Position numbers and translations under genes: made by a program. Below, piece after piece: positions 1 to 44,476 of a stretch of DNA of 44,476 bases. The notes below the pieces were generated by a model. It did no database searches. It saw only the letters and a program-made list of their open reading frames with translations, and had not been told where the DNA came from. Numbering within the stretch: the stretch's first letter is position 1; every line of letters starts with the position of its first letter. The stretch is from Elizabethkingia sp. YR214 (lineage in GTDB: Bacteria > Bacteroidota > Bacteroidia > Flavobacteriales > Weeksellaceae), in NCBI RefSeq assembly GCF_003058195.1, contig NZ_QBUH01000014.1, forward strand, positions 1 to 44,476, given 5' to 3'.

Positions 1-95
1 TTGTAGTTAATAATAGGGTTGTAATTCTGAGCTTTAATAACTCCAAATGAAGCTATCATAATAGCTATTGCTGTAATATATTTTATAGTTTTCAT
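1..95 (-). CDS. Secreted protein, N-terminal fragment (runs off window)
   Basis: Only the first 31 codons are inside the window. They read as a Lys-start, hydrophobic signal peptide (MKTIKYITAIAIMIASFGVI, then KAQNYNP), which fits a Sec-exported protein cleaved near KAQ. The ATG (93-95) overlaps the TGA stop of the upstream tail-fibre-like gene (92-94) in an ATGA arrangement. The two genes are therefore probably translationally coupled and co-transcribed. Nothing can be said about function because the body of the protein lies outside the window. Confidence 0.75.
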   Translation of the reverse strand, partial: MKTIKYITAIAIMIASFGVIKAQNYNPIINY

Positions 96-916
96 TTTTT
101 TATTGTTTTTAATTCTTTTTCCAGCTGCTGTACTTTTTTTTGTTGTTCTTTAATTAGTTTATTCTGTTCGATGGCATATAATGTCAGCTCTTCGATCTTT
201 TGAAGTAACAGTTTCTGACTTTCACCAAGAGATAAGCCGTTGTCTATGACTTCTTTTGCACTGGGAATATTTGGAAGGTGGCCTTTTTCCTGAATATGTT
301 TTTCGACTTCTTCAAGAGCTGACAATTGATAGTCACTTTGGAATACAAAATCTGCCCATCCGGCCATATCAACTTTTACCTCTTTAGCATGTACAGTTCC
401 GTTAACATCCAGTTTATTTTGTGGATTAATAGTTCCGATACCTACATTTCCGTTTACATTTTCAGAAATAATTTTAACCCAGTCTGTCCAGCTATTTGAG
501 TATCTTCCTCTAAAATAAATTCCTGAATTAATTGAAGCTGGAGATGAGTAGGGAATTGCCATTTGAGTAATATTTCCATTCCCGTTTTTACTTGCAAATT
601 CAAAGTTGAAAGTATGAAAATACACAGCTCCTGCTCGGGTAATACCGTTTTGCGCTGTCCCGAGTAAAAGTGTTGCCCCTGAACCTGATTTTGTGTTTGA
701 AACATCATTGAAATCCAGAACGCCTGAAGTAGAGGCAGCACCAAAACCTCCCTGAATAAGTCCGTTAACATCAAGCTTTTGAGAGGGAGTATTAGTGCCA
801 ATCCCAACATAAGATGTAGCTGGATTTGTAGTGCTTTGGACAAGTCCTGATGGTGTGGCTATCTGTGAAAAAGACAGAATAGGTATTAACGATAGGGATA
901 ATAATATTTTTTTCAT
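92..916 (-). CDS. Tail-fibre-like secreted protein with C-terminal coiled coil
   Basis: 274 aa. A signal peptide (about 1-17) is followed by two copies of a motif of the type VGIGTxxPxxKLDVNG (37-52 and 158-173), common in Bacteroidota tail-fibre-like surface proteins. A YSNSWTDWVKI segment near 139-149 resembles pyocin-knob/phage fibre domains. The C-terminal part (188-250, ADFVF...HLPNIPSA...KIEELTLYAIEQ) is shared with the protein at 4740-5750 and ends in a heptad-rich Lys/Gln/Glu coiled coil (235-274), as expected for a trimeric fibre. It is transcribed in the same direction as the YD-repeat gene upstream but has its own copy of a repeated promoter element at 961-1003. Function is unknown: adhesin, extracellular fibre or phage-derived appendage are all possible. 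Confidence 0.75.
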   Translation of the reverse strand: MKKILLSLSLIPILSFSQIATPSGLVQSTTNPATSYVGIGTNTPSQKLDVNGLIQGGFGAASTSGVLDFNDVSNTKSGSGATLLLGTAQNGITRAGAVYFHTFNFEFASKNGNGNITQMAIPYSSPASINSGIYFRGRYSNSWTDWVKIISENVNGNVGIGTINPQNKLDVNGTVHAKEVKVDMAGWADFVFQSDYQLSALEEVEKHIQEKGHLPNIPSAKEVIDNGLSLGESQKLLLQKIEELTLYAIEQNKLIKEQQKKVQQLEKELKTIKK

Positions 917-960
917 AATGTTTTGTTTTTAAGATTAATAATTGATTTTATTGTTTTGGA

Positions 961-1003
961 CAAAGATCATTGCTGGCGACGCCAAAACTTGACGTATTAA
1001 AAA
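961..1003 (-). promoter_or_regulatory. Repeated promoter/operator element, copy 1
   Basis: On the minus strand this reads CGTCAAGTTTTGGCGTC, then GATCTTTG. The -7-like element is the reverse complement of 961-968, and CGTCAAGTT is at 986-994. The 25-base offset between the two blocks is identical in the copies at 4662 and 5944. Its position, about 45 bases before the gene at 916, suggests the gene's promoter, with CGTCAAGTT as a possible activator site. Confidence 0.65.
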
Positions 1004-1090
1004 AAGTTTTAGCTTTTTGTTTTTTTGAAAGGATAGTAATAAGAATTATAAAAGGTTCAGTTATAAGGGCTAGCTTCTAATCTCTAATAG

Positions 1091-1136
1091 AAGAGAGAGC
1101 AGGTGATGAAAGCACCAACCTGCTTCTTTCTCTCTT
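1091..1136 (-). terminator. Stem-loop after the YD-repeat gene
   Basis: AGCAGGT (1098-1104) pairs with ACCTGCT (1118-1124). Flanking purine/pyrimidine runs (AAGAGAG and CTCTCTT) extend the stem with a bulge. It lies 40-85 bases beyond the stop of the 1120-aa gene. The following sequence on the minus strand is not a clean T run, so it may be a weak or processed terminator. Confidence 0.45.
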
Positions 1137-1175
1137 AATTTTAATATTTTGTACTTCTAACTTCCGACTTCGTAT

Positions 1176-4100
1176 TTAATTCTTATATCGGTACTGATAC
1201 TCTTTCAGTAAGTTTCCGTTTACATCTTTTACGGATTCCAGTCTGTTAGCCGAATCATACTTGTAGATTTCGCGTATCCCTGAAGATGGCGTGATGCTGG
1301 TTACACCAATCAGTGGATTATAAGTATAAGTAGTGATCTGATAAGTGGATAATGCAGTATTGTTTCTGAAAAGATCCAATGCTCCGATTAAAGCCTGTTC
1401 AGACTGATCAGTTCCTTGTGTATTATCTGCATCCGAAGCGGCAATAATAGCAGATACATAAGCAGAAACCTGATTGTAAGCAGCGCCTTCTATTTTTGCA
1501 ATAGGTTGTGTCTGACCATAACCCCAGATAACCGTTACCGGCTTTCCTTTTACTGAGTACTGAAGAATATTTCCTTTGTTGTCATACAGATCATAGGTGA
1601 TTTCAGCCTTAGCAATTGTCGGGTTTTGTAGATCCTTGCTTTGAACGGACTTTGGAAGTGGCAATCCTGAAGTTTCTGTATTAGCTTCTGTTTGACTGGT
1701 TGGATACTTGGTTTCAATATTAGATAAAGTTTTATTCACACTACCCTCAATTTTTGACGAAGTAGTTTGTAGTGGAACCCCGATTATGTTCTTATCAATT
1801 AGATACTGATTGTTTTTTTCGTGGGCATACTGGTATGTAGTGTTAAGGGATGTGCCATCAGAACTGTTCATTTTTGTTCCCGTTAATCTGTTATGCACTG
1901 GATTATCATACGTATTTGAGGTTGTTGTTATTAATTTTCTGTAGGAGGTATCATCTTGTACATTTACAGGAACATTGTCAAAATACTCTTTGGTAGCTGT
2001 ACTTACTAGATTTCCATAATATGATGCCAGAGGATAGTATCCAATTAAAAAGTTTGACGTTGTTGTACCTGGTTGAACTCCTGATGGAAAGGTTAACTTT
2101 TCATAAACCTCAGTTCCTATCAAATTATAGATTTCTTTATTGGTTGTCTTGGAATAGGTATTATTGACCACTTGCTTTACAAAGAGGCTATTTCCTTCTC
2201 TCCTGAAGATTCTGTTTTGAAGTAACTGTCCGTTATATTTTTGAAAATATTGTTTTTTTCCTTCCAACGTCTGTTCCAGCAAATGAGTTAAAGAAGAAAA
2301 ATCCGGGGTACTGCCATCTGCATTTTGTGGAAAATCTGAAGGAGTTACCAGAAACGCTATACTGTTAACATTTCCATTATCAAAAACTTTTTCTTCTCCA
2401 CCTTTTTCAAAATTGTCTCCCCCATAACTCACAACAACATTATTATATGAGATATCATTGTAATTAATATCATCCAAATAAAGCATACTGTTAGGAGAAG
2501 ATTTTAAATAATAATATGTAGCGCTTAGCATACCCCCTGTTGAACAGGATGAAGGCTGTACAAATTTAGCCTGAGACTTGATATCTACGAAGTAAGGTTT
2601 ATAAATATCTCTTAAATTCATAATATCACCAATTCTATTATAATCAGTATAATAATATCTTTTTGTATTGATAGAAGAATTGTCTGTAGTATCATATTGC
2701 CTTTTTAACCTTAGTCCTGCATCTTCAGTGGTTGTATAACCATTGGGATAGGGTTCTACAGTAAGTATGCCCTCACATTCTTTACAATAAGCTCCAATCC
2801 TTAATACAATTCTGTAATTCACAGTTTTATCAATATCTAATGGAAAATCCACTGCTAAAGCATCATTCGTTTTTGGAATATTATAGGTTCGAGTAAACAA
2901 TAGCTGATTAGTATCTCTATTGAAAACTTCTGCAATAAATTCTCCCTTTTGGACAGTGATTTGATCAATAAATGATGACATATCTATTTTTACATTTATT
3001 GATGCAGAATCGACTGTAGCCCCATTAATATCCAAATATGCCTGAGTATTTCCATTATATGAAACCCCAATACTTTGAGGAGCCTCATAAGTTTTTGTTT
3101 TAGCAATGATGGATTCATATTCAAAAACAGATTTTCCTTTACTCGGATAAGTAATAGATTTTAAAGTTCCTTTTTGGGCATTTATAAAACTAGGTCTCCG
3201 GTCAGCATCGCCGCTAATTTTTGCTATTTTCGCACCCATATACCACGCATAAATAGTATTCCCAAAAAGATCCGTATTGGGAAGTAAGGTCAAATTATTG
3301 ATACCATTATAATACCCCAGATAATCCACACTATTACTTAGTCTTTTAGGTAATCCTTGTGGATCATTATACTCCAGTAGATACTCATCTTTTTTTGTTG
3401 TCAGTCCATTTTGATAGGTATAGCTTTCTATTTTTTCTAAGAAAAATCTTTCTTCTACTGCTGTAAAAGTCTGAATCAAATAATTAAATCTGAATTCACT
3501 TTTCAAATCTCCTTTATAATAGATTTTAAAATTATTAAGTTTGCTTGTACCCGGAGAAGATGGACTTCTGTCAAAAACAATTTCGGTATCATCTGTATAG
3601 ATCTTATTTAGTGTAATGGGAGTTTTTATAGTAAACATCTGGTTATTTTCTACTATTCCATTATCACTTCCAAGTTGTGGACAGTTAGGATCGTCCGTCA
3701 CATGCATTAATCTTGACTGTACCTTTTCTGAAGTGTATGATTTTGCAGAACCAACAGAATATTGATAGTTAACTTCATTTCCTTTTGTATCTACAATTTT
3801 AGTTAAAAAGAAACTGGTAACAGCTCTTGTAGCCATATTAAGTTTATTTCCGGTTTCTTCCTGTGCATTTACTCCGCCAAAATAGTATTTAATGCCAGAA
3901 TTGTCTGTGACAACAAACTGATACCAGTCATTAAAGTTATTATTAAATTCTACTTTGCAGCTCTTGTTATCAGTAATCAGTACCGGCTTGTAGTTCTTGT
4001 CCAAATAAAAACTGCCAGAATTACCAGGATAAGTGAAGTTAAAATAATCAACCTCCAGATCAATAGTGTTTTGAGTAATTAGTCTATTAAGTTCAGTTGC

Positions 4101-4538
4101 TCCCGAAGTACCATCTGGAGTATTTAATGCTACTAATTCACTATAAGAGTCAAAATATTTTCGTTCCCCGGCTAGTTCGTCTGCAGCATCATTGATTGTT
4201 CTGTTGATTAGACCTCCTGTTTCCAGCACCCAGCTCATTCCAACATCATTAGGAATATCATTGACTTTAACGCCTAGTTTAGAATAATTCAAGGTTATAG
4301 GAATATTTATATCTCCGTATTTTAATGTATGTAATGGTATGGAAAGATTTTGCATACCACGGAATTCATTGGCAGGAACATTTCCAAACTGGGTTCTGTA
4401 AAAAGATTCCGGACTGGGTTTAATAGTCTCCGGTAAATTATAATTGGGCTCTGTTCCGCCAGAAAGTGCCTTGGGAACAATTTGAGGTGTATATAGTAAG
4501 CTGGTAAATAAACAAAGCATACTGTATATATTTTTCAT
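1176..4538 (-). CDS. SpvB/YD-repeat (RHS-like) large exported protein
   Basis: 1120 aa with an N-terminal signal peptide (about 1-22). The N-terminal third has the pattern seen in Bacteroidota RHS-like proteins: PSPESFYRTQFGNVPANEF, LNYSKLGVKVND, then VGMSWVLETGGLINRTI. The rest is rich in Tyr/Asn/Gly beta-strand sequence. It ends with a YD-type repeat, YKYDSANRLESVKDVNGNL. No RHS hyperconserved core and no C-terminal toxin domain follow: the reading frame stops only ten residues after the repeat. It therefore looks like a shell-only or structural member rather than a polymorphic toxin. It sits between two paralogous tail-fibre-like genes, all on the minus strand, and has its own repeated promoter copy at 4662-4706. 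Role unknown; a surface or secreted assembly with its neighbours is an inference. Confidence 0.8.
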   Translation of the reverse strand: MKNIYSMLCLFTSLLYTPQIVPKALSGGTEPNYNLPETIKPSPESFYRTQFGNVPANEFRGMQNLSIPLHTLKYGDINIPITLNYSKLGVKVNDIPNDVGMSWVLETGGLINRTINDAADELAGERKYFDSYSELVALNTPDGTSGATELNRLITQNTIDLEVDYFNFTYPGNSGSFYLDKNYKPVLITDNKSCKVEFNNNFNDWYQFVVTDNSGIKYYFGGVNAQEETGNKLNMATRAVTSFFLTKIVDTKGNEVNYQYSVGSAKSYTSEKVQSRLMHVTDDPNCPQLGSDNGIVENNQMFTIKTPITLNKIYTDDTEIVFDRSPSSPGTSKLNNFKIYYKGDLKSEFRFNYLIQTFTAVEERFFLEKIESYTYQNGLTTKKDEYLLEYNDPQGLPKRLSNSVDYLGYYNGINNLTLLPNTDLFGNTIYAWYMGAKIAKISGDADRRPSFINAQKGTLKSITYPSKGKSVFEYESIIAKTKTYEAPQSIGVSYNGNTQAYLDINGATVDSASINVKIDMSSFIDQITVQKGEFIAEVFNRDTNQLLFTRTYNIPKTNDALAVDFPLDIDKTVNYRIVLRIGAYCKECEGILTVEPYPNGYTTTEDAGLRLKRQYDTTDNSSINTKRYYYTDYNRIGDIMNLRDIYKPYFVDIKSQAKFVQPSSCSTGGMLSATYYYLKSSPNSMLYLDDINYNDISYNNVVVSYGGDNFEKGGEEKVFDNGNVNSIAFLVTPSDFPQNADGSTPDFSSLTHLLEQTLEGKKQYFQKYNGQLLQNRIFRREGNSLFVKQVVNNTYSKTTNKEIYNLIGTEVYEKLTFPSGVQPGTTTSNFLIGYYPLASYYGNLVSTATKEYFDNVPVNVQDDTSYRKLITTTSNTYDNPVHNRLTGTKMNSSDGTSLNTTYQYAHEKNNQYLIDKNIIGVPLQTTSSKIEGSVNKTLSNIETKYPTSQTEANTETSGLPLPKSVQSKDLQNPTIAKAEITYDLYDNKGNILQYSVKGKPVTVIWGYGQTQPIAKIEGAAYNQVSAYVSAIIAASDADNTQGTDQSEQALIGALDLFRNNTALSTYQITTYTYNPLIGVTSITPSSGIREIYKYDSANRLESVKDVNGNLLKEYQYRYKN

Positions 4539-4661
4539 AATATTTATTTTTAGGATTAATAATTGGTTAGATTTGTTTTAGGTTGTTTCTAAGGAGACCT
4601 ATTTTTGGAATTTTTTAATGGTTTCATAATATTTTATTTTTTAGTGTTTCTCTTTCTGGTA

Positions 4662-4706
4662 CAAAGATCATGGCCCGTGGCGACAGAACTTGACGTATTA
4701 AAAAAG
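4662..4706 (-). promoter_or_regulatory. Repeated promoter/operator element, copy 2
   Basis: Second copy of the element, upstream of the YD-repeat gene. The minus strand shows TACGTCAAGTTCTGTCGCCA, then GATCTTTG. CGTCAAGTT lies at 4687-4695 and the -7-like element at 4662-4669, the same 25-base offset as in the other copies. The transcript leader would be about 115 bases. Confidence 0.65.
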
Positions 4707-4739
4707 ACTTTCAGTTTTTTTTTCGTAGTGTTGAGAAGT

Positions 4740-5750
4740 TTATTTGTTAAATAAGGTTTTAATCTGCCCTTCAAGTTTTTGGATTCTTTCCTGTTGTGCT
4801 TTGTTCTGTTTATTCTGCTCAATAGAATAAAGTGTCAACTCCTCAATTTTCTGTAAAAGTTTAATCTGAAAATCGCCGATGTTTACACCTTCTTTTTGCA
4901 TTTCAGCAGCTGAGGCAATCTCTGGTAGGTGTTTCTTTTCCTTAATGTGTTTTTCTATACTGGCTAGGTCGGGGAGTTGATACGAATCTTCAAAAACAAA
5001 ATCTGCGGTAGGAGTGGTGGTGACTTTAATTTCTTTAGCCTCGAGCTTGTTAGTAACTGATACGTTACCCCCTGCTGCAATATTTAGTGCTTTCGTTGGC
5101 TTACCTGTAGCATCTACAGTAGTAAACAAAATCTGATTGTCCAGTAACCTCATGTAAGAGCCTCCTCTTAACAGATCAAATCGTGTAAAGGGAGTTTGTG
5201 AAGCTATATCCCAGTGTTTAATGTTATTCCCAATTCCCACACCATTGTACGTAAGACCAGGTTCTGACGCCCACAAATTTAAATAGGCTGGTACATCAGT
5301 ACCATTACCAATTGAATGTAATAAAAGATTTGTATCTCCATGGGCTCCATAAATATTGAGTTTCGCCTGAGGAGAAGATGTACCTATCCCTATGTTCCCA
5401 TTATAATTCAGACGCATCTTTTCCTGACCATTGATTCTGAAACCTAAACCTAAAATATCCTTATCCCCTCCTCTAATCATACCTATATCTGCATTTTCAT
5501 TATACCAAGTAAACATTAATGAAGATGCTAATGAATAAGCAGGATTTGAATTGAGTACTGGTTGATAGAATTTTATTGTTTTAGGTTCATTATTAAAGCT
5601 GACTACCAATTTTTGATCTGGGGTTGTTGTTCCAATCCCTATATTTTTGGTTTCGGGATTAGTAGTTGACTGTATTTGCCCTAAAGGTGTTGTTAATTGG
5701 GCAAAATATAAACTAGGGACTGCAAATAGTAAAATGCTTAATTTTTTCAT
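4740..5750 (-). CDS. Tail-fibre-like secreted protein, paralogue
   Basis: 336 aa, with a signal peptide (about 1-17, LYFAQ). It carries two IGIGTxxPxxKL motifs (about 37-49 and 119-131). The C-terminal module is the same as in the protein at 92-916: ADFVFEDSYQL, then HLPEIASAAEM, LLQKIEELTLYSIEQ and a final coiled coil. The first 35 residues (LTTPLGQIQSTTNPET) also match the paralogue, while the central region differs. This is the usual pattern for fibres with conserved ends and an exchangeable middle. It is first in the minus-strand series fibre, YD-repeat, fibre. Its long leader carries the third copy of the repeated promoter. Function not known. Confidence 0.75.
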   Translation of the reverse strand: MKKLSILLFAVPSLYFAQLTTPLGQIQSTTNPETKNIGIGTTTPDQKLVVSFNNEPKTIKFYQPVLNSNPAYSLASSLMFTWYNENADIGMIRGGDKDILGLGFRINGQEKMRLNYNGNIGIGTSSPQAKLNIYGAHGDTNLLLHSIGNGTDVPAYLNLWASEPGLTYNGVGIGNNIKHWDIASQTPFTRFDLLRGGSYMRLLDNQILFTTVDATGKPTKALNIAAGGNVSVTNKLEAKEIKVTTTPTADFVFEDSYQLPDLASIEKHIKEKKHLPEIASAAEMQKEGVNIGDFQIKLLQKIEELTLYSIEQNKQNKAQQERIQKLEGQIKTLFNK

Positions 5751-5943
5751 AATATTTTAAATTTTAAAAGGCTAATAATTGATTCATTTGTTTCATTGTG
5801 GTTTACGGTGGTTTTGTGATGTAGTGTTTCATAGATTTTAAGTCTGTAAGATTATTAAGATTATGAGGCTAATGGGTTTGAGGATATGAGACAGGAAGTG
5901 ATATTTATTTCTAATATCTGACTGCTGACTTTTCTTTATGGGG

Positions 5944-5982
5944 CAAAGATGAAGGCTCGTGGCGACAAAACTTGACGCATTA
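5944..5982 (-). promoter_or_regulatory. Repeated promoter/operator element, copy 3
   Basis: Third copy. The minus strand reads GCGTCAAGTTTTGTCGCCAC, then CATCTTTG (reverse complement of 5944-5951); CGTCAAGTT is at 5969-5977. It lies between the fibre gene and the divergent AraC-type gene at 6133, so it is a natural candidate site for that regulator. The rest of the 5751-6132 gap shows no gene. Confidence 0.6.
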
Positions 5983-6106
5983 TATTTTAGTTAGGAATTT
6001 TTTAATTGAGTAATAGTATTTTACTGTTTTCGGGTACTGTATAATCCCCGGGATTTATTTCTTGCAGATTTAATAAACAGTTAAAAGGAGCCACAATGAA
6101 AATATA

Positions 6107-6114
6107 TAACTTTG
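6107..6114 (+). promoter_or_regulatory. -7 element of the AraC-type gene
   Basis: TAACTTTG matches the Bacteroidota TAnnTTTG consensus and lies 19 bases before the start codon, giving a very short leader. No convincing -33 TTG is visible, which may mean the promoter needs an activator. Confidence 0.45.
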
Positions 6115-6132
6115 ACCAAACGTTAGCCAGCC

Positions 6133-7194
6133 ATGTTATATATTATAATGGTAGTAATGCTTCAGGCGCTGATTACGCTTGCATTATTAATGTGTTTAAT
6201 AAAAAACAGAAAGTCTCTGCTCAATATGCTATTGCTCTATATTCTGGTAGTAGTACTGGACATGGGGTATGAATATTTTATTATTCAGAGATTTGGATAC
6301 GAATGGGTGATGTATGAAATTCCGGGAAGCCTGCGCGTTTTTAAAGGCTTAATTTTTCTTTATGCTACAGCAGATCTTATTAATGCCCGCTGGCGGGACA
6401 AGCTGAAGTATCTTATACCACCTTTGTCTTTAGTCGTGGTGCATCATACGGTAGTGATATCAGCGAAATTGCTCGATCTTTCGTGGGCAGATGCTGCGAT
6501 AGCCTTTTACAAAGCTTATTTCATTTACTATACTTATTACTGGATTCTATGTCTCGCTTTGTCTATTTTTCTTCTGGTGAAGCATCGGAAAACTGTTAAT
6601 CATGCTATAGCTAATAACTTCAGATATCTTTTGTGCTATATTCTTGCCAGTATTCTCATTTTATATGCTATATCTTATTCTTCATCAGATAGAATGCAAT
6701 ATCAGAAGGTTTATATACTGATGTTTCTTATTCAGTTCGGGTGGATATTGTACGTTTATATTTTAACGTACCAGTTCCGGCTGAAAGAAGAACGCGAAAT
6801 TATTCAGCAATCTGCTGAATCCAAGGAGACATACCAGTATAAAGATCTTTCAAAAATAGATTTCGATTCGTTACAGAAAGCTATAGAGTATTTTTATAAA
6901 GAGAGTAATGTTTATCTTGATGAGGAATTTACGCTGAGTCAGCTGGCAGATCATCTGGAAATTAGTAAAGCAGATCTTAGTATAACCTTTAATAAGTATC
7001 TGAATTCCAACTTTCATGAGTATACCAACAGAAACCGCATTATGCACTTTAAACAAATCCTGACACAGGATCCTTCAGTGAATGTTACCGATCTTGCTTT
7101 TCAGTGTGGTTTCAAATCCAAATCCACTTTTTACAAATATTTTAAGAGAGAATTTAACTGTCTCCCTTCAGAATATTTACCTGGTTTACAATAA
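6133..7194 (+). CDS. Membrane-bound AraC-family regulator
   Basis: 353 aa. The N-terminal 230 residues form about six to seven hydrophobic segments, followed by a short linker (REEREIIQQSAES region). The C-terminal 105 residues are an AraC/XylS-type double helix-turn-helix (HTH_18): FTLSQLADHLEISKADLSITF for the first HTH and VTDLAFQCGFKSKSTFYKYFKREF for the second. This architecture is typical of Bacteroidota membrane regulators that sense an envelope or small-molecule signal; the signal is unknown. It is divergent from the fibre/YD-repeat block and upstream of the TonB receptor. It could control either. The repeated element at 5944-5982 favours the minus-strand block, but that is inference. 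Confidence 0.85.
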   Translation: MLYIIMVVMLQALITLALLMCLIKNRKSLLNMLLLYILVVVLDMGYEYFIIQRFGYEWVMYEIPGSLRVFKGLIFLYATADLINARWRDKLKYLIPPLSLVVVHHTVVISAKLLDLSWADAAIAFYKAYFIYYTYYWILCLALSIFLLVKHRKTVNHAIANNFRYLLCYILASILILYAISYSSSDRMQYQKVYILMFLIQFGWILYVYILTYQFRLKEEREIIQQSAESKETYQYKDLSKIDFDSLQKAIEYFYKESNVYLDEEFTLSQLADHLEISKADLSITFNKYLNSNFHEYTNRNRIMHFKQILTQDPSVNVTDLAFQCGFKSKSTFYKYFKREFNCLPSEYLPGLQ

Positions 7195-7259
7195 TTTAAT
7201 ATTTGTAATTTACTGACAATCAATATTTTGTTTTTGATGTTTCCGAATTTTAGTTGTTT

Positions 7260-7283
7260 AAAGTTTTAATGAACTAAAACTTT
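7260..7283. promoter_or_regulatory. Inverted repeat before the TonB receptor (operator candidate)
   Basis: AAAGTTTT (7260-7267) and AAAACTTT (7276-7283) are perfect 8-bp arms around an 8-base spacer. The repeat ends 38 bases before the receptor start codon and just upstream of a CATCTTTG -7-like element (about 7307-7314). Overlap with the expected -33 region suggests a regulator-binding site. Confidence 0.4.
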
Positions 7284-7320
7284 TTGGGGGACAGACATCT
7301 TTGTACAAAATTTTACGAAG

Positions 7321-10161
7321 ATGACACGAAAAAGACTTTTGATAACGAAAGCTGCATTTTTCTTTTTAGGCTCTTTTGCTTTTGCCCAGACCTCCGTCAG
7401 CGGAACTGTGACAGATAATGAAGGTAACCTTCCCAATGCCCTTGTATATATTGAGAACAGGCAGGAGCGTATAACCTCTAATATAGATGGTTCCTTTATT
7501 CTGAATAATATTCCGGACGGATCATACAAACTGATTATAGAATATAAAGGCTATGATAATCTTTCTGTTCCTTTTACAATTTCAGGAACTGTCCCGGTAA
7601 GTTTGGGACTGATTAAGTTAGGCGGTACAAAAGTTAAAGAGAATAATATTCAGGGAGTTGTTGTTACCAGTGTATACAAAGCTTCTCAGGCCAGGGCTAT
7701 TACCATGAAAAAGAATTCCAATACGATTACAGAAGTTCTTTCTGCAGATGCTATTGGGAAACTGCCGGACCGTAATGCTGCAGATGCTGTACAGCGAATG
7801 CAGGGTGTATCTATTGAACGGGATATGGGGGAGGGGCGTTTTGTTGCTGTAAGAGGAACACCTATACAATGGACTGCCTCTACGCTCAATGGAAACAGAA
7901 TGCCGAGTGCCAGCGGAGACAATGCTAACCGTGGAATACAAATGGATATTTTTCCGTCCGAACTAATCCAGAATGTACGTTTATCCAAAGCACTTACGCC
8001 AGATCTTGATGGTGATGCTATCGGAGGACATGTAGATTTTATTACCAAAACATCACCTAATAAAGAAGTTTTAGCAGTAAGTGCAGCCAGCGGATACGTT
8101 AATATGGCTAAAGCTCCAACTTATAATGCTTCCGTGGTCTATGGGAATAAGATTACCAGTAAACTGAAATTTATTACTTCTGCTGTAATCTGGGAACGCT
8201 CCACAGCAATAGACCAGATGCGAAACATTTTCAATTACGGACTTGCTGATAAGACCGCTTCTTATTCTGTTAATCAGTTGCAGCTTCGGGATTATCTGGC
8301 CAACAGAAGAACACTAGGTTTTAATATGGGAATGGACTATGAGATCAACAGCCGGAATAAACTATATGTAAGAGGGTTATATAGCCAGTATAAAGACGGA
8401 CAGTCTGTGCGGGAAACTTATTTCAATTTTGATAATAAGAATGTGACACTTCAGGCCAGACATGCAGATTATCTTACGGATTTGTACTCTATGGAATTAG
8501 GCGGGAGTCATCAGGCTGGTCAGCGTATGGAAATTACCTGGTCGTTATCAAAAGCACGCTCAGAATTCAGATTCGACTCACCGAAGAATCTGGAGAAATC
8601 GGAGCGGGGATATCCTATCGTTAATTTCATCCAGCCAATGACGTACGGAAATCTCTCTGCGGATGGCAGGAAATATATGGCGATGGATGCGCCGGACGGT
8701 ATAGGGGACACGGGTGATTATACATTACCGCATCAACAAATGCCAATAGCAGCAGATCAGTTAAAGCTAAATCAGGTAATCCTTAGTCAGAATCACAACA
8801 GCGAAACAGATTTAAGAGGGCAAATAGATGTAAAGTATAAGGTATCGGATAATTTTGAATTAAAGTTCGGAACAAAATACGCAAATAAAGAAAAAGTAGT
8901 AGATGCCAGTGTATTGGTCTGGATGCCCAAATCTTCATTGGGAATTCCGGGTAACCCTGTTACTTATATGAATCAGCTGGAGCGTGAAGGATTTCCATAC
9001 AAAGGAGGTTTTATGAATCCCCTGGGGAATCCTTATAATACTGTTATTATCGATCAGATTACCAATGGGCAGATCGACAATATGTATGATGCTGCAACAC
9101 AAAACCGTCTGGGGCTGATGCAGGTAAGCAAGAAAGACAGCAACTCCAACCTGACAAGCTCTTACCGCGGAACTGAAAAAGTCTGGGGAACTTATATTAT
9201 GGGAACCTGGAAAATTACAGACAATTTTCAGTTGTTGGGGGGAATTAGAAATGAATATAATGATATTACATTCTGGGGAAAGAAAGTTGTTGCAGATAAA
9301 GCGGAGGATATAAAAGATAGTAAAACTTATAATGTAGTCCTTCCGATGGTCAATGTAAAATGGAATCTTAGCAAAGACCGTATCCTTCGGGCAGCTTATA
9401 CCCGTTCGTTCGCAAGACCGGACTTCAATGATCTTAATCCGGGAACAATTATAAACGACATTACCAATACAGTCAATCAGGGAAATACCAGGCTGGAACC
9501 TACATTTTCCAACAACTTTGATCTGATGTTTGAAAACTATTTTGGTAAGCTGGACCTTTTTACAGCTGGAGTTTTTTATAAAGATATTACCAATCTTATT
9601 TACAAAGATCAATCTATTGTGGATATCGGCGGGAGGCCATATACATTTACTTCGCCCAAAAACCTGGAAGGAGCCAGCCTTTTTGGTTTTGAAGCAGGAA
9701 TATCCAAACGTTTTGAAGGCCTTCCCGGATTTTTAAAGAACCTCGGTTTTGAAGGAAATTATACCTATATCACATCCAAAATGAGGATGCCTGTATATGA
9801 AAACGGAAAACAGACGGGTACTATGACAGCCACTATTCCTAATCAGGCCAAGCATATTTTCAATGCAATATTGTTTTACGAAACCAGCAAATTGATGCTT
9901 CGTCTTGCGGGAAATTATAAAGGCAATTATGTTAGCGAAGTGAGAACTGCAGCAGGCCCGGATCATTACCAATATTTTGATAAAAACTTTACGGTAGACG
10001 CTTCTGCTTCATACAGCATTAATAAAAATATTCGCCTGTTTGTAGAGCTTAATAATATTTTCAACGAACCCAACCGCTATTATATGGGAGTAAAGAGCCG
10101 TGTTGAAAACATCTCTTATTCAGGAATCAGAGGACAAATGGGGATCAATTTCAATTTTTAG
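7321..10161 (+). CDS. TonB-dependent outer-membrane receptor, CarboxypepD_reg type
   Basis: 946 aa. A signal peptide (about 1-23, SFAFAQ) is followed by a carboxypeptidase-regulatory-like beta-sandwich (24-105, VSGTVTDNEG, DGSFILNNIPDGSY). Next come a plug domain (about 120-240) with KLPDRNAADAVQRMQGVSIE and RFVAVRG motifs, and a C-terminal 22-strand-type barrel ending in an aromatic residue (INFNF). The plug motifs match the Xanthomonas/Caulobacter-type receptor class, often used for sugars or other organic ligands. The stop is 20 bases before the PI-PLC-like gene, so the two form an operon. The ligand may be a product of phospholipid cleavage such as a phosphorylated head group, which is inferred only from this context. 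Confidence 0.85.
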   Translation: MTRKRLLITKAAFFFLGSFAFAQTSVSGTVTDNEGNLPNALVYIENRQERITSNIDGSFILNNIPDGSYKLIIEYKGYDNLSVPFTISGTVPVSLGLIKLGGTKVKENNIQGVVVTSVYKASQARAITMKKNSNTITEVLSADAIGKLPDRNAADAVQRMQGVSIERDMGEGRFVAVRGTPIQWTASTLNGNRMPSASGDNANRGIQMDIFPSELIQNVRLSKALTPDLDGDAIGGHVDFITKTSPNKEVLAVSAASGYVNMAKAPTYNASVVYGNKITSKLKFITSAVIWERSTAIDQMRNIFNYGLADKTASYSVNQLQLRDYLANRRTLGFNMGMDYEINSRNKLYVRGLYSQYKDGQSVRETYFNFDNKNVTLQARHADYLTDLYSMELGGSHQAGQRMEITWSLSKARSEFRFDSPKNLEKSERGYPIVNFIQPMTYGNLSADGRKYMAMDAPDGIGDTGDYTLPHQQMPIAADQLKLNQVILSQNHNSETDLRGQIDVKYKVSDNFELKFGTKYANKEKVVDASVLVWMPKSSLGIPGNPVTYMNQLEREGFPYKGGFMNPLGNPYNTVIIDQITNGQIDNMYDAATQNRLGLMQVSKKDSNSNLTSSYRGTEKVWGTYIMGTWKITDNFQLLGGIRNEYNDITFWGKKVVADKAEDIKDSKTYNVVLPMVNVKWNLSKDRILRAAYTRSFARPDFNDLNPGTIINDITNTVNQGNTRLEPTFSNNFDLMFENYFGKLDLFTAGVFYKDITNLIYKDQSIVDIGGRPYTFTSPKNLEGASLFGFEAGISKRFEGLPGFLKNLGFEGNYTYITSKMRMPVYENGKQTGTMTATIPNQAKHIFNAILFYETSKLMLRLAGNYKGNYVSEVRTAAGPDHYQYFDKNFTVDASASYSINKNIRLFVELNNIFNEPNRYYMGVKSRVENISYSGIRGQMGINFNF

Positions 10162-10181
10162 TCAGAAACAATTTTATTTAT

Positions 10182-11363
10182 ATGAAAAAGTATATATACA
10201 CCGCTGCATTTTGTATGGCGGCGCTAATACAGGCACAGGACAAATGCCAAAATCTGAAAATTAACCAGATACAGGTTGTCGGAACACATAATTCGTATGC
10301 ACAACCGGTAGATCCTAAAGTACTGGATATGGCATCACCAATTATTAGCGGATTGATGCAAAAATTTGGCAGTACGATGTCCGAAGAACAAAAAGCAAAG
10401 TTTAAAGAATACCATCCGTATGATTTTGATATAAAAGAAGGACTTAACTATAATCATCCGGATTTTACAGAGCAGCTGAATGCTAATCTGCGTGGTCTGG
10501 AGCTTGATGTATACTATGATCCGGATGGCGGCAGATTCAGTACTCCGGCTACTTATCAGATACTAAAAGAAAAAGGTATTACTAATTTGGCTCCTCACAA
10601 TACAAAAGGACTGAATCAGCCCGGATTCAAGGTTTTACACATGGCCGATATTGATTTCAGATCACATTATCCAACCCTCAAAGATGCGCTTATAGCACTG
10701 CGCAGCTGGTCCGATGCTCATTCCGGTCATACCCCAGTTTTTATTATGGTCGAAGCCAAGGATTCAGGGTTTCCGATTTTTCCTAACAGTACCAAGGTTT
10801 TACCTTTCGATAAGAAAGCCTATGACGATCTGGATAAAGAAATCTTGCAGTACCTGGGTAAAGATAAGATTATCACTCCTGCAAGTATTCAGGGTAAATA
10901 TGCAAGTCTGAAAGAAGCTGTAACTCACAATAACTGGCCAAAACTAAGCGACAGCAAAGGTAAGTTTATCTTTATGTTGCTACCCGGAAGCGCGGGGACA
11001 CTTTCGTCTAAGAATAATCCATACCTGATAAACGGAACTCTTCAGAATCGTGTTATGTTCCTGAATAGTGAACCGGATGATGATTTTGCAGCTTTCATAC
11101 TATTAGACAACGCTATTGTAAGACAAAAAGAAATTCAGGAAATGGTTAAAAAAGGGTTTATGGTAAGGACGAGATCAGATATAGAAACTTATGAAGCCAA
11201 AATGAATGATTTTACACGTTCCAAAGCTGCTTTTAGTAGTGGCGCACAGGTTATCTCTACAGATTTTTTTCGTCCCGGAAATACATATGGAACTTCCTAT
11301 TTTGTACAACCGCCAAAAGGAGCGGGGTATATTAACAATTCAATCAATTCTTCATGCAGATAG
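10182..11363 (+). CDS. Ca2+-dependent phosphoinositide-specific phospholipase C-like, secreted
   Basis: 393 aa with a signal peptide (about 1-18, ALIQAQ). The catalytic start VVGTHNSYAQP (H36), the acidic strand LRGLELDVYYDPDGGRF, and VLHMADIDFRSHYPTLKDAL followed by VFIMVEAKD match the PI-PLC-C1-like Ca-dependent family (TIM-barrel phosphodiesterases). The family is expected to cleave the head group of phosphatidylinositol or related glycerophospholipids outside the cell. It is directly downstream of the TonB receptor (20 bases) and is followed by a perfect 11-bp-arm hairpin, so the operon appears to be two genes. Exact substrate is not determinable from sequence. Confidence 0.85.
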   Translation: MKKYIYTAAFCMAALIQAQDKCQNLKINQIQVVGTHNSYAQPVDPKVLDMASPIISGLMQKFGSTMSEEQKAKFKEYHPYDFDIKEGLNYNHPDFTEQLNANLRGLELDVYYDPDGGRFSTPATYQILKEKGITNLAPHNTKGLNQPGFKVLHMADIDFRSHYPTLKDALIALRSWSDAHSGHTPVFIMVEAKDSGFPIFPNSTKVLPFDKKAYDDLDKEILQYLGKDKIITPASIQGKYASLKEAVTHNNWPKLSDSKGKFIFMLLPGSAGTLSSKNNPYLINGTLQNRVMFLNSEPDDDFAAFILLDNAIVRQKEIQEMVKKGFMVRTRSDIETYEAKMNDFTRSKAAFSSGAQVISTDFFRPGNTYGTSYFVQPPKGAGYINNSINSSCR

Positions 11364-11383
11364 ATTTTTAATTCTGATATACC

Positions 11384-11413
11384 GAACCAGCAGCCCCATA
11401 GAGCTGCTGGTTC
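11384..11413 (+). terminator. Terminator hairpin after the phospholipase gene
   Basis: GAACCAGCAGC (11384-11394) and GCTGCTGGTTC (11403-11413) are perfect 11-bp arms with an 8-base loop, 20 bases after the stop. The following TATAATATG is AT-rich but not a pure T run. Confidence 0.7.
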
Positions 11414-11499
11414 TATAATATGAATGCATACTATTTTAGATGATGCTATACCAATGTTAAGGTAGTATGAAGAAATAATTAAATATGTGTTGGTAAACA

Positions 11500-11528
11500 A
11501 TTGCAGATCAGTATTCTAATTATTTTTG
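11500..11528 (+). promoter_or_regulatory. Promoter of the sphingomyelinase-like gene
   Basis: A -33-like ATTG (11500-11503) and a -7 element TATTTTTG (11521-11528, matching TAnnTTTG) are separated by 17 bp, about 50 bases before the start codon. The gene is therefore probably transcribed separately from the receptor-phospholipase operon. Confidence 0.55.
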
Positions 11529-11580
11529 CGGGAAAGTTTTTCAAAGAGACTTATATACCAATCACAATTAATATTATAAT

Positions 11581-13164
11581 ATGAATTATCTCAATTGCAA
11601 ACCTTATTGGTTTTTGTCATTACTAACTCTTATGTTTTTTGTTTCCTGCCGACAAGAGCAAACTTTGTTCAGAGATCATGATGCAGAAGCCAAAAACATT
11701 CAGAAATTCAATGAATTTTCCCGACTTGGAGGAAGCCAGATAAAAGTACTCAGTTATAATACCTTTCTGTTGAGAGATATTGCTGTAGCCTCTACAACTC
11801 AATGGTCGCAAAATACAAGAGCCGAAAAATTGGGTGATGCAGACTTTATCAAAAACTATGATGTTCTTTTATTACAAGAGTGTTTTGACAATACAGCCTG
11901 TACAAGTCTGCGTAAAAAACTATCCATCAATTATCCTTATCTGACACCGGTTTTGGGACAGACTAAACAAGGGTGGAACAATACACTTGGTGACTGGCGC
12001 GAGATTATATCCGGTGGATTTGAGAACGGGGGAGTAATGGTGGCCAGCAAACATCCTATTGAATATATGGATCAGTATATCTTTCCTAAAGGATGTGATG
12101 CCGATGGTCTGGCGCTGAAAGGTTTTGTATATGTCCGCATACTGAAAGATAATAAGCCTGTACATTTTATAGCTACCCATTTGCAGTCTACACAACCTGG
12201 ATGCAAAGGAAGTGAGGTACAAATCCGGGAAAATCAGTTAAAGACCATAAAAACCTATGTAGACAATCTGAAAATTCCAAAGGATGAAATGTTAATCTAT
12301 GGTGGAGATTTCAATATCATTAAAGATACACCTGAATACCCGAAGATGTTGAGCCTGTTGAATGTTTCTGCACCCAACTATAAAGGACTTCCTTCTACTT
12401 GGGATACAAAGACCAATACTATGGCTGCTTATCATTATCCATATCCGGCGAATAAGCAGGAATATCTCGATTATATTTTTGTATCCAGTGAACATTTAGC
12501 CCCTCCTGTATGGCAGAATGTTGTTTTCGATCCTGTAAGTCCGAATCTGATGACCTATACCAATCTTACACAGGACAAATATTACTGGACAGATTATTCC
12601 GATCATTATCCTGTAGAAGGGAATATTTATTCGGATGAAACAACTCCTAAAAGTAGTCTGAAGTTCAGAAAGTATGATAAAGTATCATTAAAGTCCGTAA
12701 AAACAGGTAAATATATTTCAACAAATCTATCAAAAACGGATGATTGGTTAAAGGTTTTAAGAAGCGTACCGGATGAAAACACCTGGTTTAATCTGGTGAA
12801 TATTGATGGTGGTAATTATTTTGATTTGAAAGCAGGAAAAGTCCGTGTAGAAACCAGTGAACGTATTAATAATTTCTGGTATTGGGAATTGCTAAATGGT
12901 GGTGCTTATTACTACTTTCCAAAGTTTGGGAAATCACTCAAAAACCTGGAACTGGTGCTGATTAAAAAGAAAGACGGAAATACTTCGGCTAGTATTGAAG
13001 ATGGAGATATTGTAGCTTTCAAGGATTATACATCAGCCGGGAATGCTTATTATCTTCAGGTATATAGTAAAAGTGGAACAGACTGGCTTTATCTGAATGG
13101 TACTTCTGCCGGAAGCTCGGAGCAATTCGAAGTTAAGTTTAATAACACTTCCGTTAACTGGTAA
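11581..13164 (+). CDS. Sphingomyelin phosphodiesterase-like lipoprotein (EEP fold)
   Basis: 527 aa. A signal peptide ends at a lipobox-like FFVSC (C23), so the protein is probably a lipoprotein. Residues 54-350 show the endonuclease/exonuclease/phosphatase signatures in order: SYNTFLL (N60), LLLQECFD (E100), ATHLQS (H200), GGDFN (D243, N245) and SDHYPV (D341, H342). The QExFD and SDHYPV contexts match bacterial neutral sphingomyelinases/beta-haemolysins rather than DNA nucleases. These enzymes hydrolyse sphingomyelin to ceramide and phosphocholine using divalent metal. Residues 355-527 are an extra beta-rich Tyr/Trp-containing domain (KYDKVSLKSVKTGKYIST, DWLYLNGTS) resembling a beta-trefoil/fascin-like binding module. 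It follows the phospholipase operon with its own promoter and is followed by a strong terminator. Ceramide-type host or self lipids are possible substrates. Confidence 0.85.
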   Translation: MNYLNCKPYWFLSLLTLMFFVSCRQEQTLFRDHDAEAKNIQKFNEFSRLGGSQIKVLSYNTFLLRDIAVASTTQWSQNTRAEKLGDADFIKNYDVLLLQECFDNTACTSLRKKLSINYPYLTPVLGQTKQGWNNTLGDWREIISGGFENGGVMVASKHPIEYMDQYIFPKGCDADGLALKGFVYVRILKDNKPVHFIATHLQSTQPGCKGSEVQIRENQLKTIKTYVDNLKIPKDEMLIYGGDFNIIKDTPEYPKMLSLLNVSAPNYKGLPSTWDTKTNTMAAYHYPYPANKQEYLDYIFVSSEHLAPPVWQNVVFDPVSPNLMTYTNLTQDKYYWTDYSDHYPVEGNIYSDETTPKSSLKFRKYDKVSLKSVKTGKYISTNLSKTDDWLKVLRSVPDENTWFNLVNIDGGNYFDLKAGKVRVETSERINNFWYWELLNGGAYYYFPKFGKSLKNLELVLIKKKDGNTSASIEDGDIVAFKDYTSAGNAYYLQVYSKSGTDWLYLNGTSAGSSEQFEVKFNNTSVNW

Positions 13165-13194
13165 ATATTCGGAACAGAATAAATAATCATAATT

Positions 13195-13232
13195 CAGCCA
13201 ACAATCTTCAGAGGTTGTTGGCTGCTTTTTTT
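13195..13232 (+). terminator. Rho-independent terminator
   Basis: CAGCCAACAA (13195-13204) pairs perfectly with TTGTTGGCTG (13215-13224) and is followed by C and seven T. It is 30 bases past the sphingomyelinase-like stop. Confidence 0.9.
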
Positions 13233-13302
13233 AAGAGGCGTGTACTACAGCCATAATCCGAATATGTTTTATCAATAATTAGAATTAATATTTCGTTAAT
13301 GA

Positions 13303-13339
13303 TACTTAGTTGCATTAAGTAAAACATTAATTATTTTTG
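13303..13339 (+). promoter_or_regulatory. Promoter with overlapping inverted repeat before the flavoprotein
   Basis: A -33 TTG (13310-13312) and a -7 TATTTTTG (13332-13339) are spaced by 19 bp. The inverted repeat TACTTA-N7-TAAGTA (13303-13321) covers the -33 position, as expected for a repressor operator (HxlR/MarR-like sites look similar). No such regulator gene is adjacent. Confidence 0.5.
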
Positions 13340-13376
13340 CAGAGACAAAAATGTTTGATACACAAAATCAGAAAAA

Positions 13377-14288
13377 ATGAAAACAGATAAATTATTTGAT
13401 GTTATTATCATTGGTGGAAGCTATGCTGGATTATCTTCTGCGATGAGCTTGGGACGCTCCCTGCGAAATGTATTAATAATAGATAGCGGGAAGCCTTGCA
13501 ACCGTCAAACTCCACATTCGCATAACTTTCTGACTCATGATGGTAAAACACCTCAGGAGATATCCCGGATTGCCAGAGAGGATGTAGAGCAATATCCTAC
13601 TGTAGATTTTTATGAAGGAGAAGCTGTAAAAGGGGAGAAAACAGATGCCGGATTTGTAATAACAACAAATACAGGAGAGAAATTCCGTAGCCGAAAACTT
13701 ATTTTAGCAGCCGGAATCAAGGATATAATGCCTGATATCAAAGGCTTTTCTGAATCATGGGGGATTTCTGTAATCCATTGCCCTTATTGTCATGGGTACG
13801 AATATCGTAATGAAAAAACAGGAATTCTGGCCAATGGAGACAGAGCTGTTCACATGGCTTCTTTGATAAATAACCTCACTAAGGATCTTACAATTTTAAC
13901 ATCTGGTACTGCAGAGTTTGATACGGAACAAAAAGCAAAACTTGAAAAACATAATATTCCGATTATAGAAAAAAAGGTTGCTGAGGTAGAGCACCAAAAC
14001 GGACAGATTAGTCATATTATTTTTGAAGATGGAACGTGCATGGACTTCGAGGCTGTATATGCTGCCATTCCGTTTATACAGAATTGTGATATTGCAGAAC
14101 AACTGGGATGTATGCTAACTGAGCATGGCTATATCCAGGTCGATAATATGCAAAAAACAAATATTCCGGGTGTATTTGCTTGTGGTGATAGTACTTCGGT
14201 GATGCGTTCTGTAGCCCTTGCAATAAGTTCAGGTAATTTGACTGGAGCTATGGTGAATATGGAGCTGGTGAGCGAGACATTTGTATAG
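13377..14288 (+). CDS. Thioredoxin-reductase-like FAD disulfide oxidoreductase
   Basis: 303 aa. The FAD-binding glycine loop is IIGGSYAGLSSA (11-22), the redox-active pair CPYC is at 135-138 (HCPYCHGYE), and the closing FAD motif is GVFACGD near 262-268. These are the landmarks of the low-molecular-weight thioredoxin reductase fold. The second nucleotide-binding loop (ILANGDRAVHM, 150-160) lacks the usual GxGxxA. NADPH use is therefore uncertain, and the protein may act on a special electron donor or small-molecule disulfide. It stands alone between terminators with its own promoter. Confidence 0.85.
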   Translation: MKTDKLFDVIIIGGSYAGLSSAMSLGRSLRNVLIIDSGKPCNRQTPHSHNFLTHDGKTPQEISRIAREDVEQYPTVDFYEGEAVKGEKTDAGFVITTNTGEKFRSRKLILAAGIKDIMPDIKGFSESWGISVIHCPYCHGYEYRNEKTGILANGDRAVHMASLINNLTKDLTILTSGTAEFDTEQKAKLEKHNIPIIEKKVAEVEHQNGQISHIIFEDGTCMDFEAVYAAIPFIQNCDIAEQLGCMLTEHGYIQVDNMQKTNIPGVFACGDSTSVMRSVALAISSGNLTGAMVNMELVSETFV

Positions 14289-14323
14289 TTTTAGAATTGT
14301 TATTTTAAAGTATGAGACATAAA

Positions 14324-14347
14324 AAAGCTGCCTGAAAAGGCAGCTTT
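14324..14347. terminator. Bidirectional terminator between convergent genes
   Basis: AAAGCTGCC (14324-14332) and GGCAGCTTT (14339-14347) are perfect arms. On the minus strand six T follow the stem, so it best terminates the lipoprotein/S41 operon. It also sits 36 bases after the plus-strand flavoprotein stop. Confidence 0.8.
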
Positions 14348-14371
14348 GAAATATGTTTAACGAAACTCATG

Positions 14372-14830
14372 TTATAAACTGGTTCTGAAAAACGTATTAT
14401 TGTTTTCGATTATCGAATTATTGGAATTCCTTTTAAACTTAAAATATAGCTTTCTGGATGATGTTCTTTGCCATAAATTATTAGTGTTATTCTGACTGCC
14501 AGGAGGATTGAAAGTATTGGTTACATCGTAATTTATAATCTCAAAAATATATTCCGAAGAAGTGCTTTTAATAACATTAACCATAGATTTATTTCCGTTT
14601 ACAAAACCATAGCTGAATCGTGAACCTCCTGTTGTCAATATAAAATCATGTTCGAAAAACTGATATTTAATACCATCATTACCACTCCATTCTCCTTTTA
14701 TCCACTCAGGCGGATTGAATGAAGCCGGTGTATCTCTGTTTTCGCAGCTGCTAAGTGAAAGTATAATTAAAGGTAGTAGTAGGAATAATTTTGTGAATTT
14801 GGTGTTTATATTTAGAAAAGCTGTGTTCAT
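14372..14830 (-). CDS. Small lipoprotein of unknown function
   Basis: 152 aa. A long signal sequence ends in the lipobox LSLSSC (C29). The mature part is short and beta-rich: WIKGEWSGNDGIKYQFFEHDFILTT is followed by Asn/Ser-rich strands, with no cysteine besides the lipobox. The WxxGxW segment after the signal recalls lipocalin-like lipoproteins, but the match is too weak to name a family. It lies 20 bases downstream of the S41 peptidase gene and shares its terminator, so the two are likely co-expressed. Confidence 0.7.
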   Translation of the reverse strand: MNTAFLNINTKFTKLFLLLPLIILSLSSCENRDTPASFNPPEWIKGEWSGNDGIKYQFFEHDFILTTGGSRFSYGFVNGNKSMVNVIKSTSSEYIFEIINYDVTNTFNPPGSQNNTNNLWQRTSSRKLYFKFKRNSNNSIIENNNTFFRTSL

Positions 14831-14850
14831 TTAGTATATTTTTGACTGTT

Positions 14851-16302
14851 TTATTTTGATAATAATGTTTTAGAGTACTCCAGTTCCGGATCTTTTTGTT
14901 CCTTCATCGAACTCAAGAAATAATCTGTTTTCAGTGTGTGATCAGGAATTACACCCGTACATTTGGTAATATTATCTCCCTCGCTGCTGTTAAAGAAAAT
15001 CTCCGTTCTCGGAATTGAAAGTGTACTTTTTGTATTAGGTAGTTTGTAAGTAAGAAACCATGCTGCAGTTGTAAAATTGCTGCAAGATCCTGTTTCTTTT
15101 CCCACTACATTTCCTCTTTTTTCACTTTTAAAAAGAGAAGCGAAATATGTTGCAGCCGAAAACGTACGGTTATTAATCATCAAAATTACTTTTCCATCGA
15201 AGAATAAACCATCACGGGGATAACTTTTAATATAGGTATCGTCTAATCTCGTATTCCCAAAATAATAATCACCTTTATCGGACTTGTCGAATCTTTGGTG
15301 CATAAAATTGTTTTCATTGCGGATATCACTATCAGAGAAATATCGATCCGTCTGAGGATCTACCAAGTAATCCTTGTAATTGATATCCACTACTTTTGTT
15401 CCGTATTTATAGGAATTGTTGAATAATTTCTCTTTAGAAAGGAAAGAATATAGTAACGGAACATTACTGATAGAACCGCCAGAATTATCACGAATGTCAA
15501 GTATCAGATTTTTAGTCTTCAGGTTTTTCATATCCTGGAAATACTTCTTCAGCCTTTCATAGAAGTAACTTTCGTTGAACGAAAACGACTTTACAGCCAG
15601 ATAATAAGTATCCGGATTTAGTTGATAGCCATAGACACCACTTCCGGAAGTTACATCTATAGGCAGTACCGCATGTCTGGATTCATAGTTGAATTCAGGA
15701 TAGTTAATGCCTTTTAGCTCGATGGTCTTTTGTTCACCGGAAGGAGTCTCATATTTTATCTGATACGTCTTTGCATTAGTATAAGAAATAATAGATGACA
15801 TGTCCAGGTCTTCAACTTTTATGCTGCCATCTGCCTGTCTTGAAGCCTTGCTGAAGAGGTCACTGATCTTTTTATTATTTACTTCCAGTATGCGGCTTCC
15901 AGCCTCTACACCGTATTTGTTATTACTGTTGATATATGTATTGCCGTTTTGAACATAGGTTGCCAACGGAAAAAAGGAAGTTTTGCTTACATAATCTTCC
16001 ATATAATTAGATTCCATGCCCATTGAGCTATGCCCGTCCCCCAGTACTTTAGTCGGGGTATTCATATAAAAGCCAATATAGGTCGGATTCTTCTCTATTT
16101 CTTTGCGTAGAGAATCCAGCTTTTTGCCCAATATTTCCTTGCTGTGAAAGCGATAAGGATTAGGGTGCTGCTGTTTAATAATATCTACAGCGATGTCAAA
16201 ATCTTTAAGATAAGCGTCTTTGCTTATTTCCGAAATAGAATACTGTGAAAAGCCTACTATACTGATCAACAACATAGGTAAAATAAGTACTTTCTTCGTC
16301 AT
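14851..16302 (-). CDS. S41-family serine peptidase, exported
   Basis: 483 aa with a signal peptide (about 1-19, IVGFSQ). A conserved GDGHSS loop (88-93) is followed by a divergent PDZ-like stretch. The S41 core includes NLILDIRDNSGGS (265-277) and the nucleophile region INNRTFSAATYFA (Ser382), as in C-terminal-processing/tricorn-type peptidases. The family cleaves peptides in the periplasm or outside. The C-terminal part (GVIPDHTLK) matches other Bacteroidota S41 proteins. First gene of a two-gene minus-strand operon; a TAGATTTG -7 element (16443-16450) lies about 140 bases upstream. Confidence 0.85.
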   Translation of the reverse strand: MTKKVLILPMLLISIVGFSQYSISEISKDAYLKDFDIAVDIIKQQHPNPYRFHSKEILGKKLDSLRKEIEKNPTYIGFYMNTPTKVLGDGHSSMGMESNYMEDYVSKTSFFPLATYVQNGNTYINSNNKYGVEAGSRILEVNNKKISDLFSKASRQADGSIKVEDLDMSSIISYTNAKTYQIKYETPSGEQKTIELKGINYPEFNYESRHAVLPIDVTSGSGVYGYQLNPDTYYLAVKSFSFNESYFYERLKKYFQDMKNLKTKNLILDIRDNSGGSISNVPLLYSFLSKEKLFNNSYKYGTKVVDINYKDYLVDPQTDRYFSDSDIRNENNFMHQRFDKSDKGDYYFGNTRLDDTYIKSYPRDGLFFDGKVILMINNRTFSAATYFASLFKSEKRGNVVGKETGSCSNFTTAAWFLTYKLPNTKSTLSIPRTEIFFNSSEGDNITKCTGVIPDHTLKTDYFLSSMKEQKDPELEYSKTLLSK

Positions 16303-16442
16303 AAATTATATTTAGTATTAATATTATATCTCAAAAAAATAAAATCGATTTCCTGATGTCAAAGACATTAATGGATCGTTTTAGGGCGATAACAGAATGA
16401 TTTTTGGTTGTGTTTTTTACCAGAATCCCTTAAAAATCGGGG

Positions 16443-16450
16443 CAAATCTA
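16443..16450 (-). promoter_or_regulatory. -7 element for the S41 peptidase operon
   Basis: The minus strand reads TAGATTTG, a full TAnnTTTG match, 141 bases before the start codon. The 16303-16673 gap otherwise holds only this and the divergent promoter of the TonB receptor; no gene is visible in it. Confidence 0.45.
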
Positions 16451-16643
16451 TAAAAATTATATACAGTTTCAGAATGACTTTTTTCATGTTAACAAAAAAT
16501 TATGAACTGGTGTTTTAATATTTAGTACTGTATTACAGTTTGTTATAAGGTCTGTTTAATTTTCTGTATTAATAAATTTTAACACTAATTAGATTAAATA
16601 AAAATAATTAGATTATTTTCTTTATAGATAAAGAGCTAAGGTT

Positions 16644-16672
16644 TAATTTTGTTATTTGTAATAATTATAAAT
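16644..16672 (+). promoter_or_regulatory. Promoter and iron-box-like palindrome of the TonB receptor
   Basis: The -7 element TAATTTTG (16644-16651) is immediately followed by a 9-1-9 palindrome, ATTTGTAAT-A-ATTATAAAT (16654-16672), with 8 of 9 positions paired. The palindrome reaches within one base of the ATG, so a bound repressor would block start-site access. The 15 bases 16652-16666 are identical to 23862-23876, in front of the second iron operon. Fur-type control is inferred. Confidence 0.55.
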
Positions 16673-16673
16673 A

Positions 16674-19034
16674 ATGAAGTCATATCAGCGTGTTTTTATC
16701 TTTCTTATCATGGTAGTGTCGACCTCCCTTATCAGGGCACAAGATTCGGGTTTTTGGATTCAGGGTGTTGTACAGGATCATACTAAACAGGGGCTAAACG
16801 GAGTAAATGTTTTTGTTGAAAATACAAAAATTAAAACACAAACCGACCAAAATGGAAATTTTAGAATTGCTTACAAGAGGGGGGAGGCAACATTGGTATT
16901 TAGCCTGGAGGGCTATAAAAAGTCCAGAAAGAAAGTTAGTTTTAGTAGCGAAGCTTCTGATTTAATAATTCAGCTGGCCGATGATCAGTCGGTTGTAAAG
17001 GAAGTTACAGTACATGGTAAAGGAAAAGTAAAAGCACTGCAGGACGGTGCTTTCACTGTTAATGCTATAGACGTTGCCAAGCTTGCCAATACTACAGCAG
17101 ATCTTAATCAGGTTCTGAACAGAACTACGGGGATTAAAGTTCGCCAGCAAGGTGGGGTGGGTTCAGATTACAATTTCTCTATCAACGGTATGTCTGGTAA
17201 AGCGGTGAAATTCTTTATAGACGGAGTTCCTTTAGAAATGTTGGGAAAAGGTGTAGACCTGAGTACACTGCCTGTAAATATGGCAGACCGCGTAGAGATT
17301 TATAAAGGCGTGGTTCCGGTTCATCTGAGTACAGATGCTATGGGGGGAGCTGTAAATATTATAAGCCCTTCGGCAAGTAAAAATTACCTGGATGCAGGTA
17401 TCAGCATCGGATCTTTTAATACCCAGCGTATCAACCTGAATGGACAGATCAAAGATGATAAGACTGGCATTATCCTGCGTATCAATAGTTTTTATAACCA
17501 TTCGGACAATAACTATCTGATGAAGGATATGAAAATATGGAATGCAGCCAAAAACGAATACGAGCTCAGAAATGTAAAACGCTTTAACGACAGATATCAA
17601 TCCGTTTTTGGTATGGCTGAGGTTGGAATCGAAAACAAAAGCTGGGCAGATTCCTTCTTTGTAGGAATGTCTCAATCCCTTTTCGATAAACAGATACAGA
17701 CCGGTTCCAATCAGGAAGTAGTGTATGGTGGAGTAAAGCAAAATGGAGAGGCTTATAATTACTTTATGAAATATAAAAAGGCCAATCTTTTTAATGATCG
17801 TCTGGACCTGAATGTTTATGCAGGTTTCTCTAAAAGTATTCAGAAAGCAACAGATACCCTTATGCGTAAGTATAGCTGGGATGGTAGCTTTGAGCCCTCC
17901 GCTTCGAGTGAAAAAGGTGGCAAAAGTATAATGATGCAGTATGAAGACCGTGTTTATTCACAATTGGGAGCTACTTACAGAATTGCAGAACATCATAAGC
18001 TTATTTTTAATTATGTACTCGATTATATTAAGAATACTACATTTAATTCGCTTGATGAAAAGAAAGAAAATATTGATCCGGCTAAGATGACAAAACAAAT
18101 TGTGTCTATGGCTTATCAGCAAGATTTTTTCAACAAACACTGGACGAACGTCTTTTTTGGTAAATATTATCGGGTAGGACTTCAGAAAATGGTTTTTGAC
18201 CAGGCGACCAGAACTGATAATCCGGTAAAAGATAATTTCAGTAGTTGGGGTTACGGTTTTGCAACAACTGTGAAAATTCTGAGAGGACTGGGCGCAAAAG
18301 GATCTTTTGAGCGTTCCTATCGTTTGGTAGAGCCTCAGGAAATCTTTGGAGATGGTGTTGCTGTCACAAGTAACATGAATGTGAAACCTGAAACCAGCAA
18401 TAATGTAAATGTTGGATTATATTACAATCACCAATGGGGAGCGCATGCATTCAGAGTAGAAGGTGCCGGATATATACGCGATACGAAAGACTTTATCTAT
18501 ACTGTTCCAAACCTTTTTAACAGCACCTTTAAATACGAAAACCTGTCCAATATCTTTACAAGAGGACTGGAAGGAGAGCTTAGTTACCAATACAAAAGGC
18601 TCCTGAATGTATTGATGAATGTAAGCTATAACAAAGCTTATGATAATACTAAATTTGCCAATAACAGTGAAGATGTTGTTTCGGCAACCTATAAAAAAGA
18701 TGTTCCCAACCAACCCTGGTTATTTGGTAATGTAAATATAAGTTTGGGGAAAGACAACTGGCTGCAGAAAGACAGTCGGGTAGAGTTGTACTACGGATTA
18801 CAAATGACCGAATGGTTCTACAAGAACTGGCAATCCTATGGTAATCCACGGAATATTCCGATTATCCCAAGACAAACCCTGCATAACATAGGTATCAGCT
18901 ATTCCATGAAAAACGGAAGATACAATCTGGCATTCGATGTTACCAACCTTGGCGATGCACTGGCGTATGACAATTTCAAACTTCAGAAACAGGGACGTGC
19001 TTTCTATGTAAAATTCAGATACCTACTTAAGTAA
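16674..19034 (+). CDS. TonB-dependent siderophore receptor (XusA-like)
   Basis: 786 aa. A signal peptide (about 1-22, LIRAQD) is followed by a CarboxypepD_reg-like domain (29-110, IQGVVQDHTKQGLNGVNVFVENT, DQNGNFRI). The plug (about 115-235) includes LNQVLNRTTGIKVRQQGGVG, FIDGVPLEML and AMGGAVNI, and a barrel extends to the C terminus (YVKFRYLLK). The next gene, 5 bases downstream, is a DUF4374-like lipoprotein. That pairing is the hallmark of Bacteroidota xenosiderophore systems such as XusAB of Bacteroides thetaiotaomicron. It probably imports a ferric siderophore made by other bacteria. The exact siderophore cannot be read from sequence. Confidence 0.85.
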   Translation: MKSYQRVFIFLIMVVSTSLIRAQDSGFWIQGVVQDHTKQGLNGVNVFVENTKIKTQTDQNGNFRIAYKRGEATLVFSLEGYKKSRKKVSFSSEASDLIIQLADDQSVVKEVTVHGKGKVKALQDGAFTVNAIDVAKLANTTADLNQVLNRTTGIKVRQQGGVGSDYNFSINGMSGKAVKFFIDGVPLEMLGKGVDLSTLPVNMADRVEIYKGVVPVHLSTDAMGGAVNIISPSASKNYLDAGISIGSFNTQRINLNGQIKDDKTGIILRINSFYNHSDNNYLMKDMKIWNAAKNEYELRNVKRFNDRYQSVFGMAEVGIENKSWADSFFVGMSQSLFDKQIQTGSNQEVVYGGVKQNGEAYNYFMKYKKANLFNDRLDLNVYAGFSKSIQKATDTLMRKYSWDGSFEPSASSEKGGKSIMMQYEDRVYSQLGATYRIAEHHKLIFNYVLDYIKNTTFNSLDEKKENIDPAKMTKQIVSMAYQQDFFNKHWTNVFFGKYYRVGLQKMVFDQATRTDNPVKDNFSSWGYGFATTVKILRGLGAKGSFERSYRLVEPQEIFGDGVAVTSNMNVKPETSNNVNVGLYYNHQWGAHAFRVEGAGYIRDTKDFIYTVPNLFNSTFKYENLSNIFTRGLEGELSYQYKRLLNVLMNVSYNKAYDNTKFANNSEDVVSATYKKDVPNQPWLFGNVNISLGKDNWLQKDSRVELYYGLQMTEWFYKNWQSYGNPRNIPIIPRQTLHNIGISYSMKNGRYNLAFDVTNLGDALAYDNFKLQKQGRAFYVKFRYLLK

Positions 19035-19039
19035 AAACT

Positions 19040-20242
19040 ATGATACAATATTTCAGAAACAGCATATTTTTAATACTCGCGTCTTTAATCATTATCAGCT
19101 GTGAGCGTGAACCTGGGTCCGGAAGTACCGGAAGCGGTGAAAAAGACTATAAATATTTCCTGCTTTCAGCTTTAGGAAGCTGGCCGAATACCGTACACTA
19201 TATGACGGCTACCAATGACCTTACAAAAGGTGAAATGGATATTACCAAAGAAGGGGACGAAATCAATTCCAAAGGAACCTACTCTTATATTGTGAAGAAC
19301 GGGTTTATATACAATTACAAAACCGATCAGGGAGTATTTAAAAAGTTTAAATATACCCAAGACAGGCTTACAACGGTAAAAGAAGTTCCATATACTTATA
19401 TCAGCGATATTTCCGGTTATACCTGGATAGATGCAGATACTTTGCTATTGACAGGTGAAACAGGTGATGGTCAGCATATACGTTACACTATTTTTAGAGC
19501 ATCCGATCTTAGTGTTATACGTCAGGGAGAGATTGAAGGATTTCCGCCATTCCCGAGTGGATACAATTTCTTGATGTCGGGTGCTGTCACGTATATAGAT
19601 GGACAGGTCTATTTACAATATAGTTTCCGTGATGGTAAATGGTTGACACCGCAATACTATAACCTTGCGGTAATAGACTACAAAACCTTCAAAGTAAAGA
19701 ATTCTGTAAGCGATAGCCGAAGTGTTGGGGTATCTAATGGTTCTCCATATTTCAGGACTGCTTTTACAAAAGATAAAGAAGCTTTTTATTATACTTGCTT
19801 TCCTCGTACAGGTGCAGGAACAGGCAAAATTTCACTACTCAGAGCGCTTAAAGGCGCAACTGAACCGGATGCCGGTTACGAGCTTAATCTTACGGAGCTT
19901 GTTGGCGGGAAGTCTCTGGAAACTGCAATAGACTATATTGGTAATAACAAAATAGTAATTTTGTATCGGGATCCGGCATTAGGAAACAGTTATAACGGTC
20001 GCTATGCTATTGTTGATATTGAAACCAGACAATTGGTTCGTGTATTGGATGAATTGCCAGGTGATGAACCTTATGAACAAGGCTTTTTCGTTCAGGATAA
20101 AAAACTATATATTGCTCTAAATGCTAGCAAAGGCGGTAACTATGTATGGATTTATGACCCACAGACAGATAAGACGTCCAAAGGGATGAAGCTTCCGGAT
20201 CGTATTTCCGGCTTTGCCCGCTTCGATAAATTCTATGATTAA
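19040..20242 (+). CDS. DUF4374-type surface lipoprotein (XusB-like siderophore binder)
   Basis: 400 aa. A lipobox, LIIISC (C21), is followed by an acidic Gly/Ser linker, a frequent surface-export signal in Bacteroidota. The mature region has repeated beta-propeller-like strands: YTYISDISGYTWIDADTLLLTGETG, YLQYSFRDG, VWIYDPQTDKTSKGM. DUF4374 proteins next to a TonB receptor include the xenosiderophore-binding XusB of Bacteroides; this assignment rests on fold pattern and gene order. It starts 5 bases after the receptor stop and is followed by a terminator. Its expected job is to capture ferric siderophore at the surface and pass it to the receptor. Confidence 0.8.
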   Translation: MIQYFRNSIFLILASLIIISCEREPGSGSTGSGEKDYKYFLLSALGSWPNTVHYMTATNDLTKGEMDITKEGDEINSKGTYSYIVKNGFIYNYKTDQGVFKKFKYTQDRLTTVKEVPYTYISDISGYTWIDADTLLLTGETGDGQHIRYTIFRASDLSVIRQGEIEGFPPFPSGYNFLMSGAVTYIDGQVYLQYSFRDGKWLTPQYYNLAVIDYKTFKVKNSVSDSRSVGVSNGSPYFRTAFTKDKEAFYYTCFPRTGAGTGKISLLRALKGATEPDAGYELNLTELVGGKSLETAIDYIGNNKIVILYRDPALGNSYNGRYAIVDIETRQLVRVLDELPGDEPYEQGFFVQDKKLYIALNASKGGNYVWIYDPQTDKTSKGMKLPDRISGFARFDKFYD

Positions 20243-20306
20243 TTTCTAAAATAGGAATTTATAAAATATGGTATATATTCTAATTAAATAGAATTTATAC
20301 TCAATT

Positions 20307-20344
20307 AAAAAACTGTTTTCAAAATTATTGAGAACAGTTTTTTT
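20307..20344 (+). terminator. Terminator of the receptor/DUF4374 operon
   Basis: AAAAAACTGTTTTC (20307-20320) pairs, with one mismatch, with GAGAACAGTTTTTT (20330-20343), giving a stem flanked by A and T runs. It works for the plus-strand operon and could act in both directions. Confidence 0.75.
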
Positions 20345-20404
20345 GTTTCTATGAGAAAAGTAAACTCTTCAACTCAGTTCAGAGTGACAAGATCACCTAA
20401 TTAA

Positions 20405-20433
20405 AAATGACCGGAAGAACTCTCCGGTCATTT
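20405..20433 (-). terminator. Terminator of the PepSY/receptor operon
   Basis: AAATGACCGGA (20405-20415) and TCCGGTCATTT (20423-20433) are perfect 11-bp arms with a 7-base loop. On the minus strand T-rich sequence follows. It sits 35 bases beyond the stop of the minus-strand beta-barrel receptor. Confidence 0.75.
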
Positions 20434-20467
20434 ACAGCTATCAGATAGCTTTTTATGATGTGGTGAT

Positions 20468-22591
20468 TTAAAGCTTGTAATTGAATGAAAGTGTTACCAC
20501 CCGGCTATCCAGATTGTATTTTTGTCGGATTGTAGAACTAAAATTATTCCCGGTTACACGATAGTTATTTGTTTTTAATAAGTCTGTTACCGCTAGTTTT
20601 ACCGTCGCTTTATCTTTCCATAATGTCTTAGAAACTCCCAATGTCAGGTCAAAGTAAGCATCGCGGATAAACAAGCCAATATTTGATTTAGAAAAATATT
20701 GAGCATTAGCCTCTGCTTTTACACCCTTTGCAATACTGAAACTGTTTTGTGCATTTAATGTAAATGCCAATTGTGAGCTGTTTACAGAGTAGTTCTGGTA
20801 ATTGCCTTTATACTCATTGTTGAATACATTAAGCATTGAGGTTAGCGACCACCAGTTTAAAAGCTTTGTAGTGGCTGTAATGTTGGCACCATATACATAA
20901 GACTTGTTCAGGTTGTCCTGAGTCTTAACCAGAATTCCGGTGTCCGGCTGGTAGTTGTAGACTTCCGTCATTACATCATTTGTAACGCTAAAGTAAGCCG
21001 ATGCTATAATGTATTTTCCCCAGGTATAACCTAATTCTGTTGCATGTGTAAATTCCGGATTCAGATTTGGATTCCCTTGCCAGTAGTTAAATGGATCATC
21101 ATAAAAACGGAATGGGTTCAGGTCGAAGTGGCTTGGTCTGTTGATTCTTTTACTGTATGATGCGTAGAATCCATGCTTATCATTCATCTGGTATTTAATC
21201 GATGCACTTGGGAACAGATTGGTATAATCCCTTTTTCGCTGCTCCTGGGAAGTTTTCTGATTAATATCCGTGTGTGTCATTTCCGCCCTCAATCCTAGTT
21301 GGAATGTCCATTTGGTTAGATTTAGCTTGTAGTTAGCATATAATGCATGTATTTGCTCTTTGTAAACATATTCATTACTTGCTTTATCATCGTTTATCCA
21401 TTCTTCACCCTGCTGTATAAAATATTCAGAAGGATTTTTATTAGACTTTACAGTGGATTTTAGCCCTGTTTCCAGGTTATGCATTTCACTGAAAGGTAAT
21501 GTGAAATCAACTTTAGCATTAAAAACTTTCAGGCGGGAAGCAATGCTGCCCCTTCTGTTGTTAAACTTCTCTGTTCCCTGATTTACCAACGCGTCTGAAA
21601 GCTGATTCTGACGGGAAGTGAAACGCGAGGTTTCGTATTCCAGATCAACATCTACTTTATAATCTTTATCGTTGAAGATGTGTGTACCTTTTAGATTATA
21701 GGTGTAATCGTACCAGTTCTCTTTGCTTTTGTTATCCGATAGTACATGAGCAAACAAATTATCAACAGGCTGATATATTTTGTTTTCACCTCTCGAAAAA
21801 TCTTCATATCGTCCTATTTTAGCATCGAATAAAGCACCAATAGTCATCTTGTCGCTGAATGCGTAATCAGCACCAAATTTAAAATTATTGGAAGTTAAAG
21901 GTTCATTGGTTATTGAATTCTGATCTGTTCTCCGTGTCATCTGCTGAGGTTGTTTTTCATCGAAGAAAACCTGACTAAAGTTTCGCTTTTCTTCCTCGCC
22001 TCGGAAAGTATAGCTGTAATCTCCATATAGAGATAACTTTTTATGTGTATAATTTAGGCTTAGTCCGGTATTAATTCTGTTTTTTCGACCTCTTCCGCCG
22101 TTCAGATAATAGTTACCACTAAGCCCTTCCAGAGAACTTTTTTTCAGTATAATATTAATAATACCTGCATTTCCGGCAGCATCATATTTGGAAGAAGGAT
22201 TAGCAATAATTTCAATATTCTTTACCAGTGTAGAGTTTGTAGAACGCAACAGATTGGCCAGTTCCTTAGTCGATAGAGAGCTCAGTTTACCGTTAATCAT
22301 TACACTAACTCCCTTTTTACCGCGTAAAGATAGCTCGCCTTCCTGCGAAACCACTACACCTGGTGTTTTTCCTAATAACTCCAGTACAGTGGTACCGTCA
22401 GATAGTACACTGTTTTCTACATTAAAAATCATTTTATCAGCCTTTTGCTGGAAGACCGCTTTGCTGCCTTTTACTATAACGCCGCTAATTTCTGCTGTTT
22501 TTTCAGTCTGTAAAGAATCGTTTTGACTTTCCGTCTGCCCGTAGGCATTCAGGCTAGCCATTAGAGGTAACCATATATAGTGTTTCTTCAT
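20468..22591 (-). CDS. TonB-dependent receptor, outer-membrane beta-barrel family
   Basis: 707 aa with a signal peptide (about 1-18, LNAYGQ). It lacks a CarboxypepD_reg domain and starts with a plug-like region: ISGVIVKGSKAVFQQKADKMIFNV, LLGKTPGVVVSQEGELSLRGKKGVSVMINGK, then NPSSKYDAAGNAGIINI. These are characteristic of the OMP_b-brl_3-type receptors of Bacteroidota. The barrel ends at a C-terminal NYKL. It follows the PepSY gene by 10 bases and so shares its iron-box-like promoter. It converges on the DUF4374 operon. A second iron/siderophore transport role is the likeliest reading. Confidence 0.85.
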   Translation of the reverse strand: MKKHYIWLPLMASLNAYGQTESQNDSLQTEKTAEISGVIVKGSKAVFQQKADKMIFNVENSVLSDGTTVLELLGKTPGVVVSQEGELSLRGKKGVSVMINGKLSSLSTKELANLLRSTNSTLVKNIEIIANPSSKYDAAGNAGIINIILKKSSLEGLSGNYYLNGGRGRKNRINTGLSLNYTHKKLSLYGDYSYTFRGEEEKRNFSQVFFDEKQPQQMTRRTDQNSITNEPLTSNNFKFGADYAFSDKMTIGALFDAKIGRYEDFSRGENKIYQPVDNLFAHVLSDNKSKENWYDYTYNLKGTHIFNDKDYKVDVDLEYETSRFTSRQNQLSDALVNQGTEKFNNRRGSIASRLKVFNAKVDFTLPFSEMHNLETGLKSTVKSNKNPSEYFIQQGEEWINDDKASNEYVYKEQIHALYANYKLNLTKWTFQLGLRAEMTHTDINQKTSQEQRKRDYTNLFPSASIKYQMNDKHGFYASYSKRINRPSHFDLNPFRFYDDPFNYWQGNPNLNPEFTHATELGYTWGKYIIASAYFSVTNDVMTEVYNYQPDTGILVKTQDNLNKSYVYGANITATTKLLNWWSLTSMLNVFNNEYKGNYQNYSVNSSQLAFTLNAQNSFSIAKGVKAEANAQYFSKSNIGLFIRDAYFDLTLGVSKTLWKDKATVKLAVTDLLKTNNYRVTGNNFSSTIRQKYNLDSRVVTLSFNYKL

Positions 22592-22601
22592 GATAATGGA
22601 T

Positions 22602-23810
22602 TTAGGTTGTTGTTTTCTTTTTATTTCTCCGGCCCCACCAAATCATAAATCCGGTTATTGGCAATGAAGCACAGAATAAGCTCATGATAAAAGCCAATAT
22701 TTTTCCTGGCATTCCGAAGAATGCTCCTACATGCAAATCATAAGTAGCATCGGTAGCTTTCTGAGCCATTAATTTATCCTCATGAGGACGATTAAACAGA
22801 AGCTTCCCTGAGTGTTCATCGAAAATCATCAGAGACGAATCACCATAAGTAAATTCTTTTTCTTTTATCCGGATGCTTAGGTTATCATGCTTGTGATCGG
22901 CTTCGGCGTGATCTTCCAGATCTATTCCAAAAGAATGCGCTTTCGGATAATGAGTTTTGACCTGCTCTATAATGCGGTCTATAGTAGTGATTCTTTCTGC
23001 AGATTCTGGTGCGGTTGTTTTGTACTGACTGTAATCTGGCGTAGCAGAGGAAAAGCCGTTGAGTAATACATATACCCACATTTGGGTAATACGGAACGAA
23101 TACATAATACCGGTAATGGCAACAATAATAGCGAGGAAAGAGGCATAGAAACCAAGGATGTTGTGTACGTCGTAGTTTTTGCGCCGCCAGCCTTTTACTT
23201 TTTCCCAGCGGAACCAAAGACGCTGTTTGCGCATTTTTTTATTCTTCGGCCACCACAGGATAATACCTGTAACAAGCATTATCACAAATATAATAGTGGA
23301 AACACCTACAATTGTACCGCCAATGTTATTGTTCAATAGCAATGAACGATGTAATTCCATGCAGATAAAAAAAGGATTTTTCTTTATGTCATATATCGCC
23401 AGTACCTTGCCTGTATATTGGTTTACGTAAATGTTTTTGTAAACAAGAATGCTGTTGAAAAAATTCCAACCATCAGGATTCCCTTTAACCAAACCAAATT
23501 CATAGGATCGGGCAGGGTCTATAGGAATAGTAACCTCCTCTGTTTTTATGATTTCGTTTTTCAGTTGAGCGTTAACGATATCTTTTAATTCGTGTATTGG
23601 GATTGGTTTCTTGTGCTGGATATCTTTTTCTCCATGAAAGATGTGTTCTTTTCGCATTACAGCAGTAATGTCTTCATTGAAAACGAAAAATGCGCCAGAA
23701 AGAGAAACAATGAGTACTATAATGCCGGTGATAAGGCCGAGCCACAAGTGGGCTTTCAGAATATATTTCTTAAATCTACCTTTAGATTTCTTTTTATCTG
23801 GCTGTTGCAT
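22602..23810 (-). CDS. PepSY-associated membrane protein, siderophore-iron reductase type (XusC-like)
   Basis: 402 aa. Four transmembrane helices are visible: about 21-45 (LWLGLITGIIVLIVSLSGAF), 163-186, 216-240 and 370-392. Two extracytoplasmic PepSY-like regions lie between them, with His residues conserved in the family (ICMELHRSLLL, YDVHNILGF, DLHVGAFFG). The family is tied to ferric-siderophore uptake, where the His residues are proposed to hold haem for iron reduction. In Bacteroides, XusC of the xenosiderophore locus belongs here. It heads a two-gene operon with the beta-barrel receptor and has its own iron-box-like promoter. Confidence 0.85.
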   Translation of the reverse strand: MQQPDKKKSKGRFKKYILKAHLWLGLITGIIVLIVSLSGAFFVFNEDITAVMRKEHIFHGEKDIQHKKPIPIHELKDIVNAQLKNEIIKTEEVTIPIDPARSYEFGLVKGNPDGWNFFNSILVYKNIYVNQYTGKVLAIYDIKKNPFFICMELHRSLLLNNNIGGTIVGVSTIIFVIMLVTGIILWWPKNKKMRKQRLWFRWEKVKGWRRKNYDVHNILGFYASFLAIIVAITGIMYSFRITQMWVYVLLNGFSSATPDYSQYKTTAPESAERITTIDRIIEQVKTHYPKAHSFGIDLEDHAEADHKHDNLSIRIKEKEFTYGDSSLMIFDEHSGKLLFNRPHEDKLMAQKATDATYDLHVGAFFGMPGKILAFIMSLFCASLPITGFMIWWGRRNKKKTTT

Positions 23811-23850
23811 TCTTTATAGCTATTTAGTCTTATTAAAAATAAATAAACGA

Positions 23851-23882
23851 CAAATATAGCTTTATTTGTAATAATTCTAAAC
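23851..23882 (-). promoter_or_regulatory. Promoter and iron-box-like motif of the PepSY operon
   Basis: On the minus strand the -7 element TATATTTG is the reverse complement of 23851-23858. Directly upstream lies ATTTGTAAT-A-ATTCTAAAC (23864-23882, plus-strand reading). It shares 15 identical bases with the motif before the XusA-like receptor and overlaps the expected -33/spacer region. A common iron-responsive repressor is inferred. Confidence 0.5.
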
Positions 23883-23973
23883 AGAGTGAGAACTTTATTT
23901 TGCCTGAAAAACCTGATTTTTATTAGGCTTAAAGGATAAGAGAGGGAAGTTGTTTGCAGTAATTAAGAAATAG

Positions 23974-23997
23974 AAAAGGATGCTTTAGCATCCTTTT
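23974..23997 (-). terminator. Terminator abutting the cystine-rich peptide gene
   Basis: AAAAGGATGC (23974-23983) and GCATCCTTTT (23988-23997) are perfect 10-bp arms around TTTA. On the minus strand the hairpin begins at the base right after the TAA stop (23998-24000) and ends in four T. Confidence 0.85.
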
Positions 23998-24165
23998 TTA
24001 AAATTCAGTACATTCAGGTAAATATTCCATTTCAGTTGTTTTCTGGCAAACCCCAAAGCAACATGCATAATTCCCACCGGGTCTACAGTCATTGGATGTG
24101 TGGCATTGTCCTCTTTCACCACTTCCCTTAATACCTTTTAAATCTTTTTTTGATAACTTTTTCAT
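23998..24165 (-). CDS. Small leader-bearing peptide with cystine-knot-like spacing
   Basis: 55 aa. The N terminus MKKLSKKDLKGIKGSG resembles the leader of the 'bacteriocin-like' peptides of Chryseobacterium/Elizabethkingia. The core has six cysteines at 21, 27, 35, 36, 40 and 52, that is C-x5-C-x7-CC-x3-C-x11-C, which falls within the inhibitor cystine knot pattern. There is no hydrophobic signal peptide, so export would need a leader-recognising transporter; none is in the window. It lies 87 bases downstream of a paralogous peptide gene on the same strand and ends at a terminator. Function unknown: antimicrobial, signalling or metal-binding peptide are options. Confidence 0.75.
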   Translation of the reverse strand: MKKLSKKDLKGIKGSGERGQCHTSNDCRPGGNYACCFGVCQKTTEMEYLPECTEF

Positions 24166-24252
24166 AATAAATTATTTATTTGGTCTGTAAATATAAAGAC
24201 AATTCTCTATATAGTGATTTAATATGATGAAATAATTGAAAAAATAAAGATT

Positions 24253-24435
24253 TTAGCATTTAATTCTATCCAGATCGTCAACAGCTTTTTGCATATCGTC
24301 GACACTTGTATAGTTATCAAAGCACAAACCATAACTAACACCACAAGAAGCTGTATGATTATACCACATACTGCATGCTGCACTACCTTTTATATTTTTA
24401 AGATCATTTCTTGAAAGTTGTCGTAATTTTTTCAT
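24253..24435 (-). CDS. Small leader-bearing cysteine peptide, paralogue
   Basis: 60 aa. The leader MKKLRQLSRNDLKNIKGS matches that of the peptide at 23998-24165 (shared MKKL, K/NDLK, IKGS). The 42-residue core holds four cysteines (21, 31, 38, 60), the last one C-terminal, and an acidic helix-like tail (SVDDMQKAVDDLDRI). The four-cysteine core differs strongly from the neighbour, as is usual for leader-sharing precursor families. Both genes have the same immediate upstream context (TTTATTATG). Probably a precursor peptide of the bacteriocin-like family; no modifying enzyme is adjacent. Confidence 0.7.
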   Translation of the reverse strand: MKKLRQLSRNDLKNIKGSAACSMWYNHTASCGVSYGLCFDNYTSVDDMQKAVDDLDRIKC

Positions 24436-24670
24436 AATAAAATTTTTTTGATTCAGCTTTCAAATTATAGATATATTCATCAATCAACAAATAAATAAGC
24501 CAATACTTTTCCCCTAAAGAGTAGCTGACTCATAATCAGCAAACCTCTAAAAGCTGGAGATTATAACTAACATACTTGTAATCTGCTGATTTAATATGAC
24601 TTTTAAATGTGCTTCAGCCCAAATCAGAGAAATATTTAGGTTCTCATTTATAAGCTAATTATATTAAAGA

Positions 24671-24694
24671 GGCTTTGCCTTTTCCAGCAAAGCC
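24671..24694 (-). terminator. Hairpin after the PheRS-like gene
   Basis: GGCTTTGC (24671-24678) and GCAAAGCC (24687-24694) are perfect arms, 9 bases beyond the stop codon. On the minus strand TCTTTAATAT follows. It separates the synthetase gene from the peptide genes, which therefore likely have their own promoter. The rest of 24436-24703 shows no gene. Confidence 0.65.
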
Positions 24695-24703
24695 CCCTAA
24701 AAT

Positions 24704-25738
24704 CTATCTTAGTATAATGTCAAAATTTTCAGACAATGTAGTTCTGATATGTTCCTGTTTTTCATTAATTTCATCATTTAGTAAAGTTCTTTCATTAGAC
24801 CTGTACATAATGCGATAAGCTAAAGATGTTTTGTCTTCTTTGCAAAACTTATCCAGTAGATCAATGCTTTCAACAAGATCATTACCCTCTTCCCGTATAA
24901 TTTCACAGAAATTGTTGAACTCATTCCAGTTGCCTTCTTTATTTTCAGTATATCCATTAACCCAGAATGATATGTCTTTATAAATCGGTGGATATTTTGA
25001 ATATTGCTGAAATTCAATAAGACCGTTTTCGAATTGCGAAATAAAACGCAAGTCCTCTGTCCATAAATATCGTATATCGGGAATATTACAGTAGGAGAGT
25101 AATAAGCGGTCCAGGCCTAATCCAAAAGCCCAGCCGGTACCTTCTATATTGCAGTTTTTCAGGATCTGAGTGTGAATTACGCCTGCTCCCAAAACCTCCA
25201 TCCATTCATTGTTTTGCCATACTTCGATTTGTAATGATGGTTCGGTAAAAGGGAAATAATCGTCTAAAAACCTGTATGCTTTTCCGGGATATAGATATTG
25301 AATCAATCCTTCCAGTGTTTTCTTTAAATCATCCAAAGCATCGGCTCCGGCTGGCAAGATTTTTACACCCTCCATCTGATGGAAAACCGGATAATGGGTT
25401 TTGTCGATTGTGTCTTTTCGGTATACATCTCCTGAAGCAATGAATCTTGTATGACCAGCTTTAAGCAGCATATTTTGGTGTGCAGAAGTTTGTGTCCTTA
25501 GGACATGATCGCTATCTGTATAATAAGTATCATTTGCAGATCGGGCAGGGTGATCTAATGGAATCAGTAAATCATCGAAGTTGTCCCTAACACTTACAAT
25601 TTCATTTAAATCATCAAATACTGAGAAACCATTGAAATATAATTGAATCTTTTCTTTTAGTTGACAAATTGGATGGAGCTTATTGTTATGCAGTTTTTTA
25701 CTGCGCTTTTCATTTATTAGATTTGATATATTATTCAT
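24704..25738 (-). CDS. Single-chain (mitochondrial-type) phenylalanyl-tRNA synthetase
   Basis: 344 aa. A class II synthetase core is complete. Motif 1 region: LIPLDHPARSANDTYY (58-73). TSAHQ is at 84-88. Motif 2: GDVYRKDTIDKTHYPVFHQ (103-121; R107, H120, E123). The Phe-pocket FPFTEPS is at 162-168, followed by EVLGAGV (181-187). Motif 3: GWAFGLGLDRLLL (202-214; R211). Residues 249-344 form an FDX-ACB anticodon-binding domain (YPPIYKDISFW, DLVESIDLLDKF, YRIMYRSNERTL). In bacteria that domain normally sits on PheT, and PheS is a separate subunit. The one-chain order core+FDX-ACB is that of mitochondrial PheRS (FARS2), which this resembles along its length. It should charge tRNA-Phe as a monomer. 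A Phe-codon leader precedes it and a MarR-GNAT gene is divergent, which suggests a spare or inhibitor-resistant enzyme. Confidence 0.9.
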   Translation of the reverse strand: MNNISNLINEKRSKKLHNNKLHPICQLKEKIQLYFNGFSVFDDLNEIVSVRDNFDDLLIPLDHPARSANDTYYTDSDHVLRTQTSAHQNMLLKAGHTRFIASGDVYRKDTIDKTHYPVFHQMEGVKILPAGADALDDLKKTLEGLIQYLYPGKAYRFLDDYFPFTEPSLQIEVWQNNEWMEVLGAGVIHTQILKNCNIEGTGWAFGLGLDRLLLSYCNIPDIRYLWTEDLRFISQFENGLIEFQQYSKYPPIYKDISFWVNGYTENKEGNWNEFNNFCEIIREEGNDLVESIDLLDKFCKEDKTSLAYRIMYRSNERTLLNDEINEKQEHIRTTLSENFDIILR

Positions 25739-25754
25739 AATTAAATAATTACTT

Positions 25755-25778
25755 TCTGCGACATTTATATGTCGTAGA
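25755..25778 (-). promoter_or_regulatory. Leader hairpin close to the PheRS-like start codon
   Basis: TCTGCGACAT (25755-25764) and ATGTCGTAGA (25769-25778) are 10-base arms with one mismatch and a 4-base loop. In the minus-strand mRNA the hairpin ends 16 bases before the ATG, close enough to affect ribosome access. Confidence 0.5.
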
Positions 25779-25817
25779 TTTTTGATTTAAAATAATGTGA
25801 GAATTTAATATGGTATA

Positions 25818-25896
25818 TCTGTACGCAACAGACGTAGTTAATTATCTTGGCCTGTGGAGGCCAAAAAAGAAGAATGAAAATAATATGTTACGTCTG
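25818..25896 (-). promoter_or_regulatory. Alternative-pairing leader of the PheRS-like gene
   Basis: Three stems are possible in the minus-strand RNA. The inner stem is TTGGCCT/AGGCCAA (25847-25853 with 25858-25864). The outer stem is CAGACGTA/TACGTCTG (25829-25836 with 25889-25896). A third stem, TCTGT/ACAGA (25818-25822 with 25828-25832), shares bases with the outer stem, so those two exclude each other. The outer stem's 5' RNA arm is inside the Phe-rich leader frame, so ribosome position could select the structure. This is the logic of attenuation; no clear terminator T run is seen. Confidence 0.5.
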
Positions 25897-25904
25897 GTAT
25901 TCAC
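25842..25904 (-). CDS. Phe-rich leader peptide (attenuator-type) of the PheRS-like gene
   Basis: 20 codons from GTG (25902-25904) to TAA (25842-25844), reading MNTRRNIL-FSFFFFG-LHRPR. Five of six consecutive codons (25863-25880) are Phe (TTT, TCA, TTC, TTC, TTT, TTT). An in-frame TAG lies two codons upstream, so GTG is the first usable start. The -7 element at 25914-25921 puts transcription only a few bases ahead of it. Phe-run leader peptides upstream of Phe-tRNA synthetase genes are known from enterobacterial pheST. Here the run sits just before a hairpin and 104 bases upstream of the synthetase ATG. Function as a sensor of charged tRNA-Phe is inferred. The T-rich background makes chance occurrence possible. 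Confidence 0.55.
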   Translation of the reverse strand: MNTRRNILFSFFFFGLHRPR

Positions 25905-25913
25905 TATCTATAG

Positions 25914-25921
25914 CAAATCTA
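25914..25921 (-). promoter_or_regulatory. -7 element for leader and PheRS-like gene
   Basis: The minus strand reads TAGATTTG, a full match to TAnnTTTG. It places the 5' end of the mRNA near 25908 and gives a leader of about 170 bases that contains the Phe-rich frame and the hairpins. The -33 region is not distinctive. Confidence 0.5.
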
Positions 25922-26008
25922 CAAAATATTATTAGAATAATGACTATTAGATTAAAGGCCTATGGTTTAAATTTTAAGATTGGCATCTTTTAAATAAAAG
26001 AAAAGAGT

Positions 26009-26058
26009 AAATATAAATAAATATAGTTGACTTTGTCAACTATATTTATTTATATTTG
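26009..26058 (+). promoter_or_regulatory. Long perfect palindrome over the MarR-GNAT promoter
   Basis: Arms of 23 bases (26009-26031 and 26035-26057) are perfectly complementary around TTT, centred on TAGTTGAC-TTT-GTCAACTA. The right arm overlaps a full -7 element, TATATTTG (26051-26058), and TTGAC at 26027-26031 can serve as -33. TTGAC/GTCAA palindromes are typical MarR-family operators, so autorepression by the gene at 26086 is likely. As RNA it would only be a hairpin upstream of the start site. Confidence 0.7.
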
Positions 26059-26085
26059 TACCAAACTATTTGGAACATTTTAATC

Positions 26086-27015
26086 ATGGAAAAAACGATA
26101 AATCAAATCAGAAGCTTTAACCGGTTCTATACTTCTCATATCGGACTATTAAATCAAAATTTCTTAGAAAGTCCATACTCCCTTACCGAAGTCCGTGTTT
26201 TATATGAGATAGGAGAGCATAAATCAGTTACAGCACAGTATTTATGCGAAATTCTTTATTTAGATAAAGGCTATATGAGCAGAATTCTTAATTTCTTTTT
26301 AAAGAATGGTACTATTTCAAAAGTAAAGTCGGAGAGTGATGGAAGAGTCTATAATATTGTACTTACTAATACCGGGGAGGAATTACTAAATGAACTGAAT
26401 AACAGATCTGCAGGTCAGATCCATAGTTTTATGCAAAGACTAGGATCAGAAGAGAAAGATATGCTGGTTAATTCAATGAAAACAATTCAGAATTTATTAT
26501 CCACAAATTATGACAATCGTATTCTCGCGAATGAAGTTTCCTTTAGAGAAGGTTTAAGGTCCGGTGATATTGGATATCTAATTTATTTACATGGAATACT
26601 ATATTCTAAAGAATCCGGATATTCATTAGATTTTGAAGGCTATGTGGCTAAAACATTTGCAGATTTTCTCAGTAACTATTCTCCTGAACATGATAGGATA
26701 TGGCTTGCCGAATACAATCAGCAAATTATAGGCTGTATTGCTATAGTACAGCATAGTGAAAAAGAAGGTCAGTTGCGGTGGTTTTTAACACATCCTGTGT
26801 TTCGGGGAACAGGAATTGGTAAGCGATTGCTTAAAACAGCAATAGATTATTGTAGAGAGAAAGACTATGATAATGTTTTTCTACTCACAACAAGTGTACA
26901 AGAGCGTGCAATAGGTATGTATAAAAAAGCTGGCTTTGTACAAACTGAGTCAGTTGAATCGGATCAATGGGGAAAAACATTATATGAAGAACGATTTGAT
27001 CTGAAATTAAAATAA
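26086..27015 (+). CDS. MarR-type regulator fused to GNAT acetyltransferase
   Basis: 309 aa from the ATG at 26086. A TTG 30 bases earlier is in frame but lies inside the -7 element, so it is not used. Residues about 1-140 are a MarR winged helix: SLTEVRVLYEIGE, AQYLCEILYLDKGYMSRILNFFLKNG, SDGRVYNIVLTNTGEELL. Residues about 155-309 are a GNAT fold with the acetyl-CoA loop FRGTGIGKRLL and the C-terminal MYKKAGF segment. Such fusions are widespread, and their acetyl-acceptor is usually unknown. It is divergent from the PheRS-like gene. GNATs and duplicated synthetases both occur as self-protection against synthetase-targeting nucleotides, so a shared resistance role is plausible but unproven. Confidence 0.85.
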   Translation: MEKTINQIRSFNRFYTSHIGLLNQNFLESPYSLTEVRVLYEIGEHKSVTAQYLCEILYLDKGYMSRILNFFLKNGTISKVKSESDGRVYNIVLTNTGEELLNELNNRSAGQIHSFMQRLGSEEKDMLVNSMKTIQNLLSTNYDNRILANEVSFREGLRSGDIGYLIYLHGILYSKESGYSLDFEGYVAKTFADFLSNYSPEHDRIWLAEYNQQIIGCIAIVQHSEKEGQLRWFLTHPVFRGTGIGKRLLKTAIDYCREKDYDNVFLLTTSVQERAIGMYKKAGFVQTESVESDQWGKTLYEERFDLKLK

Positions 27016-27056
27016 AAGTACTTAAGCTATAAAAGGTTTATAGCTTAAGTACTTTT
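27014..27056. terminator. Long perfect terminator hairpin
   Basis: A 20-bp perfect stem (27014-27033 with 27037-27056) has a 3-base loop and A/T-run ends. It overlaps the TAA stop of the MarR-GNAT gene and separates it from the convergent DUF2306 gene. Confidence 0.9.
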
Positions 27057-27129
27057 GTTATGAAATATTAAAAACAATTTATGGCAATATTTGACGAAGT
27101 TCCCTCCTTAGATAAAGAATCTATTTGCG

Positions 27130-27744
27130 TTAATTATTCTGTGGAAATAATATTTTTCTGTTAATAAAATAAGCCACTATAAGATTCGGAACCCAACATA
27201 GCCATGCCACAACAAGATAAGACTGGGCAGAATCCTTTGTTAAAGCTGTTAGTAAAGGAAACCATAATCTGAGTGTAACGGCAGCAAAAGTACAGGCATA
27301 GCTATAAATCATCAGTTGCTGATGTTGTTTAATATTTCCTTTTCTGATCTGTGATAAAGCCATAGATGTTGTACTAAACCAGATCAGTCCCAGTAAGATA
27401 AATCCGGTTGCCGATATAATACCACCATTGGCATAGAATCCCATATAAATTCCTGCAACTGAGCTAAGGATGACTGAGACCACGTAAAGCTTTCCGATAT
27501 TTCTGTGCAGTTTTATATGTTTATCTCTGAACTTTTTACCAAACTGCCGCCATCCGATAAAAAGCGATAATCCGCCAAAGATAATGTGAGTATAGAATGC
27601 CAGTTTCCAGATAATATTATGAAGAACTTCCGGAGTTTTGGATCCCAGAAAAGTATGATTGTGATCTACAAAAGCATACATAAACGGATATAGCCCAATA
27701 AGGAGTGCGAAAATACAAAGGATTGCAAATAGAAAATTCTTCAT
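27130..27744 (-). CDS. DUF2306-type membrane protein
   Basis: 204 aa with about six hydrophobic segments. His-containing loops FYTHIIFGGLSLFIGWRQF and KLHRNIGKLYVVSVILSSVAG, then IKQHQQLMIYSYACTFAAVTLRLW, match the DUF2306 family of predicted inner-membrane proteins. The regularly spaced membrane His residues suggest haem or metal binding, but no activity is established. The gene is 136 bases downstream of, and co-oriented with, the membrane AraC regulator, which may control it. Confidence 0.8.
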   Translation of the reverse strand: MKNFLFAILCIFALLIGLYPFMYAFVDHNHTFLGSKTPEVLHNIIWKLAFYTHIIFGGLSLFIGWRQFGKKFRDKHIKLHRNIGKLYVVSVILSSVAGIYMGFYANGGIISATGFILLGLIWFSTTSMALSQIRKGNIKQHQQLMIYSYACTFAAVTLRLWFPLLTALTKDSAQSYLVVAWLCWVPNLIVAYFINRKILFPQNN

Positions 27745-27880
27745 AAAAGATCGTTTAATTTTTTACAAAAATGCGGATCAAAAATGATTTAACTGTTCCA
27801 TAATGAAAGGTGATACTAAGTTTAATTTATTGATTATGAGTTGATTAAAATATTTTGCGTGTTGTTGTATCTATACTGAA

Positions 27881-29029
27881 TTATTGTAGGTCCAAATTCT
27901 GACTTTTTATAAATTCTCTGGGAGATATGTCCATATATTTTTTGAAATTCCGGTTAAAAGATGTCTTGGAATTGAAACCACTTTCAAAAGCTAAAGAAAG
28001 AATCGTGAATTTTTGGTTTTCCGGTAATGCCACTATCCTTTTAAATTCTTCAATGCGTTGTCGGTTAATATAATCATAGAAATTTTTATTCTCTACCGAA
28101 TTAATGGTCTGTGAGAGTATATTGGGCTGAACATCCAGTAAGGTTGCGACATGATTCAGGTTTAGTTCCGGATCCTTGTACAGCTTTTCATGTTCCATTT
28201 GGTAGGTTAGTTTTTTATAGATATCCTGTATTACATCTTCTCCAGCAAATGTTTTTTGGTACTTTACAGTAATAATATCATCATTTTGTTCGGTTAGTTT
28301 TTCTTCGGGGATATCTGACTGTTTGGAAGCAAATTCTAAGATACCTACACGGCTGATTCCAAAATAAGCCGCAACAATTATGAATAAGCTTACCAATGTG
28401 AAGATCAGAATTTCATTCTTTATAATTACTGCAATCCAAATCAGAGCAATACCTGTAATGAGATAATAAGACCAATTCAGGTTAATTTTTTCGGTATTGG
28501 AATACAAATCAGAAATTTGTCTTTTATAGCGACGAACTGCTGAAATACTAAGTATAACGTATAGAATACCGGATAAAATAATGACCACCTTAATGATTTT
28601 TCGGAAGATTCTGTAGGCAGTAGTACCATGTTCATATATGTAGACTTTTTCCTGAGAGGTCAATGTGATAAAACTTATAAGGTAGATATAAGTTATAATA
28701 GCCGGTGCAAAATGTAGTAACCAATTGTACCTGTTAGGTTGTCGGCCTGTAAGGTATAGAATGTACAAATACAGCATAGGGCCATGGATGAGTGGCAATG
28801 GAATATCCAGTCCGAGTAAATAAGGAAAATTGGAAAATTGACCGGAATAAAATAAGATGAAAAAAATAAGATGTATTCCTATAATAAAGAACCATGTAGC
28901 CAACAGATAATCAGCAGTCTGTTTTTTAGCTTTTCCAAGAATAAGAAAAGCAGAAAAAAAGGCAATAAAAATACTTGCCAGGTAAAATATTACTGGGATT
29001 GACAAAAAATGAATATCAGAATCCGGCAT
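27881..29029 (-). CDS. Membrane-bound AraC-family regulator
   Basis: 382 aa. About seven transmembrane segments fill residues 10-235, followed by a linker (EFASKQSDIPEEKLTEQ). The C-terminal AraC-type DNA-binding domain has LNHVATLLDVQPNILSQTI and ILSLAFESGFNSKTSFNRNFKKYMDISPREF. This is the same architecture as the regulator at 6133-7194, although the sequences differ widely. It is upstream of and co-oriented with the DUF2306 gene; the sensed signal is unknown. Confidence 0.85.
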   Translation of the reverse strand: MPDSDIHFLSIPVIFYLASIFIAFFSAFLILGKAKKQTADYLLATWFFIIGIHLIFFILFYSGQFSNFPYLLGLDIPLPLIHGPMLYLYILYLTGRQPNRYNWLLHFAPAIITYIYLISFITLTSQEKVYIYEHGTTAYRIFRKIIKVVIILSGILYVILSISAVRRYKRQISDLYSNTEKINLNWSYYLITGIALIWIAVIIKNEILIFTLVSLFIIVAAYFGISRVGILEFASKQSDIPEEKLTEQNDDIITVKYQKTFAGEDVIQDIYKKLTYQMEHEKLYKDPELNLNHVATLLDVQPNILSQTINSVENKNFYDYINRQRIEEFKRIVALPENQKFTILSLAFESGFNSKTSFNRNFKKYMDISPREFIKSQNLDLQ

Positions 29030-29155
29030 ATAAATGTTAAACTTAAAATCAGAGCTTTAATTTATTGATTTTTCCGGTTATGAGTTGAAAAGTTTTGTAT
29101 TTTAGTTTCCTTTACAACGATGTAACTATAATAATAACCTGATAAACAGAGTGGA

Positions 29156-29512
29156 ATGAATAGTAATAATGAAAGAGTATACAAAATGTCTTTTGCCGGA
29201 GTGTACCCGCACTATATTCAGAAAGCGGAAAAGAAAAGCCGGACAAAGGCCGAGGTAGATGAGATTATATTCTGGCTTACAGGCTATAATGCAGAAAATT
29301 TACAACAGCATATAGACCAAAAAACGAACTTCGAGGATTTTTTCAATCAGGCTCCAAAAATCAATCCGAATGTTTCAAAAATTACCGGAGTTATCTGTGG
29401 ATATAGAGTGGAAGAAATAGAGGATCCAATTATACAAAAAGTTCGCTACTTGGATAAGTTGATTGATGAACTGGCGAAAGGAAAGAGTATGGAAAAGATA
29501 TTGAGAGAATAG
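29156..29512 (+). CDS. DUF2200-family protein
   Basis: 118 aa, soluble, without a signal peptide. [38 protein letters not shown] followed by [49 protein letters not shown] is the recognisable DUF2200 pattern and covers the full family length. The small cytosolic family has no assigned biochemical role. It has its own transcription direction between the AraC gene and a small membrane protein. Confidence 0.85.
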
Positions 29513-29568
29513 CTAGACAAAAATTGCATAAAACAATGAAATGTAATGACTGTAAAAATTTTCTATAA

Positions 29569-30015
29569 ATGAAGAAAGTTATATTTAAATTCTGGCTGGT
29601 TAATCTTCTGATCAGTATTCTGCTATTTTTCCTTTACAAAATTGTGATGATGGAAACAAAACAGGCAGATGCAACTTTTCTGGGGAATATTCTGTACATA
29701 ATTGATATTTTGCTAAACTTAGGTTTTTCCTTGATCTATCTGGCTATAATGGTTTTCGGTTCTTTATCTTTTTTCCTAAATCTGGTAGAGAAAATCAGAA
29801 ATAATTCTTTCTTGTCTTTTTTAGCATTTTCAGGAATACCGCTTATCTGTGTTATTTATTTAGGTACTAATGTTTTAATAGAGATATATCAGTACAACTA
29901 CAGCTTTATAATACGCCCATTAGTTTTTTTTATAGTTTATTTACTATGCACCAGTGTAGAATTTTTAATGTTCAGAAAAAAAGTAAAAAAGCATTTGAAT
30001 ATAAACCTTCAATAA
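29569..30015 (+). CDS. Small four-helix membrane protein, unknown
   Basis: 148 aa, with four hydrophobic segments (about 6-26, 40-70, 84-108, 112-135) and a Lys-rich C terminus (FRKKVKKHLNINLQ), suggesting a cytoplasmic tail. No conserved motif was recognised. It starts 56 bases after the DUF2200 gene. It could be part of that transcript, but no functional link is evident. Confidence 0.65.
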   Translation: MKKVIFKFWLVNLLISILLFFLYKIVMMETKQADATFLGNILYIIDILLNLGFSLIYLAIMVFGSLSFFLNLVEKIRNNSFLSFLAFSGIPLICVIYLGTNVLIEIYQYNYSFIIRPLVFFIVYLLCTSVEFLMFRKKVKKHLNINLQ

Positions 30016-30081
30016 AAATTTATGATATTTGAAAACAAATAAAAAATCTATTTAGATAACACTCAAACAAATTTAATTGAT

Positions 30082-31089
30082 ATGAAAAAAATGACAACCA
30101 GAATTGCGATTGCAGCAATTTCTTTATTTCTGTTCTCCTGTGGTAAGAAGAAAGGGGAGGATAACAATGTGAAACAGGATACTATAAAAACAGAAGAAAA
30201 GATGTCTGAACAAACAAATTCTTCAGCATTTAGTATTGACGCGATTCCGGTTTCGGATAAAAATATAGGCGATTTTCCTTTTTTCAGCATGCCTGAAGGG
30301 CTTGTTTCACAGAATAAACCTGTAGAAAAGAAATATGATAAAATATTTTTTCCGATTGGAGGTGTGATGACTCCGTTCGAAGGAAAAATATGGAAAGCTA
30401 ATGTTGTTGTTAAAGAAGGAAGCAATGAACAATGGGCATTGCCATTTTTCGAAAAAAGTTTTGATGATGCTATTACATCTGTAGGTGGTGTAAAAATATT
30501 TGATGGCGAGATTACCGATGCGGAGTATGAAAAATACAATAAACAAGCAACTAACCTTGGGGAAGATGGAGGAATTGGATATGCAGGAGAAAATATCAAA
30601 GTGTATGTTATCAGACGCAAAGATCAGGGGAATATCTATATTCAGTTAACAGGTAATAGTGCATCCGGAAAAATCAATATACTACAGGAGGAAGGTTTTA
30701 AACAAACCATTACTTTGATAAAATCTGATGAGATTAAAAAGCAGCTTGATGAAAAAGGAAAAGCAGTGCTTCATATCAATTTTGATACAGATAAAGCGAG
30801 CCTAAAACCCGATGGTACAGATGCTGTAAAAGAAATTGTAAAAGTTTTGAATACAGATAAGACATTAAAGATTGCTATTAATGGCTATACTGACAATTCT
30901 GGTAATGCAGATCACAATCTAAAACTTTCTGACGCAAGAGCCCAGTCTGTAAAAGGTGAAATTGTTAAAGCAGGTATTACTGAAGATCGTTTATCGGCAA
31001 AAGGTTTTGGTCAGCAAAGTCCAATAGCAGACAATAGCACAGAAGAAGGCAAAGCCCAAAACAGAAGAGTAGAATTGATTAAGAAATAA
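30082..31089 (+). CDS. OmpA-family lipoprotein
   Basis: 335 aa. Signal peptide and lipobox SLFLFSC (C20). The middle region (50-235) is of unknown fold. The C-terminal domain (about 240-335) is OmpA-like: LHINFDTDKASLKPDG, INGYTDNSGNADHNLKLSDARAQSV, then RLSAKGFGQQSPIADN and QNRRVEL. The Asp and Arg contact diaminopimelate of peptidoglycan in this family. It should anchor the outer membrane to the cell wall. It is followed by a strong terminator; the preceding gap of 66 bases may hold the promoter. Confidence 0.85.
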   Translation: MKKMTTRIAIAAISLFLFSCGKKKGEDNNVKQDTIKTEEKMSEQTNSSAFSIDAIPVSDKNIGDFPFFSMPEGLVSQNKPVEKKYDKIFFPIGGVMTPFEGKIWKANVVVKEGSNEQWALPFFEKSFDDAITSVGGVKIFDGEITDAEYEKYNKQATNLGEDGGIGYAGENIKVYVIRRKDQGNIYIQLTGNSASGKINILQEEGFKQTITLIKSDEIKKQLDEKGKAVLHINFDTDKASLKPDGTDAVKEIVKVLNTDKTLKIAINGYTDNSGNADHNLKLSDARAQSVKGEIVKAGITEDRLSAKGFGQQSPIADNSTEEGKAQNRRVELIKK

Positions 31090-31128
31090 AAAGAATATCA
31101 GTTGGTATAATGCTGACTTCTTGTAACT

Positions 31129-31163
31129 AAAAAACATGTAATCAAAAGAATTACATGTTTTTT
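31129..31163 (+). terminator. Terminator after the OmpA lipoprotein gene
   Basis: AAAAAACATGTAAT (31129-31142) and ATTACATGTTTTTT (31150-31163) are perfect 14-base arms with a 7-base loop, 40 bases after the stop. Confidence 0.85.
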
Positions 31164-31221
31164 ATTTTTAAATTTATCAGGAAAGAACTAAAACCTACTC
31201 CTAAATTCTAACTTGTGTAAA

Positions 31222-32406
31222 ATGAAAAGTACTAAATCAAAATATCATTTGGGATCCTGTATAACAATATTATGTATATTCTTTTTAGCAGCCGTATTTG
31301 TAAAGGCACAGAAAAAAATCACAGGTAATTCTGTTCCTGGATTGGCCAATGGTATTAATCACATTCTTGGATATGGACAATCATTATCAACAGGAGAGGA
31401 AAGCGGTAAAGTATTAACAACAAAGCCATTTGATCATAATATACTAATGATGCAGGCCGATACTTTTGTTCCCTATTATAATCAGAGTACAGAAAACCCT
31501 TTAGGCGGTTTAGGCATTGCACTTTCAGAACTTGGAGATTCTAAATACCATAAGATTCTGATGTCGTCTCATGGAGTTGGTGGTTTCTCAATAGAAAAGC
31601 TAAGCAAAGGTACTGTTCCGTATACCAATTTGTTAAAGGAAGTACAGAAAGTACTAACTATTGCATCTTCTAAAAAGGAAAACTATAATGTACTGGCGGT
31701 AGCCTGGACACAGGGAGAAAGTAACTATCAGGATTCGCCAATTACTTATAAAAATAAACTAAAGCAACTAAAATCTGATTTGAACAGAGATGTTAAAGCC
31801 ATCACAAAACAAAATAATGATATAATATTTGTGATGTATCAGCCTTCATCATGGATGTCCGGAGAGCCAAAATCTACAATGACTACTGCTTATCTTGATC
31901 TGGCACTAACAGAGAAAGGGTTTTATTGCTCGAATCCCCAATATGATAAAAACTATGTTCGATCCTTAAACGGCGTTTATTTTCATATGCCGGCAGAATC
32001 CTATAGAAGATTAGGTGCTGAATATGGTCTGATAATCCACAATATACTGCATAAAAAAAATTATAAGCCACTGTACATTAAAAATGTAAGTTATAAAAAG
32101 AATATAATCGATGTTGCCCTTTCCGAACCAGTCGTAATTGATAAGACTTTGGTTTCACCTGTAGCTAATTTAGGATTTAACGTTACAGGAAACACAATTG
32201 AATCTGTGAAGGTTACCAAAAATAAGGTTACCATTGTTTGTAGTTCTAATATTGGTTCGGGAAATATTCTGACTTATGGATTTAACGGAACTGAGCATTC
32301 CGGATGGGAATTCGGGGAGCGTGGAAATCTAAGATCACCAGTTGTACAGACGCTTAGCTTTGATAATCTATATAAATGGCTTACCTATTACAGAAAAGAA
32401 TTGTAA
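31222..32406 (+). CDS. SASA-type (SGNH-like) carbohydrate acetylesterase, exported
   Basis: 394 aa from the ATG at 31222; an in-frame TTG nine bases earlier is less likely. A signal peptide (about 1-30, AVFVKAQ) is followed by the nucleophile block GYGQSLSTGE, then SHGVGGFSIEKL and the WTQGESNY block, and a later GVYFHMPAESYRRLG carrying the catalytic His. This order fits the sialate O-acetylesterase/SASA family, which removes acetyl groups from sugars outside the cytoplasm. The C-terminal 120 residues are a beta-rich accessory region. It stands alone, with terminators around it; substrate unknown. Confidence 0.75.
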   Translation: MKSTKSKYHLGSCITILCIFFLAAVFVKAQKKITGNSVPGLANGINHILGYGQSLSTGEESGKVLTTKPFDHNILMMQADTFVPYYNQSTENPLGGLGIALSELGDSKYHKILMSSHGVGGFSIEKLSKGTVPYTNLLKEVQKVLTIASSKKENYNVLAVAWTQGESNYQDSPITYKNKLKQLKSDLNRDVKAITKQNNDIIFVMYQPSSWMSGEPKSTMTTAYLDLALTEKGFYCSNPQYDKNYVRSLNGVYFHMPAESYRRLGAEYGLIIHNILHKKNYKPLYIKNVSYKKNIIDVALSEPVVIDKTLVSPVANLGFNVTGNTIESVKVTKNKVTIVCSSNIGSGNILTYGFNGTEHSGWEFGERGNLRSPVVQTLSFDNLYKWLTYYRKEL

Positions 32407-32430
32407 GGTAAACTGAGGCTTTTTTGCTTT

Positions 32431-32474
32431 TTGATCTAGGTCATAGTTTTGGCTTTTAGGACTGTCTAATTTCG
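32431..32474 (+). promoter_or_regulatory. FNR-like box and -7 element of the antiporter
   Basis: TTGA-TCTAGG-TCAT (32431-32444) lies exactly 36 bp before the -7-like TAATTTCG (32467-32474). The offset equals that of the two related sites at 34156 and 35941 and places the box near -42, where a Crp/Fnr activator replaces a -33 element. Confidence 0.6.
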
Positions 32475-32492
32475 CGGCATAATTATTAGCGT

Positions 32493-34097
32493 ATGGCAGA
32501 ACTTGAGAAAATTATCTGGATTTCTATTATTCTTATTGTTATTATTTCGGTAAAAGACAGACTAAAATTGGCATTGCCTATTTTACTTGTAGTAGCAGGA
32601 TTATTACTAAGTCTTACTCAGCTGGTACCATCTATAGACATGAGTCCTGAGATGATTTTTTATGTTGTGCTTCCGCCTATTTTGTTCGATGCAGCATGGA
32701 ATACTTCTATTCCCGATTTCAAAAAAGAGTTGCCAAAAATATCCTTGCTGGCAGTTGGTTTAGTTTTTATTACTACTACAGTTATAGCTGTTGTCGCTCA
32801 TAGTATTATTCCCGGATTTACATGGCCGCTGGCTTTTATACTAGGTGCAGTTATATCGCCACCCGATGCTGTTGCTGCTACCAGCATAACAAGAGATTTA
32901 CCGCTTCCTAAAAAACTGATAACGATATTGGAAGGAGAAAGTCTTCTAAATGATGCCTCAGCACTTATCGCTTATAAATGTGCTGTTACAGCTGTATTGA
33001 GTGGGATATTTTCCTTCTGGGATGCTGGCATACAATTTATTAGTATTAGTCTTGGAGGAATTGTGATCGGACTGTTAATTGGTTTTATTTTCCTGAAAAT
33101 GCATCGTTTTCTGAACGGGAATAGCAATACTGAAACCTTTGCTATTGTATTATTGCCGTTTGCTACTTACAGCCTGGCAGAACATCTTGACTCTTCCGGA
33201 GTTCTGGCTGTAGTTGCTTTAGGAATGTTTCTTTCATGGAATTCATTTTCCTTATTTAGTTCTGTAAGCCGGATTCAGATGAGCCACTTCTGGGATGTTA
33301 TAATTTTTGTTCTCAATGGGTTGGTATTTCTAATCCTTGGGATGCAGCTACCGCAGATTATTGCAGATATACCACATTCAGAGCTTCCCGTTCTTATTCT
33401 TTATGGTTTGTTGATTTTTGGTATTTTAATTTTGATCAGGCTGTTGATAACATTTACTTTTCCCATATTTTCCGGAACAAAATCCGGATATAAAGATATT
33501 TTGCTGCCACGTCTCCGGAAAGAATATATTATCCTTTCCTGGTCCGGAATGCGTGGAGTAGTATCTTTAGCTGCGGCCCTGGCGCTACCTGTGTATACCA
33601 ATAGCGGAGAACTTATAGAGCAACGCAGCACCATACTATTTGTATCATTTGTTGTTATCATTTTCACACTGCTTATACAGGGACTCACCTTGCCTAGATT
33701 GATTAAATTGATAAAACCGGCTCCTGAAGAGAAGCAGCATGAAAAAGAACTGAATATTCTGTTAATTGAAAAATCGCTGTCCTGTCTTCAGGCAATGCAG
33801 GGAGAAAATGAAATGTCACGTGATATTATTTCCGGAATAACCGAAAAGCTGAAAAAGGAAGAGTCTGATCTCTTCAAGAACGATGTGGAAGCTCCTGATA
33901 TGATGGCAAAGAAAAAATGGCGGGAAACCTATTTCAGAATAGAATTGGAGCTTATTGACTTTCAGCGTGAAGAACTTATAAAATATTACCATAAAGGAGA
34001 ATATGCATTGGAAGAAGTCCGGAAAAAAGAACAGGAACTGGATTTCTGGACAGCTACCGTCTATCAGGAAATGGAGTCTCTGAGACCACAGTATTAA
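32493..34097 (+). CDS. Na+/H+ antiporter, CPA1 family
   Basis: 534 aa. About twelve transmembrane segments fill residues 1-410. GAVISPPDAVAATSITRDL (with the ion-binding Asp) and LEGESLLNDASALIAYK are the diagnostic CPA1/NhaP-type motifs. SGMRGVVSLAAALALP matches the conserved late helix. The last 120 residues are a charged, helical cytoplasmic tail (KKKWRETYFRIELELIDFQREEL). It should exchange cytoplasmic Na+ or K+ for protons in pH and salt homeostasis. It is preceded by an FNR-like box at 32431, so expression may follow the Crp/Fnr regulator encoded at 35275. Confidence 0.9.
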   Translation: MAELEKIIWISIILIVIISVKDRLKLALPILLVVAGLLLSLTQLVPSIDMSPEMIFYVVLPPILFDAAWNTSIPDFKKELPKISLLAVGLVFITTTVIAVVAHSIIPGFTWPLAFILGAVISPPDAVAATSITRDLPLPKKLITILEGESLLNDASALIAYKCAVTAVLSGIFSFWDAGIQFISISLGGIVIGLLIGFIFLKMHRFLNGNSNTETFAIVLLPFATYSLAEHLDSSGVLAVVALGMFLSWNSFSLFSSVSRIQMSHFWDVIIFVLNGLVFLILGMQLPQIIADIPHSELPVLILYGLLIFGILILIRLLITFTFPIFSGTKSGYKDILLPRLRKEYIILSWSGMRGVVSLAAALALPVYTNSGELIEQRSTILFVSFVVIIFTLLIQGLTLPRLIKLIKPAPEEKQHEKELNILLIEKSLSCLQAMQGENEMSRDIISGITEKLKKEESDLFKNDVEAPDMMAKKKWRETYFRIELELIDFQREELIKYYHKGEYALEEVRKKEQELDFWTATVYQEMESLRPQY

Positions 34098-34155
34098 AGA
34101 AACTATAGTTAGTTTTAGCGATAAGGGAAAGAGAATATTTATACCTATTCGTTTT

Positions 34156-34199
34156 TTGACTCAGGTCAATGTTTCTAAATTTTGATGTTGTGATCTTTG
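34156..34199 (+). promoter_or_regulatory. FNR-like box and -7 element of the SIP flavoprotein
   Basis: TTGA-CTCAGG-TCAA (34156-34169) is a complete FNR-type half-site pair. The -7-like GATCTTTG is at 34192-34199, again exactly 36 bp after the box start. Confidence 0.65.
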
Positions 34200-34251
34200 C
34201 AGTGATAATAATTAATACAGGATTTTAGCAAATAAAAAGTTTATTAAAATA

Positions 34252-35007
34252 ATGGAGCAGAAAATAACTAAAAAAATACGTTCTGTATTTACAGTGAAAC
34301 ATAAAGAATACCTTACGCCGCACCTTATTCGTGTAGTATTTGGTATGGACGATGAACAGACAGAATTACTGTCAGGAGTTAGATCGGGATCCAATAATAA
34401 AATATTTATTCCGGTAAATGATAGCGGCCAGGAGAGTATGGTGAGAACTTATACCAACCGTAAAATAGATCTGGATAAAAAAGAGTTGAGTATTGATTTT
34501 GTAGCACATGGTGATAATGGACCTGCATCTGCATGGGCACTGAATACTAAGGCTGGTGACCATCTGGGAATCGGTATGAAAGAAAGTTTGAGACCTTTGG
34601 TTCCGGAAGCAGATAGCTATTTGTTGGCAGGCGATGCTACAGCTTTACCTGTTATTAGTGCTATTCTGGAACAGCTTCCTGCAGAAGCTACAGCAAAAGT
34701 TTTTCTGGAAGTACCAACAAAAGAAGATGAACTAATACTGTGTTCTGCAGCCAACGTAGAAACAGAATGGCTGCATAATCCTGCTCCCGAGCAGGGAAGT
34801 AATCTTGCTGAAGAGGTGAGAGCATTTGATTTTCCGGAGGATGATTCGAAAAAGTATGTGTATATAGCTGCCGAATATACAACAGTAAAAGATTTACGCA
34901 GTTATTACCGAACAGATAAAGGTTGGAATCCCCGTGAAATGTATGCTTGCTCTTACTGGAAAGCAGGTGCTTCGGAAGACGAAGCATCCGATGATCTGAA
35001 AAACTGA
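34252..35007 (+). CDS. Siderophore-interacting protein (FAD/NAD(P)H ferric reductase type)
   Basis: 251 aa, cytosolic. The FAD-binding part has [25 protein letters not shown] and [19 protein letters not shown]. The SIP C-terminal part has [35 protein letters not shown] and [15 protein letters not shown]. The order and spacing match ViuB/SIP-type reductases, which release iron from ferric siderophores with NAD(P)H. It would complement the xenosiderophore loci at 16674-23810 but is not adjacent to them. Its promoter carries an FNR-like rather than an iron-box-like motif, so redox control is expected. Confidence 0.85.
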
Positions 35008-35149
35008 AACTAATTAACAATAGAATATTTACAGAACCCGGATAAGAGGTTCTGTAGATATTCAACGATGAAAATTAGATTTTATCTGTTTTCCAAAAAT
35101 GCATCAGATAACTAAGTATATATAATTTTTGAAATCTATTAAAGTTGGT

Positions 35150-35185
35150 CCTTGTCAGAAAATATAATTCTGGCAGGGATTTTTA
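35150..35185 (+). terminator. Probable terminator hairpin
   Basis: CCTTGTCAGAA (35150-35160) pairs with TTCTGGCAGGG (35168-35178), using two G-U pairs, and ATTTTTAG follows. It lies in the gap between the SIP and Crp/Fnr genes, which holds no other gene. Confidence 0.5.
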
Positions 35186-35239
35186 GATTTATGAAAACAC
35201 AGAATTGATGTAGTACAACAATGTCTTTTTTAATTTTAT

Positions 35240-35247
35240 TACATTTG
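35240..35247 (+). promoter_or_regulatory. -7 element of the Crp/Fnr-type regulator
   Basis: TACATTTG is a full TAnnTTTG match, 28 bases before the ATG. No TTGA-N6-TCAA box accompanies it, so the regulator does not seem to control itself through that site. Confidence 0.45.
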
Positions 35248-35274
35248 TCTGCTGACCTGATTTAGGATAATTAC

Positions 35275-35844
35275 ATGAACGAATTATTAGTATCATATAT
35301 TAAAAGTAAGATATCGGTAACGGAAGACGAACTGAATACAATTCTCTCTTACTTTAAAACCATAAAACTTAAAAAAAATGAATTATTGCTCGCAGAAGGG
35401 CAGGTGAGTCAGCGTTCTTTTTTTGTAACCAAAGGCTGCTTACGGATTTTCTTTATCAATGAAGAAGGACAGGAGGCGACGCGCTATTTTGCCTTTGAAA
35501 ATCAGTTTGCAAGTGCATTGGTGAGTTTTATTACAGCCGAAAAATCTAAAGAGTTTATACAGGCAGTAGAACCCACCGAAGTTTTTTACATCAGTCATAA
35601 AGATTTTTACCATCTATTGGAGATTATTCCACAGTGGGAAAAGTTTTACAGAATTTATCTGGAAATAGCTTACATAACCAATACCAGACGGCTGATGTCA
35701 TTTCTTATACAGGATGCATTGGAAAAATACCGTCAGTTGCTGGCAGAAAATCCGGTTATTGTACGGAGACTTTCCAATAAAATGGTTGCATCTTATCTCA
35801 ATATTTCTCAGGAAACCCTTAGTCGTCTAAAATCGAAGCTATAA
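35275..35844 (+). CDS. Short Crp/Fnr-family regulator
   Basis: 189 aa. A cyclic-nucleotide-binding-like beta-barrel (about 25-115: LLLAEGQVSQRSFFVTKGCLRIFF) leads by a dimerisation helix to a short helix-turn-helix (166-189). The recognition helix SQETLSRLKSKL keeps Glu180, Ser183 and Arg184, the ExxSR triad with which FNR reads TTGA. The protein ends right after this helix, without the usual wing; short forms like this are common in Bacteroidota. It has a single cysteine (C55), so no FNR-type 4Fe-4S cluster; the signal is unknown. FNR-like boxes precede the genes on both sides of it. Confidence 0.85.
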   Translation: MNELLVSYIKSKISVTEDELNTILSYFKTIKLKKNELLLAEGQVSQRSFFVTKGCLRIFFINEEGQEATRYFAFENQFASALVSFITAEKSKEFIQAVEPTEVFYISHKDFYHLLEIIPQWEKFYRIYLEIAYITNTRRLMSFLIQDALEKYRQLLAENPVIVRRLSNKMVASYLNISQETLSRLKSKL

Positions 35845-35940
35845 GAATTTTTATAGCCATTTACTTTTAGCTTTAGTTTCTGTTTATACCGAATAGGTCT
35901 AGGAGCATATCATAATTTAGCAGACTCTAAATCTCCTTTT

Positions 35941-35984
35941 TTGACACAGGTCAAAGTTTTTAATCTTGTGATAGCGGAATTTTG
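35941..35984 (+). promoter_or_regulatory. FNR-like box and -7 element of the UspA gene
   Basis: TTGA-CACAGG-TCAA (35941-35954) is followed, 36 bp from box start to element start, by GAATTTTG (35977-35984). The start codon is at 36008. The box would be centred near -42. Confidence 0.65.
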
Positions 35985-36007
35985 CAACATGATTTTAAAC
36001 AAAACCT

Positions 36008-36448
36008 ATGAAGATGAAATCTATAATCATTGCGCTTGATGAGAGTACTTATTCTCAGGTTATAGCCCGACAAGGATTTGAACTGGCTACAGTTTTTAAA
36101 AGTACAGTAACAATCCTCCTGATTCGGAATAACGAAGCGGTAATAAATGCATCACTAGCCAATATCTCTATAGAAGAGAATGATAATTCCGAGGAAAAAC
36201 TGATGCTAGACATTCAAGAGCTTACTAAAATATTTGATACTATAGAATATAGTATGACAACGTTGGAAGGTGATCCAATGGAAGAGATCATTCGCTTCGT
36301 TACCGGCAAAACAGCCGATTTACTTATTGTGGGTACCCACGGAAGAACCGGTTTGGATCATTGGATTACTGGAAGTGTTGCCGAACATGTAATCCGCCAT
36401 GCTACAATCCCAGTTCTGGTGATACCTTATAATCACCAGGCGCACTAA
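36008..36448 (+). CDS. Universal stress protein, UspA family
   Basis: 146 aa, a single Usp domain. IIIALDES at the N terminus and the nucleotide-binding signature VGTHGRTGLDHWITGSVAEHVIRHATIPVLVI (G-x2-G-x9-G-S) at the C terminus are both intact, so it belongs to the ATP-binding class. UspA proteins act in the cytosol in starvation or oxygen-limitation survival. A second ATG two codons in is possible. It has an FNR-like box and precedes the TolC-HlyD-MFS operon by about 100 bases, so some read-through may occur. Confidence 0.85.
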   Translation: MKMKSIIIALDESTYSQVIARQGFELATVFKSTVTILLIRNNEAVINASLANISIEENDNSEEKLMLDIQELTKIFDTIEYSMTTLEGDPMEEIIRFVTGKTADLLIVGTHGRTGLDHWITGSVAEHVIRHATIPVLVIPYNHQAH

Positions 36449-36545
36449 ATCCTAATATAACATAATTGCTTATTAATAAAAAAATAAGCGGGCTAAAAGC
36501 CTGCCTGGCGGAGCTATGCTCTGTTACGAACGAAAAATAGAAGAA

Positions 36546-37892
36546 ATGAAAACATTAAAAATTCCATTGAAAGCCATCAGAACATCATTGTTGATGTATG
36601 CCGGCGGAAGCATGATGATGGTAAGTGTAAAGGCGCAGTCGAATATCCTTACACTTAATCAGACTATAGAGATGGCGCTCTCCAATAGTAATGCGTTAAA
36701 ATTAAAACGCTCTGTTATTGATCTTGCTGTTAACAAATACAATCAGACAAAGGACTTATCGCTGCCAACAGGAAGTGTTAGCGGTAGTTTTTCTCATGCT
36801 GAAATTCCGGCAAATCATATCAGGCTAGGTTCTCTGGATTGGATATTACCGGACAGAGCAGATTCATATAATGCTAATGTTGCACTTAGTGAAACAGTAT
36901 TTAATGGTTTTAAGCTGAAATATGCAAGGGCTTCGACCTTACTATTGGCAGAAATGGCTAAAACGAATGTAGCTCTTAGTGAAGATGAGGTAATCTATAC
37001 AGCGGTACAAATGTATTTTGATTTGTATAAAGTAATCCAGAGCCAGAAAATTGTTCAACAGAATATGCTGGCTATAGAAAAACTTATTCAGCAAGCCGAT
37101 CAGTTTTATCGCCATGGTATTGTTACCAAGAATGATGTGCTGCGTTTCAGGCTGCAAAAGTCGGCAATAGAAATTACAGCCTCTGATTTAGAAGCTAACC
37201 GAAAAATTATCTGTTATAATATGACTGTATTACTCGGGTTGCCGGAAGATACAGATTTAAAATCAGGACAGGTTTTACTGAAAGAAGATGTTCCCGCTCC
37301 GCTAAGCCAGTATGTGGATTTTGCTTTTGCAGAAAGAAAAGAATTGAAACAAAATGATCTGCAATACAAAGTTGAAGAATTTTCCTTTAAAACAATACAG
37401 GCAGAAGAACTCCCAAAATTATCAGTAAGTGCCGGGCTAAAATATCTTCATGCAGGTTCTGCGCTTATTCCTGTCAACGGAAATTTTATAGCACCAATTT
37501 CTATAGGTGCTACCGTATCATGGGATTTTTCTACACTGTGGATAAATAAAAACAAACGTTCCGAAATAAAAATCCGTCAGCAGCAAACGTCTATAGAAAA
37601 AAATATCTGGGTGGATAAAATCCGGACAGAAGTTAATCAGGCTTATCAGCTTTACCAGCGTGCTCTGAATAAGGTAGCATTGCTACACTCATCTATAGAT
37701 GAAGCAGCGGAAAATGACCGTATGCAGGAAGATCGCTACAAAAATAATGTTACTACAGTCACCGACCGTATAGATGCTGATGCCAGACTTTATCAGGCAC
37801 TTACCGATCTGGAGATTGCCCGTGCGGATGCTTCTGTTGCCTGGTATAATCTATTAAAAGTGTCAGGCAAAATTTCAACAATTAATCAATAA
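36546..37892 (+). CDS. TolC-family outer-membrane efflux protein
   Basis: 448 aa from the ATG at 36546, which directly precedes a signal peptide (MKTLKIPLKAIRTSLLMYAG...VKAQ). An earlier in-frame ATG at 36516 would put ten charged residues in front of it and is disfavoured. The protein has the repeated alpha-helical hairpins of the OEP family (LNQTIEMALSNSNALKLKR, EAENDRMQEDRYKNNVTTVTDRIDADARLYQALTDLEIARADASVAWYNLLK). It is the outer-membrane channel for the HlyD and MFS proteins that follow 21 and 10 bases apart. Substrates are probably lipophilic drugs, as for EmrAB-TolC. Confidence 0.85.
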   Translation: MKTLKIPLKAIRTSLLMYAGGSMMMVSVKAQSNILTLNQTIEMALSNSNALKLKRSVIDLAVNKYNQTKDLSLPTGSVSGSFSHAEIPANHIRLGSLDWILPDRADSYNANVALSETVFNGFKLKYARASTLLLAEMAKTNVALSEDEVIYTAVQMYFDLYKVIQSQKIVQQNMLAIEKLIQQADQFYRHGIVTKNDVLRFRLQKSAIEITASDLEANRKIICYNMTVLLGLPEDTDLKSGQVLLKEDVPAPLSQYVDFAFAERKELKQNDLQYKVEEFSFKTIQAEELPKLSVSAGLKYLHAGSALIPVNGNFIAPISIGATVSWDFSTLWINKNKRSEIKIRQQQTSIEKNIWVDKIRTEVNQAYQLYQRALNKVALLHSSIDEAAENDRMQEDRYKNNVTTVTDRIDADARLYQALTDLEIARADASVAWYNLLKVSGKISTINQ

Positions 37893-37913
37893 TACGATAA
37901 GAAAATAAGACTT

Positions 37914-38960
37914 ATGAATATGGAAACAACCCAGTCAAAACAGAAAAAATATACAGTACCGGCAATTCTGCTGGTCGTTATAATAGCCGGAAGTATTTTC
38001 GGAGTAAAGCAATATATCTATTACCAGAGCCATGAAGATACTGATGATGCGCAGGTAGATGGTGACCTTAGTGCCGTTGTGTCGCGTGTAGGAGGCTATA
38101 TCAATACTATAAACTTTGAAGATAATCAACGTGTAACTAAAGGTCAAACACTGGTGACATTGGAGGATCAGGAGTATCGTATTAAATTGGAACAGGCAAT
38201 GGCAGCACAAAAGACTGCAGGCTCCAAAATCGGAGTTTCCGAAACTCAGGTATCAGCTACTCATGCATCTTCACTAGGATATAAGGCTCGGATAGAAGAA
38301 GCAAAAGCCAGATTATGGCAGGCGAATCAGGATTACGATCGTTATGCTGCTCTAATCAGAAGCGGTTCTGTTCCGCAGCAGACTTTTGACAAAGCTAAAG
38401 CCGAGCGTGATATTGCTAAAGCAGCTTATATATCTGCCGAAGAACAATATAAAACAGCTGTAGCACAAGTTGGCAATACACGTTCGGAGCTTAATGTAAC
38501 GCATACAGCAACAAACCAACAGCGGGTAGATGTGGATTATGCAAAATTACTTTTGTCTTATACCGATATTAAAGCACCAGTTTCTGGAATCGTGACTAAG
38601 CGTCGTGTACAAATGGGGCAGTTACTACAGGCCGGGCAAACCCTGTTTGCTGTGGTGGATGAAAATAACCTTTATGTAACAGCTAATTTCAAAGAAACAC
38701 AAATGCAACATATACGTGCCGGACAAAAAGCCAAAATTGTGGTGGATGCATATCCGGACGAACCTATAAAAGGAATTGTGCACAATTATGCAGGAACAAC
38801 GGGTGCTAAAATGTCTTTGCTGCCACCAGATAATGCTACAGGAAACTTTGTAAAAGTAGTGCAGCGTATTCCTGTAAAAATCAAAATTAATGCTTCTGCC
38901 GAACTCCTTAAAAAGATCCGCCCGGGAATGAACGTAGAGGTAAGCGTATTAACTAAATAA
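37914..38960 (+). CDS. HlyD/EmrA-family membrane-fusion protein
   Basis: 348 aa. There is one N-terminal membrane helix (about 16-34). The lipoyl/barrel start TDDAQVDGDLSAVVSRVGGYI is typical of EmrA, followed by a long coiled-coil hairpin (about 85-195, Ala/Gln/Lys-rich) and a C-terminal half lipoyl and beta-barrel (YTDIKAPVSGIVTKRRVQMGQLLQAGQTLFAVVD). It links the MFS pump to the TolC-type channel across the periplasm. It sits 21 bases after the channel gene and 10 before the pump gene. Confidence 0.9.
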   Translation: MNMETTQSKQKKYTVPAILLVVIIAGSIFGVKQYIYYQSHEDTDDAQVDGDLSAVVSRVGGYINTINFEDNQRVTKGQTLVTLEDQEYRIKLEQAMAAQKTAGSKIGVSETQVSATHASSLGYKARIEEAKARLWQANQDYDRYAALIRSGSVPQQTFDKAKAERDIAKAAYISAEEQYKTAVAQVGNTRSELNVTHTATNQQRVDVDYAKLLLSYTDIKAPVSGIVTKRRVQMGQLLQAGQTLFAVVDENNLYVTANFKETQMQHIRAGQKAKIVVDAYPDEPIKGIVHNYAGTTGAKMSLLPPDNATGNFVKVVQRIPVKIKINASAELLKKIRPGMNVEVSVLTK

Positions 38961-38970
38961 TCTGGAAATA

Positions 38971-40521
38971 ATGGCTGAAAAAGGATTTAGAAAATGGATT
39001 ATAACCTTTACCATGGTATTGTCCTGTATGCTCGAATTTTTGGATACAACGATTGTAAATGTTGCCATACCACATATTCAGGGGAATATGGGAGCTATAC
39101 TGGAAGATGTCGCATGGGTTTCTACCGGGTATGCGGTAGCCAATGTTATTATTCTGCCCATGTCCGGGTGGCTCGGAAGCCGCTTTGGCCGTAAGAATTA
39201 CTTCCTGTTTTCTATTATTTTGTTTACAATAGCATCCATGTTATGTGGCAACTCGCATACGCTAACAGAGCTGGTTGTATTCAGAATATTACAAGGACTT
39301 GCAGGTGGTGGATTAATATCCAATGCACAGGCAATATTGTTGGAAACCTGGCCGCCGGAAGAACGGGGAACGGCTACTGCAATATTTGGCTTCGGAGCAG
39401 TAGTAGGGCCTACAGTAGCACCAGCATTGGGTGGCTATCTTACGGATCATTTATCGTGGCCATGGGTATTTTACATTAATCTGCCATTGGGTATTCTGGC
39501 AGCAATTCTTACCTATCAGTATGTGAGATCAACACCCAAGGAGAGTACAGGAAAGCCTGTTGACTGGTGGGGAATTTTGCTCCTTACTGTTGCCGTGGGA
39601 AGTTTGCAGACGGTTTTGGAAAAAGGTGAAGAAAAAGATTGGTTTGCAACAAAGTATATTATTGTACTTACCGTTACTGCAGTTATTGGTATACTTCTGT
39701 TTATATGGCGGGAAACAACGACAGACCATCCGGTTGTAAACCTGAAATTATTCCGGTACAGAAGCTTCTCTGCAGGTATGGTTACTTCTTTTCTCTTCGG
39801 TATTGGACTATATGGCTCCGTGTTTGTCTTTCCTCAGTTTTGCCAAAGTCTTCTGGGCTTTTCGGCAGAACAGACCGGATTCCTTTTGTTGCCGGGACAA
39901 ATATTCACCATAGCTTTAATGCCTACGGTAGGTAAACTGTTGAAAAAAGGAGTGCCTCCACAGCTTTTTGTAATCGCAGGATTTATATGCTTCTTTATTT
40001 TCCCGATGATTATGAGTAAAGCAACATTGTCTTCAGGAAATACAGACTTCTATTTTCCGCTTTATTTCAGGGGAATAGGTATAGGACTGCTTTTTGTGCC
40101 TCTTATTACATTGGCGATTAAAGATTTGAAAGGACCCGAAATAGGACAAGGTGCAGGGCTCTACAATATGATGCGCCAGTTAGGTGGATCCTTTGGAATT
40201 GCAGGACTTGCAACAGCAATACATATTGGTAAAGGAAAACACCGAAATTATTTACTGGAAAATATAAATGAATACGGTTCTGCTTATTGGGAAAGAATGC
40301 AGAATTATATCTCCGGTTTTATGGGGAAAGGTTTCTCACATTCTGATGCTTCAGAAATGGCTTTGCGTGCGGTGGAAGGAACAATAAATAAACAGTCTAT
40401 GCTAATGGGTTTTACAGATGCTTATCAATATCTGGGGATAGCGATGCTGTGTTGTATTCCGTTTGTGCTATTGCAAGGTTTTAAGAAGAAAAAAACAGAA
40501 ATTCCGGCAGATGCACATTAA
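38971..40521 (+). CDS. MFS drug transporter, DHA2 (EmrB/QacA) family
   Basis: 516 aa with about fourteen transmembrane helices. LEFLDTTIVNVAIPHIQGNM (helix 1), SGWLGSRFGRKNYFLF (motif A) and GFGAVVGPTVAPALGGYLTDHLSWPWVFYINLPLG (motif C) are the DHA2 signatures. It exports compounds using the proton gradient together with the HlyD and TolC partners encoded just upstream. It is the last gene of the three-gene operon. Confidence 0.9.
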   Translation: MAEKGFRKWIITFTMVLSCMLEFLDTTIVNVAIPHIQGNMGAILEDVAWVSTGYAVANVIILPMSGWLGSRFGRKNYFLFSIILFTIASMLCGNSHTLTELVVFRILQGLAGGGLISNAQAILLETWPPEERGTATAIFGFGAVVGPTVAPALGGYLTDHLSWPWVFYINLPLGILAAILTYQYVRSTPKESTGKPVDWWGILLLTVAVGSLQTVLEKGEEKDWFATKYIIVLTVTAVIGILLFIWRETTTDHPVVNLKLFRYRSFSAGMVTSFLFGIGLYGSVFVFPQFCQSLLGFSAEQTGFLLLPGQIFTIALMPTVGKLLKKGVPPQLFVIAGFICFFIFPMIMSKATLSSGNTDFYFPLYFRGIGIGLLFVPLITLAIKDLKGPEIGQGAGLYNMMRQLGGSFGIAGLATAIHIGKGKHRNYLLENINEYGSAYWERMQNYISGFMGKGFSHSDASEMALRAVEGTINKQSMLMGFTDAYQYLGIAMLCCIPFVLLQGFKKKKTEIPADAH

Positions 40522-40705
40522 TGTCATAATAAAAATACATCATGTTTATTTATAACCACAACAGTCACTACAAACTTAATGAAAATAGTATGTCCTTATT
40601 TTTCCTTTTTGTGTAACAATTGTTAAGCTAAAGTGAGTTGAAACATTTTGTTTTCTGTTGTGGTTTATTGATGTAAAACAAAATATAATTCTAAAAATAT
40701 GTAAA

Positions 40706-41401
40706 ATGAAATCAGAATTAAGAAATATAAACCGGGGTGAGATCGTATATCATAAAAAAATGACAACAACCTCGTGGCATCTTAAAATAAGAACAATTTT
40801 TCCAATGGAATTGGATATAGATAAGAATCCGGGATATGTAATTCCTGTCATGATTGGTTATGATAATCTGGGGACTCCTGTACTAAGAAGGTTTATGCTA
40901 TGGAGCTACGATGCGATGCGTAATGTGGCAGATATTACAATTCATCCCAGTCCGGATAAAGAATTGTATAACTGGTTGGGAGATCTGCAAAACGGGAAGA
41001 TTATAAAATGGATGAACCCCGAGGAAATGATGTTACAGGAATCGAATGCTGAATGTTATTACCTTATTGGTAATGCCGATGCACAATCTTTTTTTTACCA
41101 GTTCAACAGGAATCTTCCTTTTTCCAGCACAGTCAATAGTTTTATTTACAGCAGGCATACGGGCGAGTTTTTTCCGGATGTAGACGGGAGTTATCCGCTC
41201 AATTATCATATAATATATCCATATAGCCCGGAAAGAGTACTGGATCTTTTCAGAAATGATTTTATAAGAACAAGCAAGGATTTTAGAATAATACTGGCCG
41301 GAAGTGATGAGGTGAATAAGCTTTTTACAAACTTCTTCAAAAAAGAATGGGCGACTGCAGAGGATCAGGTAAGGATTATTAATTTTAATAATCCTTATTA
41401 A
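40706..41401 (+). CDS. Conserved-looking protein of unknown function
   Basis: 231 aa from the ATG at 40706; an in-frame TTG upstream at 40658 adds an unlikely 16 residues. No signal peptide or membrane helix. The sequence is Trp/Tyr/Phe-rich with alternating charged and hydrophobic strands (MTTTSWHLKIRTIFPMELDIDKNPGYVIPVMIGYDNLG, FFPDVDGSYPLNYHIIYPYSPERVLDLFRNDF). I do not recognise the family. It stands alone after the efflux operon, with AT-rich gaps on both sides. Confidence 0.65.
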   Translation: MKSELRNINRGEIVYHKKMTTTSWHLKIRTIFPMELDIDKNPGYVIPVMIGYDNLGTPVLRRFMLWSYDAMRNVADITIHPSPDKELYNWLGDLQNGKIIKWMNPEEMMLQESNAECYYLIGNADAQSFFYQFNRNLPFSSTVNSFIYSRHTGEFFPDVDGSYPLNYHIIYPYSPERVLDLFRNDFIRTSKDFRIILAGSDEVNKLFTNFFKKEWATAEDQVRIINFNNPY

Positions 41402-41616
41402 AGTGTATTTGTCACGGAGTTAATGATCGGTAGAATTTTCCGAAAATTAATCTGCCATTTTTGCTTCTATGTTTTAAAAGAAGCTTTTAAAGTGAAAAAA
41501 AACATGATTTTTGTTAATATGTCTAAAAAAAATCATAAAATATTTTATTTGGCAAGGCTTTTGTCTATAGTAAGTAAAGTATTTTTTCATATAAAATATT
41601 TTGTGATTTGGTGTTG

Positions 41617-41645
41617 GCCCCGATTAATTTCGGGGCTTTTTTTTT
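41617..41645 (+). terminator. Strong rho-independent terminator
   Basis: GCCCCGA (41617-41623) and TCGGGGC (41630-41636) are perfect arms, followed by nine T. It lies 215 bases after the stop of the unknown protein. The intervening stretch (41402-41616) is very AT-rich and shows no convincing gene; a small RNA ending here is possible. Confidence 0.9.
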
Positions 41646-41686
41646 GCATTTATACCTTAGACTTTATTACTATTCTTAAATAGTTA

Positions 41687-42442
41687 TCATAATAATTTGT
41701 GATGTATGGCATAAGCTAAGGCTTCGTTGATATTATTCACTTCTAATTTGTCAAATAATTTTCGACGGTGGAACTTGACAGTATCTACAGAGATAAATAT
41801 TTTCCCAGCTATTTCATTAATATTAAGACCTTGATTGTAGAAGCGTAGTATTTCTGTTTCCCGTTCCGTAAGGGGTGCCTTTTTACGTTCTGTCCATTTA
41901 TTGGTTACAAGATCCAGTTCCCATAACAAATCAGAATTTAGTTTTCCTATGGTCACATTACCAGACGAAGTGTTTGTAGAAAGGGAAACAATACACATCG
42001 ATTTCCAGATCTTTCCTTTTTCTGTCAGAAAAACAGGTGTTAACTTATGGTTGATTAAAATAAATTTTCCATTTGCATTTTGTATATGGAAGTCATAAGA
42101 TATAACGTATTGTTTTCTGTCTTCTAACGGTATTTTTTCATAGAATTCAAACCCCGAATTGTTTATGTTGATCAACATTTGAAAATCTTCGGCAGGAACA
42201 AATTTTTGGTAGAAGTCATAGCCCATAGACAATATCTGATCCGGTGTTAGCCCAGCAAGAAATAATGGGTTGTCTGAAACGAATTCAAATGTTTCAGTTT
42301 GATAATCGATAATATAGATACTCTGGTAGGTAACCCGTGAAAAAGCTTTTACAATTTCTATATAATCCAGTGGTTGTAATAAATCTTTTTCAGAAAGATT
42401 ATCGATTCTGTTTTTTGTCGAAAACAAAGGGTTAAAATCCAT
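41687..42442 (-). CDS. PAS-LuxR transcriptional regulator
   Basis: 251 aa. Residues about 30-160 look like a PAS sensor (IYIIDYQTETFEFVSDNPLFLAGLTPDQILSMGYDFYQKFV, DFHIQNANGKFILINHKLTPVFL). Residues about 185-251 are a LuxR/GerE-type helix-turn-helix: LTERETEILRFYNQGLNINEIAGKIFISVDTVKFHRRKLFDKLEV. It should bind a small ligand or sense redox and control transcription directly, as there is no receiver domain. It is divergent from the small peptide and DUF5694-like genes, with an inverted repeat between them. Confidence 0.85.
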   Translation of the reverse strand: MDFNPLFSTKNRIDNLSEKDLLQPLDYIEIVKAFSRVTYQSIYIIDYQTETFEFVSDNPLFLAGLTPDQILSMGYDFYQKFVPAEDFQMLININNSGFEFYEKIPLEDRKQYVISYDFHIQNANGKFILINHKLTPVFLTEKGKIWKSMCIVSLSTNTSSGNVTIGKLNSDLLWELDLVTNKWTERKKAPLTERETEILRFYNQGLNINEIAGKIFISVDTVKFHRRKLFDKLEVNNINEALAYAIHHKLL

Positions 42443-42473
42443 TTTCGGTGTCTGATTTTTGAATTTGCATAAA

Positions 42474-42520
42474 ACTACACAAAAGTGTAGTATTTGTCAA
42501 AACAAACCGCAATATTTTTG
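42474..42520 (+). promoter_or_regulatory. Inverted repeat and promoter between LuxR and peptide genes
   Basis: ACTACAC-AAAA-GTGTAGT (42474-42491) has perfect 7-bp arms in the divergent gap. For the plus strand, TTTG at 42493-42496 and TATTTTTG at 42513-42520 (spacing 16) form a Bacteroidota-type promoter 23 bases before the next ATG. The repeat could be the LuxR-type regulator's site. Confidence 0.5.
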
Positions 42521-42542
42521 GGCGAAATAATAAGTAATAAAC

Positions 42543-42752
42543 ATGAAGAAACGAATTTTACTAAATCTGTTTATAATTGCAGTTGTGGTTTCTGCTATTG
42601 GTGGGATTAAAGCTGTAAATATGGGAAGTGATAAAAATGTAGAGCAATCCTGTTTTATGATCATTAAATATGAGTCAGTAGGATTTGAAAACGGAATTGA
42701 ATTATTTGAAAAGATTATTCGTCAGTATATTGTCCGTTGGATAGAATGCTAA
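42543..42752 (+). CDS. Small exported peptide, unknown function
   Basis: 69 aa. A hydrophobic N terminus (MKKRILLNLFIIAVVVSAIGGIKAVN) could be a signal peptide or membrane anchor. The remaining 45 residues have two cysteines (one C-terminal) and an amphipathic IELFEKIIRQYIVRW helix. It has a good promoter and precedes the DUF5694-like gene by 11 bases, so it is likely co-transcribed with it. No family recognised. Confidence 0.6.
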   Translation: MKKRILLNLFIIAVVVSAIGGIKAVNMGSDKNVEQSCFMIIKYESVGFENGIELFEKIIRQYIVRWIEC

Positions 42753-42763
42753 AAGCTAAAAAA

Positions 42764-43546
42764 ATGAAAAAGACTATTTTAATCCTTGGGATTTTTATTT
42801 GTGCAAATTTGTCTGCACAAAAAGCGAAAGTTTTAAATTTTGCAACCTTTCACATGGTATATACACCAGATAAACATAAAGTGAAATTTGATCAGAACGA
42901 CGAAAAAAATAAATCTGAAACTTATGAAGTAGCCAAAATGCTGGCGCAGTTTAAGCCTACCATAATTTGTGTAGAAATAGTTCCTGAAAAAAATAGTGAA
43001 CTAAATAATGACTATTCCGGGTTTTTACAAAATAAAGAATATAAAGCTAAAATAGGTGGAGAAGTTGCTTTAATAGCTTATGAAGTTGGCAAAATGTCGG
43101 GTGTGAAAAAGATTTACGGTATAGATGAGCAGGCAACAGCAGCTTATAATTATAATATCGGAAATGAATTGGAAAATCAGGTCGACAGTCTGACTTCGAA
43201 AAATTATGTAAAAGGCCTTTACAAAGAGTTTGCTGCGATGGAAAAGCTATCGACATTAGATAAACTGAAAACCTTTAATTCTAAAGAAAGCTTAGAGAAA
43301 TTTATCAATATCAATGCTGATATTTTGACCTATAGCAGTACTAAAGGAAATTTTGAAGGTGCTGATGAAGCAAGTAAATTTTACAGAAGAAATCTGAGAA
43401 TTTTTTCAAATTTAAATCAGATTCCCGTTACAAAAGATGACAGAATATTTATCATTATGGGAGCTACCCATACAGCTTTTCTCAATGAATTTATGAAGCG
43501 AAGTCCTAAATATGAACTTGTGAATACAGCAGATTATTTGAAATAG
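42764..43546 (+). CDS. DUF5694/TraB-like exported protein
   Basis: 260 aa from the ATG at 42764, which directly precedes a signal peptide (MKKTILILGIFICANLSAQ). A start 27 bases upstream would spoil the signal and overlap the previous gene. VLNFATFHMVYTPDKHKVKFD, FKPTIICVEIVPEKN and a late IFIIMGATHTAFL segment follow the DUF5694 pattern. It is related to TraB/erythromycin-esterase-like folds with conserved His and Glu. Enzymatic activity is unproven. It is probably in an operon with the small peptide before it and is followed by a hairpin. Confidence 0.7.
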   Translation: MKKTILILGIFICANLSAQKAKVLNFATFHMVYTPDKHKVKFDQNDEKNKSETYEVAKMLAQFKPTIICVEIVPEKNSELNNDYSGFLQNKEYKAKIGGEVALIAYEVGKMSGVKKIYGIDEQATAAYNYNIGNELENQVDSLTSKNYVKGLYKEFAAMEKLSTLDKLKTFNSKESLEKFININADILTYSSTKGNFEGADEASKFYRRNLRIFSNLNQIPVTKDDRIFIIMGATHTAFLNEFMKRSPKYELVNTADYLK

Positions 43547-43589
43547 ATCTTTATGGTTTTTCTGGCTAAAATTAAAATGAAACATATTT

Positions 43590-43615
43590 CCCGGCACAAG
43601 TTGTCGGGATTTTAT
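43590..43615 (+). terminator. Terminator after the DUF5694-like gene
   Basis: CCCGGCA (43590-43596) pairs with TGTCGGG (43602-43608), with one G-U pair, and ATTTTATTT follows, 44 bases after the stop. Confidence 0.7.
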
Positions 43616-43738
43616 TTGTAATATGAATTTTTTATAGTATTATGCTTATTTAAAGAAAAATAAAATAAATTATGTTAAATAAATATGTAAAAAATTATTT
43701 TTAAGTTTAGCCAACCGAAAAAAAACAAAATTTCATAT

Positions 43739-44386
43739 ATGACAAAAAATTTATTTAAACCCTTTTTATGGGGAATCCTTTCATTTTCTGTATTATCTTC
43801 TTGTCGAACAGAAGATAATCTTACTAGTCAAAAGCAAGCAGAAGATAAACGTTTTGCAACATTCACTTCTCAATCGGGGAAAACAATTAACTATGCCAAT
43901 GGCTTTGCATCCCTGATGATAAAGTATGATGAAATAAACAAATCTAATTTATCAGGAATTGCTAATAAACCAATATTAAAAGCCTCATCTGATCAAAATA
44001 CATCTACTACAGGCTCTTATATAGAGTTCAATGTACGTTCTCAGGTTATCAAGAATTCTGATGGTAATATCTGGGTTGTTTTTCCTAAAGTTGAAAATGG
44101 TACTGTAATCAGTTTAATTGTTTCATTATTATCTGAAAAGGAAACCAAGTTATCCTATTATACTATAGATAAGAATGATGAGTTTTATAAAACTAATGCT
44201 CCGTTATTTCAAGAAGCCTACAATAGGTATAAGAAAAGAAATATGCGCTTAGCATTGAGTGCTAGTGCAAGTATACAATTCATGGCGAATAATGATTGTG
44301 ATAATAGACCGGATGAAAGATGTAGTGAAATTGAAGAAGTAATTATTACTAATCCCAGACCAATTAAAACACCTAATAAAGTGTAA
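43739..44386 (+). CDS. Lipoprotein of unknown function beside an IS end
   Basis: 215 aa. The lipobox SVLSSC (C22) predicts an outer- or inner-membrane lipoprotein. The middle is Ser/Thr/Lys-rich beta sequence (GSYIEFNVRSQVIKNSDGNIWVVFPKVENGTVISLIVSLL). A DCDNRPDERCSEIEEVIITN stretch with two cysteines lies near the end; the EEVIIT phrase recurs in Weeksellaceae lipoproteins and toxins. The reading frame stops one base before the putative left end of an IS3-like element at 44388. The last residues (PIKTPNKV) or the stop may therefore have been altered by the insertion. Family not recognised. Confidence 0.65.
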   Translation: MTKNLFKPFLWGILSFSVLSSCRTEDNLTSQKQAEDKRFATFTSQSGKTINYANGFASLMIKYDEINKSNLSGIANKPILKASSDQNTSTTGSYIEFNVRSQVIKNSDGNIWVVFPKVENGTVISLIVSLLSEKETKLSYYTIDKNDEFYKTNAPLFQEAYNRYKKRNMRLALSASASIQFMANNDCDNRPDERCSEIEEVIITNPRPIKTPNKV

Positions 44387-44387
44387 G

Positions 44388-44476
44388 TGTCCCTAAAAAC
44401 CAGACAGTTTAAAAATAGAGAAATTTATTAATTTTAAACTGTAAAAGATGAAAAAGACAAGATTCACAGAGACACA
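44388..44476 (+). mobile_element. Left end of an IS3-type insertion sequence
   Basis: A TG-starting end (TGTCCCTAAAAACCAGACAG) is followed by the inverted repeat ACAGTTTAAAA (44404-44414) / TTTTAAACTGT (44432-44442) and a transposase-like start codon. The arrangement terminal repeat, short leader, then OrfA is that of IS3-family elements. The element runs out of the window, so its right end and target duplication cannot be seen. Confidence 0.6.
44448..44476 (+). CDS. IS3-family transposase OrfA, first residues only
   Basis: Nine complete codons give MKKTRFTET, the usual opening of IS3-type OrfA helix-turn-helix proteins in Bacteroidota (MKKxRFTExQI pattern). Only this fragment is inside the window, so the family call depends on this short motif and the preceding terminal sequence. 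Confidence 0.55.

Follow-up and report, generated by a model that had tools for sequence, protein, structure and literature searches.

In Elizabethkingia sp. YR214, a gene for a protein related to phenylalanyl-tRNA synthetase (PheRS) is preceded by a short reading frame rich in phenylalanine codons, which raises the question of whether this leader senses the supply of charged tRNA-Phe and, if so, through what kind of switch. The window analysed here is the whole stretch of 44,476 nucleotides from this genome (contig NZ_QBUH01000014.1), and coordinates refer to it unless another contig or locus is named.

The leader peptide of Escherichia coli pheST (pheM) is short and contains a Phe run. The pheST operon is a classical attenuator according to passages of PMC1262725, and T-box leaders, as the abstract of PMC2494555 also has it, control aminoacyl-tRNA synthetase genes by tRNA charging. 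The earlier note on this DNA called attenuators little described in the phylum Bacteroidota, which is fair without holding absolutely: passages of PMC9723704 offer strong clues for leader-peptide attenuation of amino-acid operons in Flavobacterium psychrophilum and structured 5′ regions at its aminoacyl-tRNA synthetases, and the genome of the window itself has a His-run leader with a terminator, described below. F. psychrophilum belongs to the same phylum, but SrmL and a Phe leader are absent from the relevant passages of that paper. Leader-like small frames are mentioned for Bacteroides thetaiotaomicron in part of PMC7366714. Within the open-licence literature, with most subscription journals outside, no paper on SrmL or its leader was among the matches listed, and the matches listed for 'SrmL' (20 of 27) were unrelated uses only; there was no paper on the 'mystery ligase' and none joining leader peptide, phenylalanine codons and attenuation.

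SrmL resembles single-chain PheRS

The gene downstream of the leader (24704–25738, minus strand) encodes a single-chain protein of 344 amino acids with a class II PheRS core (PF01409) and a C-terminal FDX-ACB domain (PF03147). The protein scored 313 bits against NCBIfam NF051887 ('PheS-related mystery ligase SrmL'; cut-off 300) and 296.1 bits against TIGR00469 (mitochondrial PheRS; cut-off 258.35). Among solved structures, human mitochondrial PheRS is its closest relative (E 5e-77). Five models were predicted, and the best of them, with a pLDDT of 86.2 against 63.9 to 78.1 for the rest, was similar to this structure with a TM of 0.90 (3cmq). Profile scores, domains and predicted fold thus bear out the initial description of the gene as PheRS-like, and tie it, by homology only, to the amino acid of the codon run. 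Housekeeping pheS is also present in the genome of the window, and a full-looking ordinary pheS match was found besides SrmL in 15 of 16 genomes, the match in G494 being cut at the contig end.

The His of the HTS motif of PheRS contacts the amino group of Phe. This motif is HTS in human mitochondrial PheRS and QTS in 14 of 16 aligned SrmL proteins, the proteins of L023 and L024 having HTS (L021, which has a premature stop, and L030 were left out of the alignment). The relatives encoded on viral contigs (n = 28) include 8 with HTS, 19 with HMT and one with QMT at the same position. Other core PheRS motifs are kept in SrmL, and the His-to-Gln change possibly reflects a shift in substrate or inhibitor binding.

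A conserved Phe-run leader precedes SrmL

The minus strand at 25904–25842 forms a frame of 20 codons that starts with GTG and is translated as VNTRRNILFSFFFFGLHRPR up to the stop codon. Phe is encoded by codons 9 and 11–14, and the run TTT TCA TTC TTC TTT TTT (codons 9–14) spans 25880–25863. When the 172-nt upstream stretch was shuffled 5000 times with its dinucleotides preserved, no frame of 10–40 codons with five Phe codons in six arose, and among the 829 frames of this length in the window (436 plus, 393 minus) only VNTRRNILFSFFFFGLHRPR has such a run. The shuffles and the window-wide count place the frame that the earlier note had reported beyond chance; its position at 25842–25904 was right, and its strand is corrected to minus. 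The locus therefore has what is expected of an attenuator in this respect: a short frame, upstream of the gene, in which the regulatory codon occurs as a run. The element TAGATTTG (25921–25914, minus strand), 9 bases before the GTG, fits the TAnnTTTG form of the Bacteroidota −7 promoter box, as had been proposed, and the box-to-start-site spacing taken from passages of PMC9723704 predicts a transcription start at ~25909. An exact TAnnTTTG lies no more than 70 nt from the leader start in 8 of 16 leader loci and a near variant in 4; a scan of 70 nt around the leader start found no such box in the remaining 4.

The alignment of orthologous upstream regions, which had been suggested as a check, covered 18 SrmL loci: 16 from a scan of genome contigs, L030 from a genus search and the window itself. 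A Phe-rich frame was present at the corresponding place in 16 of the 18, an outcome in favour of the proposal, and in 14 of the 18 loci four or more of six codons are Phe. Leaders from Elizabethkingia, Chryseobacterium, Sphingobacterium and Pedobacter read MNxRINILFSFFFFGPPGPR up to the stop codon or are versions with FFFFFF, whereas one Myroides leader reads IFYFYFDPKGSL before its stop codon, that of a Bacteroidetes MAG SFSFFFLGSPRA and that of a Saprospiraceae MAG HFFFAPSG. The leader of the window starts with GTG and that of Elizabethkingia miricola (L010) with ATG, and a start codon in frame with the Phe run was found in 15 of 16 leaders. Two of the runs are not clearly beyond chance when taken alone: that of L012 (Myroides; three Phe and two Tyr) was matched by 48 of 1000 shuffles, and that of L024 (the Saprospiraceae MAG; three Phe) by 185 of 1000.

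Orthologous leaders without a Phe-rich frame and indels that disrupt the frame had been named as evidence against the proposal, and both were found to a limited extent. Myroides odoratus (L022) and Myroides sp. 1354 (L025) have SrmL with no leader at the corresponding place. A frame with three Phe in six lies much nearer the gene in L025 (6 of 1000 shuffles); it was left uncounted because it is at another place and overlaps a promoter-like box by eye. In Pedobacter caeni (L018), a 1-base deletion affects the leader start codon, so that the frame needs another start and was detected only from an upstream TTG, and hairpin A, described below, has one mismatch.

The 13 frames that could be aligned as codons (L018, L023 and L024 were left out) all end in TAA, differ by indels of 3 and 9 bases and show conservative codon changes. 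The synonymous fraction was 0.30 in frame, compared with 0.07 and 0.17 in the other two frames. Column shuffles reached the observed mean BLOSUM score of changed codons in 19 of 2000 cases and the observed synonymous fraction in 95 of 2000; for the Phe-run part alone the tests were weak (67 and 100 of 2000, respectively). A coding signal is therefore there but modest, given these figures in so short a frame. Frame and codon run were thus kept under changing DNA in the 13 loci, with L018, L022 and L025 as exceptions. Phe codons 9, 11 and 12, which lie outside hairpin A, mostly remain Phe through T/C changes. Many frames close on GPPGPR or a close form, and the residues after the Phe run differ among loci, as in GLHRPR, GPQGPR, DPKGSL and APSGQW.

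Between the leader stop and SrmL there are 92 to 161 nt, and the stop is in the SrmL frame at some loci only; read-through or fusion of the two was rejected. This gap is far longer than the distances of ~11–14 bp that passages of PMC4833913 give for leader genes and reinitiation in Bacteroidetes.

Comparable Phe runs were not found ahead of the other genes compared. The upstream regions of 15 housekeeping pheS genes from the 16 genomes (G494 pheS, cut at the contig end, was left out) held no gene-strand frame with four Phe in six, and one such frame was present on the other strand at L049. No frame with three Phe in six occurred in up to 350 nt upstream of the 28 viral-contig SrmL relatives, of which L075 and L084 have almost no upstream DNA. 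Likewise, there was no Phe run in the 400 nt upstream of a relative on an Azotobacter plasmid (L007, 29% identity) and no Phe leader in the 500 nt upstream of the prephenate dehydratase gene in the genome of the window.

Three hairpins with compensatory changes

The leader RNA contains three conserved hairpins on the minus strand. Hairpin A (25866–25845; UUUUGGCCU CCAC AGGCCAAGA) lies inside the frame, directly before the stop codon, and the last Phe codons pair with the bases preceding UAA to form its foot. The frame had been described as ending before the hairpins; instead, hairpin A lies within the end of the frame and draws on bases from its last two Phe codons. Hairpin B (25833–25817; core TCTGTTGCGTACAGA) begins 8 nt past the stop codon and has a nearly invariant loop, and hairpin C (25778–25755) ends 16 nt before the SrmL start codon. 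In an alignment of 14 leaders (L023 and L024 were left out), 97.6%, 98.0% and 90.5% of cells were paired in A, B and C, respectively, and the pairs changed on both sides numbered 2 of 9, 1 of 7 (C-G to U-A in 3 loci) and 4 of 6. L023 and L024 likewise show, in their lowest-energy folds, a hairpin directly after the Phe run.

Over the three hairpins together, pairing extended to 95.8% of cells, and changes on both sides were seen at 7 of 22 pairs and in 13 cells; none of 500 shuffles reached any of these values. Of the five structure measures, further pair types did less well, with 23 of 500 shuffles reaching the observed value. Slid versions of the structure were at most 45.5% paired, a comparison biased towards the actual structure, because this was derived from the alignment on which it was scored. 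These results show that hairpins A, B and C have undergone compensatory changes.

The core of hairpin B had 15 matches in 16 genomes, 12 of which hold matches, and 13 of the 15 lie before an SrmL gene. The other 2 sit within a long open coding frame, presumably that of peptidase T, and hairpin B was not retained as a candidate for a general module. An Rfam scan gave no match at gathering score, and a permissive scan gave 4 matches far under the gathering scores of their families. No T-box was among them, so that the leader differs from T-box leaders both in having no covariance-model match at either score and in carrying its codons in a peptide frame.

No classical attenuator switch was found in the leader

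A scan of the leader strand for intrinsic terminators, with loops of up to 16 nt and a stricter T-count, found none in 15 of 16 SrmL leaders; the exception, L012, has a weak terminator-like site. The same scan recovered the terminator of the his operon in the genome of the window, which served as a positive control. A narrower scan with loops of up to 8 nt missed the his terminator and gave weak matches in L011, L012, L013, L024 and L030. On the minus strand of the window, no terminator-like site lies between the leader and SrmL. The region 25600–26100 contains three terminator-like sites: two of them are on the plus strand, and the single minus-strand site (26054–26012) is upstream of the leader promoter.

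A perfect palindrome with 23-bp arms (AAATATAAATAAATATAGTTGAC-TTT-GTCAACTATATTTATTTATATTT) is located at 26009–26057, directly before a MarR-GNAT fusion gene (26056–27015, plus strand) that is missing at the corresponding place in E. miricola (L010). Judged by its form, the palindrome looks like an autoregulatory operator or a terminator.

Among helices that would exclude A, B or C, none was present in more than 8 of 14 loci, so that a conserved, mutually exclusive antiterminator helix was not found. A pairing of leader codons with hairpin B, at its 5′ arm or its loop, occurs in 5 of 14 loci, and one between hairpin B and the 3′ arm of hairpin C in 7 of 14; neither is claimed here, because neither is general. 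The lowest-energy fold of the window prefers the leader–B pairing over hairpin B. Between the leader start and the linker after B, a locus's own pairs were slightly stronger than swapped ones (−6.94 versus −5.73 kcal/mol), and the other 11 segment pairs were near their swapped pairings or weaker.

Occlusion of the SrmL start was considered in folds in which a ribosome masked either the Phe run or the stop codon. Shifts in the openness of the SrmL start did not exceed 0.08 in the 14 core loci. Openness rose from 0.24 (stop masked) to 0.41 (Phe run masked) in L023 and from 0.31 to 0.40 (Phe run masked) in L024, shifts in too few loci to build on. Translational occlusion is therefore unsupported in the core loci. 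The anatomy indicates that the position of a ribosome can be read by A and B.

The his leader of the same genome (G000 contig 5, L096, ~228974–229130) provides a comparison. Like the SrmL leader, it has a TAGATTTG box followed by a short frame in which one amino acid is repeated in a run (MQLNAVHHHHHHSCKAS up to its stop codon) and then the operon. Unlike the SrmL leader of the window, it contains a strong intrinsic terminator before hisG (AAAACCCGTC...GACGGGTTTTTATTTTT). This arrangement suggests that a classical attenuator is at work at the his operon. The resemblance of the SrmL leader to enterobacterial pheST, proposed in the earlier note, thus extends to a Phe-run leader before a PheRS-like gene and stops at the switch, because no intrinsic terminator was found in 15 of 16 leaders and no alternative helix in more than 8 of 14 loci.

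Spread of SrmL and its leader

SrmL is rare in the samples searched. It was found in 2 of 301 genomes from the family of L015, 4 of 173 from the genus of L011, 1 of 248 from the family of L024, 1 of 61 from the genus of L012 and 1 of 395 in a sample of the phylum. Among 99 relatives of the window genome, itself counted, 2 have SrmL; two further matches cover the catalytic core only, at 39–41% identity, and were taken for ordinary PheS. The closest named locus is that of E. miricola (L010), with an SrmL protein 93% identical to that of the window.

The SrmL of Chryseobacterium jejuense CC143 (L014) is 92–93% identical to those of Pedobacter (L017, L018) and its leader 96–97%, whereas the corresponding values against C. 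jejuense DSM 19299 (L013) are 70.4% and 66.5% despite pheS regions that are 97% identical. Because L014 resembles Pedobacter rather than L013 in both gene and leader, SrmL and its leader have moved together between genera, in one horizontal transfer. The leader is more conserved than the gene between the window and E. miricola (95.9 versus 88.7%), L011 and L013 (90.1 versus 86.9%) and L014 and L017 (96.6 versus 92.3%), but less so between L016 and L017 (88.2 versus 91.8%) and between L020 and L021 (91.0 versus 96.0%).

No partner gene stands beside SrmL in all 17 loci compared (L030 was left out), and AraC-like and GNAT-like neighbours, named outside the window from a reading of their sequences, recur at some. 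Sphingobacterium tabacisoli has two SrmL genes (L016 and L020; 75 and 71% identical to that of the window), each with a Phe leader. In Sphingobacterium yanglingense (L021, 6001–7035), the C-terminal part of SrmL contains a premature stop and the leader is intact. The 28 relatives of SrmL or single-chain PheRS on viral contigs (L065–L092) show 39–56% identity, most covering the whole query, and 12 of the 28 contigs are over 200 kb long; these relatives bear on the origin of single-chain PheRS.

Discussion

In our view, the leader is likely a cis-acting element in the SrmL mRNA, one in which translation of the Phe-run peptide serves to sense how much charged tRNA-Phe is available. Transcription would start from the TAnnTTTG box, and a ribosome would translate the 20-codon frame, a step that the conservation of the frame supports. 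When charged tRNA-Phe is short, the ribosome would halt in the Phe run, by analogy with known leader peptides, and its footprint would reach hairpin A, which has the last Phe codons in its foot. When Phe-tRNA is ample, the ribosome would proceed to the UAA, where its footprint, from the geometry of the sequence, would reach the 5′ arm of hairpin B. Given the reach of the footprint at the run and at the UAA, the position of the ribosome would decide whether A and B exist during leader synthesis. The state of A and B would then set the expression of SrmL, presumably raising it when Phe-tRNA is short.

The output of a leader that probably senses charged tRNA-Phe is probably non-classical. As a guess, we favour a step that depends on Rho or on pausing and takes place in the G-poor linker from B to C; mRNA processing is our second choice. 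The leader appears to work like a leader-peptide attenuator, but the failed terminator test keeps it out of the classical class. Compared with pheST (pheM) and pheA of E. coli, it shares a short Phe-run peptide before a PheRS gene in the case of pheST; it differs from both in having three separate conserved hairpins and no detected terminator/antiterminator pair. Moreover, SrmL is a second, single-chain PheRS-like gene rather than the housekeeping one, and the phylum and promoter type differ from those of pheST.

Other explanations would account for parts of these observations. It is improbable that the leader is a classical transcription attenuator of the pheST kind whose terminator was missed owing to an odd loop or an imperfect U-tract. 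A Phe-run peptide ahead of a PheRS-like gene, and a classical-type his attenuator in the same genome, are what such a reading expects, but the scan that found the his terminator detected none in 15 of 16 leaders, the minus strand of the window from leader to gene has no terminator-like site, and no alternative helix is widely conserved. Drug-induced leader peptides are known (e.g. PMC8274638), and the GPPGPR or close form that closes many frames would suit an arrest peptide, in which a nascent FSFFFFGPPGPR-like chain stalls on a drug or metabolite, not on tRNA-Phe charging, and thereby induces SrmL. We give this little credence: the residues past the Phe run vary while hairpin A remains paired, the Phe run is the constant part, and the controlled gene is PheRS-like.

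The strong conservation of A, B and C, the nearly invariant loop of B and the pairing of the U tract with the foot of A could instead indicate a structured RNA, such as a protein-binding site or riboswitch, in which the U-rich tract before A makes Phe codons by accident. Against this stand Phe codons 9, 11 and 12, which lie outside A and mostly stay Phe via T/C changes, together with the indels of 3 and 9 bases and the in-frame start codon in 15 of 16 leaders, and the chance of such an accident appears slim. Sensing of charged tRNA-Phe by the leader thus remains our preferred reading.

A fuller picture is offered tentatively, as one that could be right but that we would not bet on: the locus may hold a switch of a new type, with no Rfam match, in which the position of a ribosome on a Phe run is read by three conserved hairpins and no intrinsic terminator is used. 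Such a switch would guard a spare PheRS of the single-chain kind, which moves from one Bacteroidota genus to another along with its own sensor and provides backup charging when housekeeping PheRS fails or is inhibited. If this is true, Bacteroidota would possess a leader peptide that senses an amino acid on behalf of a gene resembling those for aminoacyl-tRNA synthetases, with a switch that operates without an intrinsic terminator. The 'mystery ligase' SrmL would gain a role as a backup phenylalanyl-tRNA synthetase that is switched on by shortage of tRNA-Phe, and a gene that moves together with its sensor would constitute a portable module for stress or inhibitor tolerance.
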